In this document: positions 1 through 64,000 of the stretch, one piece after another | Numbering within the stretch: position 1 is the first letter of the stretch | How the letters are laid out: each line of letters opens with the position of its first letter | Assembly (NCBI RefSeq): GCF_900095305.1 | Contig: NZ_FMDO01000003.1 | Coordinates: 62,001-126,000, forward strand | DNA from: Proteiniborus sp. DW1 | GTDB taxonomy: Bacteria; Bacillota; Clostridia; Tissierellales; Proteiniboraceae | Length of the DNA: 64,000 bases | Direction of reading: 5' to 3' | Notes under the pieces: generated by a model | What the model saw: only the letters and a program-made list of their open reading frames with translations | The model's database searches: none | Told to the model about the DNA's origin: nothing | Position numbers and translations under genes: made by a program

Positions 1-710
1 TTATCAGTTGGAAGGAATAAGAAATCTATATCCTTAATCTTAGCATTTAATGCTGGTTCAAATTCTGTTGTATTTATAACTGGAATCTCTATTACTGTCA
101 TACCCAAATCTTTTGCTGCTTCCTTTGCCATATTAACCTGAAGCTGAGAATTAACTTCACTAGTGCTATATAGTACACCTACTTTACTTGCACTAGGGAT
201 TAATGTTTTTCCAAGCTCTAGCTGTTTAGCTATGGGACTAAGATCGCTAGTGCCTGTTACATTACCCTCTGGTGCATCGGCTTTTTTAACTAGTCCAGCA
301 TGTACAGGGTCGGTTACAGCAGTAAATAATACAGGGATATCCTTAGTAGAGTTATGTGCTGATTGTGCTGAAGGTGTGGAAATAGCAAGAATTAAGTCTT
401 TTTTCTGAGACACAAAATTCTGAGCAATAGTAGTTGTTAAAGCAATATCTCCTTGAGCAAACTGAGTGTCTAGCTTTAGATTTTTACCTTCTTCATAGCC
501 TTTTTCTTTCAAGGCATCAACAAAACCAGCCCTAGCATTATCTAATGCAGGGTGCTCTACTATTTGACTGATTCCTATAGATACTACTTTTTGAGAATCA
601 CTACTTGAATTGACAGGTGAACAAGCACCTAAAAATAAAGTGATAATTAAAAGAAATGAAATTAAGCCTAAGCTTTTACTTAGACTAGTGGGATGTTTTT
701 TTCCTACCAT
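1..710 (-). CDS. ABC transporter substrate-binding lipoprotein (TrpX-like), 3' end outside window
   Basis: The frame is open from an ATG at 710 to the window edge. It starts with a basic and hydrophobic signal peptide and a lipobox ending in Cys30 (LFLGACSP), so the product should be a membrane-anchored lipoprotein. The following sequence (VSIGISQIVEHPALDNARAG, then VLFTAVTDPVHAGLV) is typical of the ABC substrate-binding family that includes TrpX; the ligand cannot be told from sequence. A good ribosome site (GGAGGA) lies about 7 bases before the ATG. The gene lies downstream of hutP on the same strand, and its leader carries an unusual cluster of UAG triplets. The C-terminal part and any permease and ATPase partners lie beyond the left edge. 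Confidence 0.8.
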   Translation of the reverse strand, partial: MVGKKHPTSLSKSLGLISFLLIITLFLGACSPVNSSSDSQKVVSIGISQIVEHPALDNARAGFVDALKEKGYEEGKNLKLDTQFAQGDIALTTTIAQNFVSQKKDLILAISTPSAQSAHNSTKDIPVLFTAVTDPVHAGLVKKADAPEGNVTGTSDLSPIAKQLELGKTLIPSASKVGVLYSTSEVNSQLQVNMAKEAAKDLGMTVIEIPVINTTEFEPALNAKIKDIDFLFLPTD

Positions 711-751
711 ACTACCGTCCTCCAATTTTTAATTTTTGGTTTGAAGCTCTT

Positions 752-824
752 CTACATATGCTACCTAACTTCCCTTAGCCTCTAAGGCTACCTACAAAAA
801 CTACTAAAGCTACTATATAAGCTA
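752..824 (-). promoter_or_regulatory. UAG-triplet-rich leader, candidate RNA-protein binding site
   Basis: On the transcribed minus strand eleven UAG triplets occur in 73 bases (CTA on the plus strand at 752, 761, 765, 782, 788, 792, 801, 804, 810, 813 and 822). HutP binds UAG triplets and TRAP binds (G/U)AG triplets; a hutP gene lies immediately upstream. Start-to-start spacing is mostly 3, 4, 6 or 9 bases, so it is neither the classical HutP nor the classical TRAP arrangement. A small CCTTAG/CTAAGG palindrome lies inside. Function is inferred. Confidence 0.4.
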
Positions 825-957
825 TTTACACGAAATGGTGATTTGTGTAGTCTGCTTGATTAATATTTAGGAATGATTTTATAACTTTTTAAATTATATG
901 TCAATAGAAAAATAAAAAATATAAACAATAAAATAATGACTAATTTGTTTATTTTAG

Positions 958-1377
958 TTAATTCATATTTGGTATTGACCTATGTCCTAGTCCAATTGCT
1001 AGATCGTTAAGATGAAGTAGTCCAATACTTATGAATAGACAGACGCTAACATGCTCATCATATCTAGCTATACCTATTTTACCTCCAAAATTAAAACCAG
1101 TTGCCTTTGGGCTTACTTGGGTTATGGCCTCCATTATAGCTCCAGCCACAGCTCCTTCGTGGACATGATAATCTTTTATTATTCCAGTTTTCTTAGAAGC
1201 CACTAGGGTTCTTTCAATGATTTTTGGTATAGAATTGATTAAGTCTCCACCTATGTCTACAGCAGCAGCTTTAAAATTTTTTTTGGTAAGCTCTTCAACT
1301 ATGGCTCTTTCTTCGTCCCTAGTAGAGATCGCAAGCCTTACTGCAGCTTTAGCAACATCAGTACTACCATTTTTCAT
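958..1377 (-). CDS. hutP: HutP-family RNA-binding antiterminator
   Basis: The 139-residue product resembles HutP, the hexameric regulator that binds UAG triplets in histidine-utilization leader RNA when histidine and Mg2+ are present. The middle segment SKKTGIIKDYHVHEGAVAGA matches the HutP core around its metal and histidine ligands, and the end (LAIGLGHRSI) matches the HutP C-terminus. Length is close to the Bacillus protein (about 148 to 151 residues). GAGGTGAT lies before the ATG. No hut enzyme genes are present: the neighbours on the same strand are an NSS amino-acid symporter upstream and a TrpX-like transporter downstream. A role in controlling amino-acid uptake is therefore likely but inferred. 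Confidence 0.85.
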   Translation of the reverse strand: MKNGSTDVAKAAVRLAISTRDEERAIVEELTKKNFKAAAVDIGGDLINSIPKIIERTLVASKKTGIIKDYHVHEGAVAGAIMEAITQVSPKATGFNFGGKIGIARYDEHVSVCLFISIGLLHLNDLAIGLGHRSIPNMN

Positions 1378-1452
1378 ACAATCACCTCAAAATCATATTG
1401 TAAACAAAATTATATAAGATATACCTCATTTTGTAAATGTTTGAATCAGATT

Positions 1453-1490
1453 AAAAAGGCTCGAGGAAAGAGAGATTCTTTACTTGAGCC
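1453..1490 (-). terminator. Rho-independent terminator after the NSS symporter
   Basis: Read on the minus strand, GGCTCAAG and CTCGAGCC form a stem (one G-U pair) followed by TTTTT. It lies five bases beyond the symporter stop codon, so hutP probably has its own promoter or depends on read-through. Confidence 0.75.
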
Positions 1491-1495
1491 ATATA

Positions 1496-2887
1496 CTAAA
1501 GTTTTAACAAACCTACAGAATTCAAGAAAATAATTATCAAGAGTATTGGAGTAACATATCTTAATATCAATCTAAATAACTTCAAATAAATAGCCATATT
1601 TAATTTTCCTTGATTAGATAATTCATTAATTAGATCATCTTTAGCTACAAAATACCCTACAAAAATCGCTATTAGTAGGCCACCTATTGGCATGAATATA
1701 TTAGATGAAATATAATCGAATAAATCGAAGAAGTTAAGACTCAATATTGTAATATTACCTAAAAGGCTGCTTGGATGGACAGTTAGTATTCCGATAAATA
1801 TAATTACTCCTCCAGTTAATAGTACAGCTTTCCCTTTTTTCATGTTTAGTGATTCTGTAAGGACAGATACAGGTACTGCAAACATTGATGTCATAGCAGT
1901 AGTAGCTGCTATAGAAGCTAAAAAGAAAAATGCAGCTAACAATACATTTCCAAAGGGTATCTTAGAAAAAACCAGAGGAATTGTATTAAATAAAAGTCCA
2001 CGTCCACTCCCAGGTTCAAGTCCAAAGGTAAAAACTACAGGGAATATAGCTAAACCTGCAAGCATAGATATTCCCGTGTCTGATAGTGCAACTCTAGCTG
2101 AAGTAACAGGCATGTTATTGTCATCAGTAAAATAGCTAGCATAAGTCATCATAGTACCCATACCTATAGATAGTTTAAAAAATGCAAGACCAAGAGCAGA
2201 TAGTATTACTGATGGAGTGATAGCTGAGAAGTCCATGCTAAATAAAAAATTAATTCCTTCTTTAGCACCTTCAAGAGTTAAAGCTCTTATGGCGCATAAA
2301 ATAATTAAGACTAATAGTACAGGCATTAAGGTTTTAGTCACCTTTTCAATACCTTTCTTAACCCCTGCAAATATTATGATAGATACTATTGCGATGACTA
2401 TTAGCTGCCAAAGCATAGGAGAAAGAGTCCCATTTACTGCGATGTTAAACTCATTAGAGACAAATATTCCAGCTTCTTTTATAGGTAAGCTTGCTATATT
2501 TGTAAAGTCACCTTTTATAGCCTTAAATGTATAGAGATACACCCAACCTGCTACGGAGGAATAGAATAGCATGACAAATAAACTAGTTAATACACCTAAA
2601 TAGCCTATTATCTTCCAAAAAGAGCTTGCTTTTAGCTTTTCGAAGGCTTGTATTGGATTTGTCCGAGCCCTTCTGCCAATATAGAACTCAGATATTGCTA
2701 CAGGCATCCCAACTAATGCGACACATATTAAATATACTAAAATAAAGGCTCCTCCACCATTGATACCAACTAAATAAGGGAATTTCCATATGTTTCCTAA
2801 GCCTACAGCAGAACCAAGGGTAGCAAAGAACACTGCAAGTCCTGATGAAAAAGTCTCTCGTTTTGTATTTGGATTTAGATTTGACAT
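1496..2887 (-). CDS. Sodium-dependent transporter, NSS/SNF family
   Basis: This 463-residue membrane protein has about 11 to 12 hydrophobic segments. The N-terminal GSAVGLGNIWKFPYLVGING is the hallmark first helix of the neurotransmitter:sodium symporter family, containing the Na+ and substrate sites. Bacterial members (LeuT, Tyt1, TnaT, MhsT) take up amino acids with Na+, often aromatic or aliphatic ones. The substrate cannot be deduced here. AAGGAGG lies about 6 bases before the ATG. A terminator follows the gene, and the next gene on this strand is hutP, which fits amino-acid-linked control. Confidence 0.9.
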   Translation of the reverse strand: MSNLNPNTKRETFSSGLAVFFATLGSAVGLGNIWKFPYLVGINGGGAFILVYLICVALVGMPVAISEFYIGRRARTNPIQAFEKLKASSFWKIIGYLGVLTSLFVMLFYSSVAGWVYLYTFKAIKGDFTNIASLPIKEAGIFVSNEFNIAVNGTLSPMLWQLIVIAIVSIIIFAGVKKGIEKVTKTLMPVLLVLIILCAIRALTLEGAKEGINFLFSMDFSAITPSVILSALGLAFFKLSIGMGTMMTYASYFTDDNNMPVTSARVALSDTGISMLAGLAIFPVVFTFGLEPGSGRGLLFNTIPLVFSKIPFGNVLLAAFFFLASIAATTAMTSMFAVPVSVLTESLNMKKGKAVLLTGGVIIFIGILTVHPSSLLGNITILSLNFFDLFDYISSNIFMPIGGLLIAIFVGYFVAKDDLINELSNQGKLNMAIYLKLFRLILRYVTPILLIIIFLNSVGLLKL

Positions 2888-3130
2888 GGAAGCCTCCTTA
2901 TAAGTAGTCTTAAATGCTACTCATATTATTATTCTGTCCTAAGTACGAATAGCATATATAAAATTTTTTTAATATTTCAATATATTATAATGCCTACTGC
3001 AATCTGTCAAGAGGGAGAATGATATAAATGCATGCTTTTCCTAAATTATTCTCTTTGAAGTGCTTGAGAAGTTTAGTTTAGAGTTATTAAGGATATAAAT
3101 AAATATAAATACTTTTGAGGGGTGATATCT

Positions 3131-3514
3131 ATGAAATGTAAATTGCTTCACACATGTATAAGAGTAATGGACTTAGAGAAATCTTTAAAGTTTTATGAGG
3201 AAGCTCTAGGTCTAAAAGAAACAAGGAGAAAAGACTTTCCAGAAGATGAGTTTACATTAGTCTTTTTAAGTGACGAATCAGGACAATATGAGATTGAGCT
3301 TACATACAATTATAACCCTGAGAAGCCTTATGAAATTGGAAATGGATTTAGTCACATAGCAGTTTCCGTTGAAGATTTAGAGGCTTCTAGAGAAAGACAC
3401 TTAGAAATGGGATATGAAGTTACTGAGCTTATGGGGCTACCGGGAGAAAAACCTAGATATTATTTTGTAACAGATCCAGATGGATATGATATAGAAGTAT
3501 TAAGAGCAAAATAA
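3131..3514 (+). CDS. VOC-family protein, lactoylglutathione lyase-like
   Basis: A 127-residue vicinal-oxygen-chelate protein with the two betaalphabetabetabeta modules of glyoxalase I. Candidate metal ligands are His in LLHTCIRV, Glu in YEIELTYN, His in GFSHIAVS and Glu in YDIEVLRA. This is the complete H/E/H/E set, so it is probably a metal enzyme acting on a methylglyoxal-thiol adduct; the thiol is unknown because many clostridia lack glutathione. A GTG nine bases upstream is in frame, but the AGGGGTGAT ribosome site overlaps it, so the ATG is preferred. The gene stands alone. Confidence 0.85.
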   Translation: MKCKLLHTCIRVMDLEKSLKFYEEALGLKETRRKDFPEDEFTLVFLSDESGQYEIELTYNYNPEKPYEIGNGFSHIAVSVEDLEASRERHLEMGYEVTELMGLPGEKPRYYFVTDPDGYDIEVLRAK

Positions 3515-3534
3515 CCCTATTTCATAATTAAACT

Positions 3535-3617
3535 AAAAAGAGATTCTTCGCAAATGCTCAGAATGATAATTAGTAAAATAAGTCATTCTAATGACTCAAG
3601 TCCGAAGAATCTCTTTA
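3535..3617. repeat. MITE-like imperfect palindrome, copy 1
   Basis: The arms AGAGATTCTTCG and CGAAGAATCTCT are inverted about 80 bases apart, with inner GAATGA and TCATTC motifs. The same arms recur at 36828-36902 and 54680-54762, with partial copies elsewhere. It may act as a terminator for the upstream gene, but its spread suggests a small dispersed repeat. Confidence 0.6.
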
Positions 3618-3735
3618 ATTATGCAAACTCAAACTACATATTATGTAAGTTCCTCTTTACAGTCATTTTTTAAACTCAATTCTGCCTATTGCTGTAATTC
3701 AACTACCCTTGTAGGTATCAGATAAAATAAGCATA
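3611..3735 (-). pseudogene. Relic of the 3' end of a DUF364 gene
   Basis: By eye, 3611-3657 matches 6119-6159 and 3652-3730 matches 6253-6335, the end of the intact DUF364 gene and its downstream flank, with scattered substitutions. The roughly 90 bases between those two source blocks are missing, apparently deleted between two CTCTTTA-like sequences. It is not translatable. The remaining 3736-4044 is AT-rich; I see no gene in it, only the leader of the chemoreceptor. Confidence 0.6.
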
Positions 3736-4044
3736 AGAATTTATCTTAGAAGTAAAAAACTAAGGACTTTATATCTTTTGTCGATATACATATAATATGC
3801 AAAAAAGTGCAGAAAAATACTAGTTTATAACGGGATAGAAAATAATAAAGTTTAAATAAAGCATAAGAAAAATTAGCAATACTTCTTCTATTAGTTAAAT
3901 GATAACTTATTCATATATAATTTTTTAAATTACCAACTCTATTAGATGCAGAATAATATCTATAAATATAATGTGGTAGCAGTAGTATTATATGGAAGGA
4001 AAGCAAATTTTTCAAGAAAATAAGTTTAGGGAGGATAAAAGAAG

Positions 4045-5910
4045 TTGAAAACAATAAGATTAAGCACAAAGTTATTGATACCTATAATATTAGTTATTAT
4101 TTTTAGCACATTTATAATGGGATATATAGCTGTAAATAGTTATATAAAAGTAGCTGTAGAAACAGAGAAAAGAAACTTAGAAAATGTGAACAATATAGCA
4201 ATTGATGCAATGGCATCTGCTAGTCGTGCATCACGCTATGTAAGCTCTCTTTTTGATAGTGCAGAAGCAAGCGAAGCTCAAGGAGATATATACAATGACA
4301 ATAATAATGAGCCTGATGCAATTACTTCTGCTAGTCCTATAATTCAATTTAAGAATCCAAATCTTCAGAACAAAAATCAAGAGTTAGATAAAATACTTTC
4401 TGCTCAGAACTACATAGAGAGTTTAAACATAGGCAAAGAAGGTTATTTTGTGGCATTTAATAAAGAGGGAGAAATAAAGTTGCATTCGGACATGAAAAAC
4501 CTAGACAAGTATGATTTTAAGACAAACGGAGAATATGCTTTAATATATGAAGACATACTAAATTATTGTCTAGAAAATACTCCAAGTATAGTTAATAATA
4601 CTGATGACTTTGAACGGTATCCAATAGGAGAAAAACAGTTTATTCTAGATGGAAAAAGCTACTATGCAAGAATTGAAATGTGGGAGAGTCTCTATATAGC
4701 CAGCATATTAGATGAATATTCAATAATTGAAGAAGCAAGACAAGAATCAAGAGCTTTATTTATTCCTTTGATTTGTATAATCATAGTAGCTTCAATTATC
4801 TTTATTATATTAGTCAAAAAAATCGTAAGTGACAAAATGAAAATTATAAGACAAAATGCTTTAAAATTTGCTCAGGGTGATTTTGGAAAATTAGAAGAAA
4901 TAAAATCAAAAACCAGAGATGAGATTGATGAAACGAATAAAGTCCTATTAGACTCTTCAAAAAAGATGCTCAATATAGTCAAAAGCTTAGGTGAACATAG
5001 TAAGGAGTTAGTAATAAAAAGTGAAATTTTATTCAGATTAAGTAAAGGATATAGTTTTGATAGTAGAGAGATTTTAGCTGCAATGGAGGAAATAGAAAGA
5101 GGGAGCGAAAGTCAATTAGGAAATACTATTAATGGTGCAAAAGAGTTAGATTTATTAAAAGAAATAATTTATGAAGACCAAGAGAACCTAAAAGTACTAA
5201 ACCTAAGAACTGAAGATATAGATAATCTAAAAGAAGAAGGGAATAGAATAATAGAAAAGTTAATAGAGTATACAAAGGAAAACAATGAAGCTACTGCTAA
5301 ATTAAAGGAAGCTATAGAGCAGTCTAGTTTTAATGCAAGTAAGATAGAAGAAGCTAGTTCTAAGATAAAAGCCATAGCAAAACAGACAAATCTTTTAGCT
5401 CTTAATGCAAGTATAGAAGCAGCTAGAGCAGGAGAGTATGGAAAAGGATTTGCAGTAGTAGCAGAGGAAATCCGATTATTAGCAGAAGAATCCAATACAT
5501 TTGTTTTAGAGATAGAAGAAATTATAAAGATACTATTACAAGGAACAGAAGAAGCAGTAGGCATAATAAATGATGTTGGAATAATAGTTGATTATCAAAC
5601 AGAAAACGTAGAAAAGACGGGAGAAAAGTTCCATAGAATAAGAGAAAAAATTGAAGAAATTAAAACTGTTATTGATTCTCTCAACCATAGTGGTAAAGTA
5701 CTCGTAGAAAAGAAAGAAGAAATAGTTAATATTATTGAATATTTAAGTGCCATTGCAGAAGAAAACAATGCGAGTACAGAAGAGGTTAGTGCAAAATTAG
5801 AAGAACAGAATAATAGCACTTTAGAATTAGAATCCTTAAGCACAGAGTTAAAGTCTGTAGCAGATAGCTTAAAAAGCGAGCTAGAAATTTTAGAAGGTAA
5901 AAGACAATAG
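4045..5910 (+). CDS. Methyl-accepting chemotaxis protein with Cache-type sensor
   Basis: A 621-residue transmembrane chemoreceptor. Membrane helices lie at about residues 10-32 and 231-254 and enclose an extracellular region of about 200 residues of the dCache type ([20 protein letters not shown], later [20 protein letters not shown]). A HAMP-like linker follows, then the signalling domain, whose tip ([20 protein letters not shown], then [18 protein letters not shown]) is the conserved CheA/CheW contact hairpin. Translation starts at TTG, about 8 bases after GGGAGG. The cytoplasmic region is long and strongly coiled-coil. The ligand is unknown. No other chemotaxis genes are adjacent. Confidence 0.9.
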
Positions 5911-6029
5911 CTTTAAAAGAGTAATGATATTAGCAACAAAACCCATATTTTATACATTTAGCAAAAGATATGGACTAGATTTAATAGTGCTATAGAAGAA
6001 AATAAAATAATCTTAAATCTTAGGCACCT

Positions 6030-6066
6030 AAACCCCGATTTCATATAAAAATGAAACCGGGGTTTG
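6030..6066. terminator. Intergenic hairpin between convergent genes
   Basis: AAACCCCGATTTCAT pairs with ATGAAACCGGGGTTT (one mismatch, 6-base loop) between the chemoreceptor and the convergent DUF364 gene. There is no clear U-tract on either strand, so terminator function is probable rather than certain. Confidence 0.5.
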
Positions 6067-6168
6067 TGAAATCAATAACTTGTATAAATAGTAAAAAAAG
6101 TCAAAATCAGAAAAACTCTTTAATTGCTATATTAGTCTACATATTATGTAAATTCTTCTTTAATAATT

Positions 6169-6945
6169 TTAGTCTACAATCCTACAAAAATGACCATTTC
6201 CATACTCATGCATAGTTAGTCTACCACAGCCTCTAGAGATTTTCTTAAATAGCTCCTCTTTACAGTCATTTTTAAACTCAATTCCACTTATTGCTGTAAT
6301 TCCACTACCTTTGTAGGCATCAGGATAAAAAGGAACTGAGAAGCCTACTAAGGCTATTTCACGAGCATTTGTACACATCTTAAGTATTTCATCAGTAGTA
6401 TGGTTAATCATAGTTGTTCCAGTTATTATAACTACATCACATTGAGGCAATAGGTTAGCCTGCATTGAAACAGGATAAACTGATGCACCTTCAACACTAC
6501 CTTGGATATCTATTGCCCTGTCAAAAGAAATATATCTTTTCACCCTTGAAGCTAGATTTTTAACTAAAGGGGGCATATGTCCGATTACACCAACAGTATC
6601 ATCAGATGTTATTTTTTCATATAATGTATCCATATCTTCAGTAGATTTATTAGAACGTATATATTTATTTGCTGCATTTATAACAGCACACCCCAAACCC
6701 CTTTGTAAATCCTCGGCTCCTGTAATAGCCCATTTTGCACAGTCAATTGCTTCCATACCTATCATTTCTTCACCATATGAAAAGATAGAACATCCGGAAG
6801 GAAGTTTTTCTCTCATTAAATATATAAAGGCAACATTATCATTTGAAAGCTGAACACCTGCAAAAGATATTCCTATGATAACGTCCTTTATATAAAGACC
6901 TTCCAAATCATTTTTTGCAATATCAAAGACCTTTTCAATTAACAT
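6169..6945 (-). CDS. DUF364/DUF4213 putative heavy-metal-binding protein
   Basis: A 258-residue soluble protein with an N-terminal DUF4213-like half (IKDVIIGISFAGVQLSNDNV) and a C-terminal DUF364 half (VGVIGHMPPLVKNL, VVIITGTTMINHTTDEIL, ALVGFSVPFYPDAYKGSGIT). The family is associated with heavy-metal chelation from structural work, but no reaction is established. GGGGGTAT lies about 10 bases before the ATG. It is divergent from the Opp/Nik-type ABC operon starting at 7179, a context that suggests import of a metal or metal complex; this link is inferred. A degraded copy of its 3' end lies at 3611-3735. Confidence 0.8.
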   Translation of the reverse strand: MLIEKVFDIAKNDLEGLYIKDVIIGISFAGVQLSNDNVAFIYLMREKLPSGCSIFSYGEEMIGMEAIDCAKWAITGAEDLQRGLGCAVINAANKYIRSNKSTEDMDTLYEKITSDDTVGVIGHMPPLVKNLASRVKRYISFDRAIDIQGSVEGASVYPVSMQANLLPQCDVVIITGTTMINHTTDEILKMCTNAREIALVGFSVPFYPDAYKGSGITAISGIEFKNDCKEELFKKISRGCGRLTMHEYGNGHFCRIVD

Positions 6946-7178
6946 TTATCCAATATACCCCCTTTACAAAAAATATGATGTAACAAAAGAATTATAGCAT
7001 ATCAAAACAGGGCTTTTATATGATTATTAAACATTTCTATTTAACCATCAACGCTGATAGAAATTATCAATAGAGGTATTATTGAATGATTTCAGGACAT
7101 GCCATATAATTGGGTTGTACATAAATAAATTAAGGATTTTATCAATTAATGATTATTTGAAACTGGAGGGATTGTAAA

Positions 7179-8825
7179 ATGAAAACGAAGCTATTAAAGA
7201 AAATTCTTTTATTATCCATAGCCTTGATAATGATTATAGGATTAGTTGGCTGTGGACAAAAAACACCTGTAGAGAACCCAGTTATTGAAGATAATACTCC
7301 TGTAACTGAAGAAGAAACACCTTCTGTTATAGAAGAAAAAGTTATTAGAATGGATTTAAGTGATGTAGGTTATCCATCTGTGTACACAGTGTCTAAAAAG
7401 GGGCAGGGCTACGTTGCTCTTCAATTTATTTTTGATACACTTATATGGAAAGACAGCACAGGAGAGGTTCCATATCTTGCAGAAAGATATGAGGTATCCG
7501 AAGACAACAAAACTTATACCTTCTATCTAAGGAAGGGAGTTAAATTCACTGATGGAGAAGAATTTAACGCTGAAGATGTTAAGTTCACATTTGACTATAC
7601 TAAAGACCATCCTTATCATTATGCTTCAACTAGCATGGTTAAGGAAACAAGGATTGTTGATGACTATACTGTAGAAGTGGAGCTTTCAGATGTATATGTT
7701 CCATTTATAAGTGATGTTGCAGGCTGCCTACCAATACTTCCTGAGCATATCTGGAAGGATGTTACTGAGCCAGAAACATTCACAGCTCCAGAGGCAGTTA
7801 TTGCTACAGGACCATTTAAATTAGAGTCCTATGACAGTGCTGCCGGAGTATATGTATATACTAAAAACGAGAACTACTTTTATGGAGATGTTGCTGTTGA
7901 TAAGTTAATAATAAGCGACCTTGATGATGCTAGAGAGGCTTTCGTTGCCGGGGATCTAGATGTTTCTGCTACTATGGGATATAATAAAGCTACTAGCTTT
8001 AAGAATGATGATAAGTATAAGGTACTAGAGGGTCCAGGACTTTGGGTGAGCAGACTATACTTTAACTTTAATGAACCTGCTTTCAATTCAAAGGAAGTAA
8101 GACAAGCTATACATCATGCTCTTAATCTAGACGAAATAGTGGAAAAGGTTAAAGGTGGAGCTGCTATTCCAGGTAGTGCAGGACATATCCAACCTGACAC
8201 ACCATGGTATAACCCTAGCGTTCAACAATATCCTTACGATGTAGAAAAGGCAAAAGAGCTCCTTATAGAGGCAGGAGCAGTTGATTCAAATAACGACGGA
8301 GTAATGGAATACGAAGGAAAAGAAATGAAGTTCGAAGCATTATTTGGTGAAAAAGATGTTCAATATGCAGAGCTTGTAGCCAACTACTTAAAGGAAATAG
8401 GAATCATACTTGAAGTGAAAACATCTGATGACAATACTGTTAAAACTCTTATAGGGGAAGGAAACTTTTCCATAGCTGTGAATGGACATGGTTCCTTTGG
8501 TGGAGACCCGATTCTTCTTGGGCGTTTTGCTTCTGATTCAGATGGAGCGCCACAAGTTACAGCTCAAGGTGGAAAGGTTTGGCATAATGAAGAATATAAT
8601 AAAATCTTTGCACAATCAGCAATGGAGCTAAATAAAGAAAAAAGAAAAGAATTAGTGAATAAATTACAAGAGATTATAGCTGAAGAGTTACCTACTATAA
8701 CAATGTTCTACAATCTTAATGCTACAGTATATAATCCAACTGTTTATGATGGGTATTACTATACTCCAGATGGAATAGGTGTTGCAATTCCTTTCCCATA
8801 CAATAAGCTTTGTTTTGTGGAGTGA
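7179..8825 (+). CDS. ABC transporter substrate-binding lipoprotein, family 5 (peptide/nickel type)
   Basis: A 548-residue extracellular solute-binding protein. The signal peptide ends in lipobox LVGC (Cys25), followed by an acidic Pro/Thr/Glu linker. Family-5 hallmarks are YEVSEDNKTYTFYLRKGVKF, DGEEFNAEDVKFTFDY and VRQAIHHALNLDEIV. This family binds oligopeptides, nickel complexes or metallophores; the sequence does not say which. CTGGAGGG lies before the ATG. It is the first gene of a tightly packed operon with two permeases and two ATPases, divergent from a DUF364 gene. Confidence 0.9.
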   Translation: MKTKLLKKILLLSIALIMIIGLVGCGQKTPVENPVIEDNTPVTEEETPSVIEEKVIRMDLSDVGYPSVYTVSKKGQGYVALQFIFDTLIWKDSTGEVPYLAERYEVSEDNKTYTFYLRKGVKFTDGEEFNAEDVKFTFDYTKDHPYHYASTSMVKETRIVDDYTVEVELSDVYVPFISDVAGCLPILPEHIWKDVTEPETFTAPEAVIATGPFKLESYDSAAGVYVYTKNENYFYGDVAVDKLIISDLDDAREAFVAGDLDVSATMGYNKATSFKNDDKYKVLEGPGLWVSRLYFNFNEPAFNSKEVRQAIHHALNLDEIVEKVKGGAAIPGSAGHIQPDTPWYNPSVQQYPYDVEKAKELLIEAGAVDSNNDGVMEYEGKEMKFEALFGEKDVQYAELVANYLKEIGIILEVKTSDDNTVKTLIGEGNFSIAVNGHGSFGGDPILLGRFASDSDGAPQVTAQGGKVWHNEEYNKIFAQSAMELNKEKRKELVNKLQEIIAEELPTITMFYNLNATVYNPTVYDGYYYTPDGIGVAIPFPYNKLCFVE

Positions 8826-8829
8826 TTAA

Positions 8830-9777
8830 ATGAAATCACTAATTAAGTATTTGGTGTATATATCATTAATAATAGCACTTTCATTTGCACTGCCAAGGTT
8901 AATCCCTGGCAGTCCTTTGTTTGCAATGGTAGAAGATATAAGCTCTGTAGATAATATGACAAAGGATGCCTTAAAAGCCTTTGAAAAGTATTACTCTCCA
9001 GAGCTTCCCCTACTGGAGCAATTTATAAAGTATATTAAAAACCTTTTTAATTTGGATTTTGGCTATTCCTTCTATTATAAAATGCCAGTACTTCAATTGA
9101 TAATGGAAAGGGTTGGTTGGACTCTTTTGCTTTCATTTTTGTCTATTGGACTATCATCAATAATCGGAATTGTTCTTGGAATACGGTCTGGACTTAAGGA
9201 CAGAGAAAGCAAGTTATTAATTAGCACTTTTATATGTATCCATGCTACTCCTACTTTTCTTTTAGCAGCTATTTTTCAGATAATAATAGCATACAAGCTT
9301 AGATTATTGCCAGCTACAGGTGCTTATACTATAGGATTAAGCTTTGGACAGCCTGGATATATTCTTGATGTTATAAAGCACATGATTTTGCCATTATCTG
9401 TTCTAGTTATATCACAAATACCGCCTATATATTTATTTGCAAAAAATAGTACTGCAAATGTTAAGAAAGAGCAGTTTGTCAAGATGGCAAGCTATTTGAA
9501 TATTGATAAAAGGGATATCTATTTTAAATATATTTTCAAAAATATTATACCAGAGCTTTTAGGTAGACTAAATATTCAATTTGTTCTAGCAATAACAGGG
9601 TCTATTTTTGTAGAAGCTGTTTTTTCCTATCCTGGTCTCGGACAGCTTTTAAGAAGCTCAATATCCTATAGAGACTATCCATTATTACAGGGAATACTCT
9701 TAGTCTGCTGTACATATGGAATTGTGGTAAACTTCATTTTTGAGTTCATCGCTTTAAGAAATATTAAGAGGTGTTAA
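8830..9777 (+). CDS. ABC transporter permease (DppB/NikB-like)
   Basis: A 315-residue inner-membrane permease with about six helices. The N-terminal sequence with LPRLIPGSPLFAM and the long loop before helix 2 are typical of DppB/NikB-type subunits. The cytoplasmic EAA-like loop lies around FVKMASYLNIDKRDIYFKYI, where the ATPases dock. It starts 2 bases after the binding-protein stop and its stop overlaps the next start region, so translation is probably coupled. It works with the following permease and two ATPases. Confidence 0.9.
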   Translation: MKSLIKYLVYISLIIALSFALPRLIPGSPLFAMVEDISSVDNMTKDALKAFEKYYSPELPLLEQFIKYIKNLFNLDFGYSFYYKMPVLQLIMERVGWTLLLSFLSIGLSSIIGIVLGIRSGLKDRESKLLISTFICIHATPTFLLAAIFQIIIAYKLRLLPATGAYTIGLSFGQPGYILDVIKHMILPLSVLVISQIPPIYLFAKNSTANVKKEQFVKMASYLNIDKRDIYFKYIFKNIIPELLGRLNIQFVLAITGSIFVEAVFSYPGLGQLLRSSISYRDYPLLQGILLVCCTYGIVVNFIFEFIALRNIKRC

Positions 9778-10587
9778 ATGCTAAATTCATTTAAGAAATT
9801 AAGTAAAACAAAAAAGGCTAGTGCAATTATTCTGATAACCTTTTTATTGATAGCTGTTTTTTCTAATTTGTTGATGCCTTACTCACAGGAAGACATAAGC
9901 CATCCTAGACTACTAAAGCCAAGTACAAGCCATTTACTTGGTACAGATGAAATAGGTCATGATATTTTTTCTCTCTTAATATATGGCTTTAGAATAACGA
10001 TTCTTACGACTATTGTATCAGGATTTTTCACTACACTTATAGGAACTTCTCTTGCATATATATCTGCCTACTATGGAGGAATTATTAAAACTGCTATTTC
10101 TGAAATAGCAAACCTGTTCGTAATAGTTCCTGAAATTGTAATGATTATGTTTTTTTCTTCATTAGCAAGGCCTAAACTAATCTATACCATTATGGCAATT
10201 GTATTTTTCTCATGGCCTAAAGTATATAAAATAGCACTTTTTAAAATTATGAACTATATGGAAAAGAGTAAAGTCAAATACACATTATTAATAAAAGGGA
10301 ATTGGTTTGATGTATTAAAGAAGTTGCTTCCTGATATTTTACCAGTGATGTCTACCTTCTTTGTCCTTCAATGTAATAAGGCTGTTATGTATGAGGCATC
10401 TCTCTCCTTTTTTGGTATAGGAGATCCGCTTAAGAAAACATGGGGAAAACTCATAAGAGCGGCACTAGATTATGACGAATTATACTATGATAGTACATTC
10501 TTATGGTACTTGATTCCACCAGTTTTGTGCTTAATACTATTTGTTATATCTCTTACACTTCTCTCAAGTGAAAATAAGGAACTTTAG
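9778..10587 (+). CDS. ABC transporter permease (DppC/NikC-like)
   Basis: A 269-residue second permease. It carries the DppC/NikC signature HLLGTDEIGHDIFSLLIYG after the first helix. The family EAA-loop glycine region is divergent (YTLLIKGNWFDVLKKLLPDI). The ATG directly follows the upstream TAA. The end (LSFFGIGDPLKKTWGKLIRA) is also characteristic. It forms the membrane channel with the product at 8830-9777. Confidence 0.88.
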   Translation: MLNSFKKLSKTKKASAIILITFLLIAVFSNLLMPYSQEDISHPRLLKPSTSHLLGTDEIGHDIFSLLIYGFRITILTTIVSGFFTTLIGTSLAYISAYYGGIIKTAISEIANLFVIVPEIVMIMFFSSLARPKLIYTIMAIVFFSWPKVYKIALFKIMNYMEKSKVKYTLLIKGNWFDVLKKLLPDILPVMSTFFVLQCNKAVMYEASLSFFGIGDPLKKTWGKLIRAALDYDELYYDSTFLWYLIPPVLCLILFVISLTLLSSENKEL

Positions 10588-10597
10588 AGGTGTTTAT

Positions 10598-11245
10598 ATG
10601 ATAACTATTGAAAATCTTAAAATAATCTACAATAAAAAAGCCATAAGCTATCCTAATATTCATATTAAAAGAAATGAGTTTGTAGGATTATTTGGTAAGA
10701 GCGGCTGTGGGAAAACATCGCTTTTAGAGGCTCTCTTTGGTTTAGACTTTCAAGGAGAACTAGTATATGATAAATGCACCATAAATGATGTGGATATTAA
10801 GGAGTTAGATAGCAGTAAGTATGATTATATAAGCTATTGTCCGCAGTTTTCACAAAATGCTTTTAACCCAAAGCTAAGTGTAATGGAGCATATACACCTA
10901 ACACTTAAAGGTAATGGACTGCAATATAACACAGAAGAAATAGGTGTTCTTATGGAAAGACTAGCACTAGAGCCTATTCTTCTAAACTATTATCCATATA
11001 TGCTATCTGGAGGACAAAAACAGCGGTTGATTTTACTTATTTCCATATTAAAAAGACCTAAATTATTGATTCTTGATGAACCTTCTTCAGCAATAGACCT
11101 AATCACATTAAGGAAGATAGTTGAGTTTTTAACTTCATATAAAGGCAAGCTTACCATAATAATGGTAGCTCATCAAAAAGTGCTTTTGGAAAAAGTAACG
11201 GATAGAATAATAGTCCTTGAGGAGTATGATAATGCTAAAGGTTAG
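10598..11245 (+). CDS. ABC transporter ATP-binding protein (NikD/DppD-like)
   Basis: A 215-residue ATPase with Walker A (GLFGKSGCGKTSLLEAL), Q-loop (YCPQFSQNAFNP), signature LSGGQKQRL and Walker B (LLILDEPSSAID). A longer frame opens at 10541, but AGAGGTG before the ATG at 10598 decides the start. It is much shorter than typical DppD/OppD (about 325 residues) and lacks the C-terminal oligopeptide-transporter extension, more like NikD or metallophore importer ATPases. Its 3' end overlaps the next gene by 14 bases. Confidence 0.88.
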   Translation: MITIENLKIIYNKKAISYPNIHIKRNEFVGLFGKSGCGKTSLLEALFGLDFQGELVYDKCTINDVDIKELDSSKYDYISYCPQFSQNAFNPKLSVMEHIHLTLKGNGLQYNTEEIGVLMERLALEPILLNYYPYMLSGGQKQRLILLISILKRPKLLILDEPSSAIDLITLRKIVEFLTSYKGKLTIIMVAHQKVLLEKVTDRIIVLEEYDNAKG

Positions 11246-11978
11246 AAATATTATGAAAACCTATGGAAAGTTTAGGGTTTTAGAGGATATAAGTTTTGAT
11301 TTGGAACTGGGAGAAAGTTTAGTTTTAGCAGGAAGGTCTGGAAGTGGAAAAACTACTTTAGCCAAGATAATTATTGGACTTGAACAATGTGATTCAGGAG
11401 AGGTTTTTCATTTTGGTAAGAAGCTGAATAATAACTATCGCAAAAGAACATTTTCTGAACTGGCAAAGGTTCAATATATATTTCAAGACCCTTATAGTGC
11501 GCTAGAGCCTAGCTTTACCTTGGAACGAACCTTGATGGAAACAGTTAATATATGCAGGAGAAATAACTATAAACCAATGGATATAGATGCTGCTCTTTCC
11601 ATGGTAGATAAGGGATTTTTAAATCAGAAAAAGCGCAAAATATCAACCTTTAGTGGAGGTCAGCAACAAAAAATATGTATAGCAAGGGCCTTACTTACAT
11701 ATCCAAAGTTGATAATTGCAGATGAAGCAACATCAATGCTTGACTTTGACAATAGAATAGAAATAAATTCTCTATTGAATAAAGTCAAAAAGGAATATGA
11801 GTTGTCTATAATAGCCATAGTTCATGATATAGAATTCCATAATGACAAGTGGGATAAGATAGCAGTAATAAACGAACACAAGCTAGTAGACTTTATGGAG
11901 TTTAAGGACTTTTTTCAGTATGCATCAAGTGATTACTCAAAGGAATTGATAAATAGTCATAAATATTTCTATGAGTAA
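11232..11978 (+). CDS. ABC transporter ATP-binding protein (NikE/DppF-like)
   Basis: A 248-residue ATPase with Walker A (LAGRSGSGKTTLAKI), Q-loop (YIFQDPYSALEP), signature FSGGQQQKICIARAL and a Walker B in which LILADE is replaced by LIIADEATSMLD. GAGGAG about 8 bases upstream selects the ATG at 11232 rather than the in-frame TTG at 11217. It pairs with the upstream ATPase as a heterodimer driving the importer. Like its partner it lacks the long C-terminal extension of peptide importers. Confidence 0.88.
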   Translation: MLKVRNIMKTYGKFRVLEDISFDLELGESLVLAGRSGSGKTTLAKIIIGLEQCDSGEVFHFGKKLNNNYRKRTFSELAKVQYIFQDPYSALEPSFTLERTLMETVNICRRNNYKPMDIDAALSMVDKGFLNQKKRKISTFSGGQQQKICIARALLTYPKLIIADEATSMLDFDNRIEINSLLNKVKKEYELSIIAIVHDIEFHNDKWDKIAVINEHKLVDFMEFKDFFQYASSDYSKELINSHKYFYE

Positions 11979-12030
11979 GAATAGATAAGGTGTGTACTAT
12001 TAAATAATTTGAGTAAAAGGGGTGCGGCTA

Positions 12031-13272
12031 ATGGTTGGAGATATAACATATATTGCTAAGAAAAGTTCTCGTGACCTTGCATTAGTTGAGGGAGAGACAA
12101 GAAGTAGGGTTATTCTTAAGATGGCAGAGAATATTTTGGCTAATAAGGAACAGATTTTATTGGCTAATAAGCAAGACATTGAAATAGCTAAAAAGAATGG
12201 CTTAGACGAATCTCGACTATCAATACTTACACTAAATGAGAAAAGTATTGACGCTATGGAAGAAAGCTTAAAGAGAATGTCAAGACTAATAGATCCTGTT
12301 GGAGAGAGAATTAGCTATTTGGCAAAAAAAGATGGTCTAATTATTGAGAAAAAATATGTGCCATTAGGGGTAGTTTCTGTTGTTTATGAAGCCAGACCTG
12401 ATGTAGTTACGGATTCTGTAGGTATTTGTATTCGAACAGGAAATTCAGTTATTCTAGCAGGAAGTCGTCATAGTACCAATACTGATAAATGTACTTCTGA
12501 AATACTGAGAGATACATTGAGTGAATTTGGAATATGTCCTGATAATATTCAATACTTATCTGATTGTTCTCATGAAAGTAAAATTGAACTAGCAAGACAA
12601 GATAGATTTGTAGATTTAATGGTTATTAGGGCAGGGGTAGAAGCCGTAGACAAATTAAGAGAATATGCAATTGTGCCTATTATTGTAGCAGGCGAAGGAA
12701 ATTGTCATATCTATATTGATGAGGATGCTAGCTTTGATATGGCATGTGATATTGTAGTTAATAGCAAGGTTCCAAGACCAAAGGCGTGTAATGCGGCTGA
12801 AACTATTTTGATTCATAAAGACTGGGGGGTACAGCATTTTACAGAGCTTATAAATAAGTTGCTTGAAAATAATATTGAAATATTTGGTTGTGAAAAATCT
12901 ACACAATTACATTCAAGTATAAAATCAGCTAATGAGTTCCATTTTCAACATGAATTCTTCGCTCCTGCCCTTGCAGTGAAAATAGTTGAGGATATAGATG
13001 AAGCAATTAACCACATAAATCAATATAGAACACCACATACAGAAACCATTATAAGCAATAATCTTGAAAAAGTATCTTACTTTAAGAATTATGTAGAGGC
13101 AAATGTCATATGTCACAACGCCTCAACAAGATTAACAGATGGAATTGAGTTTGGTTTAGGTGGAGAAATCGGCATAAGCACTCAGAAATTTCATGTAGGT
13201 GGACCTATAGGTATATATCATTTAATGCATCAAAAGTACTTTTTGTCTGGAAACGGCAACTTAAGGTATTAA
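12031..13272 (+). CDS. proA: Glutamate-5-semialdehyde dehydrogenase (gamma-glutamyl phosphate reductase)
   Basis: A 413-residue member of the aldehyde dehydrogenase superfamily. ProA reduces gamma-glutamyl phosphate to glutamate semialdehyde with NADPH, the second step of proline synthesis. Family motifs are PLGVVSVVYEARPDV, the catalytic cysteine in VPRPKACNAAETILIH, and the C-terminal GGEIGISTQKFHVGGPIG. The in-frame GTG at 12022 is inside the AGGGGTG ribosome site, so ATG at 12031 is chosen. proB and proC are not adjacent. It begins about 50 bases after the ABC operon and may be co-transcribed with it. The RPK of the active site and family length are intact. Confidence 0.9.
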   Translation: MVGDITYIAKKSSRDLALVEGETRSRVILKMAENILANKEQILLANKQDIEIAKKNGLDESRLSILTLNEKSIDAMEESLKRMSRLIDPVGERISYLAKKDGLIIEKKYVPLGVVSVVYEARPDVVTDSVGICIRTGNSVILAGSRHSTNTDKCTSEILRDTLSEFGICPDNIQYLSDCSHESKIELARQDRFVDLMVIRAGVEAVDKLREYAIVPIIVAGEGNCHIYIDEDASFDMACDIVVNSKVPRPKACNAAETILIHKDWGVQHFTELINKLLENNIEIFGCEKSTQLHSSIKSANEFHFQHEFFAPALAVKIVEDIDEAINHINQYRTPHTETIISNNLEKVSYFKNYVEANVICHNASTRLTDGIEFGLGGEIGISTQKFHVGGPIGIYHLMHQKYFLSGNGNLRY

Positions 13273-13415
13273 AAAATATGTTATTTTTTCTATCTAATTT
13301 TGCCATATACATATTTAAGTATTTTTATTATAATTACTATCAGAAGTAAACTAAAAACTATATACAGTAGAAAAATACTACTAAATCATATTCGGATAAG
13401 GAGAAATGAAATCAA

Positions 13416-14534
13416 ATGAACGAAGTAGTCCTTTATACTATTTTTGCATTTGCCGTATTAGGATGTATAGATAGAGTATTAGGCAGTAAATTTGGATTAG
13501 GAGAAAAGTTTGAAGAAGGTTTTAAGTCGATGGGTAGTTTAGCTATGAGCATAATAGGAATATACTCGCTAGCACCAGTGATTTCAAATCAATTGTCAAG
13601 GATAATTGCTCCAATGTTTACAGCTTTAGGTGTAGATCCTTCCATACTACCAGCATCTATTCTTGCATGTGATATGGGTGGCTATATATCAGCGGCTAGA
13701 ATGGCTCAAACGGAAGAAATGGGGATATTTTCTGGTCTTATTTTGGCATCCATGCTAGGTGCTACAGTAGTGTTCACAATTCCTATTGCAGCAAGTGCTA
13801 TTGATAAGAAGGATCATTATTTTTTTACCAAAGGAATATTATCAGGTCTGATAACCTTACCTATAGGTAGTATTGTTGGAGGAATACTTCTAGGAATCAA
13901 TATATATAAACTTATGATTAATATGATACCTGTAATTGTATTATCAGCTATCTTAGCTGTAGGACTTATTAGATGTCCTAATAAATTAATAAAAGGATTT
14001 AACTATTTTAGTAAAGTAATAGTTGCTATTGGTGCAATTGGACTTATGGTAAGCATATTTGAGAGGATATCAGGTATTACTATTATACAAGGGATGGAGC
14101 CCTTTGATGAAGGACTAAAGATAGTTGGAAGCATTGCCATAGTCCTCTGTGGAGCTTATCCAATGATGAGCTTGTTTACGAAAGCATTTAAAAAGCCCTT
14201 ATCTAAACTTGGAGAGAAGGTAGGTATAGGTGAAAATGCAGTTGCAGGAATTGTAGTATCTTTAGCTAATAATGTTCCCGCATTTGTAATGATGAAGGAT
14301 ATGGATGATAGAGGAAAGGTGCTATGCTCAGCATTTGCAGTAAGCGGAGCTTTTACATTTGGCGGACAGCTTGGATTTGTAGCTGGAGTTGATAAAACAG
14401 TCATAGTTCCTTTTATTGTTTCAAAGCTATTAGCAGGAATCTGTGCTATTGCATTAGCTGTATTGCTTACAAGAAACCTAGACGAACATAACAGAAACAC
14501 TTATGTTGAAAAAAAGAGATCAGGCTTGAATTAA
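13416..14534 (+). CDS. eutH: EutH-like ethanolamine permease
   Basis: A 372-residue membrane protein with about ten hydrophobic segments that matches EutH (start MNEVVLYTIFAFAVLGCIDR; later LVPACDMGG-like LPASILACDMGGYISAARMA and NNVPAFVMMKDMDDRGKVL). EutH takes up ethanolamine at low pH or low concentration in eut operons. No ethanolamine ammonia-lyase or microcompartment genes are present here, so it is an orphan transporter in this window. AAGGAGAAATGAAATCA precedes the ATG. Its last codons overlap the terminator of the convergent ABC-F gene. Confidence 0.85.
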   Translation: MNEVVLYTIFAFAVLGCIDRVLGSKFGLGEKFEEGFKSMGSLAMSIIGIYSLAPVISNQLSRIIAPMFTALGVDPSILPASILACDMGGYISAARMAQTEEMGIFSGLILASMLGATVVFTIPIAASAIDKKDHYFFTKGILSGLITLPIGSIVGGILLGINIYKLMINMIPVIVLSAILAVGLIRCPNKLIKGFNYFSKVIVAIGAIGLMVSIFERISGITIIQGMEPFDEGLKIVGSIAIVLCGAYPMMSLFTKAFKKPLSKLGEKVGIGENAVAGIVVSLANNVPAFVMMKDMDDRGKVLCSAFAVSGAFTFGGQLGFVAGVDKTVIVPFIVSKLLAGICAIALAVLLTRNLDEHNRNTYVEKKRSGLN

Positions 14535-14551
14535 TAATTCAAGCCTGATTA
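14512..14551 (-). terminator. Terminator for the ABC-F gene, overlapping the end of eutH
   Basis: AATCAGGCTTGAATT pairs with AATTCAAGCCTGAT; on the minus strand the hairpin is followed by CTCTTTTTTT. The stem includes the eutH stop codon, so the two convergent transcripts share it. Confidence 0.75.
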
Positions 14552-14593
14552 AATCTATATGATATTTATAGTATAAGTTTCTTTTTAAATCAA

Positions 14594-16249
14594 TTATTTC
14601 TTTAGTTCTTTAAGCTTTTTAGTGACTTCAAAATATTCCTTTTCTAAATCAGATTTTTCGTCATCCTTGCAGTTCATAAGCCTAAAAGATATATGAGATA
14701 GCTGCATCTCTAGCCTAAGTATTTCTTCATTTATATCAATATTCTTCTTTGATTGAGATTGTTTCTTTTTATTAAGATAATAAGAGTAATTTCCCAAGTA
14801 TTGGATAAGATCATTGTTAGAAAGCTCCCATATTTCTTCGGCTATTTTTTCTACAAAGTACCTATCATGAGATACAAACAGTATAGCTCCTTCATAATCA
14901 AGAAGTGCCTCCTCAATTATTTCTCTTGTAGGTATATCAAGAAAGTTAGTAGGCTCATCTAAGATTAATAGATTGTTTTCCTCAAGAATTAGCTTTAAGA
15001 AAGCTACCCTAACTCTTTCGCCATAGCTTAAGTTTTCGATTCTTTTATATACATCATCTCTTCTAAAAAGCATACAGCCTAGTAATGTTCTAACATAGCT
15101 TTCGTCACTGTTTATCTTTTTTAGCTCCTCTAGTATTGTAGAGTTTAGGTTTAGTTCTTCAAGCTCTTGAGAAAAGTAGCCTATTTTTACGGAAGGAGAG
15201 ATGCTTATATCCCCATCCAATGAGATCGTTCCCATTAGTCCTTTAAGTAAAGTGCTTTTTCCAACTCCGTTTTTACCTATAAGTCCAATTCTGGCATTTC
15301 TGTATATGCTAAAGCTAATATTTTCAAAAAGTGTTTTATCATAGGTTTTAGATATATTTTGTACTCTAATCAGAATCTCACTAGTTTTATCACTACTACC
15401 CTCAAGCTTAATGCTTATATTCTTAGGAATTTTAGGCTTTTCTTTTTCTTCAATATTCTGAAGCCTTGATATGATTGCCTTTGACCTTTTGACTATTTTA
15501 TTTGCCTTGCCTCTTTGAAAGTCATTTGCAGACATATCATTGTATCTATTTGCCCTTTCCATATGCTTTCTAGCGGCAATTTCAAGCTGTCTTTTTTTCT
15601 TGATGTATTCTTCGTATTCTAGCCTTGCTCTGTCAAGTTCAATTTTCTTTTGAGTAGCATAGAAGGTATATCCCCCACTATACTCTCTAATAGTTTTATC
15701 TTCTAACTCGAATATTTTAGAGACAGTCTTATCTAGAAAGTATCTGTCGTGGGTTACTATTAGAACAGCACCACTAAATTCATTTATGAAGTTTTCTAGC
15801 CATTCAATAGTTTCATAATCTAGATGATTAGTAGGTTCATCAAGTATTAATATATCTGGGTTTTGAAGGAGAAGCCTTATAAGGTAAAGCTTAGTTTTTT
15901 CGCCGCCACTTAATGTTTCAACTTTTTGCTTTTCTGCATCACTTAATCCAAATCTATTAAGTAACTCTAAAAACTCTCCATACTTCTTTGTTTCCTCCAT
16001 TAGTTCATATACAAACAAATTATTATTTATAAATAGATTTTGTGGAAGATAACCATATCTGCCATAGAACTTTATACTACCGCTGTCAGTTTCTAACTCT
16101 GATGTTATCACTCTAAGTAATGTAGTCTTACCGATACCGTTTCTACCAACTATTCCGATTTTATCCTTTCTATATAACTTAAAATTTATATTTTTTAATA
16201 TTTCCTTATCTTCAATAAACTTTGATACACTATTTACATCTAATAGCAT
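14594..16249 (-). CDS. ABC-F family ribosome-associated ATPase, possible antibiotic-resistance protein
   Basis: A 551-residue protein with two ATPase domains and no membrane segments, as in the ABC-F family, whose members bind the ribosomal E site and some of which rescue it from drugs. Domain 1: GIVGRNGIGKTTLLRVI, LSGGEKTKLYL, LILDEPTNHLD. Domain 2: GLIGKNGVGKSTLLKGL, LSYGERVRVAFL, LLILDEPTNFLD. The interdomain linker (about residues 190-275) is basic and helical, the part that reaches the peptidyl transferase centre. Its roughly 450-base leader holds a promoter, an 18-codon ORF and two terminators, the design seen in drug-inducible ABC-F genes such as vmlR. Drug specificity cannot be read from sequence. 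Confidence 0.85.
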   Translation of the reverse strand: MLLDVNSVSKFIEDKEILKNINFKLYRKDKIGIVGRNGIGKTTLLRVITSELETDSGSIKFYGRYGYLPQNLFINNNLFVYELMEETKKYGEFLELLNRFGLSDAEKQKVETLSGGEKTKLYLIRLLLQNPDILILDEPTNHLDYETIEWLENFINEFSGAVLIVTHDRYFLDKTVSKIFELEDKTIREYSGGYTFYATQKKIELDRARLEYEEYIKKKRQLEIAARKHMERANRYNDMSANDFQRGKANKIVKRSKAIISRLQNIEEKEKPKIPKNISIKLEGSSDKTSEILIRVQNISKTYDKTLFENISFSIYRNARIGLIGKNGVGKSTLLKGLMGTISLDGDISISPSVKIGYFSQELEELNLNSTILEELKKINSDESYVRTLLGCMLFRRDDVYKRIENLSYGERVRVAFLKLILEENNLLILDEPTNFLDIPTREIIEEALLDYEGAILFVSHDRYFVEKIAEEIWELSNNDLIQYLGNYSYYLNKKKQSQSKKNIDINEEILRLEMQLSHISFRLMNCKDDEKSDLEKEYFEVTKKLKELKK

Positions 16250-16276
16250 AGACTCAACTCCTTATGTGATTTTCTC

Positions 16277-16309
16277 AAAAAAATAAAGCTATAGGTTTAC
16301 CCTATAGCT
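16277..16309 (-). terminator. Leader terminator 2 upstream of the ABC-F gene
   Basis: On the minus strand AGCTATAGG and CCTATAGCT form a perfect 9-bp stem with a 5-base loop, followed by TTATTTTTT. It lies about 30 bases before the ABC-F start, an attenuator position. Confidence 0.75.
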
Positions 16310-16494
16310 CTATACAGGTTGCTATAATCCTCATGAACTAGCCAGATTTTTCAAGCATTTGCGCAGAGAATTAAGGAAACTTAGAATCAAGTTTCTGGGT
16401 ACTACAATTTCTCTAGCCATCTACAGCTAGATATGTCTGTAAAGACCAAACCATAGATTTAGATAATTGCAGCATAGTTCAAAGATTATAGAAC

Positions 16495-16529
16495 ACAAAA
16501 AAGCCATAGATATACAATACCCATGGCTT
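16495..16529 (-). terminator. Leader terminator 1 upstream of the ABC-F gene
   Basis: On the minus strand AAGCCAT and ATGGCTT (extended by wobble) are followed by TTTTTT. It lies about 85 bases after the leader peptide stop. Premature termination here would silence the ABC-F gene. Confidence 0.75.
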
Positions 16530-16611
16530 GAATTCAATATATAAATACAAATATTATATAAACATAATTAGCTTAAGCGCTAACTCCAATTAGACAAGGG
16601 GTACTATAAAC

Positions 16612-16668
16612 CTAGTAAATAAACAACTCTATAGATTTTTGTTGAGTTAGGTTTATTTTTATTTTCAC
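16612..16668 (-). CDS. 18-residue leader peptide of the ABC-F gene
   Basis: A GTG-started ORF (MKIKINLTQQKSIELFIY, then TAG) lies 8 bases after a perfect AGGAGGT and just downstream of a consensus promoter. Its codons overlap a potential hairpin in which AAACCTA (16645 region) pairs with TAGGTTT at the ORF end, with an inner AACTC/GAGTT stem. Ribosome stalling on this ORF could change the folding of the downstream leader. Such ORFs precede many inducible ribosome-protection genes; regulation here is inferred. Confidence 0.65.
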   Translation of the reverse strand: MKIKINLTQQKSIELFIY

Positions 16669-16698
16669 TGCATTGTACCTCCTGTATTTGATAAAAAT

Positions 16699-16727
16699 AT
16701 TATACCATATTATCCAGAAATTATCAA
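16699..16727 (-). promoter_or_regulatory. Sigma-A promoter of the ABC-F leader
   Basis: TTGATA (16722-16727) and TATAAT (16699-16704) are separated by exactly 17 bases on the minus strand. This places the transcript start near 16690, just ahead of the leader ORF ribosome site. Confidence 0.8.
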
Positions 16728-16794
16728 GAGAATAAAGCTAAGCTAAAATATTTATTTAATCACATAAGTCAAGTTAGCTTATAATCATGTTATT

Positions 16795-17256
16795 TTATTT
16801 TTCTTTTAAAAATATACAAATATCAAATTCTCCTATTGGTGTTTTTAAAGTAAGTAATAATGCCTTATCGCTTGCTAAAGAAAAAGACTTATAGTTCCCT
16901 AAAAAAATCTGAGGAGGAGATATGTCACATGTACAGTTGTTTTGTGATAAATTTGTTAATGCATTTCCTCCAATAATGTTAGCTACCTCTCCTAAGGCTG
17001 AAGAAGCAAATCCATCAATTGTATCCATTTCCATGCCTGACATTATTCTTATCATTTCTAATGCCATATCTTTTGGGAAGTTAAAAAGTATGGAACCCAT
17101 TAAATCCCCAGTGACTCCAAGCAACACATTAGCATCTTTGCTACATATCATGTCTTCAACTATCTTCATATCTCCCTTTTTTGGCTCAATGTCAAGCATA
17201 AGTTTGAAAACATCTACAGTTGCCTTATAAAAGGAGTTTATGTATTCTGCTTTCAT
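16795..17256 (-). CDS. cheX: CheX-like chemotaxis phosphatase
   Basis: A 153-residue protein of the CheC/CheX/FliY family. It carries the single E-x2-N active motif of CheX in SALGEVANIIGGN, used to dephosphorylate CheY-P. The N-terminus MKAEYINSFYKATVDVFKLM is typical. It lies 5 bases after the hemerythrin gene and is probably co-transcribed with it, an interesting pairing of an O2-binding protein with a chemotaxis signal terminator. Two chemoreceptor genes lie elsewhere in the window. Confidence 0.85.
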   Translation of the reverse strand: MKAEYINSFYKATVDVFKLMLDIEPKKGDMKIVEDMICSKDANVLLGVTGDLMGSILFNFPKDMALEMIRIMSGMEMDTIDGFASSALGEVANIIGGNALTNLSQNNCTCDISPPQIFLGNYKSFSLASDKALLLTLKTPIGEFDICIFLKEK

Positions 17257-17261
17257 TATAC

Positions 17262-17675
17262 TTATCCCTCCTTAGATTTTGCATATTCTCCAATTTTTTG
17301 ATCTATTTTACCTACATGCATAATTAACCATGTCATGAGTTTACCGCCAAACTCTTGGACTTTTTCTTCTGTGAAGCCCTCCTCTTTGAAAAGTCTTACA
17401 TAATTATTTATTCCTTCTCTAAACTTAGAATGAGCTTCTTTATGAGCTTCAATATCTGGATAATTAATTTGCTCTTGATAGATTTCCTCATCATGGAAAT
17501 GAACAATAACATATTCCTGCATGAAGCTCATGGTTTCTTTTACTTTTTCTAGTTTGTCATTCCAATTTTCATTGCTTCTAATAATTTGTGTAAAATCTGA
17601 TACCCGCCTAAATAATTCTTTGTGCTGTTCGTCAATGAGTTCTACCCCAACTGCATACTTGTCTTTCCACATCAT
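17262..17675 (-). CDS. Bacteriohemerythrin
   Basis: A 137-residue four-helix di-iron O2-binding protein. The ligand pattern is intact: His in IDEQHKELF, H...E in VHFHDEEIYQ, HKEAH and the final WLIMHVGKIDQK. Such proteins bind O2 reversibly, as store, scavenger or sensor. GGGGAG lies before the ATG pair (either ATG could be used). It is followed 5 bases later by cheX, suggesting a role in aerotaxis-type behaviour; this is inferred. Confidence 0.9.
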   Translation of the reverse strand: MMWKDKYAVGVELIDEQHKELFRRVSDFTQIIRSNENWNDKLEKVKETMSFMQEYVIVHFHDEEIYQEQINYPDIEAHKEAHSKFREGINNYVRLFKEEGFTEEKVQEFGGKLMTWLIMHVGKIDQKIGEYAKSKEG

Positions 17676-17991
17676 ATAAATCTCCCCATTTTGAATTATA
17701 ATTCATATAATGATATAAATATATAATAAATTATACCATTTTTCTATCCCAAAAAAGCATAAATAATCATTAAAAAGTTATAATATAATCAAAATATATT
17801 TGTGATGTAACTATTTATAGGACAAGCGAAAACTATTAGAGAGTTATTTAGATATTTTTGAGATTCAATACATAATAAAAAAATAAAGCTTTGTTCATAA
17901 CACCTTATCTCTATACAACATTCTCCTCATGCAGCAGCATGTCTTAGCTAATTAATATCCATTATATAGCTTGTTATAAAAAAGTGCTATA
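17676..17991. other. Intergenic region without recognised genes
   Basis: 316 AT-rich bases between the hemerythrin promoter side and the end of the MATE gene. I see no ORF with a ribosome site and no convincing structured element. Confidence 0.5.
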
Positions 17992-19344
17992 TTAAATTAA
18001 ATTTTCTTTCAATTTATTTATTTTCATATATATAATGGATACTGTTATAGATGTTACAGAGGCTATTGGTGCGGATAAACCTAATCCTATTAAGCCTTTT
18101 TGGAGTACTAATACCATTAAAAATGCTACTGGAATTCTGACTAATATAGATGACAATGTTCCATTTATCATTGTAAAGTTAGTTTTTCCACATCCATTTA
18201 AATATCCATTTAGATTAAACTTAATAGCAACTAGCATAAAATCTATACTATAGGTTTTAAAATATAGGCTTCCTGATTTTATTACATCTGAATCTGCTTT
18301 AAATATTCCCATTATAGATTGAGGATGTAATTGGGTCCATGCAAGGAAAAATAATGAGCATATAAAAGACATTAGTATACTTATTTTTAATGCTTTAGCA
18401 GCCCTTTCTGGTTTATTTGCTCCTACATTTTGAGCAGTTAGTGCCGCTAGAGCATATGATATTGCCATAGGTGGAAGCATTGAAAACACCTCAAATTTAG
18501 CAACTATACCTACTGCTGCTGACTCTGCTACCCCCATACTATTTGCAATGCCGGCTATAACTAAGAAAGAAGCCCAAAGTAATACTTCTTGTAAAGATAA
18601 AGGAGCTCCGACTTTTAATAGCGTCAGTATTTTATCTTTTTTAATAATAAAATTCTCTTTTTTAAACTCAAATATAAATTTTCTCCTAGATAGATAAACT
18701 ATTGCTAAAACCATACTAATTCCCTGTGAAAGTACAGTAGCCAAAGCAGCACCTGCAGCTCTCATATCAAATAATCCTACAAAAGTTAAATCTAAAACTA
18801 TATTAAATACACAAGCTATAGCAATAAAATATACTGGTCTTTTAGAGTCTCCTAGTCCTCTAAGTATAGCGCTTATAGAGTTATAACCAGTTATAAATAC
18901 AACTCCGCTAGAACATATAATTACATACTTCATAGCATCTATATAAGCTTCTGTTGGTGTTCTTAAAATATTGAGCAAAGGTTTGGTTATTAAAAGCATT
19001 AAACCAGTTATAAGCAGTGATACAAATACTCCTAAGCACAGCATATTGCCTATTGTTTCAGATGTATCTTTATTTTTCTTTGCCCCATAGTACTGACCAA
19101 TGAGAATAGTTCCTCCCATAGTAAGCCCTGTTATTAGCCCATTTACAATTTGCATAACTTGTGTGCCAACAGCTACAGATGATAGGCCTGCAGTATCTGT
19201 AAACAGACCTACAACTAACAGGTCTGCTGTACCATATAAAGCCTGTATCAAATTTGCTATTATAAAAGGAATTGAAAAACTAATAAGTGATTTATAAATG
19301 CTCCCTTCAGTTAAATCCTGTTCTATTTGCTTCAATTTTCTCAT
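17992..19344 (-). CDS. MATE-family efflux transporter
   Basis: A 450-residue membrane protein with twelve predicted helices in two similar halves. The N-terminal segment (SIPFIIANLIQALYGTADLL, then VVGLF) and the later TAQNVGANKPERAAKA are MATE hallmarks. These antiporters export cationic drugs or metabolites using Na+ or H+. The sequence is of the DinF/NorM-like clostridial subgroup. AGGGAGATGAG lies before the ATG. It stands alone; no regulator is next to it. Confidence 0.9.
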   Translation of the reverse strand: MRKLKQIEQDLTEGSIYKSLISFSIPFIIANLIQALYGTADLLVVGLFTDTAGLSSVAVGTQVMQIVNGLITGLTMGGTILIGQYYGAKKNKDTSETIGNMLCLGVFVSLLITGLMLLITKPLLNILRTPTEAYIDAMKYVIICSSGVVFITGYNSISAILRGLGDSKRPVYFIAIACVFNIVLDLTFVGLFDMRAAGAALATVLSQGISMVLAIVYLSRRKFIFEFKKENFIIKKDKILTLLKVGAPLSLQEVLLWASFLVIAGIANSMGVAESAAVGIVAKFEVFSMLPPMAISYALAALTAQNVGANKPERAAKALKISILMSFICSLFFLAWTQLHPQSIMGIFKADSDVIKSGSLYFKTYSIDFMLVAIKFNLNGYLNGCGKTNFTMINGTLSSILVRIPVAFLMVLVLQKGLIGLGLSAPIASVTSITVSIIYMKINKLKENLI

Positions 19345-19544
19345 CTCCCTAGTTAATTTGCTCTCAGTTTATCTTGAGTAGTTATAGTAGTTTATAGTGC
19401 CATTATTAATAACGCCTATTATCTTTTTACCTAAGCTATGGTCTAATCTACTTAAGTAATATCTATTATACTATAATTATATTATGATAGGCTAACTACA
19501 ATCAATCCATAAGTATATTACCATGTTCACTTGAATTTCTTTTG

Positions 19545-19588
19545 GAAAAAATAGCGGGTCAGACTTATAAGAAAAAGTCTAACCCGCC
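19545..19588 (-). terminator. Terminator of the broken TldD-like gene
   Basis: On the minus strand GCGGGTTAGACTT pairs with AAGTCTGACCCGC, followed by ATTTTTTCC. It still follows the stop codon of the truncated gene. Confidence 0.8.
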
Positions 19589-19597
19589 ATTATAAAA

Positions 19598-19983
19598 CTA
19601 AATATACTTCACATCTAAATTAATCGCTAAAGCTTTTTGACCTACAAAAGCCTTATCCTCAGAGCGTCCAATAAAGTCATCCCCAAACATTGTATATACA
19701 TCTCCTGAAATAGTTAACTCAGGAAGTCTTCCTATTAGTCTTTCTCCATCAGTTAAGAAAGCCAGTTGAACAGGTGTACCAAATACTCCTTCTGCAGTGA
19801 AGTCGCCGCCAGAAGCTATTAGAACTGCCACTGCTAGCTGGCCATTTAGAAGCTCTTTTAATGTCTTGCCGCTGGAAGCTATCTTTAAGTATTTAGGAGC
19901 TAAGGAAGGTACTTTGTCATATTCTGCTGAGGCACTTCCTGTTAGAGGCAGATTAAATGATATTACCCATCGGTAGTCAAATT
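19598..19983 (-). pseudogene. 3' remnant of a TldD/PmbA-family metallopeptidase gene
   Basis: An open frame of about 127 codons has no proper start; an in-frame TAA lies just upstream. It reads VISFNLPLTGSASAEYDKVP, then LAVAVLIASGGDFTAEGVFG and GRLPELTISGDVYTMFGDDF, the C-terminal domain of TldD/PmbA proteins, which act in pairs to trim peptides. About 300 N-terminal residues, including the HExxxH metal site, are missing. The natural terminator is retained, so a deletion removed the front of the gene. A GTG-started product of 77 residues is formally possible but unlikely to be functional. Confidence 0.75.
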
Positions 19984-20247
19984 ACCATACATAACTATAT
20001 GTATTAGGAGAATTGGATAATATATCCTTTAGACTATATTACTATTACACCTTAATAATGTCAAGCTAATACTAAATAAAATTAATTATTTATTTAAATT
20101 ATTTAATGATCGGTTGATATGGATTTTTTAAAAGATCTAATATTATTGGAGAATAGGAGATAGAAGAAAAAACATACGAACATATGTTTGCAAAATTAAA
20201 ATTTAGTGGTAAAATATTGATAACAAGCAAAGGTTTGGAGTGATGCT

Positions 20248-21555
20248 ATGGATATGCTTAATAAGCTTAAAATATTATCTGATGCAGCTAAATATGATGT
20301 ATCTTGTTCATCTAGTGGTAGCAATAGGAAAGGAAAAAAAGGAGAGATAGGCAGTACTAGTGAATGTGGTATTTGTCATAGTTGGGCAGATGATGGCAGA
20401 TGTATATCACTACTTAAAATACTTTTCACCAATTATTGCATATATGATTGTGCCTACTGTATAAACAGAGCTTCAAATGATGTACCTAGAGCAGCCTTTA
20501 CCCCCGATGAGGTAGCGGATTTAACTATTAATTTTTATAAGAGAAACTATATTGAAGGGCTTTTCTTAAGCTCGGCTGTATATAAGAGCCCAAACTATAC
20601 AATGGAGCTTTTGACCAGTGCAGTTAAAAGGCTTAGGGAGGACTATAAATTTAACGGATATATTCATCTAAAAGCAATACCAGGTGCAGATAAGACCTTA
20701 ATTGAAAAAGCAGGTACTTATGTAGATAGGATGAGTGTAAATATTGAATTGCCTTCTGATGAAGGCCTGAAGCTATTGGCACCACAAAAAAAGAAAAATG
20801 CTATCATTAAGCCTATGAGTTTTATTAATTCAAGGATACATCAGGCAGTAGAAGAAAGACAAAAATTTAAATACTCTCAAAATTTTGTTCCTGCTGGGCA
20901 AACCACTCAGCTTATTATAGGTGCAACTCAAGATAGTGACCTAAAGATACTTAGACTTTCAGAATCATTATATAAAGGATTTAGACTTAAAAGAGTATAT
21001 TATTCAGCTTTTATACCAGTATCTAAGCATCCTAATCTTCCGGTCCTTGCTTCTCCGCCATTAGTTAGAGAGAATAGGCTTTACCAAGCAGACTGGCTAT
21101 TGAGATTTTATGGATATAATGCTAGCGAGATTCTTACCGATGAAAAGCCTGATTTTGATTTAGCTCTTGATCCTAAGTGTGATTGGGCACTGAGGAATAT
21201 TGAACTGTTTCCTGTAGAGATAAATAAGGCAGATTATTATCTTTTATTAAGAGTTCCGGGTATAGGAGTCAGATCTGCTAGAAGAATAATTTCTGCTAGA
21301 AAGTTTGGGTCACTGAACTATGAAGATTTGAAGAAGCTTGGAGTAGTTTTAAAGAGAGCTAGATATTTTATAACTTGTAGCGGGAAGCACTACGGCATAA
21401 AAAGCATGAATTCTTTAGACATTAGAAACAGTCTATTGTTTAGCTCAAATAATAATGGATTTAACCCAGCAGGAGAACAGCTTTCATTGTTTTCCGTATA
21501 TCCTCAGTTACTACCTACAAATGATATAGTATCAACAATAACGGGGGAGTTTTAG
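20248..21555 (+). CDS. Radical SAM protein of the putative DNA modification/repair family
   Basis: A 435-residue radical SAM enzyme. The cluster motif CIYDCAYC (about residues 67-74) binds the 4Fe-4S cluster and SAM; other cysteines (CGICHSWADDGRC) precede it. Near residues 325-375, LLRVPGIGVRSARRIISARK is a helix-hairpin-helix DNA-binding motif. This combination defines the family called putative DNA modification/repair radical SAM protein (TIGR03916 from memory), normally next to a TIGR03915-type gene, as here 1 base downstream. The reaction is unknown. The pair is probably one operon. Confidence 0.85.
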   Translation: MDMLNKLKILSDAAKYDVSCSSSGSNRKGKKGEIGSTSECGICHSWADDGRCISLLKILFTNYCIYDCAYCINRASNDVPRAAFTPDEVADLTINFYKRNYIEGLFLSSAVYKSPNYTMELLTSAVKRLREDYKFNGYIHLKAIPGADKTLIEKAGTYVDRMSVNIELPSDEGLKLLAPQKKKNAIIKPMSFINSRIHQAVEERQKFKYSQNFVPAGQTTQLIIGATQDSDLKILRLSESLYKGFRLKRVYYSAFIPVSKHPNLPVLASPPLVRENRLYQADWLLRFYGYNASEILTDEKPDFDLALDPKCDWALRNIELFPVEINKADYYLLLRVPGIGVRSARRIISARKFGSLNYEDLKKLGVVLKRARYFITCSGKHYGIKSMNSLDIRNSLLFSSNNNGFNPAGEQLSLFSVYPQLLPTNDIVSTITGEF

Positions 21556-21556
21556 A

Positions 21557-22291
21557 ATGCTACAATACATATTTGATGGAAGCTTTGATGGGCTACTAAC
21601 TGCTATATATGAAGCCTACTATAGAAAAGAATTGCCAGATGAAATACTATCACAGGATAGCCCTCAGCAGAGCTTTTTAGTTGAAAAGGTACATATCGAA
21701 ACAGATGAAGAAAAGGCAAAAAAGGTTTACACATCAATAAAGACAAAGATTTCAGAGTTTGCTCTAAAAAACTGCTTCTATGTTTTTATATCTGAAAGAG
21801 AAGATAGAGGAACTTTAATTTATAAGTATCTAAGATTAGGATGGAAAGTTGGAAAAGATATAGACAAAAATCTAAAAAATGATACAGTTTTAGCAGTACA
21901 TAAGATTCGGCAAAAAGTAAGCAAAGAAGTGCACTTAATGTTAGGGCTTATTAGATTTAGTCAATTAAGTAGTGGTATATATTATTCTCAGATAGAACCT
22001 GATAATGACATAATAGGTCTTCTAGCCCCTCATTTTACAGAAAGGTTATCTGATGAATACTGGATTATCCATGATGTAAAGAGAAATATGGGAGTAATGT
22101 ATAATAAAGAAGAATGGATTATTAGAGACTTGAATATTACAGGAGAAATTAGCTTTCAAGACAATGAAGAGGAATATCAAATGCTTTGGAAGGAGTATTT
22201 CAATACTATTGCAATAAAGAATAAAATAAACCCAAGACTGCAAAAGCAATATATGCCTAAAAGGTATTGGAAGCATTTAATAGAAAAATAA
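21557..22291 (+). CDS. TIGR03915-type putative DNA repair protein, partner of the radical SAM enzyme
   Basis: A 244-residue soluble protein starting YIFDGSFDGLLTAIYEAYYR, the recognised start of the family named probable DNA metabolism protein (TIGR03915, DUF4130). The C-terminal half contains FTERLSDEYWIIHDVKRNMG and ends with the family-like NPRLQKQYMPKRYWKHLIE. In other genomes it is sometimes fused to or next to a uracil-DNA glycosylase-like domain, not seen here. The GGGGGAG ribosome site lies within the end of the radical SAM gene, indicating translational coupling. Confidence 0.8.
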   Translation: MLQYIFDGSFDGLLTAIYEAYYRKELPDEILSQDSPQQSFLVEKVHIETDEEKAKKVYTSIKTKISEFALKNCFYVFISEREDRGTLIYKYLRLGWKVGKDIDKNLKNDTVLAVHKIRQKVSKEVHLMLGLIRFSQLSSGIYYSQIEPDNDIIGLLAPHFTERLSDEYWIIHDVKRNMGVMYNKEEWIIRDLNITGEISFQDNEEEYQMLWKEYFNTIAIKNKINPRLQKQYMPKRYWKHLIEK

Positions 22292-22398
22292 GATTTTATT
22301 TATACATATACATAATATAAAAATTTTTATATAATCATATTTAGTAGAAGATAAATATAAGTATACATTATATAGCAGAGAGCTAAGGGGGAGTTAGT

Positions 22399-24177
22399 AT
22401 GCAAGTAAATGAAAAGCTTCAAGCTCTTAGAGAGCTAATGAAAGAAAGAGGAATGAATGCCTATGTAATACCTAGCTTTGATGCTCATCAAAGTGAATAT
22501 GTACCTGAGCATTGGAAATCAAGGGCATGGATATCTGGCTTTACAGGTTCAGCAGGTACAGTAGTAGTTACATTAGATGAAGCAGGACTATGGACTGATG
22601 GTAGATATTTCATACAAGCAGGGAAAGAGCTTGAAGGCTCTGAGATTAAGTTGTTTAAAATGAGACAGCCAGGAGTACCTACATATTCAGAATGGATTAG
22701 AGATGTACTAAAGGAAGGTGACTGCCTAGGCTTTGATGGTAAGGTATTTTCGTGCAACCAAGCCAAAGAATTAGAAGGGAAAATAAGAGACAAGAACATA
22801 AGAATAGATGATAGATATGATTTAGTTGACTTGATATGGAAGGATAGACCTGAATTGCCTTTAGAAAAAGTGTATATTCATGAAGTAAAATACACAGGAA
22901 AGTCAACTAAAGAAAAACTTAACATGGTCAGAGAAGAAATGAAAAAAAAGGGTGCAGGATATTATATACTAAGTAGTCTTGATGATATCGCTTGGCTATT
23001 TAACATAAGAGGAAATGATGTAAGAAATAATCCTGTAACTATTTCCTATGCTCTTGTTTCAATGGATAATGCAACACTTTTCATAGATTCAAGAAAATTA
23101 ACTGATGAAGTTAAGGGGTTCTTAAAGGAAAATGGTGTGGATGTAAAGGAATACGGAGAAATAGCAAATGCATTAAAAAATATTGGTGAAAGTATAAGTG
23201 TTTACTTTGATCCAAATAAAATAAGTAGATGGCTATATGGATGTATGCCTAGAACTAATAAGAAAATACCAGGAAAAGATATTGTCATGCTTCTTAAGAC
23301 TATAAAAAATGAAGTAGAGATTGAAAACCTTAGAAATTGCCATATAAAAGATAGTGTTGCAATGGTTAAGTTCTTATACTGGTTAGATAAGGCAATACAT
23401 GAGGAAGAGATTACAGAAATATCTGCTGCGGATAAGCTTGAAGGCTTTAGAAGCCAGCAGGAAGGTTTTATAGGAACAAGCTTTGATACCATAGCAGGGT
23501 ACAAGGACCATGCAGCTATGATGCACTACAAGGCTACAGAAGCAAATCAATATACCCTAAAACCTGAAGGAATGCTTTTAGTAGACTCTGGAGGACAGTA
23601 TTTTGATGGTACTACAGATATTACGAGAACAATAGTTTTAGGACAGATTTCAGAGGAGGAAAAGAGAGACTTTACCTATGTTTTAAAGGGACATATAGCA
23701 TTATGTAGAGCTAAGTTCCTATATGGTGTGACAGGAACTAATCTGGACGTATTAGCTAGACTTCCGCTATGGGAGCAGGGAATAGATTATAAATGTGGTA
23801 CAGGACATGGAGTAGGATATTTATTAAGTGTACATGAAGCACCTCAAAGATTTAGCATAGAATACAATGATACAGTATTAGAGAAAGGCATGGTAATAAC
23901 TAACGAACCAGGCGTATACAAGGAAGGTAAACACGGAATACGTACAGAAAATACGCTTCTAGTAACTGGGGACCAACTAACAGACTCAGGACAATTTATG
24001 AAGTTTGAAGTATTGTCTTTCTGTCCAATAGACTTAGAGGGAATAGATGCTAGTTTACTTACTAATATAGAAAAAGACTGGCTCAATGATTATCATAAAA
24101 AAGTATATGAAAAATTGTCACCATATTTAAATGATGAAGAAAGAGAATGGCTTAAGAGAGAGACTAGAGAAATATAA
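22399..24177 (+). CDS. pepP: Xaa-Pro aminopeptidase (aminopeptidase P)
   Basis: A 592-residue cytosolic metalloprotease removing N-terminal residues that precede proline. It has two creatinase-like N-terminal domains and a pita-bread catalytic domain. Metal ligands are visible: Asp in LLVDSGGQYFDGTTDITRT, His in CGTGHGVGYLL, Glu in ITNEPGVYKEG and Glu in GIRTENTLLV. Length fits the long eukaryotic-like form common in clostridia. AAGGGGGAG lies before the ATG. It is monocistronic, with a terminator 40 bases downstream. Confidence 0.92.
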   Translation: MQVNEKLQALRELMKERGMNAYVIPSFDAHQSEYVPEHWKSRAWISGFTGSAGTVVVTLDEAGLWTDGRYFIQAGKELEGSEIKLFKMRQPGVPTYSEWIRDVLKEGDCLGFDGKVFSCNQAKELEGKIRDKNIRIDDRYDLVDLIWKDRPELPLEKVYIHEVKYTGKSTKEKLNMVREEMKKKGAGYYILSSLDDIAWLFNIRGNDVRNNPVTISYALVSMDNATLFIDSRKLTDEVKGFLKENGVDVKEYGEIANALKNIGESISVYFDPNKISRWLYGCMPRTNKKIPGKDIVMLLKTIKNEVEIENLRNCHIKDSVAMVKFLYWLDKAIHEEEITEISAADKLEGFRSQQEGFIGTSFDTIAGYKDHAAMMHYKATEANQYTLKPEGMLLVDSGGQYFDGTTDITRTIVLGQISEEEKRDFTYVLKGHIALCRAKFLYGVTGTNLDVLARLPLWEQGIDYKCGTGHGVGYLLSVHEAPQRFSIEYNDTVLEKGMVITNEPGVYKEGKHGIRTENTLLVTGDQLTDSGQFMKFEVLSFCPIDLEGIDASLLTNIEKDWLNDYHKKVYEKLSPYLNDEEREWLKRETREI

Positions 24178-24218
24178 TAAATTAACTTTTAAGTGATTTC
24201 AATTACTTTAAGCTTTTT

Positions 24219-24261
24219 AGGCTGCTGGCAAATGTATTTTGTCAGTAGCCTTAATTTTTTT
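24219..24261 (+). terminator. Terminator after pepP
   Basis: AGGCTGCTGGCAAA pairs with TTTTGTCAGTAGCCT, followed by TAATTTTTTT. Confidence 0.8.
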
Positions 24262-24264
24262 GTT

Positions 24265-24320
24265 ATTGGCATTTGACAATAATAAAAATTAGGAGTAATA
24301 TATAATTAGCAAATGCCAAT
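24265..24320 (+). promoter_or_regulatory. Promoter bracketed by an 11-bp inverted repeat, before the NifX/DUF134 cluster
   Basis: TTGACA (24273-24278) and TAATAT (24296-24301) are 17 bases apart. ATTGGCATTTG (24265-24275) overlaps the -35 and its exact inverse CAAATGCCAAT (24310-24320) lies just past the -10, so a dimeric repressor could cover the promoter. The DUF134 HTH protein encoded downstream is the obvious candidate. Confidence 0.6.
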
Positions 24321-24348
24321 AATTAAAATAAAAATGGGAGGAATTCAA

Positions 24349-24705
24349 ATGAAAATAGCTATAGCAAGTGAAGAAAAATATGTGAGTGGACATTTTGGGC
24401 ATTGTGAAGGTTTTACAATCTATGAAGTAAGCGATAATAGAATCTCAAGCAAGGAATTTACTCCAAACCCAGGTCATAGACCAGGATATCTTCCAGTGTT
24501 TTTAAAAGAAAGGGATATAGATGTGATAATATCAGGGGGTATGGGGGAAACAGCACAACAATTATTTAATGAAAATGGAATAGAAGTAATAGTTGGTGCC
24601 CAAGGACTTTGTGATGATATGGTTCAAAAATATATTAATGGAGAACTTAAGTCAACAGGAAGTATCTGTAGAGAGCACCAACATGAGGGTCATTGCAATG
24701 ATTAG
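24349..24705 (+). CDS. NifX/NifB-associated NifDH cofactor-like protein
   Basis: A 118-residue protein of the dinitrogenase iron-molybdenum cofactor biosynthesis fold (MKIAIASEEKYVSGHFGHCE, later IDVIISGGMGETAQQLFNEN). In non-diazotrophs these small proteins bind iron-sulfur or Fe-Mo clusters, with unknown acceptors. An upstream in-frame ATG at 24313 exists, but GGGAGGAATTCAA fits the ATG at 24349. The C-terminus is Cys/His-rich (CREHQHEGHC), possibly metal-binding. It is the first gene of a cluster with a CxxC mini-protein and a DUF134 regulator. Confidence 0.85.
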   Translation: MKIAIASEEKYVSGHFGHCEGFTIYEVSDNRISSKEFTPNPGHRPGYLPVFLKERDIDVIISGGMGETAQQLFNENGIEVIVGAQGLCDDMVQKYINGELKSTGSICREHQHEGHCND

Positions 24706-24728
24706 TTAAAAAGCCTCTCCATTTACAT

Positions 24729-24914
24729 TTGAAATGCTACGAATGTGATAATATAATAGATATAAGCAGTAGTGGGTTAAGTATAGAATACTTAAGGCTG
24801 AATAAATTAATTGAAGAAAAAAACGATGTTGAGATTTTCAATATTGATATCATGTTTGTAGGTTTATGTAGACAATGTAAGGAGGAGAAAAATGGCGAGA
24901 CCGACAAGGTTTAG
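24729..24914 (+). CDS. Small CxxC/CxxC protein, hypothetical
   Basis: A 61-codon frame from a TTG, with CYEC at the start and CRQC near the end, a zinc-ribbon or rubredoxin-like spacing. No clear ribosome site is visible, so the start or even translation is doubtful. Its end overlaps the DUF134 gene start by 23 bases, and the GGAGGAG of that gene lies inside it. The codon use looks coding. I do not recognise a family. Confidence 0.45.
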   Translation: MKCYECDNIIDISSSGLSIEYLRLNKLIEEKNDVEIFNIDIMFVGLCRQCKEEKNGETDKV

Positions 24915-25338
24915 AAGAGTAGAGTTTCTTCCAGAGGAAACTTTCTTTGTACCCTGGGGAAAACCAAAATGTGAAATACAAGAAGTAGCACTAAATATAG
25001 AAGAGTTAGAAGCAATGAGACTTAAGGACATAGAAAAGCTAACACAGGAAGAATGTGCTGAAAGAATGCATATTTCAAGGCAAACCTTTCAAAATATTAT
25101 AGATAGTGCTAGAGAAAAAGTTGCAGTGGCATTGACAGAAGGGAAAGCCATAAGAATAGGTGGGGGTTTTTATACCACAAAACACTGCAAATTTATATGC
25201 ATGGATTGTAATACTGTCTATCAAATCAATTTTGAAAGAGATAAAGCCAATTGCCCTAACTGTGGCTCCAAGGACGTTATTTGTAGCAAAAAAACTAAAG
25301 CATGTAGAAGATGGTGTAGAGAAGAAGCAAGAGAATAG
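24892..25338 (+). CDS. DUF134 (UPF0251) HTH protein with C-terminal zinc ribbon
   Basis: A 148-residue regulator-like protein. It begins MARPTRFRRVEFLPEETFFV, the DUF134 signature, followed by a sigma-70 region 4-like helix-turn-helix (LTQEECAERMHISRQTFQNI). The C-terminal third has CKFICMDCNTVY and CPNCGSKDVIC, a zinc or iron-sulfur ribbon not present in all family members. DUF134 genes often sit beside NifX-like genes, as here. It may autoregulate through the inverted repeat at 24265-24320; this is inferred. Confidence 0.88.
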   Translation: MARPTRFRRVEFLPEETFFVPWGKPKCEIQEVALNIEELEAMRLKDIEKLTQEECAERMHISRQTFQNIIDSAREKVAVALTEGKAIRIGGGFYTTKHCKFICMDCNTVYQINFERDKANCPNCGSKDVICSKKTKACRRWCREEARE

Positions 25339-25368
25339 ATTGCCAATATATATTTAATACCTATATTG

Positions 25369-25412
25369 AAGCAAGATTTAAGGGAACTTTTCTAATCTTG
25401 CTTTTCTTTTTT
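25369..25412 (+). terminator. Terminator after the DUF134 gene
   Basis: AAGCAAGATT pairs with AATCTTGCTT, followed by TTCTTTTTT. Confidence 0.8.
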
Positions 25413-25440
25413 AAAAATTTGCTGACTAACAGGCGAATTA

Positions 25441-25469
25441 TTGACATGTTAGGTGTTTGGGAATAATAT
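25441..25469 (+). promoter_or_regulatory. Sigma-A promoter of the DUF4870 gene
   Basis: TTGACA (25441-25446) and TAATAT (25464-25469) with a 17-base spacer, about 65 bases before the start codon. Confidence 0.65.
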
Positions 25470-25534
25470 GATAGTATAGGATATATTACATATTTTTATA
25501 TAGTTCCTAATAAAAGCTAACAGGAGGTGAAAAC

Positions 25535-25888
25535 ATGGATAACAATAATAATGTTACAAACAAGGGAAAAAGCTCATTAGGGATGGAGGAAAACATAGCC
25601 GCTTTATTGAGCTACGTTTTGGGATTTATTACAGGAATTATTTTTTACGTATTAGAGAAGGAAAGCAAGTTTGTAAAGTTCCATGCTATGCAGTCAATTA
25701 TTTATAGTGTTGCACTTATGATACTAACATTTATACTTGGCTTAATACCAATCATTGGATGGATTTTATCGCTATTTATACCACCACTGAGCTTGATTTT
25801 ATGGATAGTATTGCTAGTCAAATCATACAAATATGAATATTTTAAGCTCCCGGTAATTGGAGATATAGCTGAAAAGCAAGTAAAATAA
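25535..25888 (+). CDS. DUF4870 (Tic20-like) small membrane protein
   Basis: A 117-residue protein with three to four hydrophobic helices. The segment MEENIAALLSYVLGFITGII and the following ESKFVKFHAMQSI are the DUF4870 signature. Function unknown. AGGAGGTG precedes the ATG. It has its own promoter and terminator, so it is monocistronic. Confidence 0.85.
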   Translation: MDNNNNVTNKGKSSLGMEENIAALLSYVLGFITGIIFYVLEKESKFVKFHAMQSIIYSVALMILTFILGLIPIIGWILSLFIPPLSLILWIVLLVKSYKYEYFKLPVIGDIAEKQVK

Positions 25889-25916
25889 TTGATAATTATA
25901 CTATTGGGATTAAATT

Positions 25917-25949
25917 AAAAAATGAGCGTATTATTAACGCTCATTTTTT
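25917..25949. terminator. Bidirectional terminator
   Basis: AAAATGAGCG and CGCTCATTTT form a stem with A- and T-runs on either side, serving both the DUF4870 gene and the convergent pterin dehydratase gene. Confidence 0.85.
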
Positions 25950-25952
25950 GAT

Positions 25953-26285
25953 TTAGCTATTTAGCTGGTCAATTTTTGCTGCCAAAATAAAGTCATTTTC
26001 ATGAAGACCACCAATTTTATGAGTCCATAGTTTTAGGATAACCTTCCCCCATGACAGGTAAATGTCTGGATGATGACCTTCTACTTCAGCTAATTCTCCT
26101 ACTTGAATAGTGAAATTCAAAGCTTCCTTAAAATTTCTGAACTTGTAGGCTTTTTCTAATCTTTGATGGTCTATTATCTTCCATCCTTTATTTAAGGATT
26201 TATACAAGTCATCTATTTCACTTTCTTTTAAAGGTTCTGCTCCAATGCTGCAAGGAATACATTTTTTTGCTAGTAAATCGTTCAT
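25953..26285 (-). CDS. phhB: 4a-hydroxytetrahydrobiopterin dehydratase (PCD/DCoH)
   Basis: A 110-residue protein with the PCD active-site pattern EVEGHHPDIYLSWGKVILKL followed by WTHKIGGLHENDF, giving the catalytic histidine cluster. PCD recycles the pterin cofactor of aromatic amino-acid hydroxylases, which need O2. No such hydroxylase is seen here; in anaerobes the protein may act on molybdopterin or another pterin, which is only inferred. AGGAGGATGAG precedes the ATG. Confidence 0.9.
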   Translation of the reverse strand: MNDLLAKKCIPCSIGAEPLKESEIDDLYKSLNKGWKIIDHQRLEKAYKFRNFKEALNFTIQVGELAEVEGHHPDIYLSWGKVILKLWTHKIGGLHENDFILAAKIDQLNS

Positions 26286-26407
26286 AAAAACTCATCCTCC
26301 TTCTTTTATAGTCATATATATTATGTATACCACAAATTTAAAAGGTATAACTTATCCACAAAAAGTTAATAATTATAACAACTATTTTGTGGGAAAGGGG
26401 TATAACT

Positions 26408-26716
26408 GTGGATAATTTAAAAAATAAGGAGGTAAGGACTGCAGAATTGAATAAGAATATAAGTCAATTTCTAACTAAATTGAAGAATAGTTTTGTAGCA
26501 AACGAGTTTAATGAGGATGAAAAATTCTTAGAACAATTAAATCAAGCTCATGAAGAATGGTACAATGCAGAACTTTACTTTCAAAGCGTAACAGAACCTG
26601 ATTTAATTGACTATGCAATATACAAAATGGAGGCTTCAAGAACAAAATACATTTATTTATTAAAGCAAGCAAGGGAAAAGGGAATTAAAGCTGAAAATGT
26701 AAGCAATAGCTTGTAA
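26408..26716 (+). CDS. yaaL: DUF2508 (YaaL-like) protein
   Basis: A 102-residue helical protein. The C-terminal LIDYAIYKMEASRTKYIYLL is the DUF2508 signature found in Bacillus YaaL. A TTG at 26387 is in frame, but AAAGGGG sits inside that extension and fits the GTG at 26408. It is followed by bofA, the same order as in Bacillus. Function unknown. Confidence 0.8.
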   Translation: MDNLKNKEVRTAELNKNISQFLTKLKNSFVANEFNEDEKFLEQLNQAHEEWYNAELYFQSVTEPDLIDYAIYKMEASRTKYIYLLKQAREKGIKAENVSNSL

Positions 26717-26784
26717 TATTTGTCCTTAAAAGCCTATATATTAGGTAGTATAGAACCATAATATCTAATATAGAGGTGATAACT

Positions 26785-27057
26785 ATGGGCTTAGATATAG
26801 AGTTAGGAGTTATAGTTGCTTATGCAGCAGGACTAATACTTTTGTACTTTGTTGGGTGGATTCTTATTATTCCCTTAAAATACCTAGTGAAATTAATAAT
26901 AAACGGTATAATGGGCGGAGTTTTGCTATTTTTAATCAACTTATTAGGAGGATTTGTAGGCTTATACATAGCTATTAATCCATTAACTGCTGTTATAGTA
27001 GGCTTTTTAGGCGTGCCTGGAGTTGTGTTGCTAATTGTCCTGCAATATATATTATAA
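26785..27057 (+). CDS. bofA: BofA, pro-sigma-K processing inhibitor
   Basis: A 90-residue protein with two to three membrane helices. The C-terminal GLYIAINPLTAVIVGFLGVP matches BofA, which with SpoIVFA holds the SpoIVFB protease inactive in the outer forespore membrane until mother-cell sigma-K is needed. GTG at 26776 lies inside the AGAGGTGAT ribosome site, so ATG at 26785 is chosen. It follows yaaL as in Bacillus. Confidence 0.88.
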   Translation: MGLDIELGVIVAYAAGLILLYFVGWILIIPLKYLVKLIINGIMGGVLLFLINLLGGFVGLYIAINPLTAVIVGFLGVPGVVLLIVLQYIL

Positions 27058-27154
27058 GAAAAGCTTTTTACTATAAATAAATAGAAAATTTGAAATTTCA
27101 TTAATTTTCTGGTTTAATATATATAAGGACAAAAAAACCAAGGGAGGAATATTA

Positions 27155-27781
27155 ATGAATGATCTTAAATTAAAAGCTGAAGTAAGAAACGGAGCAGGGA
27201 AGAGAGAAAGTACTAAGCTAAGAAATTCAGGATATGTTCCAGGAGTAGTATATGCACAGGGAGAAGAAACTAAATCAATTAAATTAGAAAACAGGATGTT
27301 AAACAGAGTCCTTAACAAATACGGAAGTACTGGAACAGTTGAACTTGAAATAGCAGGAGAATTAGTTCCTGTATTAATAAAAGAAGTTCAAAGAGATCCA
27401 ATAAAGGAAACTGTACTTCATGCAGATTTTCAGAAGCTGTCAGCGGATAGAAAGGTTAGACTTCGTATACCAGTAGCTATTCAAGGAAGAGAATTTTGTG
27501 AGACAAGGACATCAGGAGTTGTAGAACAGCAATTAATGGAAATAGAACTACAATGTCTACCTAAATTCATTCCTCAATACGTTACGGTAGATGTCACTAA
27601 TCTTGAATTTGGAGACGTAATAAAAGTTTCAGACCTTGATATTGCAAAAGATGAGAACTATGAAATATTCTCGGAATTAGATGAAATAGTAGTGTCCTTA
27701 ACAGCGAGCAGCAAGCATGAAGAAGTTGAGGAAAAAGAAGTTCCTATTTATGAAAGTGATAAAAGTATATTAGACAAGTAG
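27155..27781 (+). CDS. rplY: 50S ribosomal protein L25/Ctc
   Basis: A 208-residue two-domain Ctc-type L25. The N-terminal L25 domain (MNDLKLKAEVRNGAGKRESTK, residues 1-90) binds 5S rRNA; the C-terminal TL5-like domain follows. Length is within the usual 185-220 for Ctc. AGGGAGGA precedes the ATG and a strong terminator follows. In Bacillus ctc is a general stress gene; no sigma-B promoter was looked for successfully here. Confidence 0.9.
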   Translation: MNDLKLKAEVRNGAGKRESTKLRNSGYVPGVVYAQGEETKSIKLENRMLNRVLNKYGSTGTVELEIAGELVPVLIKEVQRDPIKETVLHADFQKLSADRKVRLRIPVAIQGREFCETRTSGVVEQQLMEIELQCLPKFIPQYVTVDVTNLEFGDVIKVSDLDIAKDENYEIFSELDEIVVSLTASSKHEEVEEKEVPIYESDKSILDK

Positions 27782-27791
27782 AAGATAATGT

Positions 27792-27826
27792 AAAACCCAG
27801 GATAAAAAATCTATCCTGGGTTTTTT
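27792..27826 (+). terminator. Terminator after rplY
   Basis: AAACCCAGGATA pairs with TATCCTGGGTTT, followed by TTTTT. Confidence 0.9.
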
Positions 27827-27857
27827 CGACCTAATTTATGATGTGAGCCTCTGAACC

Positions 27858-28037
27858 TTATTTCATTACTTTCAAATTAGATCTTTTTGATGTTTTTCTA
27901 GCATCAGCTGGTACAGTCTCCATATCTGCAGATGTTTTGTCAGCAGGGATCCTAATACTGTTAATAGTATTGACAATAACGTATACATGGAATGCAAAAA
28001 TAGGAACTAGTAGTACAACTAATATGAAGACTTTCAT
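27858..28037 (-). CDS. Small single-span membrane protein, hypothetical
   Basis: A 59-residue protein: one N-terminal hydrophobic helix (MKVFILVVLLVPIFAFHVYV) followed by a polar, Lys/Thr/Ser-rich tail. GGAGATGATAGT before the ATG at 28037 selects this start over longer in-frame options. No family recognised. It lies between rplY and the RRNPP regulator. Confidence 0.55.
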   Translation of the reverse strand: MKVFILVVLLVPIFAFHVYVIVNTINSIRIPADKTSADMETVPADARKTSKRSNLKVMK

Positions 28038-28151
28038 ACTATCATCTCCATGACAAAATTTTACAACAAGTAGCAAAAGATGCAGATTAACTTCCTATTC
28101 TTACATTATATCAATATAAAGTACTTTACACAACACATTAGCAATTCATGA

Positions 28152-29087
28152 TTATTCAAATATTTCCGACAATCTAATATACAAATCCATACCCAAAAAT
28201 TCTTTACAGTTATTTATTATAGTATTTTCTAATTTAGCCTGCCCAAAGGCTTTACAAAGATATATAGAAGTCTTAAGAGATTCTATATATGCTTCTTTGT
28301 TTAACCTATACTCAGCAACTCCTTTGCCATAATATAAAAGAGGTAAGCCATTTAAGTTTCTATTCTCTCGGCAAGACTTGATACCTAAATCAAAATATTT
28401 TAGAGCCATAGTAAAATCTTTATTCCTTATATAAGCACCTGCTAAATTATGACACAGTTTATGATATATTTCCTCATCAGGATCCACTGAATTTATACAG
28501 AATTCAATTACTTCTAGATATTTTTCTTTATTATTTAGTCTATTTAATATAAAAGCTATATTCATTAATATCCTTATTTCCATAGAAGAGTATACAAATG
28601 AATCATATGTTTTAAGAGCAAAGAGAGGAGTAGTTATTTTAATAGCATTTATTAGCGTTTTAAGAGATTTATCATTATCTGAATTTTCATATAGTATGAT
28701 AGCTTTGTTAAATAGGACTAATTGTTTAATGAGCATTTTATAATATGGATTATTAGTAGAAGTTAATAAATTTTCTAAGCTTTTCAACTCGAGATGTAAG
28801 GTATAAAATTCACCCTTATCAAGCTTTGTCTCTAATACATTTTTAATTTCATAAAAAGTAGAAAAGTCATCTAATCTATATTTAAGAAGTAATTCAGATA
28901 AATCTTGTTTGAAAATAGGAGACAAAATTTCCAGGGTATCTAATCTAGGAACAACTTTACCTTTTTCGATTCTCCGAATGGTTACAGGGTCTATGCCTGT
29001 TAATTCACAGATCCGATTTTTGGTAAGACATAAATTCTGTCTTATTTGCATCATTTTTTTCCCAAATAAATCTAGATTATAAGCCAA
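28152..29087 (-). CDS. HTH-TPR transcriptional regulator of the RRNPP type
   Basis: A 311-residue protein. Residues about 8-65 form an XRE helix-turn-helix (MMQIRQNLCLTKNRICELTG, IDPVTIRRIEKGKVVPRLDT); the rest is a chain of helical repeats like the TPR domains of PlcR, Rgg and NprR, which bind secreted oligopeptides. Translation starts at TTG 29087, 7 bases after AGGAGGT; an upstream ATG at 29117 would place that ribosome site inside the gene. A divergent small peptide gene (29227) and a decayed ABC exporter (29627) suggest a peptide-signalling locus. The peptide link is inferred. Confidence 0.75.
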   Translation of the reverse strand: MAYNLDLFGKKMMQIRQNLCLTKNRICELTGIDPVTIRRIEKGKVVPRLDTLEILSPIFKQDLSELLLKYRLDDFSTFYEIKNVLETKLDKGEFYTLHLELKSLENLLTSTNNPYYKMLIKQLVLFNKAIILYENSDNDKSLKTLINAIKITTPLFALKTYDSFVYSSMEIRILMNIAFILNRLNNKEKYLEVIEFCINSVDPDEEIYHKLCHNLAGAYIRNKDFTMALKYFDLGIKSCRENRNLNGLPLLYYGKGVAEYRLNKEAYIESLKTSIYLCKAFGQAKLENTIINNCKEFLGMDLYIRLSEIFE

Positions 29088-29158
29088 GAGGGCACCTCCT
29101 ATATACAAATTTTTCATGGTTATAAATGGTAAGTTAATAAAAGAGACATAAAAGTCGG

Positions 29159-29187
29159 TTGGAAAAAGCTACCATATTATATATTAT
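29159..29187 (+). promoter_or_regulatory. Candidate promoter of the small peptide gene
   Basis: TTGGAA (29159-29164) and TATTAT (29182-29187), spacer 17, about 40 bases before the peptide start and divergent from the regulator gene. Confidence 0.45.
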
Positions 29188-29226
29188 AAAGTTAAGAATC
29201 AATAAAGTAAAGGAGAGGTAGTGAAA

Positions 29227-29351
29227 ATGAAAAAAGGTTAACATTAGTTATTATGTTACTTACAATGGTTTCAATATTGACATTATATTGTGGACAACCT
29301 GCTAAGTATATAGTAGAAAAAGATGAAGTAATTGAATGGCACACTTTATAG
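29227..29351 (+). pseudogene. Frameshifted 41-residue secreted peptide precursor beside an RRNPP regulator
   Basis: GGAGAGGTAGTGAAA leads to ATG at 29227, but the frame stops after 4 codons. With one extra A in the run of six (29230-29235), or a -1 shift on the two AAA codons, the product becomes MKKRLTLVIMLLTMVSILTL followed by YCGQPAKYIVEKDEVIEWHTL and a TAG at 29349. That is a classic short export signal plus a charged C-terminal tail, the layout of Phr or PapR-like signalling precursors. It is divergent from the RRNPP gene. It is either a recent mutation, a sequencing error in a homopolymer, or slippage-controlled. Confidence 0.5.
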
Positions 29352-29626
29352 TGGTGAAGAGTTAATATAGTCTAGAAATAATGCAGAGTTTATGTGATAG
29401 AAAAGAAATTAATCAAAAGGTATCATTAATTATAATTTAAGAAGCAGAATAACTTGAATGTTAAAACGCATATTGTTGTGTTTGGATAACGCAAAAAAAG
29501 ACGTAGTAGACTAAGCCTAATAGAATAGTGTAATAAGACTATATAACTATGTATTCTACTTAATCTAGCATACATAGAAGGCTAAGTTTAAGATGCATTA
29601 TCCTTTTGTTATCAGGAGGGAGCCGC

Positions 29627-30732
29627 TTGAATATAAGTGTGAAAAATCTCAGTAAGTCATACATAAAAAACAATAGAGAAATACAAGTAATTAAGGACTT
29701 CACATATTTCTTTAATTCTGGAAATATGTATCTTTTGAATGGAGAATCTGGAATCGGCAAGACCACTTTGCTTACTTTGCTTGGTCTTCTTCAAAAGGAA
29801 GATAAGGGAGAGATTTTATTTGATGGCAAAATAGTAAATAACCTTAGTAATGATAAGAAGTGTTCAATTCGAAGGAAACATATAGGTATTGTTTTTCAGG
29901 ACTTATTTTGTTTGTGTCTATTAAAACTCTGGCAATTAGTGGGGAATTAATTAGCCAAACTGTTTTACCAGATGTCATATTTACTGGAAGTGTGTACCAT
30001 CCGGAAGATGGAAGTTATCCTTTTAAGGTATACAATGGAATAGAAGGATTTAGCCAAAAAGTTAGAGAGATAGCAGGTAGTGATATGAGAACCTATGGTG
30101 TGGTATGTAGAAGCATATATAACTATTATGATGAGCTTACAAAAGTAGGTTTTGGAGGAAGAGTGTATGGTGTGGATAATGACTTTTTTAATCAAGAACT
30201 TAAGGGATATTTAAAGGAAGGAAGATTCCCAGAAGAGGGTAAACTTGAAGCAGTAGTAGGAAGCTATTTTGCTAAAAGGTTTAATATTAGTCTAGGGGAC
30301 AAGATACCTCAGACAATAACATTGAATGAGACTTGGACTGAAGATGATTTAAATAAATATATTCTCGTTAGTAAGTCTTGTGATATTGTACCAGTTAATA
30401 AGCTATCTAATGAAAGGTCTGACAAAAAAATTGGAATTCTTAAGGCTATTGGTATATCTGACATATATATCACAAAAACATTTATCGGAGGAATGAGTCT
30501 TATAATCTTCATATCAGTAGCAGTTGGATTGTTGTTGGCTTATTTTATATCAAATACGGTAAATAATTATGTATCTAATTTCTACGGCTTCAGAATAGAG
30601 GAATATATGTTAAACAGTGCTGTATATATAGTTGTAGGTTTACAAACTGTTTTGTTCTTATCAGTTTCATACTTATTGATATTCTTAAAGGGAATGAAAA
30701 TCTCACCGAAAGATGCTATGCTCAAAGCTTGA
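29627..30732 (+). pseudogene. Decayed MacB/FtsX-type ABC exporter (ATPase fused to permease fragments)
   Basis: From a TTG behind AGGAGGGAG the frame encodes the front of an ABC ATPase with Walker A (GESGIGKTTLLTLLG) and Q-loop (HIGIVFQD), then breaks off at about residue 105. A shifted frame continues in an FtsX-type permease (FVSIKTLAISGELISQTVLP, extracytoplasmic domain to about 30330, then VAVGLLLAYFISNTV and a final helix to 30732). The ATPase second half, the permease start and a middle part are gone. This class exports peptides or lipoproteins or protects from bacteriocins, fitting the neighbouring peptide gene. Not functional. Confidence 0.7.
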
Positions 30733-31363
30733 TTTAAATTGTATGATATTCCGCTTAAAAAATTATTGCTTCTATCTAAGACGGAATTATCATAAAGAAA
30801 CACAATAGGTAGTTGCAGAATGTAATTTTGAAATTATCCACAGAAAACAGGTAATTAAATGCCTTTTAAATAATCTAAGCCTTAGGAGATTCACAAAAAA
30901 GGCACGAAAAAACAAAGGTCCAATAAAGCCTTTTAAAATTAATTATTTAGTTTATCTGATTGAGCTTAAGCAATTAAAGATTTAATAGCAAGAGGAGTTT
31001 CGTAATTTTTAGTTTTAAACATAAGTATAAAAGCCACTAATTGAGAAATACAAGCAAGTAAAATATCGGATTTTAAAGATACTGTGTTTCTAACTTTACT
31101 TTGAACTAGTGCAAGGGTTATCACAATCTAGAATGTAAGTAGTTTTGCCATTAATCTTGTTTTTTTTAGCTTTAGGGCAGATATATTTTATCTTGTCAGC
31201 ACGGCCATTTTGCCGAGTGATACCATCATAGACCATTGGCAATAAAAAAGTTAGAAATTTATTACATGCCTTTTACTTAAAAGTAAGTTGGATAGACTTG
31301 ATTAATCCAACTTACATATACAACCCCTATGGTATAGTTAGTCACTGTGTACAGCAAAACCTA
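30733..31363. other. Gene-free stretch with a transposase relic
   Basis: 631 bases between the decayed exporter and the PrcB-like lipoprotein gene. The only structure I recognise is the transposase remnant listed separately; the rest is AT-rich without a credible ORF. Confidence 0.5.
30966..31258 (-). pseudogene. DDE transposase remnant
   Basis: Minus-strand reading gives MVYDGITRQNGRADKIKYIC then PKAKKNKINGKTTYILDCDN with CTSSK and a stop, and after a shift SLKSDILLACISQLVAFILM to a TAA. The Cys-containing block before a GK-TYI-D segment resembles the zinc-ribbon part of IS1182/ISNCY-like DDE transposases. Only two short blocks are left; the family assignment is tentative. Confidence 0.45.
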
Positions 31364-32041
31364 CTACTCTTCTATTTTTTCAATCTCAATGATGACCATT
31401 TGCTCATACTCATTCAGATAATAAGAGAATTTCACTTTCTGGTTCATTTCTATTTTAGCTGCGATTTCTTTTACTTCTTCTGAAAGTCTAAATGGCGTAG
31501 CCTCATCATCTACTATTATTTCACAGGAATTGCTGTCAGCAAGACCAACAAATGTTCCTGTTCCTTCAAAAGTATCTATTTGACTTTCGTCCTTTGAATT
31601 ATCTTCTGATATCGTATTTATAAATTCTCCAAGAACCACCTTTCTTGAATCCTTAGAAATTTTTATTAAAGTGCTTGGATAAGTTAGTGCTTGAGTAACT
31701 ATTTCATCAGCCTTTGGAGCATTTACCTTAGCATTGACTAAGATAGAATCTTCCTTTCCAACTACTGAGGTTATTTCTACAGAATATCCACCAGTAGGCT
31801 TTTCACCAGCTCCTACTAAAATATATTTGTGGTTCTTAAAGTCAAAAGAAAAAATCCCCTCTCTATTATTATTCTCATTGTACCACTCTTCCAGACTGCT
31901 ATCAGTTAATGCATCTGTACCTATTACTTCAAAGTCTATATCTCCCATAATAGCGGACTTTTTTTCAGTTGAACATGCAGTAAACAATGATAAACTAAAA
32001 ATTATTATTAACACTAAGCTTATTATTTTTTTCATATTCAT
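31364..32041 (-). CDS. Lipoprotein with PrcB-type domain
   Basis: A 225-residue lipoprotein: signal peptide MNMKKIISLVLIIIFSLSLF with lipobox TAC (Cys23). The middle region (YILVGAGEKPTGGYSVEITS, then VTQALTYPSTLIKI) is the PrcB C-terminal domain, found in secreted protease accessory and protease-inhibitor-like proteins. A second part (about residues 150-225, GTGTFVGLADSNSCEIIV) looks like a small beta-domain of the DUF3221 kind. AAGGAGGTAACA selects the ATG at 32041 rather than the upstream frame opening. Partner protease not seen nearby. Confidence 0.75.
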   Translation of the reverse strand: MNMKKIISLVLIIIFSLSLFTACSTEKKSAIMGDIDFEVIGTDALTDSSLEEWYNENNNREGIFSFDFKNHKYILVGAGEKPTGGYSVEITSVVGKEDSILVNAKVNAPKADEIVTQALTYPSTLIKISKDSRKVVLGEFINTISEDNSKDESQIDTFEGTGTFVGLADSNSCEIIVDDEATPFRLSEEVKEIAAKIEMNQKVKFSYYLNEYEQMVIIEIEKIEE

Positions 32042-32246
32042 TGTTACCTCCTTAAAAATTATTTTGTATATTAGACGTAAGTTTATTATAATAGTTCCAC
32101 AGAAAAAATGAAAGAAAAGTAAACTAAGAATACTGAAATAATAGTTCAACCCCTAAAGTATAAAAATGAGAACAATGGTCATGCAATAGGAATAGAATAT
32201 AATATAGAGGCAATAATTAAGATAACTGATTTAAGGAGTTGATCTT

Positions 32247-32429
32247 GTGAAGCCTATTTGCCAGATATGCAATGGTACAGAAAATAATGGAATAAATTTA
32301 TTAGGTCTACAATTATGTAAAGATTGTTTAGATGCAATATCAAAAACAGAGATTGGAGATATAAAATACGAATACTATAAATCTGTAATTAAGAAAATTT
32401 GGCTTGATTACATAATTGAATGCTGTTAA
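32247..32429 (+). CDS. csfB: Anti-sigma factor Gin (CsfB), sigma-G inhibitor
   Basis: A 60-residue zinc-binding protein with the Gin pattern CQIC near the start and CKDC at about residues 24-27. Gin blocks sigma-G activity before engulfment and sigma-E later. It starts with GTG behind AAGGAG. In Bacillus csfB lies just upstream of tmk, the same arrangement as here, which strongly supports the call. Confidence 0.88.
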   Translation: MKPICQICNGTENNGINLLGLQLCKDCLDAISKTEIGDIKYEYYKSVIKKIWLDYIIECC

Positions 32430-32711
32430 AACAAAAGGTATAGAGGAAGCTCTATATCTTTTTAATTTTATATATCATATAAATAAAAATAAAGGAATTA
32501 GCCATCCTTAGTAGAAATAATATATGAGGATAAAAATATTATTCCTATATAGAAATTTAACTGAATATTATATATACAAACAATAAGTTTTTAATTTGGG
32601 CTGAAAATAATATACAAATATTAGTTTATTTAGATTATAATAGAGGAAAGATAAATATCCTATACAAGCAGAAGGCATCAAGTAGGAGCAGGACGAAAGG
32701 ATGATCATAAG

Positions 32712-33347
32712 ATGAGAGGACTATTCATAACTTTAGAAGGGCCAGATGGTTCAGGTAAAAGTACAATAGCTAGATTTTTAGCAGAATATTTAAGAGATAA
32801 GGGCTATGATGTAATGACTACTAGAGAGCCTGGAGGAACGAAAATAAGCGAGGATATAAGAGATATAATACTTGACAATAAAAATACTAATATGTCATAT
32901 GTAACAGAGGCTTTGTTATATGCTGCTTCGAGAGCACAGCATGTTTCTCAGAAGATACGACCAGCACTAGATGAAGGAAAAGTAATAATTTGTGAAAGAT
33001 TCGTTCTTTCAAGTCTTGTATATCAAGGTATTGGCAGGGGACTTGGCATTGAAAAGGTGAAGGAGATAAATGACTTTGCAATTCAAGGAGTAGAGCCTGA
33101 CCTAATCCTTTTCTTTGATATACCGCCAGAAATAGCAATTAAAAGAAAAACTAAAAGAAATCAAGGAGATAGGTTAGAAAGGGAAAAAATAGACTTTCAT
33201 AAGAAGGTTTATGAGGGCTATTTGAGTTTGATGGAGTTTTACGAGGGTAAAATTACAAAAATAGATGCAACTAAGACTAAAAATGATTCTTTTCAACAGG
33301 TTAAGCTGGCTTTAGATAACTTACTAGAAAAATCAAAGGAGGAATAG
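32712..33347 (+). CDS. tmk: Thymidylate kinase
   Basis: A 211-residue dTMP kinase. P-loop LEGPDGSGKSTIARFL, the DRX-like TREPGGTKISEDIRD and the LID region (RNQGDRLEREKIDF) are intact. It makes dTDP for DNA synthesis. AGGACGAAAGGATG... precedes the ATG weakly. It opens the conserved tmk-darA-darA-yaaR-holB-ricT operon, genes separated by 2 to 70 bases. Confidence 0.95.
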   Translation: MRGLFITLEGPDGSGKSTIARFLAEYLRDKGYDVMTTREPGGTKISEDIRDIILDNKNTNMSYVTEALLYAASRAQHVSQKIRPALDEGKVIICERFVLSSLVYQGIGRGLGIEKVKEINDFAIQGVEPDLILFFDIPPEIAIKRKTKRNQGDRLEREKIDFHKKVYEGYLSLMEFYEGKITKIDATKTKNDSFQQVKLALDNLLEKSKEE

Positions 33348-33349
33348 TC

Positions 33350-33676
33350 ATGAAACTTGTTATTGCTATAATTCAAGATGAGGATACGGCTAATTTAGTA
33401 TCCATGTTAACTGAAGAAGGATTTAGAGTAACCAAACTAGCCTCCACAGGAGGATTCCTAAAATCTGGGAACACAACTTTACTAATAGGAGTAGATGATG
33501 ATAAAGTGGAGGCATTAGTAAAGGTTATAGAGAAGGTATGTAGACCAAGAGAAGTCACAACCTCTGTAGCCCCAATGCCATTAGTAGAAGAGGCTTACAT
33601 GCCATATCCTTATAACATAAAAATAGGAGGAGCTACAATATTTGTTTTAGATGTTGATAGATATGAGAGGATATAG
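33350..33676 (+). CDS. darA: Cyclic-di-AMP receptor DarA/PstA, copy 1
   Basis: A 108-residue PII-like protein (MKLVIAIIQDEDTANLVSML, later KLASTGGFLKSGNTTLLIGV). DarA trimers bind c-di-AMP; the loop with SGNTT is the ligand-contact region. It begins 2 bases after tmk, behind AAAGGAGGAA. A second, clearly related copy follows at 33748. They differ mostly in the C-terminal half of the long loop (PMPLVEEAYMPYPYNI). Confidence 0.9.
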   Translation: MKLVIAIIQDEDTANLVSMLTEEGFRVTKLASTGGFLKSGNTTLLIGVDDDKVEALVKVIEKVCRPREVTTSVAPMPLVEEAYMPYPYNIKIGGATIFVLDVDRYERI

Positions 33677-33747
33677 GAGGATATAATGAAATATATGCTA
33701 TTTCATTATATTCTAGTGTGTTTGTGAAAATGAAAGGAGGGTAAAAC

Positions 33748-34077
33748 ATGAAACTCGTTATAGCCATTGTTCAAGATGAAGATGCTCCTAGGCTAGTAGA
33801 TAAATTAATGAAAACCGGATATAGTGTTACTAAGCTTGCTTCTACAGGAGGCTTCCTAAGATCAGGAAACACAACCATACTAACAGGAGTGAAAAAAGAG
33901 GAAGTGGATAATGTAATTAAGATAATTGAAGAGCTATGTCGTTCAAGAAAGATGATTACTACTCCTCCACCACCTGTTGCATGGTCATCTGGAATATACA
34001 TGGCTTATCCAGTGGAGGTTCAAGTAGGGGGAGCCACAATATTTGTAGTAGATATAAGTAGATTTGAAAAAATATAG
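33748..34077 (+). CDS. darA: Cyclic-di-AMP receptor DarA/PstA, copy 2
   Basis: A 109-residue paralogue of the preceding gene (MKLVIAIVQDEDAPRLVDKL, KLASTGGFLRSGNTTILTGV), about two thirds identical by eye. The loop sequence TPPPPVAWSSGIYMAYPVEV differs, so ligand response or partner may have diverged. GGAGGGTAAAAC precedes the ATG. The two genes are 71 bases apart within the operon. Bacillus has a single yaaQ in this position. Confidence 0.9.
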   Translation: MKLVIAIVQDEDAPRLVDKLMKTGYSVTKLASTGGFLRSGNTTILTGVKKEEVDNVIKIIEELCRSRKMITTPPPPVAWSSGIYMAYPVEVQVGGATIFVVDISRFEKI

Positions 34078-34089
34078 GAGAGGTTACCT

Positions 34090-34542
34090 ATGAAGATAAA
34101 TGATGTTATGAATAAATCGGCCCAAGCCATTGATTTACCAAATCCACAAGAAGCTAAAAAAAGGGATATACAACGGTCAAGATTTACTGAAGAGCTGAAA
34201 AGAGCTGATGAGTTAACAGTAAAAGAGAGACTTGAAAAACTTCTTGAGAAAATAGATATGCAAGCAGATAGGCTAGCAAAGAATGTTACAATAAAAGAAG
34301 TATTAGCATATAAAGCTCTGATTTCTGAATTCTTAAAGGAATCTGTAGATTCAATGGTTAAATTTAAAAAGAGCAATTTTTTGGATAGTAGAGGAAGACA
34401 TAGAGTTTATGGTATTATTAAAAGAGTTGACGAAGAATTAGAAGGACTTACAAAGGACGTATTATCTAAAGAAAAAGATAACATAAAGATACTAAAAAGA
34501 CTAGATGATATACGAGGACTCATATTAGACGTATACATGTAA
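34090..34542 (+). CDS. yaaR: YaaR/DUF327 family protein
   Basis: A 150-residue helical, charged protein of the YaaR family (about residues 45-105, LEKLLEKIDMQADRLAKNVT, then KEVLAYKALISEFLKESVDS). Function unknown; position between yaaQ and holB is conserved across Firmicutes. AGGAGAGGT precedes the ATG. The same operon contains tmk and holB. Confidence 0.88.
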   Translation: MKINDVMNKSAQAIDLPNPQEAKKRDIQRSRFTEELKRADELTVKERLEKLLEKIDMQADRLAKNVTIKEVLAYKALISEFLKESVDSMVKFKKSNFLDSRGRHRVYGIIKRVDEELEGLTKDVLSKEKDNIKILKRLDDIRGLILDVYM

Positions 34543-34555
34543 GAGAGGGTTTAAT

Positions 34556-35536
34556 ATGGACTTTAATGAAATAATAGGGCATGAAAATATTATTGAAAGC
34601 CTAAAAAATGCAATAAGGAATGACTCAGTTTCGCATAGCTATCTCTTTGAAGGACCTAAATCTATTGGCAAAGAAAAGTTAGCTAAAGTCTTTGCCAAAA
34701 CATTATTATGTCAAAGAGGTGGAGATAATCCATGTAACACATGCCCATCCTGTATGAAAATCGAATCAGGAAACCATCCTGATTTTTATATGGAATACCC
34801 AGATAAAGATTCATTTAAGAAGGAGCAAATAGATGAATTGCAGAGGACTATTAGAAAGCTGCCCCTAGAGTCAAATAGAAAAGTCTATATATTAGATGAT
34901 GTAAACAAAATGACTCAACAAGCACAAAATAGCTTTTTGAAAACCTTAGAAGAACCACCAGCTTATGTAATTATTATACTATTAGCTACTAATGGTTATA
35001 GTTTACTTCCTACCATAGTTTCAAGATGTCAAATAGTAAAGTTCACTCCTATAGAGAGGCAAAAAATTGAAAAGGCATTAATCAAAAACTACAATAGGTC
35101 AGAAGATCAAGCAAGGTTTATAGCTGTGTTTTCAAATGGTATAATAGGAAGAGCTATAGAATTGTCAAGCTCAGATGAGTTTAAAATGCTTAGAGATGAG
35201 ACGATAGAAAAGATAGACATAGTTATAAATGGAGATAAATTAAAGGTTTTTTCTGTTAGTGATTTTTTTGAACATAATAAAGACATTATAGACGAAATCT
35301 TGGATATAATCTTATTATGGAGCAGGGATTTATTGATATATAAAGAAACAGGGAATGTAGATATTCTTATCAATAAAGATAAGGTGGATTTGATTTTAAA
35401 CCAATGCAAGAAATTATCAAAGCCTAAAATAATGGATATACTAGATGTAGTGAGAAGGACTAAAGAGGACATCCACTCCAATGTAAACTTTCAGCTTGCA
35501 ATTGAAGTAATGCTTTTAAATATACAGGAGGTATAG
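34556..35536 (+). CDS. holB: DNA polymerase III delta-prime subunit
   Basis: A 326-residue clamp-loader subunit. It has a P-loop-like GPKSIGKEKLAKVFAKTL (degenerate, as in delta-prime, which need not hydrolyse ATP), a zinc module with cysteines in CQRGGDNPCNTCPSCMK, and the SRC arginine-finger motif (TIVSRCQIV). It loads the beta clamp with DnaX and HolA. The ATG lies 13 bases after yaaR; ricT follows after 3 bases. Confidence 0.92.
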   Translation: MDFNEIIGHENIIESLKNAIRNDSVSHSYLFEGPKSIGKEKLAKVFAKTLLCQRGGDNPCNTCPSCMKIESGNHPDFYMEYPDKDSFKKEQIDELQRTIRKLPLESNRKVYILDDVNKMTQQAQNSFLKTLEEPPAYVIIILLATNGYSLLPTIVSRCQIVKFTPIERQKIEKALIKNYNRSEDQARFIAVFSNGIIGRAIELSSSDEFKMLRDETIEKIDIVINGDKLKVFSVSDFFEHNKDIIDEILDIILLWSRDLLIYKETGNVDILINKDKVDLILNQCKKLSKPKIMDILDVVRRTKEDIHSNVNFQLAIEVMLLNIQEV

Positions 35537-35539
35537 ATT

Positions 35540-36442
35540 ATGGTAACAGTCGTAGGAGTAAGATTTAAAAAGGCCGGGAAAATATATTACTTTGATCCAG
35601 ATAATATAGATATAAAAAAAGATGATTTTGTTATAGTAGAGACTGCAAGAGGAATAGAGTTTGGCCAAGCTGTAGTAGGAATTAAGGAAATAAAAGAAGA
35701 AGAAATAGTCCCTCCTCTTAAAAGGGTATTAAGAGTGGCAACAGAGGAGGATATTGCGTTAAATCAGGAGAATATCCAAAAGGAGAAGGAAGCATTTGAA
35801 ACCTGCCTTAAAAAAATAGAAGAGCATGGTTTGGATATGAAGCTAATAGATGTAGAATATACCTTTGATAACAATAAGGTCATATTTTATTTTACAGCTG
35901 ATGGAAGAGTTGATTTTAGGGAGTTAGTTAAGGATTTAGCAGCCATATTTAAGACGAGAATAGAGCTTAGACAAATAGGAGTTAGAGACGAATCAAAGAT
36001 GATAGGTGGTCTAGGACCATGTGGGCGTACTCTTTGTTGTTCAACCTTCCTAGGTGAATTTGCTCCAGTATCTATTAAGATGGCTAAAGAGCAAAGTCTA
36101 TCACTGAACCCAACTAAAATATCAGGTATATGTGGCAGACTAATGTGCTGCTTAAAATATGAGCATGAAATGTATGAAAAGATATTAGAAAAACTTCCAA
36201 GCATTGGTTCAGTAGTAATGACCCCAAATGGAAAGGGTATAGTAGTAGAGACTAATACACTACTAGAAATTGTAAAAGTAAAAGTTAAACTCCCAGACGA
36301 CACAGAAGATATAATTCCTTTTGTAATCGATGAAATTAAAGAAGTAGAAAAGCCAGCAGCTCCTGTAGATGAAAATATACATATAGATGTTGAAGATATA
36401 GAAGATTTAAAGAAACTAGAGGAGTTAATGAAAGACGAATAG
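35540..36442 (+). CDS. ricT: PSP1-domain protein RicT (YaaT)
   Basis: A 300-residue protein, RicT of the RicAFT complex that matures mRNAs with RNase Y and affects sporulation and Spo0A phosphorylation in Bacillus. Conserved cysteine clusters GGLGPCGRTLCCSTFLGEF and ISGICGRLMCCLKYE bind iron-sulfur clusters. The tail is acidic. AGGAGGTAT precedes the ATG. YabA, which follows yaaT in Bacillus, is absent; a ferredoxin gene takes its place. Confidence 0.92.
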   Translation: MVTVVGVRFKKAGKIYYFDPDNIDIKKDDFVIVETARGIEFGQAVVGIKEIKEEEIVPPLKRVLRVATEEDIALNQENIQKEKEAFETCLKKIEEHGLDMKLIDVEYTFDNNKVIFYFTADGRVDFRELVKDLAAIFKTRIELRQIGVRDESKMIGGLGPCGRTLCCSTFLGEFAPVSIKMAKEQSLSLNPTKISGICGRLMCCLKYEHEMYEKILEKLPSIGSVVMTPNGKGIVVETNTLLEIVKVKVKLPDDTEDIIPFVIDEIKEVEKPAAPVDENIHIDVEDIEDLKKLEELMKDE

Positions 36443-36501
36443 ACTTTGTTAAATATTTTAAAAATACTTTAATATTTATCGAATAAGTGGTACAATATTA
36501 A

Positions 36502-36711
<210 letters not shown>

Positions 36712-36730
36712 TAAATACTTACTAAATGAA

Positions 36731-36752
36731 AAAGACCTGAAAGGGTCTTTTT
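36731..36752. terminator. Terminator after the ferredoxin gene
   Basis: AAAGACC and GGGTCTTT with a short loop and a T-run (TTTTTTG). Confidence 0.85.
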
Positions 36753-36827
36753 TGTTTATATTTAGTTTCTAATGTTATGAGAGATTCTTTTATTTAAATG
36801 GTATAATACTATTATGATACTTACTAA

Positions 36828-36902
36828 TATAGATTCTTCATCTGTGATTAGAATGACAAAGAACTTGTTATTTTGAACTAAAGTTGAAGAATCTCTCTTT
36901 TA
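36828..36902. repeat. MITE-like imperfect palindrome, copy 2
   Basis: Inverted arms AGATTCTTCATCT and TTGAAGAATCTCT with the inner AGAATGACA motif, as in the copies at 3535 and 54680. It lies directly before the yabB ribosome site, so it may affect expression. Confidence 0.55.
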
Positions 36903-36925
36903 AGATATTGATGAGGAGAGATTTT

Positions 36926-37672
36926 ATGCAAGTTGAGTTAAAAGATAATGAAAGAATAGACGAACTTCAATGTAAGGGACTTAAGATAATACAAAATACC
37001 GAAGGTTTTTGTTTTGGAATGGATGCAGTACTTTTATCAAATTACTGTGATATGAAAAAAGGTTCAGAAGTAGTAGATTTAGGTACAGGTACTGGAATAA
37101 TACCACTTCTAGTGTGGGCAAAAAATAATGTAAAAAAAATATACGGAATAGAGATACAAGAAGAAGTTGCAGAAATGGCTACGAGAACCATGAAAATGAA
37201 TGGTATTGAGGAACATATAAAAATCATTAATGCAAATCTTATCCAAGCTCCAGAAATATTAGGGGTGAATAAGTTTGACTCTGTAACCTCAAATCCACCT
37301 TATATGCTACAAGGTGGTGGCTTAATAAACCCTGAGGATAAAAAAGCCATATCAAGACACGAGATTACTTGTACATTAGAAGATATTATAAGGACAGCTA
37401 GTAGACTTTTAAAACATAATGGAAGTTTCTTTATGGTACATAGGCCACATAGAATAGTAGATATCTTTTGTTTGCTTAGACAATACAAGCTAGAGCCTAA
37501 GAAGATTAGATTTGTACATCCAAAGGTTGGTGAAAAGCCAAATCTAGTACTAATAAAGAGCGTCAAAGCATCGAAACCAGAGCTTAAATTTGAGCCGCCC
37601 TTATATGTATACAATGATGAATTAACATATACTGAGGAAATATACAAGATATACGGCATGGAAGTGAGGTGA
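36926..37672 (+). CDS. tRNA1(Val) (adenine(37)-N6)-methyltransferase-like (YabB/YfiC)
   Basis: A 248-residue SAM-dependent methyltransferase. Motif I is VVDLGTGTGIIPLLVW and the catalytic NPPY occurs in SNPPYMLQGGG, as in N6-adenine tRNA methyltransferases TrmN6/YabB. GAGGAGAGATTTT decides for the ATG at 36926 over a longer frame. It is followed by rsmI as in Bacillus (yabB-yazA-yabC); yazA is missing. Confidence 0.88.
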   Translation: MQVELKDNERIDELQCKGLKIIQNTEGFCFGMDAVLLSNYCDMKKGSEVVDLGTGTGIIPLLVWAKNNVKKIYGIEIQEEVAEMATRTMKMNGIEEHIKIINANLIQAPEILGVNKFDSVTSNPPYMLQGGGLINPEDKKAISRHEITCTLEDIIRTASRLLKHNGSFFMVHRPHRIVDIFCLLRQYKLEPKKIRFVHPKVGEKPNLVLIKSVKASKPELKFEPPLYVYNDELTYTEEIYKIYGMEVR

Positions 37673-37679
37673 ATGACTA

Positions 37680-38525
37680 TTGGAGAGTCAGGGAAAATTG
37701 TATGTGTGTCCAACACCTATAGGAAATTTAGAAGATATTACATTAAGAGTATTAAGGGTCTTAGGAGAAGTGGATTTAATAGCTGCAGAGGATACTAGGC
37801 ATACAATTAAACTATTGAATCACTTTAATATAAAAAAGCCTCTTACCAGCTATCATGAGCATAATAAGAGGGAAAAAGGGAAAGTCCTTATTCAAAAATT
37901 ATTAAATGGCGAAAGCATAGCATTAGTATCAGATGCAGGAATGCCTGGGATTTCAGATCCAGGAGAGGATTTAATAAGGCTAGCTATAGAAAATGGAGTT
38001 GAGGTCACAGCTTTACCAGGACCCACTGCATCAGTTTTAGCATTAGTACTTTCTGGATTGCCTACAGGGAAATTTGTATTCGAAGGGTTCTTGCCATCTA
38101 ACAAAAAAGACAGAAGAGATACACTGCAAAACATTAAGAATGAAGAGAGAACAATTATACTATACGAGTCTCCATATAGAGTAAAGGCATTGCTTCAAGA
38201 TATGTTAGAAATATTTGGAGAAAGAAATATTGCAGTATGTAGAGAACTTACAAAAAAATATGAAGAGGTTTTCAGAGGAAGTATAGAAGAGTCTATAGAA
38301 AAATTTACACAGGATGAGCCAAAAGGAGAGTTTATAATAATAGTTAAAGGTGCTGATAAGGCAGAAGATAAGCCTCAAGTTGAAGAACTAGAAGGATTAT
38401 CTATAAAGGAGCATCTGCTTAAATACATAAATGAAGGCATGTCTAAAAAGGATGCAGTAAAAAGAGTATCAGAAGAGAGAAGCTTACCCAAGAATGAAGT
38501 ATATAAAGAGAGTATCGAAATATAA
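37680..38525 (+). CDS. rsmI: 16S rRNA (cytidine(1402)-2'-O)-methyltransferase
   Basis: A 281-residue tetrapyrrole-methylase-fold enzyme that methylates C1402 of 16S rRNA. Family motifs: CPTPIGNLEDITLR, AAEDTRHTIKLLNHF, LVSDAGMPGISDPG. Start is TTG, 7 bases after GAGGTGA at the end of yabB, with which it is probably co-translated. Confidence 0.93.
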   Translation: MESQGKLYVCPTPIGNLEDITLRVLRVLGEVDLIAAEDTRHTIKLLNHFNIKKPLTSYHEHNKREKGKVLIQKLLNGESIALVSDAGMPGISDPGEDLIRLAIENGVEVTALPGPTASVLALVLSGLPTGKFVFEGFLPSNKKDRRDTLQNIKNEERTIILYESPYRVKALLQDMLEIFGERNIAVCRELTKKYEEVFRGSIEESIEKFTQDEPKGEFIIIVKGADKAEDKPQVEELEGLSIKEHLLKYINEGMSKKDAVKRVSEERSLPKNEVYKESIEI

Positions 38526-38588
38526 TTTGCACAGTAGTTTCAGATAAAATCATTCATGAAATAAGATAGGTAATTTAGGTCATAAATA

Positions 38589-38618
38589 AAAGAGATTCTA
38601 TAAAAATAGAATCTCTTT
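38589..38618. terminator. Terminator between rsmI and abrB
   Basis: AAAGAGATTCTA and TAGAATCTCTTT form a perfect 12-bp stem with a short loop. The arm sequence is the outer arm of the dispersed repeat, so this may be a minimal derivative of that element. Confidence 0.7.
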
Positions 38619-38642
38619 CATTGTCATAAGTAAATATTTGAG

Positions 38643-38882
38643 TTATTTATTTAGTTCTGATAGACACTCAGGACAAATATTTTTGCCTTTGAAAATAGTG
38701 ATATCCTTAGCTTGTCCACAGAATATACAAGCTGGGGCATACTTCTTAAGTATGATTTGCTCACCATCTACGTAAATTTCTAGAGAGTCTCTTTCAGCTA
38801 TGTCAAGAGTCCTTCTTAATTCTATAGGAATAACTACTCTGCCAAGCTCATCTACTTTTCTTACAATACCTGTTGACTTCAT
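38643..38882 (-). CDS. abrB: AbrB-family transition-state regulator
   Basis: A 79-residue DNA-binding protein. The swapped-hairpin N-terminal domain (MKSTGIVRKVDELGRVVIPI, ELRRTLDI) is AbrB/SpoVT type. The C-terminal part has CIFCGQAKDI and CPECLSELNK, a Cys-pair form common in clostridia. AAAGGAGGTTGTAAA decides the start. It is next to rsmI as in Bacillus but on the opposite strand. Confidence 0.9.
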   Translation of the reverse strand: MKSTGIVRKVDELGRVVIPIELRRTLDIAERDSLEIYVDGEQIILKKYAPACIFCGQAKDITIFKGKNICPECLSELNK

Positions 38883-38964
38883 TTTACAACCTCCTTTATT
38901 ATACGTCAAAAATCGACTAATTATTACAACAAAAATTGTACCATATATTCCAATTAAAGTCAAC

Positions 38965-39732
38965 TTATTTAATAGAAAATAATTTTTTAACATTTTTGCT
39001 TGTTGAAGTAGCTATTTCATCAAAAGGAATGCCTCTTAACTCTGCAATCATAGCAGCTACATATCGTACATTTAGGGGTTCATTTCTCTTTCCTCTTTTT
39101 GGTTCAGGCGACAAATATGGTGAATCAGTTTCTATTAGCATCCTATCTAGAGGTATGTTTTTGGCAACCTCCTTTGAAACACGTGAGTTTTTGAAAGTCA
39201 CTGGTCCAGCAAGAGATATATAGAATCCCATCTTTAAATATTCTCTTGCCATTTCAAGGCTTCCAGAATAACAGTGAAGTACTCCCCTAAGATTACCATC
39301 AGCTTCATTCTTCAAAATATTATACATATCCTGACTAGCTTCTCTTTCATGGATTATTATAGGAAGCTGAAGCTTTTTAGCAAGACGTATTTGTTCTACA
39401 AACCATTTTCGCTGGATATCTCTAGGAGAATTATCATAGTGATAATCTAAGCCTATTTCCCCAATTGCTACTACCTTTTCATTGTTAGCAAGGGAGGATA
39501 GCAGCTGTATAGTTGTGTCATCCATAGTTTTTGCATCATGTGGATGGACACCTACAGCTGCGTATATATTATTATATTTTTTAGCCAAAGATACTGCCTT
39601 TACAGATGATGCCACATCTGCTCCAGGATTAATTACAAGTTCAATGCCTTGATTAGTTAGGTCTTTAATTATTTCATCTCTATCCTTGTCAAATCTTTCA
39701 TCATCTAAATGTGCATGACTATCAATTAGCAT
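38965..39732 (-). CDS. tatD: TatD-family metal-dependent hydrolase (DNase)
   Basis: A 255-residue TIM-barrel hydrolase. Metal ligands occur in MLIDSHAHLDD, AIGEIGLDYHY, LPIIIHER, LHCYSG and the final ETDSPYLSPEP. TatD enzymes are 3'-5' exonucleases or D-aminoacyl-tRNA-type hydrolases; the exact substrate is unsettled. It lies 12 bases after metG on the same strand. Confidence 0.92.
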   Translation of the reverse strand: MLIDSHAHLDDERFDKDRDEIIKDLTNQGIELVINPGADVASSVKAVSLAKKYNNIYAAVGVHPHDAKTMDDTTIQLLSSLANNEKVVAIGEIGLDYHYDNSPRDIQRKWFVEQIRLAKKLQLPIIIHEREASQDMYNILKNEADGNLRGVLHCYSGSLEMAREYLKMGFYISLAGPVTFKNSRVSKEVAKNIPLDRMLIETDSPYLSPEPKRGKRNEPLNVRYVAAMIAELRGIPFDEIATSTSKNVKKLFSIK

Positions 39733-39744
39733 TTTATATCCTCC

Positions 39745-41709
39745 TTACTTAACTTTAGCTCCACTTCCGATATCATCCATTGTAGTGACTAGAGTGAGCT
39801 TTTTACCCTTATCAGCAGCTAGTATCATTCCGTGTGACTCTATGCCTCTAAGCTTAATTGGCTTAAGATTATATACTAATACTACGTTTTTACCAATTAG
39901 ATCTTCAGGGTTGTAGTACTTAGCTATGCCTGACACTACCTGTCTTTTTTCATTTCCAACCTCAAGCTGTAAAACTAACAATTTATCTGCATCAGGATGT
40001 TTTTCGGCTTCAACTACCTTTGCTATTCTTAAGTCTACTTTATCCACATCATCTATAGTAATAAGGCTTTCATCTTCTGCTTCTTCATTAGAACTTTGTT
40101 CGTCATTATTTGCTTTACCATATCTTTTAGCAATGAACAGTTCATTAGCTTCATTAACCTTTATAAGTTCTTGTTTTACATCAAGTCTTGGGAACATTGG
40201 AGATTCTTTTCTAACTTTAAGCCCTGTAGGAAGCTTACCCCACACTGAAATATCACTCCATGATGTACCTTGACCATGATCTATGCCAAGCTGTCTCCAT
40301 ATACTGTCTGATGTTTTTTCCATAAAAGGTCTAATTAGAACAGATACTATTCTAAGTGAATCTGCTAGATTATATAAAACAGTATTTAGTCTATTCTTCT
40401 TGTCATCTTCCTTAGCTAATATCCAAGGAGTAGTTTCATCAACATATTTATTTGCTCTACTTATTAGCTTCCATATTTCCTCTAAAGCATTTCCAAAGCT
40501 TAGATTATCCATGTGCTTTTCAACTCTACTAGCAGTAGAAGTTGCTAAGGATATTAGACTGTTATCTACATCTTCTTTTACTTTACCTTCAGGAATTATT
40601 CCACCATTGTATTTATCAATCATGGCCACTGTTCTGCTTACAAGGTTTCCTAAATCATTGGCAAGGTCTGAATTAATTCTATTTAAGAACTTTTCTTTAG
40701 TAAAGGAACCATCTTGCCCAAATGAAAACTCTCTTAATAAGAAGTATTTCAATGCATCTACCCCATAAAGCTCTATTAGCGGTTCAGCATAGACTACATT
40801 TCCCTTTGATTTTGATATTTTGTCATTATCAAATAGTATCCAACCATGGCCAAATACCTTCTTTGGAAGCTCAATATCTAATGCCATTAAAATCGCAGGC
40901 CATATTATAGCGTGGAATCTGACGATTTCCTTACCTACAAGATGTATGTCTGCTGGCCAGTACTTTTTATATTCTTCATCATTGTCTGTAAGGTATCCTA
41001 AAGCAGTTATATAGTTGCTTAGTGCATCTATCCAAACATATATGACGTGTTTTTCATCAAAAGGAACTTTGATTCCCCAGTCAAATGTAGACCTTGATAC
41101 ACATAAATCTTCAAGACCAGGCTTTAAGAAGTTATTTAACATTTCATTTCTTCTAGATTCAGGTTGTAGGAAATCTGGGTTTTCCTCATAAAGCTTTAGA
41201 AGTCTATCCTGATATTTAGATAATCTAAAGAAGTAAGCTTCTTCCTTTGCTAGCTTTACCTCCCTATTACAGTCTGGACATTTTCCATCTACAAGTTGGC
41301 TTTCTGTCCAGAATGATTCACATGGAGTACAGTAGTGTCCTTCGTATTCACTTTTGTAAATATCTCCTGTGTCATAAAGCTTTTGAAATATTTTTTGTAC
41401 AATTTCTTTATGATCCTTATCAGTAGTCCTTATAAACCTATCATAAGTAATATCTAGAGTTTTCCATAGTTCTTTAATGTTTTTCACTATTCCATCTAGA
41501 TATTCTTTTGGAGCAACACCCTTTTCATGCGCTACTGTTTGAATCTTTTGACCATGCTCATCAGTACCTGTTAAGAACTTTACATCATATCCAAGTATTC
41601 TCTTAAATCTTGCAATTGTATCTGCAGCTACAGTGCAGTAGGTATGACCTATATGAAGATTATCGCTTGGATAATAAATAGGCGTAGTCACATAAAATGT
41701 TTTTTTCAT
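39745..41709 (-). CDS. metG: Methionyl-tRNA synthetase
   Basis: A 654-residue class I synthetase. HIGH motif in DNLHIGHTYC, a CxxC-type zinc knuckle (CTPCESFW, CPDC), KMSKS as KISKSKGN, and a C-terminal tRNA-binding OB domain (DLRIAKVVEAEKHPDADKLL). AAGGAGGTTCTATA precedes the ATG. It is transcribed with tatD and probably abrB. A T-box leader lies upstream at 41911-42178. Confidence 0.95.
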   Translation of the reverse strand: MKKTFYVTTPIYYPSDNLHIGHTYCTVAADTIARFKRILGYDVKFLTGTDEHGQKIQTVAHEKGVAPKEYLDGIVKNIKELWKTLDITYDRFIRTTDKDHKEIVQKIFQKLYDTGDIYKSEYEGHYCTPCESFWTESQLVDGKCPDCNREVKLAKEEAYFFRLSKYQDRLLKLYEENPDFLQPESRRNEMLNNFLKPGLEDLCVSRSTFDWGIKVPFDEKHVIYVWIDALSNYITALGYLTDNDEEYKKYWPADIHLVGKEIVRFHAIIWPAILMALDIELPKKVFGHGWILFDNDKISKSKGNVVYAEPLIELYGVDALKYFLLREFSFGQDGSFTKEKFLNRINSDLANDLGNLVSRTVAMIDKYNGGIIPEGKVKEDVDNSLISLATSTASRVEKHMDNLSFGNALEEIWKLISRANKYVDETTPWILAKEDDKKNRLNTVLYNLADSLRIVSVLIRPFMEKTSDSIWRQLGIDHGQGTSWSDISVWGKLPTGLKVRKESPMFPRLDVKQELIKVNEANELFIAKRYGKANNDEQSSNEEAEDESLITIDDVDKVDLRIAKVVEAEKHPDADKLLVLQLEVGNEKRQVVSGIAKYYNPEDLIGKNVVLVYNLKPIKLRGIESHGMILAADKGKKLTLVTTMDDIGSGAKVK

Positions 41710-41910
41710 TATAGAACCTCCTTATAAATTAATAATAATTGCAAATGGGTTTATATACTTTTATTATTAGTATTACATTAAAAATTGTTAAACACTACCA
41801 ATTCTCCATTTTCAAACTTCAATTTCAATTCTTCTTTAGCTCCTTCCCTATCATTCAGGATGACAAGCTTGCTAATTTTCAATTGCCATTTTTAATTTTC
41901 ATTAAAATAT

Positions 41911-42178
41911 AAAAAGCCTTCATCCCTATATTATAGAGACGAAGGCATATTCCTCGTGTTACCACTCTAATTTATCTAAGCCTCACGACTTAGAACTCAG
42001 TAAGTTACTTTCATAACCTTGTAATTATAACGGAAACAAATCCGATATAGCCTACTTGAACTTTCAGCTACATAACTCAGGGGCCATGTTCAGCTTAACA
42101 TCTAACGCTAGCTTTCACCTAACCTAGCTCTCTTTCAGATAGACATAGAAGCCTACTCTTCCCTTCATTGCCTTTCAA
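41911..42178 (-). promoter_or_regulatory. T-box leader (methionine specifier) upstream of metG
   Basis: Read on the minus strand: GAAAGAGAGC stem I base near 42135, a candidate specifier AUG at 42085-42087 (GAACATGG), the T-box AGAGTGGTAACACGAGG at 41952-41968, then a GCCTTCGTC/ATGAAGGC terminator with TTTTT (41911-41947). tRNA-Met binding would favour the antiterminator. The 200 bases between it and metG (41710-41910) have no gene. Confidence 0.85.
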
Positions 42179-42370
42179 TATTATTATTTATTATATTATT
42201 ATCAAAAACTATACACAATATGCTTAAATTTGTCAAGCTGCTATTTATCATAAGCTAAATTATCATTAATATTACAAAAAATAACTATAAATTACATGGA
42301 CAAATACTATTAAAGATTAGGTATGTTTTCTTATCCTATCCTAGTTTACTTTATTTTTATAATCAATACT

Positions 42371-42820
42371 TTAACTTGCCTTTCTTTTTATATTTTCATA
42401 TAAGTTTATAAAAATATTTGCGGGGAATAATTTTTCTTTGAATAAAATAATCATAGCTAGAGTGCCTTGAATGAATCCAATAATAAGGTATATTACATGT
42501 AAAAAAATAACTTGTTGAAGCATAATACATTGAACTACAATCCATATTACTAAGGCCCAGCCAAAAATATTGCTAATATAGCCTTGATATCTTGATTTAA
42601 AACGAAACATAAAGGCACTGAAGATATTACCAAGACCAATTATAGTAAATAAAATAATTCCTGGTATAAGAAAACTGGTAAATGGTGAATTTTTTAATGC
42701 TTCAATTGCGTTGATTCCAGCTGCATTATGGGGATTAAGAATTGCTAATAACCCTCCTAATAATGCCCCTATACCCACAAACAAATGAAGTATAATCGAA
42801 ATGCTATTTATCTTTTTCAA
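42371..42820 (-). CDS. Four-helix membrane protein, hypothetical
   Basis: A 149-residue protein with four hydrophobic helices and a short basic tail; no family recognised with confidence (DUF4345-like small membrane proteins look similar). Start is TTG, 8 bases after AAGGAGG. Its leader holds a degenerate T-box copy that still ends in a terminator hairpin, an unusual upstream region for such a gene. Between 42179 and 42370 no gene is visible. Confidence 0.6.
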   Translation of the reverse strand: MKKINSISIILHLFVGIGALLGGLLAILNPHNAAGINAIEALKNSPFTSFLIPGIILFTIIGLGNIFSAFMFRFKSRYQGYISNIFGWALVIWIVVQCIMLQQVIFLHVIYLIIGFIQGTLAMIILFKEKLFPANIFINLYENIKRKAS

Positions 42821-42852
42821 TCAAAGGCCTCCTTACTTTTTACAATACAATA

Positions 42853-43000
42853 AAACCTTCGTCTTTATTCTATGGAGACGAAGGTATATTCCTCGTGCTT
42901 CATCTAAGGCTCATGACTTAGAGCTCAGTAAGCTGCTCTCATAACCTTACAGTCTAACTTAAACAAATCCAGTTCAGCCTACTTTTTCCTTCAGTACTTG
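42853..43000 (-). promoter_or_regulatory. Decayed partial copy of the metG T-box leader
   Basis: The minus strand matches the 3' half of the metG leader (AAGTAGGCT, GGATTTGTTT, AAGGTTATGA, CTTACTGAG, TCTAAGTCATGAG, CACGAGGAATAT) and ends in a terminator ACCTTCGTC/GACGAAGGT with T-rich tail at 42853-42885. Stem I with the specifier is absent and the T-box core has lost about 12 bases including GAGTGGTAA. It can no longer read tRNA but may still terminate. Confidence 0.7.
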
Positions 43001-43083
43001 TTAATACCATTATTATATTAATAAAATCATACTAGCAATGCTTATAATTGTCAAGAAACTAATGCCTAATTTTAACGATTCAA

Positions 43084-43617
43084 TTAGCCGAACACAATAT
43101 TGCATATAAGTACAGATGCAATTATAGAAGCCAAATGAGATAACATAGCTGCAGGAAGTGTATGTCTAGAATTTTTAACTCCAACAACCCCAAAATACAC
43201 AGCCATAGTATAGAATATTGTTTCAGCAGAGCCCATCATAGTAGAAGCAACTCTTCCAATAAAAGAGTCAGGTCCATATTCAGTTATTATCTCATTTACA
43301 ACAGCAAGTGCTCCACTCCCAGAAATAGGTCTCATAAGTGCAAGAGGTATGACTTCCTTTGGAATACCAGCTAAGCTTGCAAAAGGGCTTAATATATTAA
43401 CCAGTATATTCATAGCACCTGATTTCTTAAATATCCCTATGGCTACAAATATAGCTATTAAGTAAGGCATTATCCTTAGAGCTGATTGAAAGCCTTCTTT
43501 AGCACCTTCTACAAATGCATCATATAAGTTTATTCCTTTTATGTAACCATGAAGCAAAATTATACTCATTATTGCGGGTATAATAGCTATGGACAATATT
43601 TTTAAAATCTCTATCAT
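43084..43617 (-). CDS. spmB: Spore maturation protein SpmB
   Basis: A 177-residue membrane protein of the nucleoside-recognition (Gate) fold. SpmB with SpmA is needed for full spore core dehydration. Motifs: EGFQSALRIMPYLIAIFVAI and LMRPISGSGALAVVNEII, then STMMGSAETIFYTMAVYFG. It starts 4 bases after spmA. ATG behind AAAGGAAT. Confidence 0.9.
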   Translation of the reverse strand: MIEILKILSIAIIPAIMSIILLHGYIKGINLYDAFVEGAKEGFQSALRIMPYLIAIFVAIGIFKKSGAMNILVNILSPFASLAGIPKEVIPLALMRPISGSGALAVVNEIITEYGPDSFIGRVASTMMGSAETIFYTMAVYFGVVGVKNSRHTLPAAMLSHLASIIASVLICNIVFG

Positions 43618-43621
43618 GTAA

Positions 43622-44197
43622 TCATTCCTTTTTCTCTAATATTTTTGCACTTAAGATACCTACAATAGTAGAAATTGTAGTAGCAACTAAGGATGTGCCT
43701 ATAATTTCCGTGGGATTTAATGAGCCAGCATCTGCCCTAATTTTTATAACCGTAAGAGGGACTAATTGTACAGAGGACATATTGATTACTAAAAACATAC
43801 ACATAGCATTTGTAGCTCTTTTTTTGTCTCTATTTAAACTATTCATTTCTTCCATAGCTTTAAGCCCAATTGCAGTAGCAGAGTTTCCTGCACCAAACAT
43901 ATTTGTTACCATATTCATTACTATAGCACTCATAGCAGGGTGTCCCTTTGGTATATCAGGAAACAAAAACCTTGTTATAGGAGTGAGTAACTTACTAAAA
44001 GTTTTTATTAATCCAGATTTTTCAGCAATATTCATTAATCCTAGCCAAACTGCCATTATGCCAGTTAAGCCAATGGCGAACATAACAGCATCAGAAGCAT
44101 CCTCTACAACAGCAATATTTATGACATCAACATTGCCTGTAGTTACTGCAGTTACAATGCCTATAATTATCAAAAAAAACCAGATACTATTTATCAT
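43622..44197 (-). CDS. spmA: Spore maturation protein SpmA
   Basis: A 191-residue membrane protein, partner of SpmB. Motifs: MAVWLGLMNIAEKSGLIKTF, FPDIPKGHPAMSAIVMNM and MFGAGNSATAIGLKAMEEMN. AAAGGAGACTGCATA decides for the ATG at 44197; a longer frame opens upstream at 44254. In Bacillus spmAB lie near dacB elsewhere, so their place next to metG is a rearrangement. Confidence 0.9.
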   Translation of the reverse strand: MINSIWFFLIIIGIVTAVTTGNVDVINIAVVEDASDAVMFAIGLTGIMAVWLGLMNIAEKSGLIKTFSKLLTPITRFLFPDIPKGHPAMSAIVMNMVTNMFGAGNSATAIGLKAMEEMNSLNRDKKRATNAMCMFLVINMSSVQLVPLTVIKIRADAGSLNPTEIIGTSLVATTISTIVGILSAKILEKKE

Positions 44198-44509
44198 TAT
44201 GCAGTCTCCTTTTAAATTGTACTGAAATGAACTGTAAGAGTTATCTATGTTCACGGCATAATCAAATGTTTTATATTAAACTGAGAAGTCACTATATATA
44301 GATTATATGCTTGTAAAAAGCTCAGAATTACAATATCAGTCGAAATTAAAACAACTCTAAATTAATAAAACTATGTCGTATTTCCCGGGAAATCAAAACT
44401 AATTGTTGACTTTCGTATATTTCTATTGCATTTTTTCTAATACAAAAAATAAGACCAAGTGCAAGCACTTAGTCTTATTTTTATCTTTATCTTTATTGTC
44501 TAATGTAGT
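44198..44509. other. Intergenic region with an isolated 14-bp palindrome
   Basis: About 310 bases between spmA and the coat-like gene. It contains ATTTCCCGGGAAAT at 44380-44393, a perfect palindrome and GC-rich for this window, and the terminator listed next. No gene seen. Confidence 0.5.
44446..44482 (-). terminator. Terminator of the repeat-rich coat-like gene
   Basis: AAATAAGACCAAGTGC and GCACTTAGTCTTATTT form a long stem with short loop and a T-run on the minus strand. Confidence 0.85.
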
Positions 44510-45184
44510 TTATTGATCCTCATCCATGTATACTTCATCATCCATTATTGGCATAATAGGATACATGGAATCTATTGCTTCCATTGCAGGATACATTGGA
44601 TTATTTGGATACATGGGATTATTAGGCCCAATAGGACTTACAGGATGCATAGGGTTGTTAGGTCCAATAGGGCTTACAGGGTGCATAGGATTGTTAGGCC
44701 CAATAGGACTTACAGGATGCATAGGGTTGTTAGGCCCAATAGGACTTACAGGATGCATAGGGTTGTTAGGTCCAATAGGGCTTACAGGGTGCATAGGATT
44801 GTTAGGCCCAATAGGATTTACAGGATGCATAGGGTTGTTAGGCCCAATAGGACTTACAGGATGCATAGGGTTGTTAGGCCCAATAGGACTTACAGGGTAC
44901 ATAGGATTATTTGGAAGCATAGGGTTATCTGGCAAAGCAGGAAAAACTGGGTGCATTGGCTCCATGTAATCTTCTTCGCCTCTAACTATAGGTCTACCCA
45001 TATTTGACATACACATCATCATGCATCTCATCATCATAGGGTTCATCATTGCACAATAGTCCATTGTAGGATACATAGGATACATTGGATATGTTGGATG
45101 TTTTGGCTTTTCATAATCAGGCTTTGGTGAAACTTCTTCAGGTTTTTTTGGCGGCGAATAGCGTTCTCTAGGTCTTCTAAACAA
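44510..45184 (-). CDS. Pro/Met/Asn-rich repeat protein, spore-coat-like
   Basis: A 224-residue low-complexity protein. The N-terminal part is basic and Pro-rich; residues about 40-62 hold a Met/Cys cluster (MMNPMMMRCMMMCMSNM). The middle has eight copies of the 12-residue unit NPMHPVSPIGPN, with one NPIGPN variant, and the end is acidic. No enzymatic domain. Composition and repeats suggest a structural spore-coat or exosporium protein, but this is inferred. Start TTG about 10 bases after AAGGAG. Confidence 0.65.
   Translation of the reverse strand: MFRRPRERYSPPKKPEEVSPKPDYEKPKHPTYPMYPMYPTMDYCAMMNPMMMRCMMMCMSNMGRPIVRGEEDYMEPMHPVFPALPDNPMLPNNPMYPVSPIGPNNPMHPVSPIGPNNPMHPVNPIGPNNPMHPVSPIGPNNPMHPVSPIGPNNPMHPVSPIGPNNPMHPVSPIGPNNPMHPVSPIGPNNPMYPNNPMYPAMEAIDSMYPIMPIMDDEVYMDEDQ
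44622..44912. repeat. 36-bp tandem repeat, eight copies
   Basis: The unit TTAGGCCCAATAGGACTTAC plus AGGATGCATAGGGTTG repeats eight times with few third-position changes, alternating GGCCCAATAGGA/GGTCCAATAGGG forms, which points to duplication of two-unit blocks. It encodes NPMHPVSPIGPN on the minus strand. It is a likely length-variable locus. Confidence 0.9.
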
Positions 45185-45585
45185 ATCTGCTCAACTCCTT
45201 ATTTATAATTAATTCACAAAGAAATATTTATTAGCTATTACTATTATATGAACCAAATTTTTAACCGTTACTTCTTTGTTTTATGAATAGTTAAAAGGAG
45301 ATATAGAAATTGAGTTAAGAGAAACCTCATATGGGTAAAAGTGTATAAAACCGTAAAAAATAGTTAAAACTATAGCCAGTATAACAAGGCTAGATAATTT
45401 TTCTTACAAAAAATAAACTCTAAACGAGAGGAAAATGTTAATTATTTTGGAAAAATTGTTTATAAATTTGACAAATAATTATATTTAAAATAGAATATAA
45501 AAATGGTTTTCCATATAGCAGGGAAAAAAGTATATGTGTACCTGCAAAAACATATTATATTATATAAACTTTAGGAGGTTTCAAA
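45185..45585. other. Divergent intergenic region before yabE
   Basis: About 400 AT-rich bases; contains the yabE promoter (next entry) and no gene. A GCAGG/CCTGC hairpin in the 5' leader near 45518-45545 is the only structure noted. Confidence 0.5.
45468..45496 (+). promoter_or_regulatory. Sigma-A promoter of yabE
   Basis: TTGACA (45468-45473) and TAGAAT (45491-45496), spacer exactly 17; leader of about 85 bases. Confidence 0.75.
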
Positions 45586-46617
45586 ATGGAACAGAAGAAC
45601 AGGGGATATAGGCACCTAGCTGTTATGGCCATTATCCTGACTGGAATTACTGTATTCACACTAGCAATATACGATATTGTAACAAAGAAAGTTGATATTG
45701 TAGTTGATGGTAAAGAACTGTCAGTGAATACTAGTAAAAAAACTGTATCAGAAGTACTTAAAGAGAGAAACATATCGTTAGAGAAATGGGATGACATAAA
45801 TATACCTTTAGATAGTACCTTAGAAGATGAGATGAAAATAGAAATAAAAAGAGCAGTACCAGTATCCATTAATTACGGAGGCAACATCATAGAGCTAAAT
45901 ACAACAAAAAAGACTGTAAAAGAGCTGCTAGACTCACTAGATTTAGACTATAAGCAAGATAAAATAGAACCTTCACTTAAAGATAAGATTATATCTGGTA
46001 CAGAAATAAATATTGTAAGGGTAGACGAAAAAATAGAAACTATAAATGAATCAATACCATATGAAACAGTGACAAAAAGCAACACTGAATTAGACAAAGG
46101 AAAATCAATCACTGTACAGGATGGACAGGAAGGAATTAAGGAAATAAAGATTAAAAAGGTATATGAAAATGGAAGGCTTCAGGCTAAAGAAATTATTGAA
46201 GAAAAAATAGCCAAAGAACCAATTAGTAAAATCGTAGAAAAAGGAATAAAAGAAACTGGTTACACTATAGCTTCAAGGGGTACTTTTGCAGGAAAAAAAG
46301 AAATCATAATGATAGCTACAGCCTATGATTTGTCTTATGAAAGTACAGGAAAGAGACCAGGAGACAAATGGTATGGTCTTACTGCATCAGGAACTAAAGC
46401 AAGACCAGGTGTGGTAGCAGTAGACCCTAAGGTTATTCCTTTAGGTACCAAGCTTTACATTGAATCATTAGATGGCACACCTGACTATGGCCATGCAGTA
46501 GCAGAAGACACAGGAGGAGCTATAAAAGGAAATAAAATAGATCTTTTTATGGAAGATGCTAAAAAAGTAAAAGCGTTTGGTAGAAGAAAGGTTAAAGTTT
46601 ATATTTTAGGAAAATAG
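45586..46617 (+). CDS. yabE: YabE-type cell-wall protein: DUF348, G5 and 3D domains
   Basis: A 343-residue secreted or membrane-anchored protein. An N-terminal helix (residues 10-30) is followed by two DUF348 repeats (DIVVDGKELSVNTSKKTVSE; SINYGGNIIELNTTKKTVKE), a G5 domain (about 150-220), and a C-terminal 3D domain with aspartates in ATAYDLSYESTGKRPGDKWY, GVVAVDPKVIPLGTKLYIES and GNKIDLFMED. The 3D domain is the MltA/Rpf-like lytic fold acting on peptidoglycan. AGGAGGTTTCAAA precedes the ATG. In Bacillus yabE lies just before rnmV and ksgA, as here. Confidence 0.92.
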   Translation: MEQKNRGYRHLAVMAIILTGITVFTLAIYDIVTKKVDIVVDGKELSVNTSKKTVSEVLKERNISLEKWDDINIPLDSTLEDEMKIEIKRAVPVSINYGGNIIELNTTKKTVKELLDSLDLDYKQDKIEPSLKDKIISGTEINIVRVDEKIETINESIPYETVTKSNTELDKGKSITVQDGQEGIKEIKIKKVYENGRLQAKEIIEEKIAKEPISKIVEKGIKETGYTIASRGTFAGKKEIIMIATAYDLSYESTGKRPGDKWYGLTASGTKARPGVVAVDPKVIPLGTKLYIESLDGTPDYGHAVAEDTGGAIKGNKIDLFMEDAKKVKAFGRRKVKVYILGK

Positions 46618-46636
46618 AGCAGGCAACTGCTCTATT
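46613..46636 (+). terminator. Hairpin at the end of yabE
   Basis: AATAGAGCA and TGCTCTATT pair across the stop codon, followed by CTTATG; U-tract is poor. Confidence 0.5.
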
Positions 46637-46640
46637 CTTA

Positions 46641-46884
46641 TGTCCCAACCCGATTTTCCGAATGCTTTTTCGGAAAGTCGATGGTAGGTCAAACTAGGTG
46701 TGCATCAAATTTATGGAGGGTAGTAGAGCAAATAAATTTGTGATGGGAGACTACAGATCATGAGTGTATACTTCTATTACATTTCCGTAACGGAGAAGCA
46801 CTTTTCCAATGATGAATATTTATAAATGCAAAAATAAAAGTTATAATATAGAGAGTATTTTTACAATGATTGTGAGGAGAAAAG
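46641..46884 (+). other. Structured intergenic region upstream of rnmV
   Basis: CGATTTTCCGAA pairs with TTCGGAAAGTCG (46651-46680), then CATCAAATTTAT pairs with ATAAATTTGTGATG around 46706-46745 enclosing GGAGGGTAGTAGAGC, with further pairing GTAGT/ACTAC. The last part holds a TATAAT-like box near 46851. It resembles a structured RNA but fits no riboswitch I recognise. Confidence 0.35.
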
Positions 46885-47433
46885 ATGATAAAAGAAATAA
46901 TAGTAGTAGAGGGACGAGATGATATATCAGCAGTAAAAAAAGCAGTAGATGCAGAGTTAATAGCTACAGGTGGCTTTGGAATTACAGAGGAAACAATAAA
47001 ACGAATACAAAAGGCTGCAGAAAGAAGAGGCGTCATAATATTTACAGATCCAGACTATGCAGGAGAAAAAATCAGAACCATCATATCTCAAAAAGTAAAA
47101 AACGCAAAACACGCATTCTTACCTAAGGATAAGGCAACAAAAGACGGAGATATAGGTATAGAAAATGCAAAACCGGAGGACATAATAGAAGCCTTATCTA
47201 AGGCAAGGGTAGAATCATCAGAGCCCACAAATGAATTTACAAAAGAGGATTTAATAGAAACAGGCCTTATAGGCTCTACAGATTCAAGTATAAAAAGAGA
47301 TTTAGTAGGAAGAATGTTAGGAATAGGGTATTGCAACTCAAAGCAGTTTTTAAAGAGGCTCAACAACTATGGAATAACTAGAGAAGAGTTCGAAGAAAGT
47401 ATTAGGAGGTTGTATGATGAAAGGAGAGAATAA
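46885..47433 (+). CDS. rnmV: Ribonuclease M5
   Basis: A 182-residue Toprim-domain RNase that finishes the 5' and 3' ends of 5S rRNA in Firmicutes. The Toprim motifs are IVVEGRDDISAVKKAVDAEL and IFTDPDYAGEKIR. GTGAGGAGAAAAG precedes the ATG. Its 3' end overlaps rsmA by 20 bases, as in many Firmicutes. Confidence 0.95.
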   Translation: MIKEIIVVEGRDDISAVKKAVDAELIATGGFGITEETIKRIQKAAERRGVIIFTDPDYAGEKIRTIISQKVKNAKHAFLPKDKATKDGDIGIENAKPEDIIEALSKARVESSEPTNEFTKEDLIETGLIGSTDSSIKRDLVGRMLGIGYCNSKQFLKRLNNYGITREEFEESIRRLYDERRE

Positions 47434-48295
47434 GAGGCTTTATTCACCAGCTGTAGTAAAAGAAATCATTGAAAAACATAGTTTTAGATTTTCTAAAAGT
47501 CTAGGACAAAATTTCTTAATAGATGGAAATATAATCGATAGGATAATAGAAGGTGCAAATATAGAGCATGATGATGGAATAATCGAAGTTGGGCCAGGCA
47601 TAGGAACCCTTACACAGAAATTATGTGAGAGTGCAGAAAGAGTAGTTGCCATAGAGTTAGACAACAATTTACTTCCTATTTTAGAAGAAACTTTGGGAAA
47701 CTACAACAATATAGAGGTGGTACATGGAGATGTTCTAAAGGTTAATTTAAATCAGCTAATAAAAGAAAAGCTAGATGGTAAAAAGGTAAAGGTAGTTGCA
47801 AATCTCCCATACTATATAACTACACCTATAATAATGAAGCTATTAGAAGAGAAGCTTAATATAGACAAGATCGTAGTAATGGTTCAAAAAGAAGTTGCAT
47901 TAAGAATGAAAGCTACGCCAGGAAACAAAGATTATGGGGCTTTATCCATAGCAGTACAATACTACTCTAAACCTGAAATAATAGTGGATGTTCCAAAAAA
48001 TGTATTTATGCCAAGGCCAAATGTAGACTCGGCAGTTATAATGCTAGATGTATATGATGAACCTGTAATAAAAGTTAAAGACGAAAAAATATTTTTTAAT
48101 GTGGTAAAGGCTGCCTTTGGAAAAAGAAGAAAAACCCTTTTAAACGCATTGGCTGGTGGAATAGACCTAGGAAAAGAAAAAATAGAGGAAGTATTAAAGA
48201 GAAGTGAAATAGAACCAGTAAGAAGAGGCGAAACCCTTAGTATCATAGAATTTGCCAGAATTGCTGATGAAATATATGAAGTGATGAATAACTAA
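47414..48295 (+). CDS. rsmA: 16S rRNA (adenine(1518)-N6/adenine(1519)-N6)-dimethyltransferase
   Basis: A 293-residue KsgA/RsmA enzyme that dimethylates two adjacent adenosines near the 3' end of 16S rRNA. Motifs: SKSLGQNFLIDGNIIDRIIE, IIEVGPGIGTLTQKL and NLPYYITTPIIMKLLEE. GGAGGTTGT lies before the tandem ATGs at 47414/47417. Overlap with rnmV indicates coupled translation. Confidence 0.95.
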   Translation: MMKGENKRLYSPAVVKEIIEKHSFRFSKSLGQNFLIDGNIIDRIIEGANIEHDDGIIEVGPGIGTLTQKLCESAERVVAIELDNNLLPILEETLGNYNNIEVVHGDVLKVNLNQLIKEKLDGKKVKVVANLPYYITTPIIMKLLEEKLNIDKIVVMVQKEVALRMKATPGNKDYGALSIAVQYYSKPEIIVDVPKNVFMPRPNVDSAVIMLDVYDEPVIKVKDEKIFFNVVKAAFGKRRKTLLNALAGGIDLGKEKIEEVLKRSEIEPVRRGETLSIIEFARIADEIYEVMNN

Positions 48296-48357
48296 TAGTT
48301 CACTATTTCCCTTTTTATACATATATTAATAACAAGATGTATAAAGGAGGGAATAAT

Positions 48358-50016
48358 TTGAGTGCGTTTATGAGGAAGTTCGTCATATTGGAGGAGCAAC
48401 CCGATTACTATAAGAAAGTGCAAGGAGTAACTCCTAAAGGCCATGTGAATATTGAAGTCAGAGATGGTAGAGGAAAGCTAATTGTGAATGTGGAAAACCT
48501 TAAAGTAGATCCAGATGAAGAGAAATTCTATAAAGCTTGTTTAATAGGATTAAATAATAAGGACTATGTAGATGTGGACTTAGGAGTCATAGTTTTAAAC
48601 GACAAAGGCAGAGGAAGCATAGAGTGGAAATTTGACCCAGCATCAGTAGGAGGTACAAGTCTATCTATAGACAAATTTAACAATATACTTGTAAAAGAAG
48701 TAGATATGAATAATGAGAATAAAGGTGTAGTTGTTCCTTTATCAGGCTATATTTATAAAAAAGATGGTAGCCTAGTTAAGTTGATGAAAAAGCAATTAGA
48801 AAAGGAGTCCCCTAAAGAACAAGAAATACAAAAAATAGAAGAAACAAAACCAGAAGAGCCTAAGGTTGATGATGAGAAAGTTTTACAAGAAATAGAACTT
48901 AAAGAAGATTTACAAAAATATGAAGTAGAGACTGAAAAAATACAAGTTGAACAAATACAAGAAGATACATACGTGCCTTCTGAGGAAGAAGTTAATATAG
49001 AAGAAAATATAGAAAGTACATGTATAGAAGAAGAAAAAATAGAGCCAGATGATATGGAAAATACTCTAATAGAAGAACAAGAAATAGAGCATGAAGAACT
49101 CCCAATAGAAACACAAGATAGTTTTAAGCCAATTGAAGTAAAAACAGAAGGAGTAAATGTGGAGGAATTGTTCTTTGAAGATATTGTTCCACTTGATTTA
49201 GGACTAAATAATTTTGACCAAAGTAATATGGATGTAAAATATGAGAAGCTAGAAGAGCAAGAGTTGCAAAAAATGGAATATTCACAAGAGGTAGAAGACT
49301 CAAAAAAAATAGAAGAATTAAAGGAAGAAATAGCACCACAAAAAATACAAGAAGAACAGGAAGAGATTGAAGAACAGGTAGAAAGCACAGGTACTATTTG
49401 GATAGACCTAGAAACTGGAGAAGAAGTAGAAGAAGAAGAGGATGACCTTGATAGCCATTTTATTCATCTCCAAAACAACCAAGTAACCTATAATTATGGA
49501 GACTATATAGACAATACTTATGGTAGCAAGATAGATCCATATATGGATACTGTAAAGAACTATAGTATGCAAGTAGCAAATTATACAATGGACATACTAA
49601 AGTTTTTTAACAAAGTAGAGCCCTTTAGTGAAAATTTAAGGGATTGCACTTGGTGGAAGATTGAGCATAGTAGTGAAGATATTAATAGAGGCTTTCTTCC
49701 ATTTTATAATTATCTAATTAATGTATATTATCCATATCCGTTGACATCAAGAACTACTACCTGTCAGAGCATGATAGAGAAATATGGGCACTATATTTTC
49801 GGCACTGTAAAAAATCAAGAAGAAGTGAAATACTATGTATACGGAGTGCCAGGAAAATTTACTATAGCAGATCACCCATATAATGGAGCCACAGGTTTTA
49901 ATACATGGCTAAAAAATAAAGATTCATCAGAGGACTTAGGATATTGGCTTATATATATAGATGCACTAAGTGGCAAAATAGTAAATCCAGTAAATCCTAC
50001 AATACCTACGAGATAA
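48358..50016 (+). CDS. Large acidic protein with conserved N- and C-terminal domains, clostridial hypothetical
   Basis: A 552-residue soluble protein in three parts. Residues 1-130 are a beta-rich domain (AFMRKFVILEEQPDYYKKVQ, GKLIVNVENLKVDPDEEKFY). Residues about 135-390 are extremely Glu/Lys/Ile-rich, low complexity and probably disordered or coiled. The C-terminal 150 residues (DCTWWKIEHSSEDINRGFLP; YYVYGVPGKFTIADHPYNGA; GYWLIYIDALSGKIVNPVNP) form a second domain known from several clostridial proteins near this locus. Start TTG behind AAAGGAGGGAAT is chosen over the ATG at 48337, which overlaps that site. Function unknown; a sporulation role is possible from context only. Confidence 0.7.
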   Translation: MSAFMRKFVILEEQPDYYKKVQGVTPKGHVNIEVRDGRGKLIVNVENLKVDPDEEKFYKACLIGLNNKDYVDVDLGVIVLNDKGRGSIEWKFDPASVGGTSLSIDKFNNILVKEVDMNNENKGVVVPLSGYIYKKDGSLVKLMKKQLEKESPKEQEIQKIEETKPEEPKVDDEKVLQEIELKEDLQKYEVETEKIQVEQIQEDTYVPSEEEVNIEENIESTCIEEEKIEPDDMENTLIEEQEIEHEELPIETQDSFKPIEVKTEGVNVEELFFEDIVPLDLGLNNFDQSNMDVKYEKLEEQELQKMEYSQEVEDSKKIEELKEEIAPQKIQEEQEEIEEQVESTGTIWIDLETGEEVEEEEDDLDSHFIHLQNNQVTYNYGDYIDNTYGSKIDPYMDTVKNYSMQVANYTMDILKFFNKVEPFSENLRDCTWWKIEHSSEDINRGFLPFYNYLINVYYPYPLTSRTTTCQSMIEKYGHYIFGTVKNQEEVKYYVYGVPGKFTIADHPYNGATGFNTWLKNKDSSEDLGYWLIYIDALSGKIVNPVNPTIPTR

Positions 50017-50042
50017 CCTCTATATTTAGGGGTTATTTTTAT
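50013..50042 (+). terminator. Terminator after the acidic protein gene
   Basis: ATAACCTC and GGGGTTAT flank a short loop, followed by TTTTTATT. Confidence 0.75.
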
Positions 50043-50125
50043 TGTTTTGATATAAGTTTTTTTATTAAGGTAATACTATAAGTATGCTATAATTTAGTAA
50101 AAGGTCACTAAAGGGGGGAATGAAA

Positions 50126-50491
50126 ATGGTAGATTTAGAACAAGATAGTTTATGTGACACGAATGAAGTAAATAAAGAAACCGTAAACAAGATTAAAAAG
50201 GACATTCTTCCAGATTCAACAATAGAAGGATTATCAGAAATTTTTAAGGCGTTAGGTGATCCTACAAGACTTAAAATTATTAATGTGCTCTCTAAACAGG
50301 CTTTATGTGTTTATGATATAGCAGATATACTTAGCATGAGCCAATCAGCCATATCCCATCAGTTAAGAGTCCTTAGAGGACTACGATTAGTGAAGTACAG
50401 AAAAGAAGGGAAACATGTAATTTATTCATTAGATGACGACCATGTACTCCAACTATTTAATCAAGGTATAGATCATATATCACATGAATAA
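50126..50491 (+). CDS. ArsR/SmtB-family metal-responsive repressor
   Basis: A 121-residue winged-helix repressor. HTH: VYDIADILSMSQSAISHQLR. The C-terminal helix has DDHVLQLFNQGIDHISHE, the alpha-5 D-x-H-x10-H-x2-H/E zinc or cobalt site of CzrA/SmtB; a Cys in QALCVYDIA occupies the alpha-3N type position. GGGGGG lies close to an ATG at 50120, so the ATG at 50126 with 8-base spacing is preferred. It probably controls a zinc or cadmium exporter, not seen nearby. Confidence 0.88.
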   Translation: MVDLEQDSLCDTNEVNKETVNKIKKDILPDSTIEGLSEIFKALGDPTRLKIINVLSKQALCVYDIADILSMSQSAISHQLRVLRGLRLVKYRKEGKHVIYSLDDDHVLQLFNQGIDHISHE

Positions 50492-50603
50492 CCAATATTT
50501 AATTTCTTTTGGATTAAAAAAGGTTTTTTAGGGGTAATATAGAAAATAGTCTATAGATACAATATACTAAGAAAGATTATATTTAATATGGGAGGTATAT
50601 TTA

Positions 50604-50828
50604 ATGGCAAATGTAACTATTTATACAAGCAACACATGTCCACATTGTGTATCTGCAAAGCAGTATCTTTCAGAGAAAGGCATAAACTATACAGAGAAAA
50701 ATGTTCAGACAGACCCTAGTGCACGAAAGGAGTTAATTCAAAAAGGCATCATGTCAGTACCTGTAATAGTAGTAGATGGGCAGGATATAGTAGGATTTGA
50801 TAAAGCAAAGCTAGAAGAGCTTTTATAA
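50604..50828 (+). CDS. Glutaredoxin-like protein (NrdH/Grx)
   Basis: A 74-residue thioredoxin-fold protein with active site CPHC ([20 protein letters not shown]), cis-proline in [17 protein letters not shown] and the GFD end. Reduces disulfides or donates electrons to ribonucleotide reductase or a peroxidase; partner unknown. GGGAGGTATATTTA precedes the ATG. Confidence 0.9.
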
Positions 50829-50903
50829 GCAGATAGGCTCATCCTCGCTTTTGGTTCTAGTAGTTTATCCATAAGCTTAGGCATATGATTAAAAGTGTAC
50901 CAT

Positions 50904-50931
50904 AAAAAAACCTTGGCATAAAGCCAAGGTT
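50904..50931. terminator. Terminator between glutaredoxin and DUF1858 genes
   Basis: AACCTTGGC and GCCAAGGTT with 5-base loop; on the minus strand it is followed by TTTTTT and ends the DUF1858 gene. Confidence 0.85.
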
Positions 50932-51115
50932 ATTTGTTTAATTCTTCAAGAAGTTTTTCTAAGTCAATTCCATGTACCATAGCAGCTTGCTCTAGTGATT
51001 CCATTTGAGAAGAAGGACATCCAACACATCCCATGCCAAATCTTAAAAGAGTCTCAACAGATTCTGGCTTTTCTCTTAATATTTCACCAATAAGCATATC
51101 TCTAGTTATAGTCAT
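50930..51115 (-). CDS. DUF1858 redox-disulfide domain protein
   Basis: A 61-residue protein of the DUF1858 family, often linked to hybrid-cluster (prismane) proteins. The CVGCPSSQMESLEQAA segment has the redox Cys pair CxxC. AAGGAGGAATTTTG selects ATG at 51115. A TGTGA-N6-TCACA site 58 bases upstream matches the site before the Crp/Fnr gene at 55765, suggesting control by that regulator. Function is inferred to be nitrosative or redox stress. Confidence 0.85.
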   Translation of the reverse strand: MTITRDMLIGEILREKPESVETLLRFGMGCVGCPSSQMESLEQAAMVHGIDLEKLLEELNK

Positions 51116-51172
51116 CAAAATTCCTCCTTAAAATCAGTTTAATTTAATAATACCATAAAAATAAATAATTAA

Positions 51173-51188
51173 TGTGACTAAAATCACA
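51173..51188. promoter_or_regulatory. CRP/FNR-type operator TGTGA-N6-TCACA before DUF1858
   Basis: TGTGACTAAAATCACA inside a longer palindrome (AATTAATGTGA and TCACATTAATT). It lies between the divergent DUF1858 and YvlD-type genes and may serve either. Same half-sites as at 55727-55742. Confidence 0.7.
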
Positions 51189-51313
51189 TTAATTATTATT
51201 ATAACACTTTATTACAAATTATAATATACCAATTAAGAGAAAATAACAATATGTAAATAAAAAATGAATAAAAAATAATAAATTAGCCAAAATACTTATG
51301 AGGAGGGATAAAA

Positions 51314-51709
51314 ATGTCAGATGATGAAAGAAACAATGGAAGAGATTATGACAGAACAAGAGATAACAACAACTTTAGTATTACCGAAATGATAGTTAGA
51401 GTAATAATTACAGCCATAGTTGTAGGCTTAACAGCATTTTTTACACCAGGTTTCAGTATTGACGGTTTATGGAGTTTACTAATAGCAAGTATTGTCATAG
51501 GGGCTTTAGACTACTTAGTAGAAAGATTTACAGGAATAGAAGCTTCTGCTTTTGGTAAAGGTATTAAAGGATTCTTAATTACAGTAGTTATCCTTTATGT
51601 AACTAAACTCATTGTACCAGGATTCCATATAACTTGGTTAGGAGCAATTATTGGTGCTCTAGTGATAGGTATAATCGATGCTATAATACCAGGTAAAGCA
51701 GTAGTATAG
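51314..51709 (+). CDS. Phage-holin-4-like small membrane protein (YvlD type)
   Basis: A 131-residue protein: polar charged N-terminus of about 25 residues, then four hydrophobic helices. The segment VGLTAFFTPGFSIDGLWSLL and the end IIGALVIGIIDAIIPGK match PF04020 (YvlD, phage_holin_4_2). YvlD-type proteins are stress-linked membrane proteins; holin activity is not shown. AGGAGGGATAAAA precedes the ATG. Confidence 0.8.
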   Translation: MSDDERNNGRDYDRTRDNNNFSITEMIVRVIITAIVVGLTAFFTPGFSIDGLWSLLIASIVIGALDYLVERFTGIEASAFGKGIKGFLITVVILYVTKLIVPGFHITWLGAIIGALVIGIIDAIIPGKAVV

Positions 51710-51754
51710 GAAATAACAGTTCACGTCAGAAATAAAATATAAATAATTAATGTA

Positions 51755-51798
51755 AATAGAACCTTTTGTCTTTATAGATATGAGGTTCTATTTATTTT
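51755..51798 (+). terminator. Terminator after the YvlD-type gene
   Basis: AATAGAACCT pairs with AGGTTCTATT, then TATTTT. Confidence 0.7.
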
Positions 51799-51847
51799 AA
51801 AAAATTTTTGTAATTTTCATCAGTTTTATTACATATCTAATAGTAAC

Positions 51848-51876
51848 TTGAAAAATATACCCCCACATGGTATAAT
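51848..51876 (+). promoter_or_regulatory. ccdA promoter with embedded CsoR/CstR-like palindrome
   Basis: TTGAAA (51848-51853) and TATAAT (51871-51876) are 17 apart. In the spacer TATACC (51856-51861) and GGTATA (51869-51874) form an inverted repeat rich in C then G, like the copper operators at 53348 and 56728. Confidence 0.55.
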
Positions 51877-51924
51877 TTTAGACATAAATAACAGCTTTAC
51901 ATTTGATAATAGAGGAGTGAGTAT

Positions 51925-52611
51925 ATGACTGATATTTCAATATCTGCATCCTTTGCTGCAGGATTATTATCTTTTTTTTCTCCTTGTGTACTTCCACTAA
52001 TACCTGCATATATAACATACATAACAGGGACTGCATTAGAGGAAGAATTGGAAAACAAAAGATTTCTTGCACTTACTAGGACTTTAGGCTTTGTACTAGG
52101 TTTTACAATTATTTTCATGGCAATGGGAGTGTCTGCTAGCTTTATTGGAAGACTATTTAGGGTATATAAAAGGCAGTTTTCAATGATTAGTGGTTTATTA
52201 ATAATTGGTTTAGGATTTAATATGATGGGTATTTTAAAATTAAATGTTCTTAATAAGGGAATAAGGTTTAAGCTGCCAAAGGCATCTAACTGGTTTAGTT
52301 CAGTTCTAGTAGGTATGGCATTTGCTGCTGGCTGGACTCCATGTGTTGGAGCTGTTTTAGGAACCATACTTTTACTTGCAGGAAATACAGGAACAGTATC
52401 ATCAGGTTTCTTTCTATTGCTGTTCTATTCATTAGGTCTTGCAATTCCATTTATTTTAACAGCATTGCTTATAAGCAGATTTGGAAGATTTCTAACTAAG
52501 TCTGAAAAGGTACTTCCCTATATAACGAAAATAGGAGGATTGATTATAGTGCTCCTTGGACTTTTGATTTTTTTCAATAAAATGCATTTATTAACGAATT
52601 TGCTTTTATAG
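51925..52611 (+). CDS. ccdA: CcdA-type thiol:disulfide transporter
   Basis: A 228-residue membrane protein with six helices that carries electrons from cytosolic thioredoxin across the membrane. The two half-signatures with catalytic Cys are FFSPCVLPLIPAYITYITG and AAGWTPCVGAVLGTILLLAG. AGAGGAGTG precedes the ATG. The next gene encodes its likely external partner. Confidence 0.93.
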   Translation: MTDISISASFAAGLLSFFSPCVLPLIPAYITYITGTALEEELENKRFLALTRTLGFVLGFTIIFMAMGVSASFIGRLFRVYKRQFSMISGLLIIGLGFNMMGILKLNVLNKGIRFKLPKASNWFSSVLVGMAFAAGWTPCVGAVLGTILLLAGNTGTVSSGFFLLLFYSLGLAIPFILTALLISRFGRFLTKSEKVLPYITKIGGLIIVLLGLLIFFNKMHLLTNLLL

Positions 52612-52631
52612 AAATAATTTAGGAGGGTTTC

Positions 52632-53222
52632 ATGAAAAATAAAAAAATAGTCATTATCATATCAGTCATTGTGGGCATTATAGCCTTATCCATAGGTATA
52701 GGATTTTTAGCAATTAGGCATTTAGAAAAAACTGCTATAAAGAAACAACAGGAAATTATTGAGGCTAGAGACGATGCAAATAAAATAAACTTTGATGATA
52801 TTATTGATGTAGGAGATTTTGCTCCAGATTTTACTTTACAAGATCTAGATGGAAATACAATATCTCTTGATGACTTTAAAGGTGAGAAGGTTGTGTTCTT
52901 AAATTTCTGGGCTACTTGGTGTCCACCATGTAGAGCAGAGATGCCTGATTTAGACAAGGTATATCAAGAAAGCAAAGGCGAAGATTTTATAGTTCTGGCC
53001 ATAAATTTGGGAGAATCTGAAAAAATAGTTAAAGAATTTATGGCAGAAAACGGATACAGCTTCCCAGTACTATTAGACAAAACTCAAAAAGTTGGATTTG
53101 CATACAATACATTTTCCATACCAACTTCTGTGCTAGTAGATAAAGAAGGGAAAGTTAGAGTCTATAGACCTGGAGCTATGACATACAATCAAATGATAGA
53201 AATGGTAGAAAGTATACAGTAA
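52632..53222 (+). CDS. TlpA/ResA-like membrane-anchored thioredoxin
   Basis: A 196-residue protein: N-terminal membrane anchor (residues 6-28), then a thioredoxin domain with WATWCPPCRAEMPD and the cis-Pro in NTFSIPTSVLVDKEGKVRVY. Receives electrons from CcdA and reduces extracytoplasmic disulfides, for example in cytochrome c or spore proteins. AGGAGGGTTTC precedes the ATG, 20 bases after ccdA. Confidence 0.92.
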   Translation: MKNKKIVIIISVIVGIIALSIGIGFLAIRHLEKTAIKKQQEIIEARDDANKINFDDIIDVGDFAPDFTLQDLDGNTISLDDFKGEKVVFLNFWATWCPPCRAEMPDLDKVYQESKGEDFIVLAINLGESEKIVKEFMAENGYSFPVLLDKTQKVGFAYNTFSIPTSVLVDKEGKVRVYRPGAMTYNQMIEMVESIQ

Positions 53223-53347
53223 TGAGAACCTTAAGCTTAATAACCAGTTAAAAAATATAATAATATTTGCATATATGAGTAAATTAAAGCAGGAATAAAT
53301 ATAAAATATTGACCCTAAACTAAATATGTAGTAAAATTTGTTTTATA

Positions 53348-53364
53348 ATACCCGTATGGGGTAT
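53348..53364 (+). promoter_or_regulatory. CsoR-type copper operator before the selenoprotein gene
   Basis: ATACCC-N5-GGGTAT perfect inverted repeat (ATACCCGTATGGGGTAT), similar to the copA operator at 56728-56741. Confidence 0.65.
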
Positions 53365-53397
53365 ATATAAAATAAGAAAACTATTAGGAGGGTTAAT

Positions 53398-53700
53398 ATG
53401 AATGTAAATGTAACAGAAAAGGCTCAACAAGAGATAAAAAGAATTATGGAGAAAAAAGGTTCAAATGGAAAGGATTTGAGAATATATATTGCAGGTGTTG
53501 GCTGAGGTGGCCCATCCTTTGGAATAGCTCTGGATGAGCAAAAAGAAAATGATGATGTAACAAGGATTGGTGAATATAATTATTTAGTTGATAAAGATCT
53601 TATAGAAACCTATGGGACATTTAATGTAGACTATACAAGTGACTGGCTAAGAAAAGGATTCAATATCGTACCAAATAGAGGCGGATCATCCTGTAGCTAA
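53398..53700 (+). CDS. HesB-like selenoprotein (in-frame UGA decoded as selenocysteine)
   Basis: ATG at 53398 behind AGGAGGG starts a 100-codon frame with one in-frame TGA at 53503-53505 (residue 36) and a TAA at 53698. The context AGVG-U-GGPSFGIALDE is the HesB/IscA-like core (usually GCGGPSFG), and the protein ends with the family-like GGSSCS. Reading through gives a full-length family member with no other defect. A stem-loop right after the TGA (53510-53539) fits a bacterial SECIS. HesB-like selenoproteins are known in clostridia. It may act in iron-sulfur or copper-related redox chemistry; role unknown. Confidence 0.85.
53510..53539 (+). promoter_or_regulatory. Candidate bacterial SECIS element
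   Basis: Four bases after the UGA, GCCCATCC pairs with GGATGAGC (one mismatch), loop of 14 with the G and U residues usual for SelB binding. The stem is also coding (GPSFGIALDE). Confidence 0.7.
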
Positions 53701-53707
53701 GTAACAT

Positions 53708-53751
53708 AAAGAGTAAAGCACATTATAAAAAATGATGCTTTACTCTTTTTT
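53708..53751 (+). terminator. Terminator after the selenoprotein gene
   Basis: AAAGAGTAAAGCA pairs with TGCTTTACTCTTT, followed by TTTT. Confidence 0.9.
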
Positions 53752-53876
53752 ATGACCTAACCCGATTCTTTCGGACGCTTTTTCGTCCCACATAAACTCC
53801 TAAAATTGGATAATTTTTTATAGATTAAATGATAAAATTATGGATATATATAAATTAGCGTTTTAGGAGGATAAGT

Positions 53877-54623
53877 ATGATTAAATATTCGAAAGAAGAT
53901 ATACGAAAAGAAATGACTAGCTTAAGGAATGACCTAACAAAGGAATATGTAAATTACTTAAGCCAAAAGATTATTTCAACTCTTTTAAAGCTACCAATTT
54001 TTAAAGATAGTCAGAATATAATGCTCTATCTAAGCTTCGGTAATGAAGTAGATACCTTTAGACTAATTGAAGTTTGTAAGGAGCAGGGCAAAAAAATAAT
54101 TGTTCCTTTTTGCGTAAAAGAAGGAAGACAAATAGTTCCCACAGAAATAAAAAATGTGGAAGAGGATTTAGTTAGAACTAAATTTGGGTATTTACAACCC
54201 AAAAAAGAGCTTGTAAGGCCCGTAAATACGCAAGAAATTGATTTAATACTACTTCCTGGACTTGCCTTTGATAGAGGCTGCTATAGGGTAAGTTATGGAG
54301 GAGGGTATTATGATAGATTTCTTGGAAAACTTAACTTCACAGTACCTACTATTGGACTGATATATGATTTCCAATTAATAGACTTAGCACCAATAGAAAA
54401 TCATGATATACCAGTGGATTATGTAATTACGGAAAAAAGAATAATAATAAGAACAGACGAAAGAGTGAGTTTTAAGGAGGATTTTATGGAAAACCAAGGA
54501 ATCAAAAACAATGAAGAAAAGAAAATACAGAAGAATATATGCGAAGAATGTGGAAGCACAATGAAACCAGATAGTGGTTGCTTCATATGCCCAAATTGTG
54601 GGTATAGTCCATGTGATATATAG
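53877..54623 (+). CDS. 5-formyltetrahydrofolate cyclo-ligase with a C-terminal zinc-ribbon extension
   Basis: A 248-residue reading frame. Residues 1-200 are a typical 5-formyl-THF cyclo-ligase (IRKEMTSLRNDLTKEYVNYL; LILLPGLAFDRGCYRVSYGG, GYYDRFLGKL), which converts 5-formyl-THF to methenyl-THF with ATP. The usual stop is missing and the frame runs on into ENQGIKNNEEKKIQKNICEEC and GSTMKPDSGCFICPNCGYS, a zinc ribbon like the C-terminus of B12-dependent ribonucleotide reductase. The junction codons spell AAGGAGGATTTTATG, a strong ribosome site and ATG (54486), so the ribbon was probably a separate gene. Fused and free forms may both be made. Confidence 0.85.
   Translation: MIKYSKEDIRKEMTSLRNDLTKEYVNYLSQKIISTLLKLPIFKDSQNIMLYLSFGNEVDTFRLIEVCKEQGKKIIVPFCVKEGRQIVPTEIKNVEEDLVRTKFGYLQPKKELVRPVNTQEIDLILLPGLAFDRGCYRVSYGGGYYDRFLGKLNFTVPTIGLIYDFQLIDLAPIENHDIPVDYVITEKRIIIRTDERVSFKEDFMENQGIKNNEEKKIQKNICEECGSTMKPDSGCFICPNCGYSPCDI
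54486..54623 (+). CDS. Internal start: free zinc-ribbon protein, alternative product
   Basis: ATG at 54486, 5 bases after AAGGAGG, in the same frame as the cyclo-ligase, gives 45 residues with CEECGSTMKPDSGCFICPNC, two CxxC knuckles. In other genomes this ribbon is typical of the NrdJ tail. Whether it is made alone is inferred from the ribosome site. Confidence 0.5.
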   Translation: MENQGIKNNEEKKIQKNICEECGSTMKPDSGCFICPNCGYSPCDI

Positions 54624-54679
54624 AAAAATAATTAGAGGCTGTTGCATTATATACAAGATATAGTTTTATATAAACAATT

Positions 54680-54762
54680 AAAGAGATTCTTCGGACTTGT
54701 GCTTTTAGAATGACATGTTTTGCAAGTTGTCATACTAGACATAAGTGAAGAATCTCTTTTAG
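54680..54762. repeat. MITE-like imperfect palindrome, copy 3
   Basis: AGAGATTCTTCGGACTTGTG and the inverse arm TGAAGAATCTCTTTT with inner AGAATGACA, as at 3535 and 36828. A half copy (GTGAAGAATCCCC, GCTCAGGGTGGCAAAC) follows near 54850-54905, so two elements sit side by side. Confidence 0.6.
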
Positions 54763-54915
54763 TTTAGCTAAACAACATCCTTTTATTATTTTGCCAGTTA
54801 TCCTAAAATATTAAACTAAATGAAAGTAAGTCTCTATCATTTTGAAGAAAGTGAAGAATCCCCATTTAATATATATGAGAACCTTCACAATGCTCAGGGT
54901 GGCAAACAAGAAACA

Positions 54916-55578
54916 TTACTTCCTAAATATCTTATGCAAAAATTCTTCTTCTAATCCTGTCTTTTCAGAGCTAATCTGATACTTAAAATCTGGATTAGCA
55001 GCACTTACAAAGCTTTCAATCCATGTAGTTCTTAGGTCATACATTATCTTTGGATCTGCACCAGCATCATTCCAGTAGCCTTTATGTAGACATCTAGATT
55101 GGCTGTATTCGATATAGTCTTCTTCAGATGCCCTAATTGAATTCACATTATCACAAGGCATTCCATTTAAGATGTAGTTATTTAATACATCATATACATC
55201 TTTAGGAGTGGATACATCATATTTTTCTCTTGCATCTTTACCTAAAGCAGCACCATTTTGCTTATAGATATTTTTAGCAAGAAAAATTCCATCATCCTTG
55301 TATTTTGCAAACAAATCTGCTAATATGGCAGCTTGTCTAGTTTCTGCAACAGCAATTTTTTCTTGGAGCCAGCCATGAATATTATCAGTGTCGATTAGTT
55401 CATCTAAAGGAGCCTCTGGAATCCTTTCACCATATTTATTAATATTTGCATCTTCTATACTATTTACATCATCTCCGAACCTTTCTTTAAATCCTTGTAT
55501 TATTTCTTTTTCAAGGTCTTCATGGTATTTGATTTTATTGAATAACCAAAAATGTATGGGGGCTAAAAATTTGCTCAT
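54916..55578 (-). CDS. Uncharacterised 220-residue protein
   Basis: A soluble, helix-rich protein (MSKFLAPIHFWLFNKIKYHE; ERFGDDVNSIEDANINKYGE; DCVNSIR-like CDNVNSIRASEEDYIEYSQS; CLHKGYWNDAGADPKIMYDL). The Cys/His/Asp-rich C-terminal third suggests a metal-binding or enzyme site. I do not recognise the family. AGGAGGATTTTTCAA precedes the ATG. Its downstream side borders repeat copies. Confidence 0.7.
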   Translation of the reverse strand: MSKFLAPIHFWLFNKIKYHEDLEKEIIQGFKERFGDDVNSIEDANINKYGERIPEAPLDELIDTDNIHGWLQEKIAVAETRQAAILADLFAKYKDDGIFLAKNIYKQNGAALGKDAREKYDVSTPKDVYDVLNNYILNGMPCDNVNSIRASEEDYIEYSQSRCLHKGYWNDAGADPKIMYDLRTTWIESFVSAANPDFKYQISSEKTGLEEEFLHKIFRK

Positions 55579-55726
55579 TTGAAAAATCCTCCTTTTTAGA
55601 TATAATATAATTATCTAATCTTTTTTATTGTCTTCACAAGTTATATATTTATTCTAAAGATAATTAACTATATAAATAATATACAGAGGTACGGAAACTA
55701 TTGATATGTCTAAAATCAAATAATAA

Positions 55727-55742
55727 TGTGATAAAAGTCACA
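55727..55742 (+). promoter_or_regulatory. CRP/FNR-type operator before the Crp/Fnr-family gene
   Basis: TGTGATAAAAGTCACA: TGTGA-N6-TCACA, about 25 bases before the start codon, over the expected leader. It suggests autoregulation and matches the site before the DUF1858 gene. Confidence 0.7.
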
Positions 55743-55764
55743 TTTATATAAAGGGGTGAGGTTT

Positions 55765-56496
55765 GTGGAAAAAGTTTTAGATGTTGAAAGAGAATATAAA
55801 ATCTGTAATTTGTGCAAAGGGAAGTATTGTGCCCATAAGGTATCCATATTCTCAGTTCTTACAGAAGAGCAATTAGCAAAACTAACAGCAAAAATATCGC
55901 ATAAGAATTATAAAAAAGGCCAGGTCATTTTCTTCGAAGGAGATATATCAGATAAGCTTTATGTAATAAATAAAGGAAAAATCAAAATTTTTAAATATAC
56001 TAGGGAAGGTAAGGAGCAAATACTCTACATTTTATCAGAAGGAGATTTTGTAGGAGACTTAAGCCTTCTGAAGAAGGACGAATTTAAATTTAATGCAGAG
56101 GCATTAGAAAATTCAAACATATGTGTACTTACGAAGGATGACTTTGATGAAATGTTAAAAGAAAACCCAGAGATAGCTATTGAAATATTGCAGGTAGTCT
56201 ATGATAGAATTGTTAAGTTAGAAAATCTCATCCAAAATTTAAGTACAAAAGACATAGAAGCTAGAATAGCAGGATTACTACTTAGCTTTGTAAAGGACTT
56301 TGGAGTTCGTAAAGAAGACTCAATAGAGCTTGAACTACCTCTAAGTAGAGAAGATATAGCCAACTATATTGGTGTCACAAGAGAAACCATAAGCAGAAAG
56401 TTAGGAAGTATGCAAGACCAAGGGGTAATAGACCTAATTGGAAGCAAGAAAATTATCATAAAAGATATTGAAGAGCTAGAATATATGAGCACATAA
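55765..56496 (+). CDS. Crp/Fnr-family regulator with N-terminal cysteine cluster (HcpR-like)
   Basis: A 243-residue activator. Residues 12-24 hold CNLCKGKYCAH (Cys14, 17, 22), a possible iron-sulfur ligand set at the N-terminus as in Fnr. The cNMP-binding fold follows (GQVIFFEGDISDKLYVINKG), the dimer helix, and a winged HTH (LPLSREDIANYIGVTRETIS). The GTG at 55756 is in the AAGGGGTGAG ribosome site, so GTG 55765 is used. HcpR proteins control hcp and nitrosative-stress genes at TTGTGA-type sites; the two TGTGA-N6-TCACA sites in this window support a similar role. Confidence 0.85.
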   Translation: MEKVLDVEREYKICNLCKGKYCAHKVSIFSVLTEEQLAKLTAKISHKNYKKGQVIFFEGDISDKLYVINKGKIKIFKYTREGKEQILYILSEGDFVGDLSLLKKDEFKFNAEALENSNICVLTKDDFDEMLKENPEIAIEILQVVYDRIVKLENLIQNLSTKDIEARIAGLLLSFVKDFGVRKEDSIELELPLSREDIANYIGVTRETISRKLGSMQDQGVIDLIGSKKIIIKDIEELEYMST

Positions 56497-56571
56497 TAGA
56501 TAAAGGACATAGTGTATTAAAAAATACTTAAACTTTTTATAATATAATATATATTGTCTATTCTAAAGAGA

Positions 56572-56630
56572 AGTGCATCCCAAAAGTCAGCAAATAATTT
56601 TTTTTGCTTTTGGAGGTGCATTTTTTATTT
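56572..56630 (+). terminator. Terminator after the Crp/Fnr-family gene
   Basis: GTGCATCCCAAAAG pairs with CTTTTGGAGGTGCA, then TTTTTT. Confidence 0.75.
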
Positions 56631-56727
56631 ATATTTTTTTGCATATGTTTTGTCATCTATATTTTCTAAAAATTTTTGGAAGGACTATTTACAAATCAAA
56701 ATTATAGTGTTACAATAAAAGCAACCT

Positions 56728-56741
56728 ACCCCATATGGGGT
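56728..56741 (+). promoter_or_regulatory. Copper operator of copA
   Basis: ACCCCATATGGGGT, a perfect 14-bp palindrome preceded by TT..CCT and followed by GGGGG, the TACCCC..GGGGTA type bound by CsoR. A second palindrome ACCTATACTAGGT lies at 56768-56780. Confidence 0.75.
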
Positions 56742-56800
56742 GGGGGCATAAAATAAGTTAGCCTAACCTATACTAGGTAAGGGATAAAGGAGTGAGAAGG

Positions 56801-59176
56801 ATGGCTATTAAAAAGTCAACTATAAAGGTGCTTGGAATGACCTGTGCAGCTTGTTCTAGAAGAGTTGAAGTGGCTCTTTCAAAGTTAGAAGGAGTAAGCA
56901 CTGCTACAGTTAATTTAGTTGCAGAGAAAGCTACAGTGGAATACGATAGTGAAAAGCTTTCTATAGATGATATTGTAAAAACAGTTGAAAAAACAGGATA
57001 TGAGGTTCCAACAGGAAAGGTTAGCCTAGACATAGAAGGCATGACCTGTGCGGCTTGTTCAGCAAGGGTAGAAAGAGTACTCAATAAGATAGAAGGGGTA
57101 AAATCCGTAAATGTAAACCTTGCATTAAATAAGGGAACAGTAGAATATATAGAAGGAGAATTAACGGTAGAGGATTTTAAAAATGCCATAAATAAAGCAG
57201 GCTATAAGGCAGTTGAAGAAATAGATACAAGTGTAGACAGAGAAAAAGAAGCTAGAGAGAAGGAAATTAAATCCCTTAAACATCTTCTTATAATATCTGC
57301 TATATTAACGATTCCACTATTTTCAGCAATGTTTTTCCACATGGCAGGAGTCCACAGTATTTTAAGTAATGGGTATTTTCAGCTATTATTAGCAACCCCT
57401 GTTCAATTCATTGTAGGATATAGGTTCTATAGAGGGGCATACCATTCACTTAGAGGCGGAGGAGCTAACATGGATGTATTAGTTGCCATGGGTACATCAG
57501 CAGCCTATTTTTACAGTATATATAATGTAATAATAGGCGTGCCAGAATATTACTTTGAAGCCTCAGCAGTTATTATTACATTGATTTTATTAGGTAAATT
57601 CTTAGAAGCAGTAGCAAAGGGCAGAACATCAGAAGCTATTAAGAAGCTAATGGGGCTACAGGCTAAAACAGCTAGAGTAGTTAGAAATGGAGACGAAGTA
57701 GATATACCAATAGAAGAAGTGGAAGTAGGAGATATTATAATAGTTAGGCCTGGAGAAAAGGTTCCGGTAGATGGGAAGGTCGTAGAAGGCAATTCTTCAG
57801 TAGACGAGTCTATGTTAACAGGAGAAAGTATACCAGTAGATAAAAAAGTTGGCGATGAAGTAATAGGCGCTACAATAAATAAATTTGGAACCTTTAAGTT
57901 TTCAGCCACAAAGGTAGGAAAAGATACTGCATTGGCGCAGATAATAAAGCTAGTAGAAGAGGCACAAGGCTCAAAGGCACCAGTACAGAGACTAGCAGAT
58001 AAAATCTCAGGTATATTTGTACCAGTAGTAGTTGGTATAGCCTTAGTTACATTTTTATTATGGTATTTCATAGGAGGAGACTTTACTCAGGCCCTAATTA
58101 GTGCAGTTGCAGTTTTAGTAATAGCATGTCCTTGTGCACTGGGTTTAGCTACTCCAACAGCTATTATGGTAGGCACAGGAAAGGGTGCTGAAAATGGAAT
58201 ACTGATAAAAGGCGGAGAGCATCTAGAAAGAGCTCATAGGTTAAACTCAATAGTTTTCGATAAAACAGGAACCATTACTAAAGGAGAGCCAGAGGTTACA
58301 GATATAATAGCCTATGATTACAAGGAAGATGAGATATTAAAACTGACTGCAATAGCGGAGAAAAACTCTGAGCATCCACTAGGTCAAGCAATAGTAGAAG
58401 GAGCCAAAGAAAAAGGAATTACATTAAATGACCCAGATAGGTTTGAAGCCATACCTGGTCATGGGATATATGCTTCCATAGAAGGAAAAGACCTATATGT
58501 GGGAAATAGAAAGCTAATGAAGGACAAAAACATAGAAATATCTCACCTAGAGGATAGAATCTCAGCACTTGAGGATGAAGGAAAGACTGCTATGCTAGTA
58601 GCTGTAGATAATAAAATAGGGGGAATAATAGCAGTAGCAGATACAGTAAAGGAACACTCAAGAGAAGCTATCAAGAGACTTTCAGATATGGGCGTAGAAG
58701 TATATATGATAACAGGAGATAATGAAAGAACAGCTAAAGCAATTGCAAGGCAAGTAGGCATAGATAAAGTGCTAGCAGAAGTTCTTCCAGAGCATAAAGC
58801 AGAAAATATTGAAAGGATAAAGGGAGAAGGAAAGATTGTTGGAATGGTTGGTGACGGAATAAATGATGCCCCTGCCCTTGCAGCAGCAGATACAGGCTTT
58901 GCCATAGGTACAGGAACTGATGTAGCCATGGAAGCAGCAGATATAACCCTTATAAAGGGAGATTTAAGAGATATTGTTCATGCCATAGAACTAAGTAGAA
59001 AAACTATGAGAACAATAAAGCAAAACCTATTCTGGGCATTTGCATACAACACAGCAGGTATTCCTCTAGCAGCATTAGGCTTTTTAAACCCAATGATAGC
59101 AGGAGCAGCCATGGCGTTTAGCTCAGTATCAGTAGTTAGCAATTCATTGAGGCTAAAGAGGTTTAGGGTGAAGTAG
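56801..59176 (+). CDS. copA: Copper-exporting P1B-type ATPase
   Basis: A 791-residue P-type ATPase with two N-terminal heavy-metal domains ([10 protein letters not shown] at residues 12-21 and [10 protein letters not shown]), eight membrane helices, CPC ion site ([19 protein letters not shown]), phosphorylation site [19 protein letters not shown] and the [11 protein letters not shown] hinge. Exports Cu+ from the cytoplasm. ATG 56801 behind AAAGGAG is chosen over GTG 56792. It leads the copA-copZ-csoR set, with a CsoR-like operator upstream. Compare the CopY-type repeat seen elsewhere. Confidence 0.95.
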
Positions 59177-59213
59177 TTGGAATAGAGAATTGAGGATTAA
59201 GATTTATGATTAA

Positions 59214-59280
59214 AACTTGTCATCCTAAGCCTAGCAAGGAACTAAAGATTCTTTACTATCGTTCAGAGTGATATAAACTA
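59214..59280. repeat. Partial copy of the dispersed repeat
   Basis: CTTGTCATCCTAAG, AAAGATTCTTTACTATCG and TTCAGAGTGATATAAAC resemble the repeat arms (GTCATTCT..., AGATTCTTCG) but are degraded. It lies between copA and copZ. Confidence 0.4.
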
Positions 59281-59383
59281 GATTTTTCATAAGTATATAT
59301 AATGACGTAAACTGAATTTTATGCTAACAATTAGAATTATTAAAATAGACTTAGAATAATAATTTTTAAAGGAGAGTGTTTAC

Positions 59384-59581
59384 ATGAAAAAAATATTAAC
59401 TGTAGAAGGTATGAGTTGTCAGCATTGCGTAAAGGCAGTAAAAAATGCATTAAGTGAACTGGAAGGAGTAAAATCAGTAGAAGTAGATTTAGATACAAAA
59501 AAAGTAGAAATAGAAGGAGATAATTTGCAAGATGAATTACTAAAATCAGCTATAGAAGATGCAGGTTATGAAGTAGTATAA
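59384..59581 (+). CDS. copZ: Copper chaperone CopZ
   Basis: A 65-residue heavy-metal-associated protein with GMSCQHCVKAVKNALSEL (Cys pair CQHC). Delivers Cu+ to CopA and to CsoR. Close to the copA metal domains in sequence. AAAGGAGAGTGT precedes the ATG; csoR follows after 20 bases. Confidence 0.92.
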   Translation: MKKILTVEGMSCQHCVKAVKNALSELEGVKSVEVDLDTKKVEIEGDNLQDELLKSAIEDAGYEVV

Positions 59582-59601
59582 AGATAGAATGGAGAATCAA
59601 A

Positions 59602-59865
59602 ATGAATGAAGGCAGAAAAAAGGCTCTAAATCTTCTTAAAACCTCAAGAGGTCAAATTGATGGAATCATCAAAATGATAGAAGAAGAGAGATACTGTGTA
59701 GACATATCCAAGCAAATATTATCTGTATTAGGGCTACTGAAAAAAGCCAATTTAGAGATGCTAGATCAACATATAAAAAGTTGTGTAAAAGATGCTATTC
59801 TAGAAGGACATGGAGATGAAAAAATAGATGAAATAATAAACGTAATAGACAAATATGTGAAATAG
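59602..59865 (+). CDS. csoR: CsoR-family copper-sensing repressor
   Basis: An 87-residue all-helical DNA-binding protein (DUF156). The Cu+ ligand set is complete: Cys32 (RYCVDI), His57 and Cys61 (DQHIKSC), the C-H-C spacing of CsoR; CstR would have different residues. It also carries RGQIDGIIKMIEEERYC. Represses copper export in Cu absence, likely via the palindromes before copA, the selenoprotein and ccdA. Confidence 0.9.
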   Translation: MNEGRKKALNLLKTSRGQIDGIIKMIEEERYCVDISKQILSVLGLLKKANLEMLDQHIKSCVKDAILEGHGDEKIDEIINVIDKYVK

Positions 59866-59871
59866 TAGCAT

Positions 59872-59902
59872 AAATCCCTCAAACTAGCTAGTTTGAGGGA
59901 TT
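59872..59902. terminator. Convergent terminator
   Basis: AAATCCCTCAAACTA and TAGTTTGAGGGATTT form a perfect 15-bp stem with a 1-2 base loop, between csoR and the H-NOX receptor; flanked by A/T-runs. Confidence 0.8.
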
Positions 59903-59952
59903 TACTATGTAAAACATTCAGTGGGGTAATGTAAAACAACTAAAGTTATGAT

Positions 59953-61755
59953 TTACATTTTATATTTTTCAAGGTCTTCCTTAAAGGCCTTGGATACTTT
60001 TTTAAATTCAATAATATTTTCCATCATCTTTTCAAGCTCTGCTGTATAGGAAGTCATATTAGCACTTACCTCCTCAGAGGATGCAGAGTTTTCCTCAGCT
60101 ATGGCAGCTAGAGATACAATATTTTCAGACACCTTATTAATATTATCGGTCTCAACATTTAGTTGCTTAATGGCTTCAATTAAAGAAGAAGACACTTCTT
60201 TAACAGTAACCACAATAGAATGGTTCATATCTGCAACAGCAGAGAGTTTAACATTTTCATTACTAATTACAGAATATTGATTTTCAATTTGTGACACAAC
60301 AGAATCAATTTCATTAATGAATGATAATAAGTTTGAATTAATATGATATACTGCATCCTTTGACTCTTCAGCAAGTTTTCTTATTTCGTCAGCAACTACT
60401 GCAAATCCTCTTCCCTGATCACCTGCTCTTGAAGCTTCAATGGCAGCATTTAATGCAAGTAAATTAGTTTGATCAGCAATATTTTCAACAGTTTCAACGA
60501 TTTTTGTGACATCTTTAGCTCTTTTCTGAAGAGAAAGGCTATTTCCCTTAACTTTTTCAAATTCAGCTAACATATTGCTTAAATTAGAAGAAGTGTTTTT
60601 TAGCTCATTATAGCTATTTCCTATTCTCTCAACTACCTTTTCAAGTTCGTCCTTGCTTTGATTTTCATTATCAGATATTTTATTTAAAGCAATTATATTA
60701 TTGTTTAACAAGGATGCTGAGTTTTCAGTTTCTTCAGCTTGATTTACTGCTCCCATAGCTACTTGTTCCACTACAGAAGAGATTTCCTTTGAAGTAAAAC
60801 TCATATTATTAGAGATTTCATTGAATTTATCACTAAATACATTTAGCTCATCAGTCATTCCATTGAATCCAACAAAATCTTCTTTTAATATAGCCTTATA
60901 TTCGTTAATCAATACATTAATATCTTCGAAAAAGTCCTTAGTAGATATATCATGCTCTTCTGAGTAATTATTTTCTTTTAGATTTTTAAGCTGGTATATA
61001 ATACTTTTAGTAGGCATTAGTAATAGCTTAGTAATCACAGCTGGAACTATGAAGCTTAATGCCAAAGTAACTCCAGCCAAAGACCAGTTGTTTAAATAGC
61101 TAGATAATAATATATAAGGAGCTCCAATTAGAACTATAGAAGCAATAGCAACCTTAATTTCGAATTTTTTAATAAAGCCTAAAGATAGTAATCTATTTAT
61201 TTTATATTTTTTATATTCATAAATCTTATCAGGAAAAGTAATATGTATTTTAGTAAAGTTTTCAGTTTTTTCGATGACTTCTATGTCTATACTTTCATTA
61301 AAATATTTAGCAGCTCCTTTAAGCATGCCGTGGAAGTATCCAAACATACCTCTTTGAGATTCATAGGTCATCTCAGCAACTTTATTCCCTATAGCCTTCA
61401 AACCTAATATTGGAGGTTTTGCGCCAGGTATTCTTTCCGTTACAACCACATGTATATCGTACATAGCTTTTAAAAAAGAATAAAGATTTTTATACTTGAA
61501 AAAACCAGGATAATCCTCTGAAAAAGTAAGAACATTATCCATTCCTATTTCTTCCCATGTACTATGGGATGATTTACCAAGCTTTTTTGCAATAACATCC
61601 ACAAATCCTCTTGCATAAGAATCCTCAATATCCTCAGTAGGCTTAAATATCCTTTTTGGATTCAAACCAACTTCAGACATAGCCTCATCAACTATAGAAT
61701 CGCCAAAAAGCTTCCGTGAAGTTTTAATCCATGCTGATACAATAGTTCCTTTCAT
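59953..61755 (-). CDS. H-NOX (heme) methyl-accepting chemotaxis protein, predicted O2 sensor
   Basis: A 600-residue fusion: residues 1-185 H-NOX heme domain, then two membrane helices (about 200-250), a helical linker, and a chemoreceptor signalling domain ([38 protein letters not shown]). In thermophilic H-NOX numbering the key residues match exactly: heme ligand His102, Pro115, YxSxR at Tyr131/Ser133/Arg135, and the distal O2 pocket Trp9, Asn74 and Tyr140. It therefore should bind O2 and signal to flagellar chemotaxis. AAAAGGGGAAACT lies before the ATG. Confidence 0.93.
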
Positions 61756-62178
61756 AATCTAGAGTTTCCCCTTTTCCCCCTTTATACTGACCTCTTATAA
61801 TAGGGACATTTTCAAATGTATTGAGATACTTCCATGTTTCCAGGAGTGTCTCCAGTTTTCATATGTGTCCCTAGACTTAATTATATTAGTTCAACAAAGA
61901 TTGACACAATCCTTCTTTTTAAGATAATTTATTTAAGAATATATATTTTAGCATGTGTTAAGAACATGCCTATGCTTTTTAGGTGGGTTCTCTTACCTCT
62001 TTATTCACAAGTACAGCTTTGTTTTCATACTATATTATATATAGTAATGGGAGTTTACGCATTTATTTAATGCACATATAGGTACATTTCACACCTTTGA
62101 ATCGTTTCCAATCTAATAGAGTTTTCAATATCTTGTGATTAGCTTAATTTCATAGTTTGATTTTTAGGAGGTATTTTC
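61756..62178. other. Intergenic region without recognised genes
   Basis: 423 AT-rich bases between divergent genes. A 78-codon frame at 61834 has no ribosome site and hydrophobic-random composition; I do not consider it a gene. Confidence 0.5.
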
Positions 62179-63609
62179 ATGTTATCTAATAACATTATAT
62201 ATATAAATGTATTTTTTCATAAAGATAATAAGGTAGTACGTTTGCCATTAGAAGAAGTTGTTGCAATGGCAGTTCTAAATCAAATAAAGAAAGATTTTCA
62301 TTATGAAATGATTAAAGTTCAAGGAATAGTGGCTAGAACACAGTTAGTAAGGCACATGAGAATATATGCTGGACTAGGATGCCCGAGGCATCATGGATGC
62401 GATATATGTAATGAAGAACATTGTATCCAATTATTAGACAAAAACCAATTAAAAGAGCTTTGGGGGGATGAATACAGTAATAAGGCAGAAATAGTTCAAA
62501 AAGCAGTGAAAGAAACAGAGGGCTTAGTGATGACCTTTAACCAAAAACCAATAGATGCAAGATTTCATGATACCTGTGGAGGTTCTACTGAAAATTCAGA
62601 AAGCGTCATATCTAGGGAAATAGTTTATCTAAGAAGGGTATTATGTGACTATTGTACTGAATCACCTAATTGGGATAATAGAAAGTCTATTCCTATATCA
62701 GAGATTGAAGAGAAATTAAATATTAGATTTCCTTCATTAAAGCCTAGTTTAAAAACAAGCATAGAAAACTTTTTTGATGACATAAAAAGAGATGAATATG
62801 GTCGTGTTATTAGTATAAAAGTTGCAGGCAAAGAATTTAAGGGAACGGATATGTCAGAATTATTAGGGCTTGATTCTACAAGATTTAGCTTCTCACCTGC
62901 AGTGATTACTTTTGTCACTAGAGGCAAAGGAGATGGACTAGGACTGTGCCAATATGGTGGTAATCAAATGGCAATTGAAGGTAAGGATTATCTAGAAATA
63001 CTAAATTATTATTTTACAGGTATTGAAATAAAGAAAATTGAAGCGCCATGTATAGAAAAACCCTTAAATGGAAGAATAATAATGTTAGACCCTGGTCATG
63101 GAGGAGAAAATAGCCATGACTACATTGGTCCTAGTGGGACTAGAGAAAAAGATATAGTTCTTAATATATCCCAGAAGCTTAAAGTATCCTTGGAAGCACT
63201 TGGAGCAGAAGTAGTACTGACTAGAAACAAAGACCAGTATGTTTCATTATCTAATAGAGCACAAATGGCTAACAAACTAAGGCCAGATTTTTTTATTAGT
63301 GTTCATTTAAATGGGTATGCAAATCCTTCAATCCATGGTTGCGAGATATATTATTATAGAAGTGACAAGGAAAGCGAGACACTAGCCAAATCAATAATGG
63401 CACATTTAACTAAAAATAGAGAAATACTTGATCGTGGAATAAGAATAGCAGATTTTTACTTGCTTAGGGAAGTCAACGTAGGCTCATTACACTTAGAACT
63501 AGAATATATAACTAATCCCGATGTAGAAAATAAATTAAATGATGAGTCATATATTGACATGATAATAGGAAGAATTACAGATGGATTTGTAGATTACTAT
63601 AAATATTAG
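62179..63609 (+). CDS. SpoIID-like domain fused to N-acetylmuramoyl-L-alanine amidase
   Basis: A 476-residue two-domain protein. Residues 20-290 are SpoIID/LytB-like (LPLEEVVAMAVLNQIKKDF; GIVARTQLVRHMRIYAGLGC; RFHDTCGGSTENSESV; GLGLCQYGGNQMAIEG). Residues 300-476 are a zinc amidase (IIMLDPGHGGENSHDYIGP; REKDIVLNI; FFISVHLNGYANP; LHLELEYITNP) with all zinc and catalytic residues. In SpoIID the catalytic Glu in the AAEMP segment aligns here with Gln35 (LNQIK), so lytic transglycosylase activity may be lost. Fits forespore engulfment peptidoglycan work. AGGAGGTATTTTC precedes the ATG. Confidence 0.88.
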   Translation: MLSNNIIYINVFFHKDNKVVRLPLEEVVAMAVLNQIKKDFHYEMIKVQGIVARTQLVRHMRIYAGLGCPRHHGCDICNEEHCIQLLDKNQLKELWGDEYSNKAEIVQKAVKETEGLVMTFNQKPIDARFHDTCGGSTENSESVISREIVYLRRVLCDYCTESPNWDNRKSIPISEIEEKLNIRFPSLKPSLKTSIENFFDDIKRDEYGRVISIKVAGKEFKGTDMSELLGLDSTRFSFSPAVITFVTRGKGDGLGLCQYGGNQMAIEGKDYLEILNYYFTGIEIKKIEAPCIEKPLNGRIIMLDPGHGGENSHDYIGPSGTREKDIVLNISQKLKVSLEALGAEVVLTRNKDQYVSLSNRAQMANKLRPDFFISVHLNGYANPSIHGCEIYYYRSDKESETLAKSIMAHLTKNREILDRGIRIADFYLLREVNVGSLHLELEYITNPDVENKLNDESYIDMIIGRITDGFVDYYKY

Positions 63610-63652
63610 AAAAATAGCTGTTTTTCTATGATAATTTGTAGAAAATTTGTAT

Positions 63653-63682
63653 TTGACAAGAACTAGTATTGTGTAGTACAAT
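63653..63682 (+). promoter_or_regulatory. Candidate sigma-A promoter of veg
   Basis: TTGACA (63653-63658) and TACAAT (63677-63682) with an 18-base spacer; a second TTGACA at 63695-63700 precedes a weaker box. Confidence 0.7.
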
Positions 63683-63758
63683 AAAAAGTTATATTTGACA
63701 AATGGCCTCATATATGATAGCATTATACATGGATAAATGGAAAGAAGGTGATTGTTTG

Positions 63759-64000
63759 TTGGAGAAAAACTCTTTGGCGAAAATTAGAGCCAATGTTGAA
63801 AGCTGCGTCGGACAGAAGGTTAGATTAAAGGCTAACAAGGGAAGGAAGAAGACAACAATCAGGGAAGGAATTATTGAGAGTGCATACCCTAGTATATTTG
63901 TAGTTAAAATTGACGGTGGGTATAATTCTATAAGAAGAGTATCTTATAGTTATTCCGATATATTGACAGAAACTGTTGAAGTGACTCTTTGTAATGATGA
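63759..64000 (+). CDS. veg: Veg protein, 3' end outside window
   Basis: An ORF from TTG 63759 (another TTG at 63756), about 8 bases after AAGAAGGTG, running to the window edge after about 80 codons. MEKNSLAKIRANVESCVGQK, VRLKANKGRKKTTIREGIIE and VKIDGGYNSIRRVSYSYSDI match Veg, a small conserved Firmicute protein linked to biofilm formation and located after ksgA/yabG in Bacillus. Only the last one or a few codons are missing. Confidence 0.9.
   Translation, partial: MEKNSLAKIRANVESCVGQKVRLKANKGRKKTTIREGIIESAYPSIFVVKIDGGYNSIRRVSYSYSDILTETVEVTLCND

Follow-up and report, generated by a model that had tools for sequence, protein, structure and literature searches.

A short UGA-interrupted reading frame of Proteiniborus sp. 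DW1, hesB-U, is almost certainly a working gene for a HesB-like selenoprotein, and a conserved operator makes it quite probable that this gene shares a regulon with glutaredoxin and ccdA genes. The gene lies in a stretch of 64,000 nucleotides, hereafter the window, to which the positions in Table 1 refer. The family itself is well known. HesB-like selenoproteins have been on record since at least 2005 (PMC1242214), represent one of 25 bacterial selenoprotein families (PMC1794560), are likewise established in PMC9312934 and PMC1914089, and are tabulated in PMC13188914. The member from M. maripaludis was identified by mutagenesis and 75Se labelling, and the function of these proteins has been called unclear (PMC11097638). 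Our analysis adds to this family a corrected SECIS element, a signature of Sec combined with a terminal Cys, and a CsoR-type operator common to Sec-hesB and thiol-redox genes. Both the signature and the operator are leads that may be new: the portions of the published TIGR01911 descriptions available to us mention no operator, regulon or terminal-Cys pattern, and titles and abstract openings, mostly from outside subscription papers, contain no account of such a CsoR-type regulon, which leaves an earlier description possible. The operator tying hesB-U to glutaredoxin and ccdA, together with the terminal Cys as the sole partner of Sec, turns the question of function into a testable one, namely by what CsoR-family protein the operator is bound, by what signal the genes are induced, and whether Sec36 and Cys99 become bonded.

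Table 1. Features of the hesB-U region and of linked genes in the window
Feature	Position	Strand	Basis
One-mismatch operator, 52 nt before ccdA	51858..51872		pattern search
YruB-like glutaredoxin (CPHC), copy without operator; operator present at the second copy (contig C14)	50604..50828	+	family profile, operator search
ccdA (DsbD_TM family), predicted regulon member	51925..52611	+	family profile, operator
ResA/TlpA-like thiol-disulfide oxidoreductase, directly 3' of ccdA	52632..53222	+	family profile
Sigma-70-like promoter TTGACC-17-TAAAAT	53309..53337	+	consensus, by itself not above chance for the region
CsoR type 2-like operator TACCCGTATGGGGTA	53349..53363		pattern search, matrix, leave-one-family-out
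Ribosome-binding site AGGAGGG of hesB-U	53386..53392	+	by eye
hesB-U, HesB-like selenoprotein gene, 100 residues including Sec36	53398..53700	+	translation, family profile
In-frame UGA, Sec36	53503..53505	+	translation, homologue comparison
Predicted SECIS hairpin GCUC-UGGAU-GAGC, 4-bp stem, 5-nt loop	53527..53539	+	conservation, compensatory changes, bSECIS model, folding
Codon of Cys99, the sole Cys codon of the protein	53692..53694	+	Cys retained in at least 90% of an alignment of 60 Sec homologues

Read through the UGA, the frame runs from MNVN to GVG, continues past UGA as codon 36 with GGPSFG, and ends in SSCS and a stop. Unless the UGA is recoded, the product ends after 35 residues, just as the first-pass annotation had expected ordinary gene callers to report. 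With the TIGR01911 family (HesB_rel_seleno, NCBIfam) the protein has in common its small IscA-like character and a Sec at the UxGP motif, but it passes the profile cut-off only narrowly (66.9 versus 66.35 bits, with Sec scored as Cys); scored from DNA including the stop, it reaches 64.2 bits and falls under it. The scores for NF038090 of NCBIfam (75 against a cut-off of 85) and PF01521 of Pfam (22.3 against a gathering threshold of 26.3) are also below threshold.

The genome (3.12 Mb, 99% complete) has everything that the first-pass annotation had proposed to look for, selA, selB, selC and selD: tRNA-Sec and the other three genes lie within about 8.5 kb of contig C42, and selD itself contains an in-frame TGA. 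The site occupied by Sec36 could be located in 128 fetched HesB-like copies, with UGA in 99 and Cys in 29; this count excludes two fragments of 18 residues and also locus L038, which has Arg at the site but is nevertheless among the 29 'C' proteins of the tail-Cys, tree and operator comparisons below. Across 199 genomes (our genome and 198 relatives), TIGR01911 matched in 121, in 33 of them over the cut-off, and selA was over its cut-off in 144. Among the 102 relatives whose HesB gene is flagged for UGA, selA is found in all but the 71% complete genome G059, and the HesB matches of G033 and G102, both lacking selA, are all free of stops. The corresponding table (101/1/42/54, 198 genomes) gives a Fisher p of about 1.5e-20, a value that overstates independence because it treats kindred genomes sharing ancestry as independent; G197, whose stop status is unlisted, was counted as having no UGA, and the TGA position was located in the fetched loci, the other genomes resting on the 'one TGA' flag of the profile match. 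The presence of UGA almost only alongside selA, with Cys in its place elsewhere, favors recoding. It also makes a stop in all relatives, which the first-pass annotation had taken as a sign against its own reading, an ill-posed yardstick: UGA does occupy the site in most gene-bearing relatives examined, yet almost only where selA is present.

In a tree of 121 proteins, the Sec and Cys labels change five times, four of these changes being forced by supported branches, whereas shuffled labels require 26 on average; the tree is built on a short alignment and leaves many forks unresolved. This exchange of Sec and Cys speaks against UGA being a true stop that leaves a pseudogene or a 35-residue peptide, as do the Sec machinery of the genome, the reading frame that relatives keep past the UGA and the conserved SECIS. 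The meaning of UGA in the standard code argues for such a stop, which we nonetheless regard as scarcely credible. The machinery, the UGA-or-Cys conservation, the SECIS and the TIGR01911 profile are the reasons why we assign hesB-U to the HesB-like selenoproteins. The first-pass annotation correctly called a known selenoprotein family, but chose the wrong hairpin for its SECIS.

The hairpin that very probably serves as the SECIS is the short one at 53527-53539. Numbered from the first base of the UGA, its 4-bp stem (+24..27/+33..36) is fully formed in 88 of 92 unique Sec segments versus 1 of 28 Cys segments, and synonymous recoding yielded a complete stem in a fraction of 0.107 on average (maximum 0.25 in 500 trials). 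The Leu codon within the hairpin is CTG in 83 of the 92 Sec segments; CTG makes up 3.4% of Leu codons in long open reading frames of the window. Compensatory changes are seen among 89 unique Sec sequences, with the +25/+35 pair being C-G in 83 and U-A in 5. At +23/+37 we found U-A in 40, G-C in 14, A-U in 7 and G-U in 6, so that these positions are paired in 75% of sequences versus 42% in shuffles (maximum 58% of 2000); the window itself has an A.A mismatch there and therefore a stem of four pairs. According to the published bSECIS model, the loop has 3-9 nt with G in one of its first two positions, and the spacing is 16-37 nt (PMC13188914). The short hairpin fits it, with a 5-nt loop, G second in the loop and a distance of 25 nt from UGA. 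The 25-nt stretch around the hairpin folds with a z of -2.75, and the region as a whole folds no more stably than expected by chance (z of -0.75, and -0.40 for 48 nt). Rfam model RF00031 was uninformative, as it matched in none of 14 control genomes.

The arms of the hairpin proposed in the first-pass annotation, GCCCATCC (53510-53517) and GGATGAGC (53532-53539), do exist and pair at seven of eight positions, and in the window sequence alone this structure is more stable than the short hairpin (-8.6 versus -5.8 kcal/mol). Its role as the SECIS did not hold up among relatives: among 89 unique Sec sequences, 84 have C.A as the third pair and no more than 53-75% form the four inner pairs, and a 14-nt loop starting 12 nt past UGA lies outside the bSECIS model. 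The corrected position matters because it designates the right stem for mutation.

The AlphaFold2 model of the protein, built with 60 Sec homologues, has a mean pLDDT of 90.4 and a pTM of 0.79, and places Sec36 between strands 27-35 and 38-45; the last ten residues are modeled with a mean pLDDT of 69. A Foldseek search with this model retrieved IscA/SufA structures, namely 1x0g (E 1.1e-6, TM 0.75 by query), 1r94 and 2d2a. In an alignment with IscA and related PDB entries, Sec36 falls on the GCSG-motif Cys; together with the Cys-bearing homologues, this bears out the first-pass statement that UGA takes the place of a usual Cys. Nine residues, A9, R28, Sec36, G38, P39, L45, D52, G87 and F88, are invariant over the 60 sequences. 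The C-terminal region shows a distinct pattern: among 92 unique Sec proteins, it contains one Cys in 72, none in 10, three in 9 and two in one. The single Cys is the last residue in 66 of those 72 proteins, the next to last in five, hesB-U included, and the third from last in one. The 29 non-Sec proteins have at least three Cys in their last 25 residues, except for L076 with two. As a marker of Sec-to-Cys replacement the number of tail Cys is weakened by the tree, in one part of which most of the non-Sec and three-Cys Sec tails are found. The second Sec-HesB protein of the same genome, encoded on contig C44, has no Cys at all. Since 10 of the 92 Sec proteins also lack a tail Cys, the chemistry of the family cannot depend solely on a Sec36-Cys99 pair, and the Cys-less paralogue shows that at least one role within the family is served by Sec without a Cys partner.

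A-type Fe-S carriers have three conserved Cys in a C-Xn-C-G-C arrangement. In hesB-U this ligand set is reduced to Sec36 and one C-terminal Cys. Thus, while IscA, SufA and ErpA have the fold and the position of Sec36 in common with hesB-U, they differ from it in having a C-x-C tail instead of a single C-terminal Cys, and hesB-U stays under the Pfam gathering threshold. In a rival reading, Sec-HesB would still be an A-type carrier of Fe-S clusters or iron, with Sec36 and the terminal Cys as ligands of, for example, a [2Fe-2S] cluster shared in a dimer. The IscA fold and the alignment of Sec36 with the motif Cys are compatible with this, and a search of the genome with PF01521 found no member, so that hesB-U might stand in for a missing carrier. 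(Across the 199 genomes, PF01521 has 92 matches, 49 over the cut-off, and most of the matches listed contain an in-frame TGA.) We nevertheless consider it unlikely, given the absence of the C-x-C tail in proteins having mostly one tail Cys or none, a predicted regulon that is one of thiol redox with no isc or suf gene among the members seen, and a disruption mutant of M. maripaludis in which nitrogen fixation was unimpaired (an unpublished observation quoted in PMC11097638). We infer from these sequence features that hesB-U is not a classical Fe-S carrier. Loss of the three-Cys set, a lone terminal Cys and an operator held in common with glutaredoxin and ccdA favor redox or metal chemistry over plain cluster transfer, and a selenol/thiol redox or soft-metal protein is what we, on balance, take hesB-U to be. 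A metal role would be chemically reasonable for Sec-HesB, since E. coli IscA binds copper under copper excess (PMC6495748). A metal-ligand role has also been suggested for the selenoproteins SaoC (Cys-Cys-COOH) and UXX-star, of which SaoC, by its name, resembles hesB-U in the C-terminal Cys; these are families distinct from the HesB-like one, and the likeness is one of description (PMC13188914).

The operator of hesB-U begins 11 nt past the -10 hexamer TAAAAT of a promoter-like site; by consensus, such sites are not above chance in the hesB region (5 versus 4.1 in shuffles). With at most one mismatch the operator occurs at two places in the window, at 53349 and 52 nt before ccdA, giving three strand matches where 0.30 are expected. 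A matrix trained on 36 strict sites upstream of Sec-hesB genes scored at least 10 bits in 64 of 91 unique Sec genes, the next score being 2.9 (one of the 92 Sec rows had too little upstream DNA), and in none of the 29 non-Sec genes, where the best score was 1.5. When each family in turn was left out of training, 54 of 67 Sec-hesB genes, from 13 of 17 families, still had a site of at least 11 bits. Including the training set, such sites precede 65 of 93 Sec-hesB genes, being missing in 28, and none of 11 Cys-hesB genes; these and the own-genome context counts did not cover loci L021-L038, nor five other loci, of which four duplicate contigs already in the set. A promoter pattern accompanies 43 of 54 sites, and in 34 of these 43 the operator begins 9-13 nt after the -10 box. 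Elsewhere in the window the matrix found a site of 12.1 bits within an unrelated aminopeptidase-like gene (23484) and another of 8.8 bits at 46265, indicating that single sites of this strength can arise by chance. The arrangement TACCC-N4-GGGGTA resembles type 2 CsoR operators (TAC-X9-GTA with two G/C tracts) in having nine bases between TAC and GTA (PMC3902906), but here the site stands before hesB-U, glutaredoxin and ccdA rather than before copA. In gut Firmicutes, the CsoR regulon has been described as csoR and copA (PMC4938975).

The neighborhoods of 117 loci (94 Sec and 23 non-Sec, with variable flanks of up to 6 kb) recurrently include a glutaredoxin, a phage_holin_4_2-type membrane protein, DUF1858, CcdA, a ResA/TlpA-like protein, ArsR and a copper-type P-ATPase, the families being named from the window copies. 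No phage relatives were found. Counting genes outside training with enough upstream DNA, an operator of at least 11 bits precedes 31 of 47 glutaredoxin genes (47 loci including a few contigs present twice) and 18 of 19 ccdA genes; among 2862 random 170-nt stretches, taken at a distance from the four redox genes, one had it. It is rare or absent before the remaining neighbors. The counts lend no support to the holin (0/41), DUF1858 (2/47) and FTHF ligase (0/13) neighbors as regulon members, or to ArsR (0/21) as a regulator acting on itself through an operator of this type; for ResA the count is 1/17. A copper link suggested by the proximity of copA, copZ and csoR was not upheld at the level of the regulon, with the operator before 0 of 17 copA homologues. 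In the whole genome the exact operator is present at three places, 42-49 nt (site center to start codon) upstream of hesB-U, the second YruB-like glutaredoxin and a NapH-like 4Fe-4S membrane protein. Of the places scoring at least 20 bits, four precede redox genes, one is in a CRISPR-like array (L163) and one in an intergenic stretch with no recognized gene (L174). Operators with one mismatch, with 22 strand matches versus 14 for a control pattern, are mostly uninformative.

The glutaredoxin homologue occurs in three arrangements: upstream of hesB by 0.7-4.1 kb, directly downstream (L057, L059 and L060), or downstream past an Fe-S-type gene (L051 of Maledivibacter and L061 of Candidatus Petromonas). 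In the latter two loci Sec-hesB, the Fe-S protein and glutaredoxin adjoin, and the Fe-S protein is distantly related to the NapH-like protein of our genome (E about 1e-12 to 1e-13). Some neighbors have an in-frame TGA at a redox Cys position and may be selenoproteins too, namely glutaredoxins with UPYC in L122, L125 and L131 and a DUF1858 protein with CVGUP in L133. The glutaredoxin proposed to recycle Sec-HesB would accordingly itself be a selenoprotein in some species.

As to the protein that binds the operator, Cu(I)-sensing CsoR proteins have a Cys-His-Cys set, and CstR lacks the His. The genome encodes two CsoR-family proteins (PF02583 matches on contig C38 and at 59602 of the window), both with Cys-His-Cys positions by eye; the RLxR motif, also assessed by eye, is present in the C38 protein and absent from that of the window. 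Neither of their loci has an operator of at least 8 bits, and autoregulation through this operator is therefore not evident for either. The RLxR motif is named in PMC3902906. The regulator is probably a member of the CsoR family, and we infer that the C38 protein may be the one. It could also be that the operator belongs to a CstR-like sensor of reactive sulfur and that Sec-HesB carries or reduces sulfane sulfur (persulfide): CsoR and CstR form one family in which CstR senses reactive sulfur (PMC10318464), and the partner genes encode thiol-disulfide proteins. The Cys-His-Cys positions of both candidates, which are those of the Cu(I) type, make this rather improbable, as does the failure of any rhodanese, sulfide:quinone reductase or sulfite exporter to turn up among operator-bearing genes in a survey made without name searches for these functions.

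Our best joint explanation, which we consider somewhat better than even, combines Sec36 inserted through the SECIS, a Sec36-Cys99 pair acting in redox, soft-metal or sulfur chemistry, and a CsoR-family regulon that includes glutaredoxin recycling. The SelABCD machinery of the genome would insert Sec36 at the UGA, directed by the hairpin GCUC-UGGAU-GAGC at 53527-53539. The selenol of Sec36, in a turn of the IscA-like fold, and the thiol of Cys99, near the flexible C-terminus, would form a redox or a soft-metal/sulfur-binding pair. A CsoR-family repressor sitting on the operator at 53349-53363, and released perhaps by Cu(I) or reactive sulfur, would jointly control hesB-U, ccdA-resA, glutaredoxin and the NapH-like membrane Fe-S protein. 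Glutaredoxin would reduce the oxidized Sec36-Cys99 bond, with electrons supplied via CcdA or the NapH-like protein. More tentatively, Sec-HesB may be the selenium-dependent effector of an undescribed CsoR/CstR-type regulon in anaerobic Clostridia-like bacteria, capturing Cu(I), another soft metal or sulfane sulfur, or repairing oxidized thiols, and being recycled by glutaredoxin.

Several further observations concern operator-like sites and other members of the family. Upstream of copA in the window (about 56727-56743) there is a CsoR-like pseudo-palindrome, TACCCCATATGGGGTGG, one base wider than the hesB-U operator; searched with a looser pattern, it appears in 1 of 20 copA rows listed, duplicates included, which is that of the window. 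In the CRISPR-like array of our own contig C11 (L163, about 1491-1525), a spacer, identified by eye, contains the operator-like TACCCTTATGGGGCA. The paralogue on contig C44 is a second HesB-like gene with an in-frame TGA (G000:C44:179619-179861; L138 1489-1767, minus strand), and has a hairpin, GGCTCTGGATGAGCC, 3' of the TGA at a similar offset. L135 contains three HesB-like genes, and L111, L118 and L058 two each, close together and all with an in-frame TGA, some being highly diverged. The tandem paralogues of L073 provide a natural SECIS contrast, with GCTTTAGATGAGC in the Cys copy (5003) and GCTCTGGATGAGC in the Sec copy (5409). Other Sec-HesB subfamilies, with USG, UCG, UAG or UNR at the Sec site, are represented in L142, L143, L145 and L146, several of which have GTTTC-GGA-GAAAC instead of the usual hairpin. 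Finally, in the records of L063 (Atribacterota) and L070 (Cloacimonadota), a HesB-like selenoprotein gene is found near a selA-like gene (cluster 75, named by eye).
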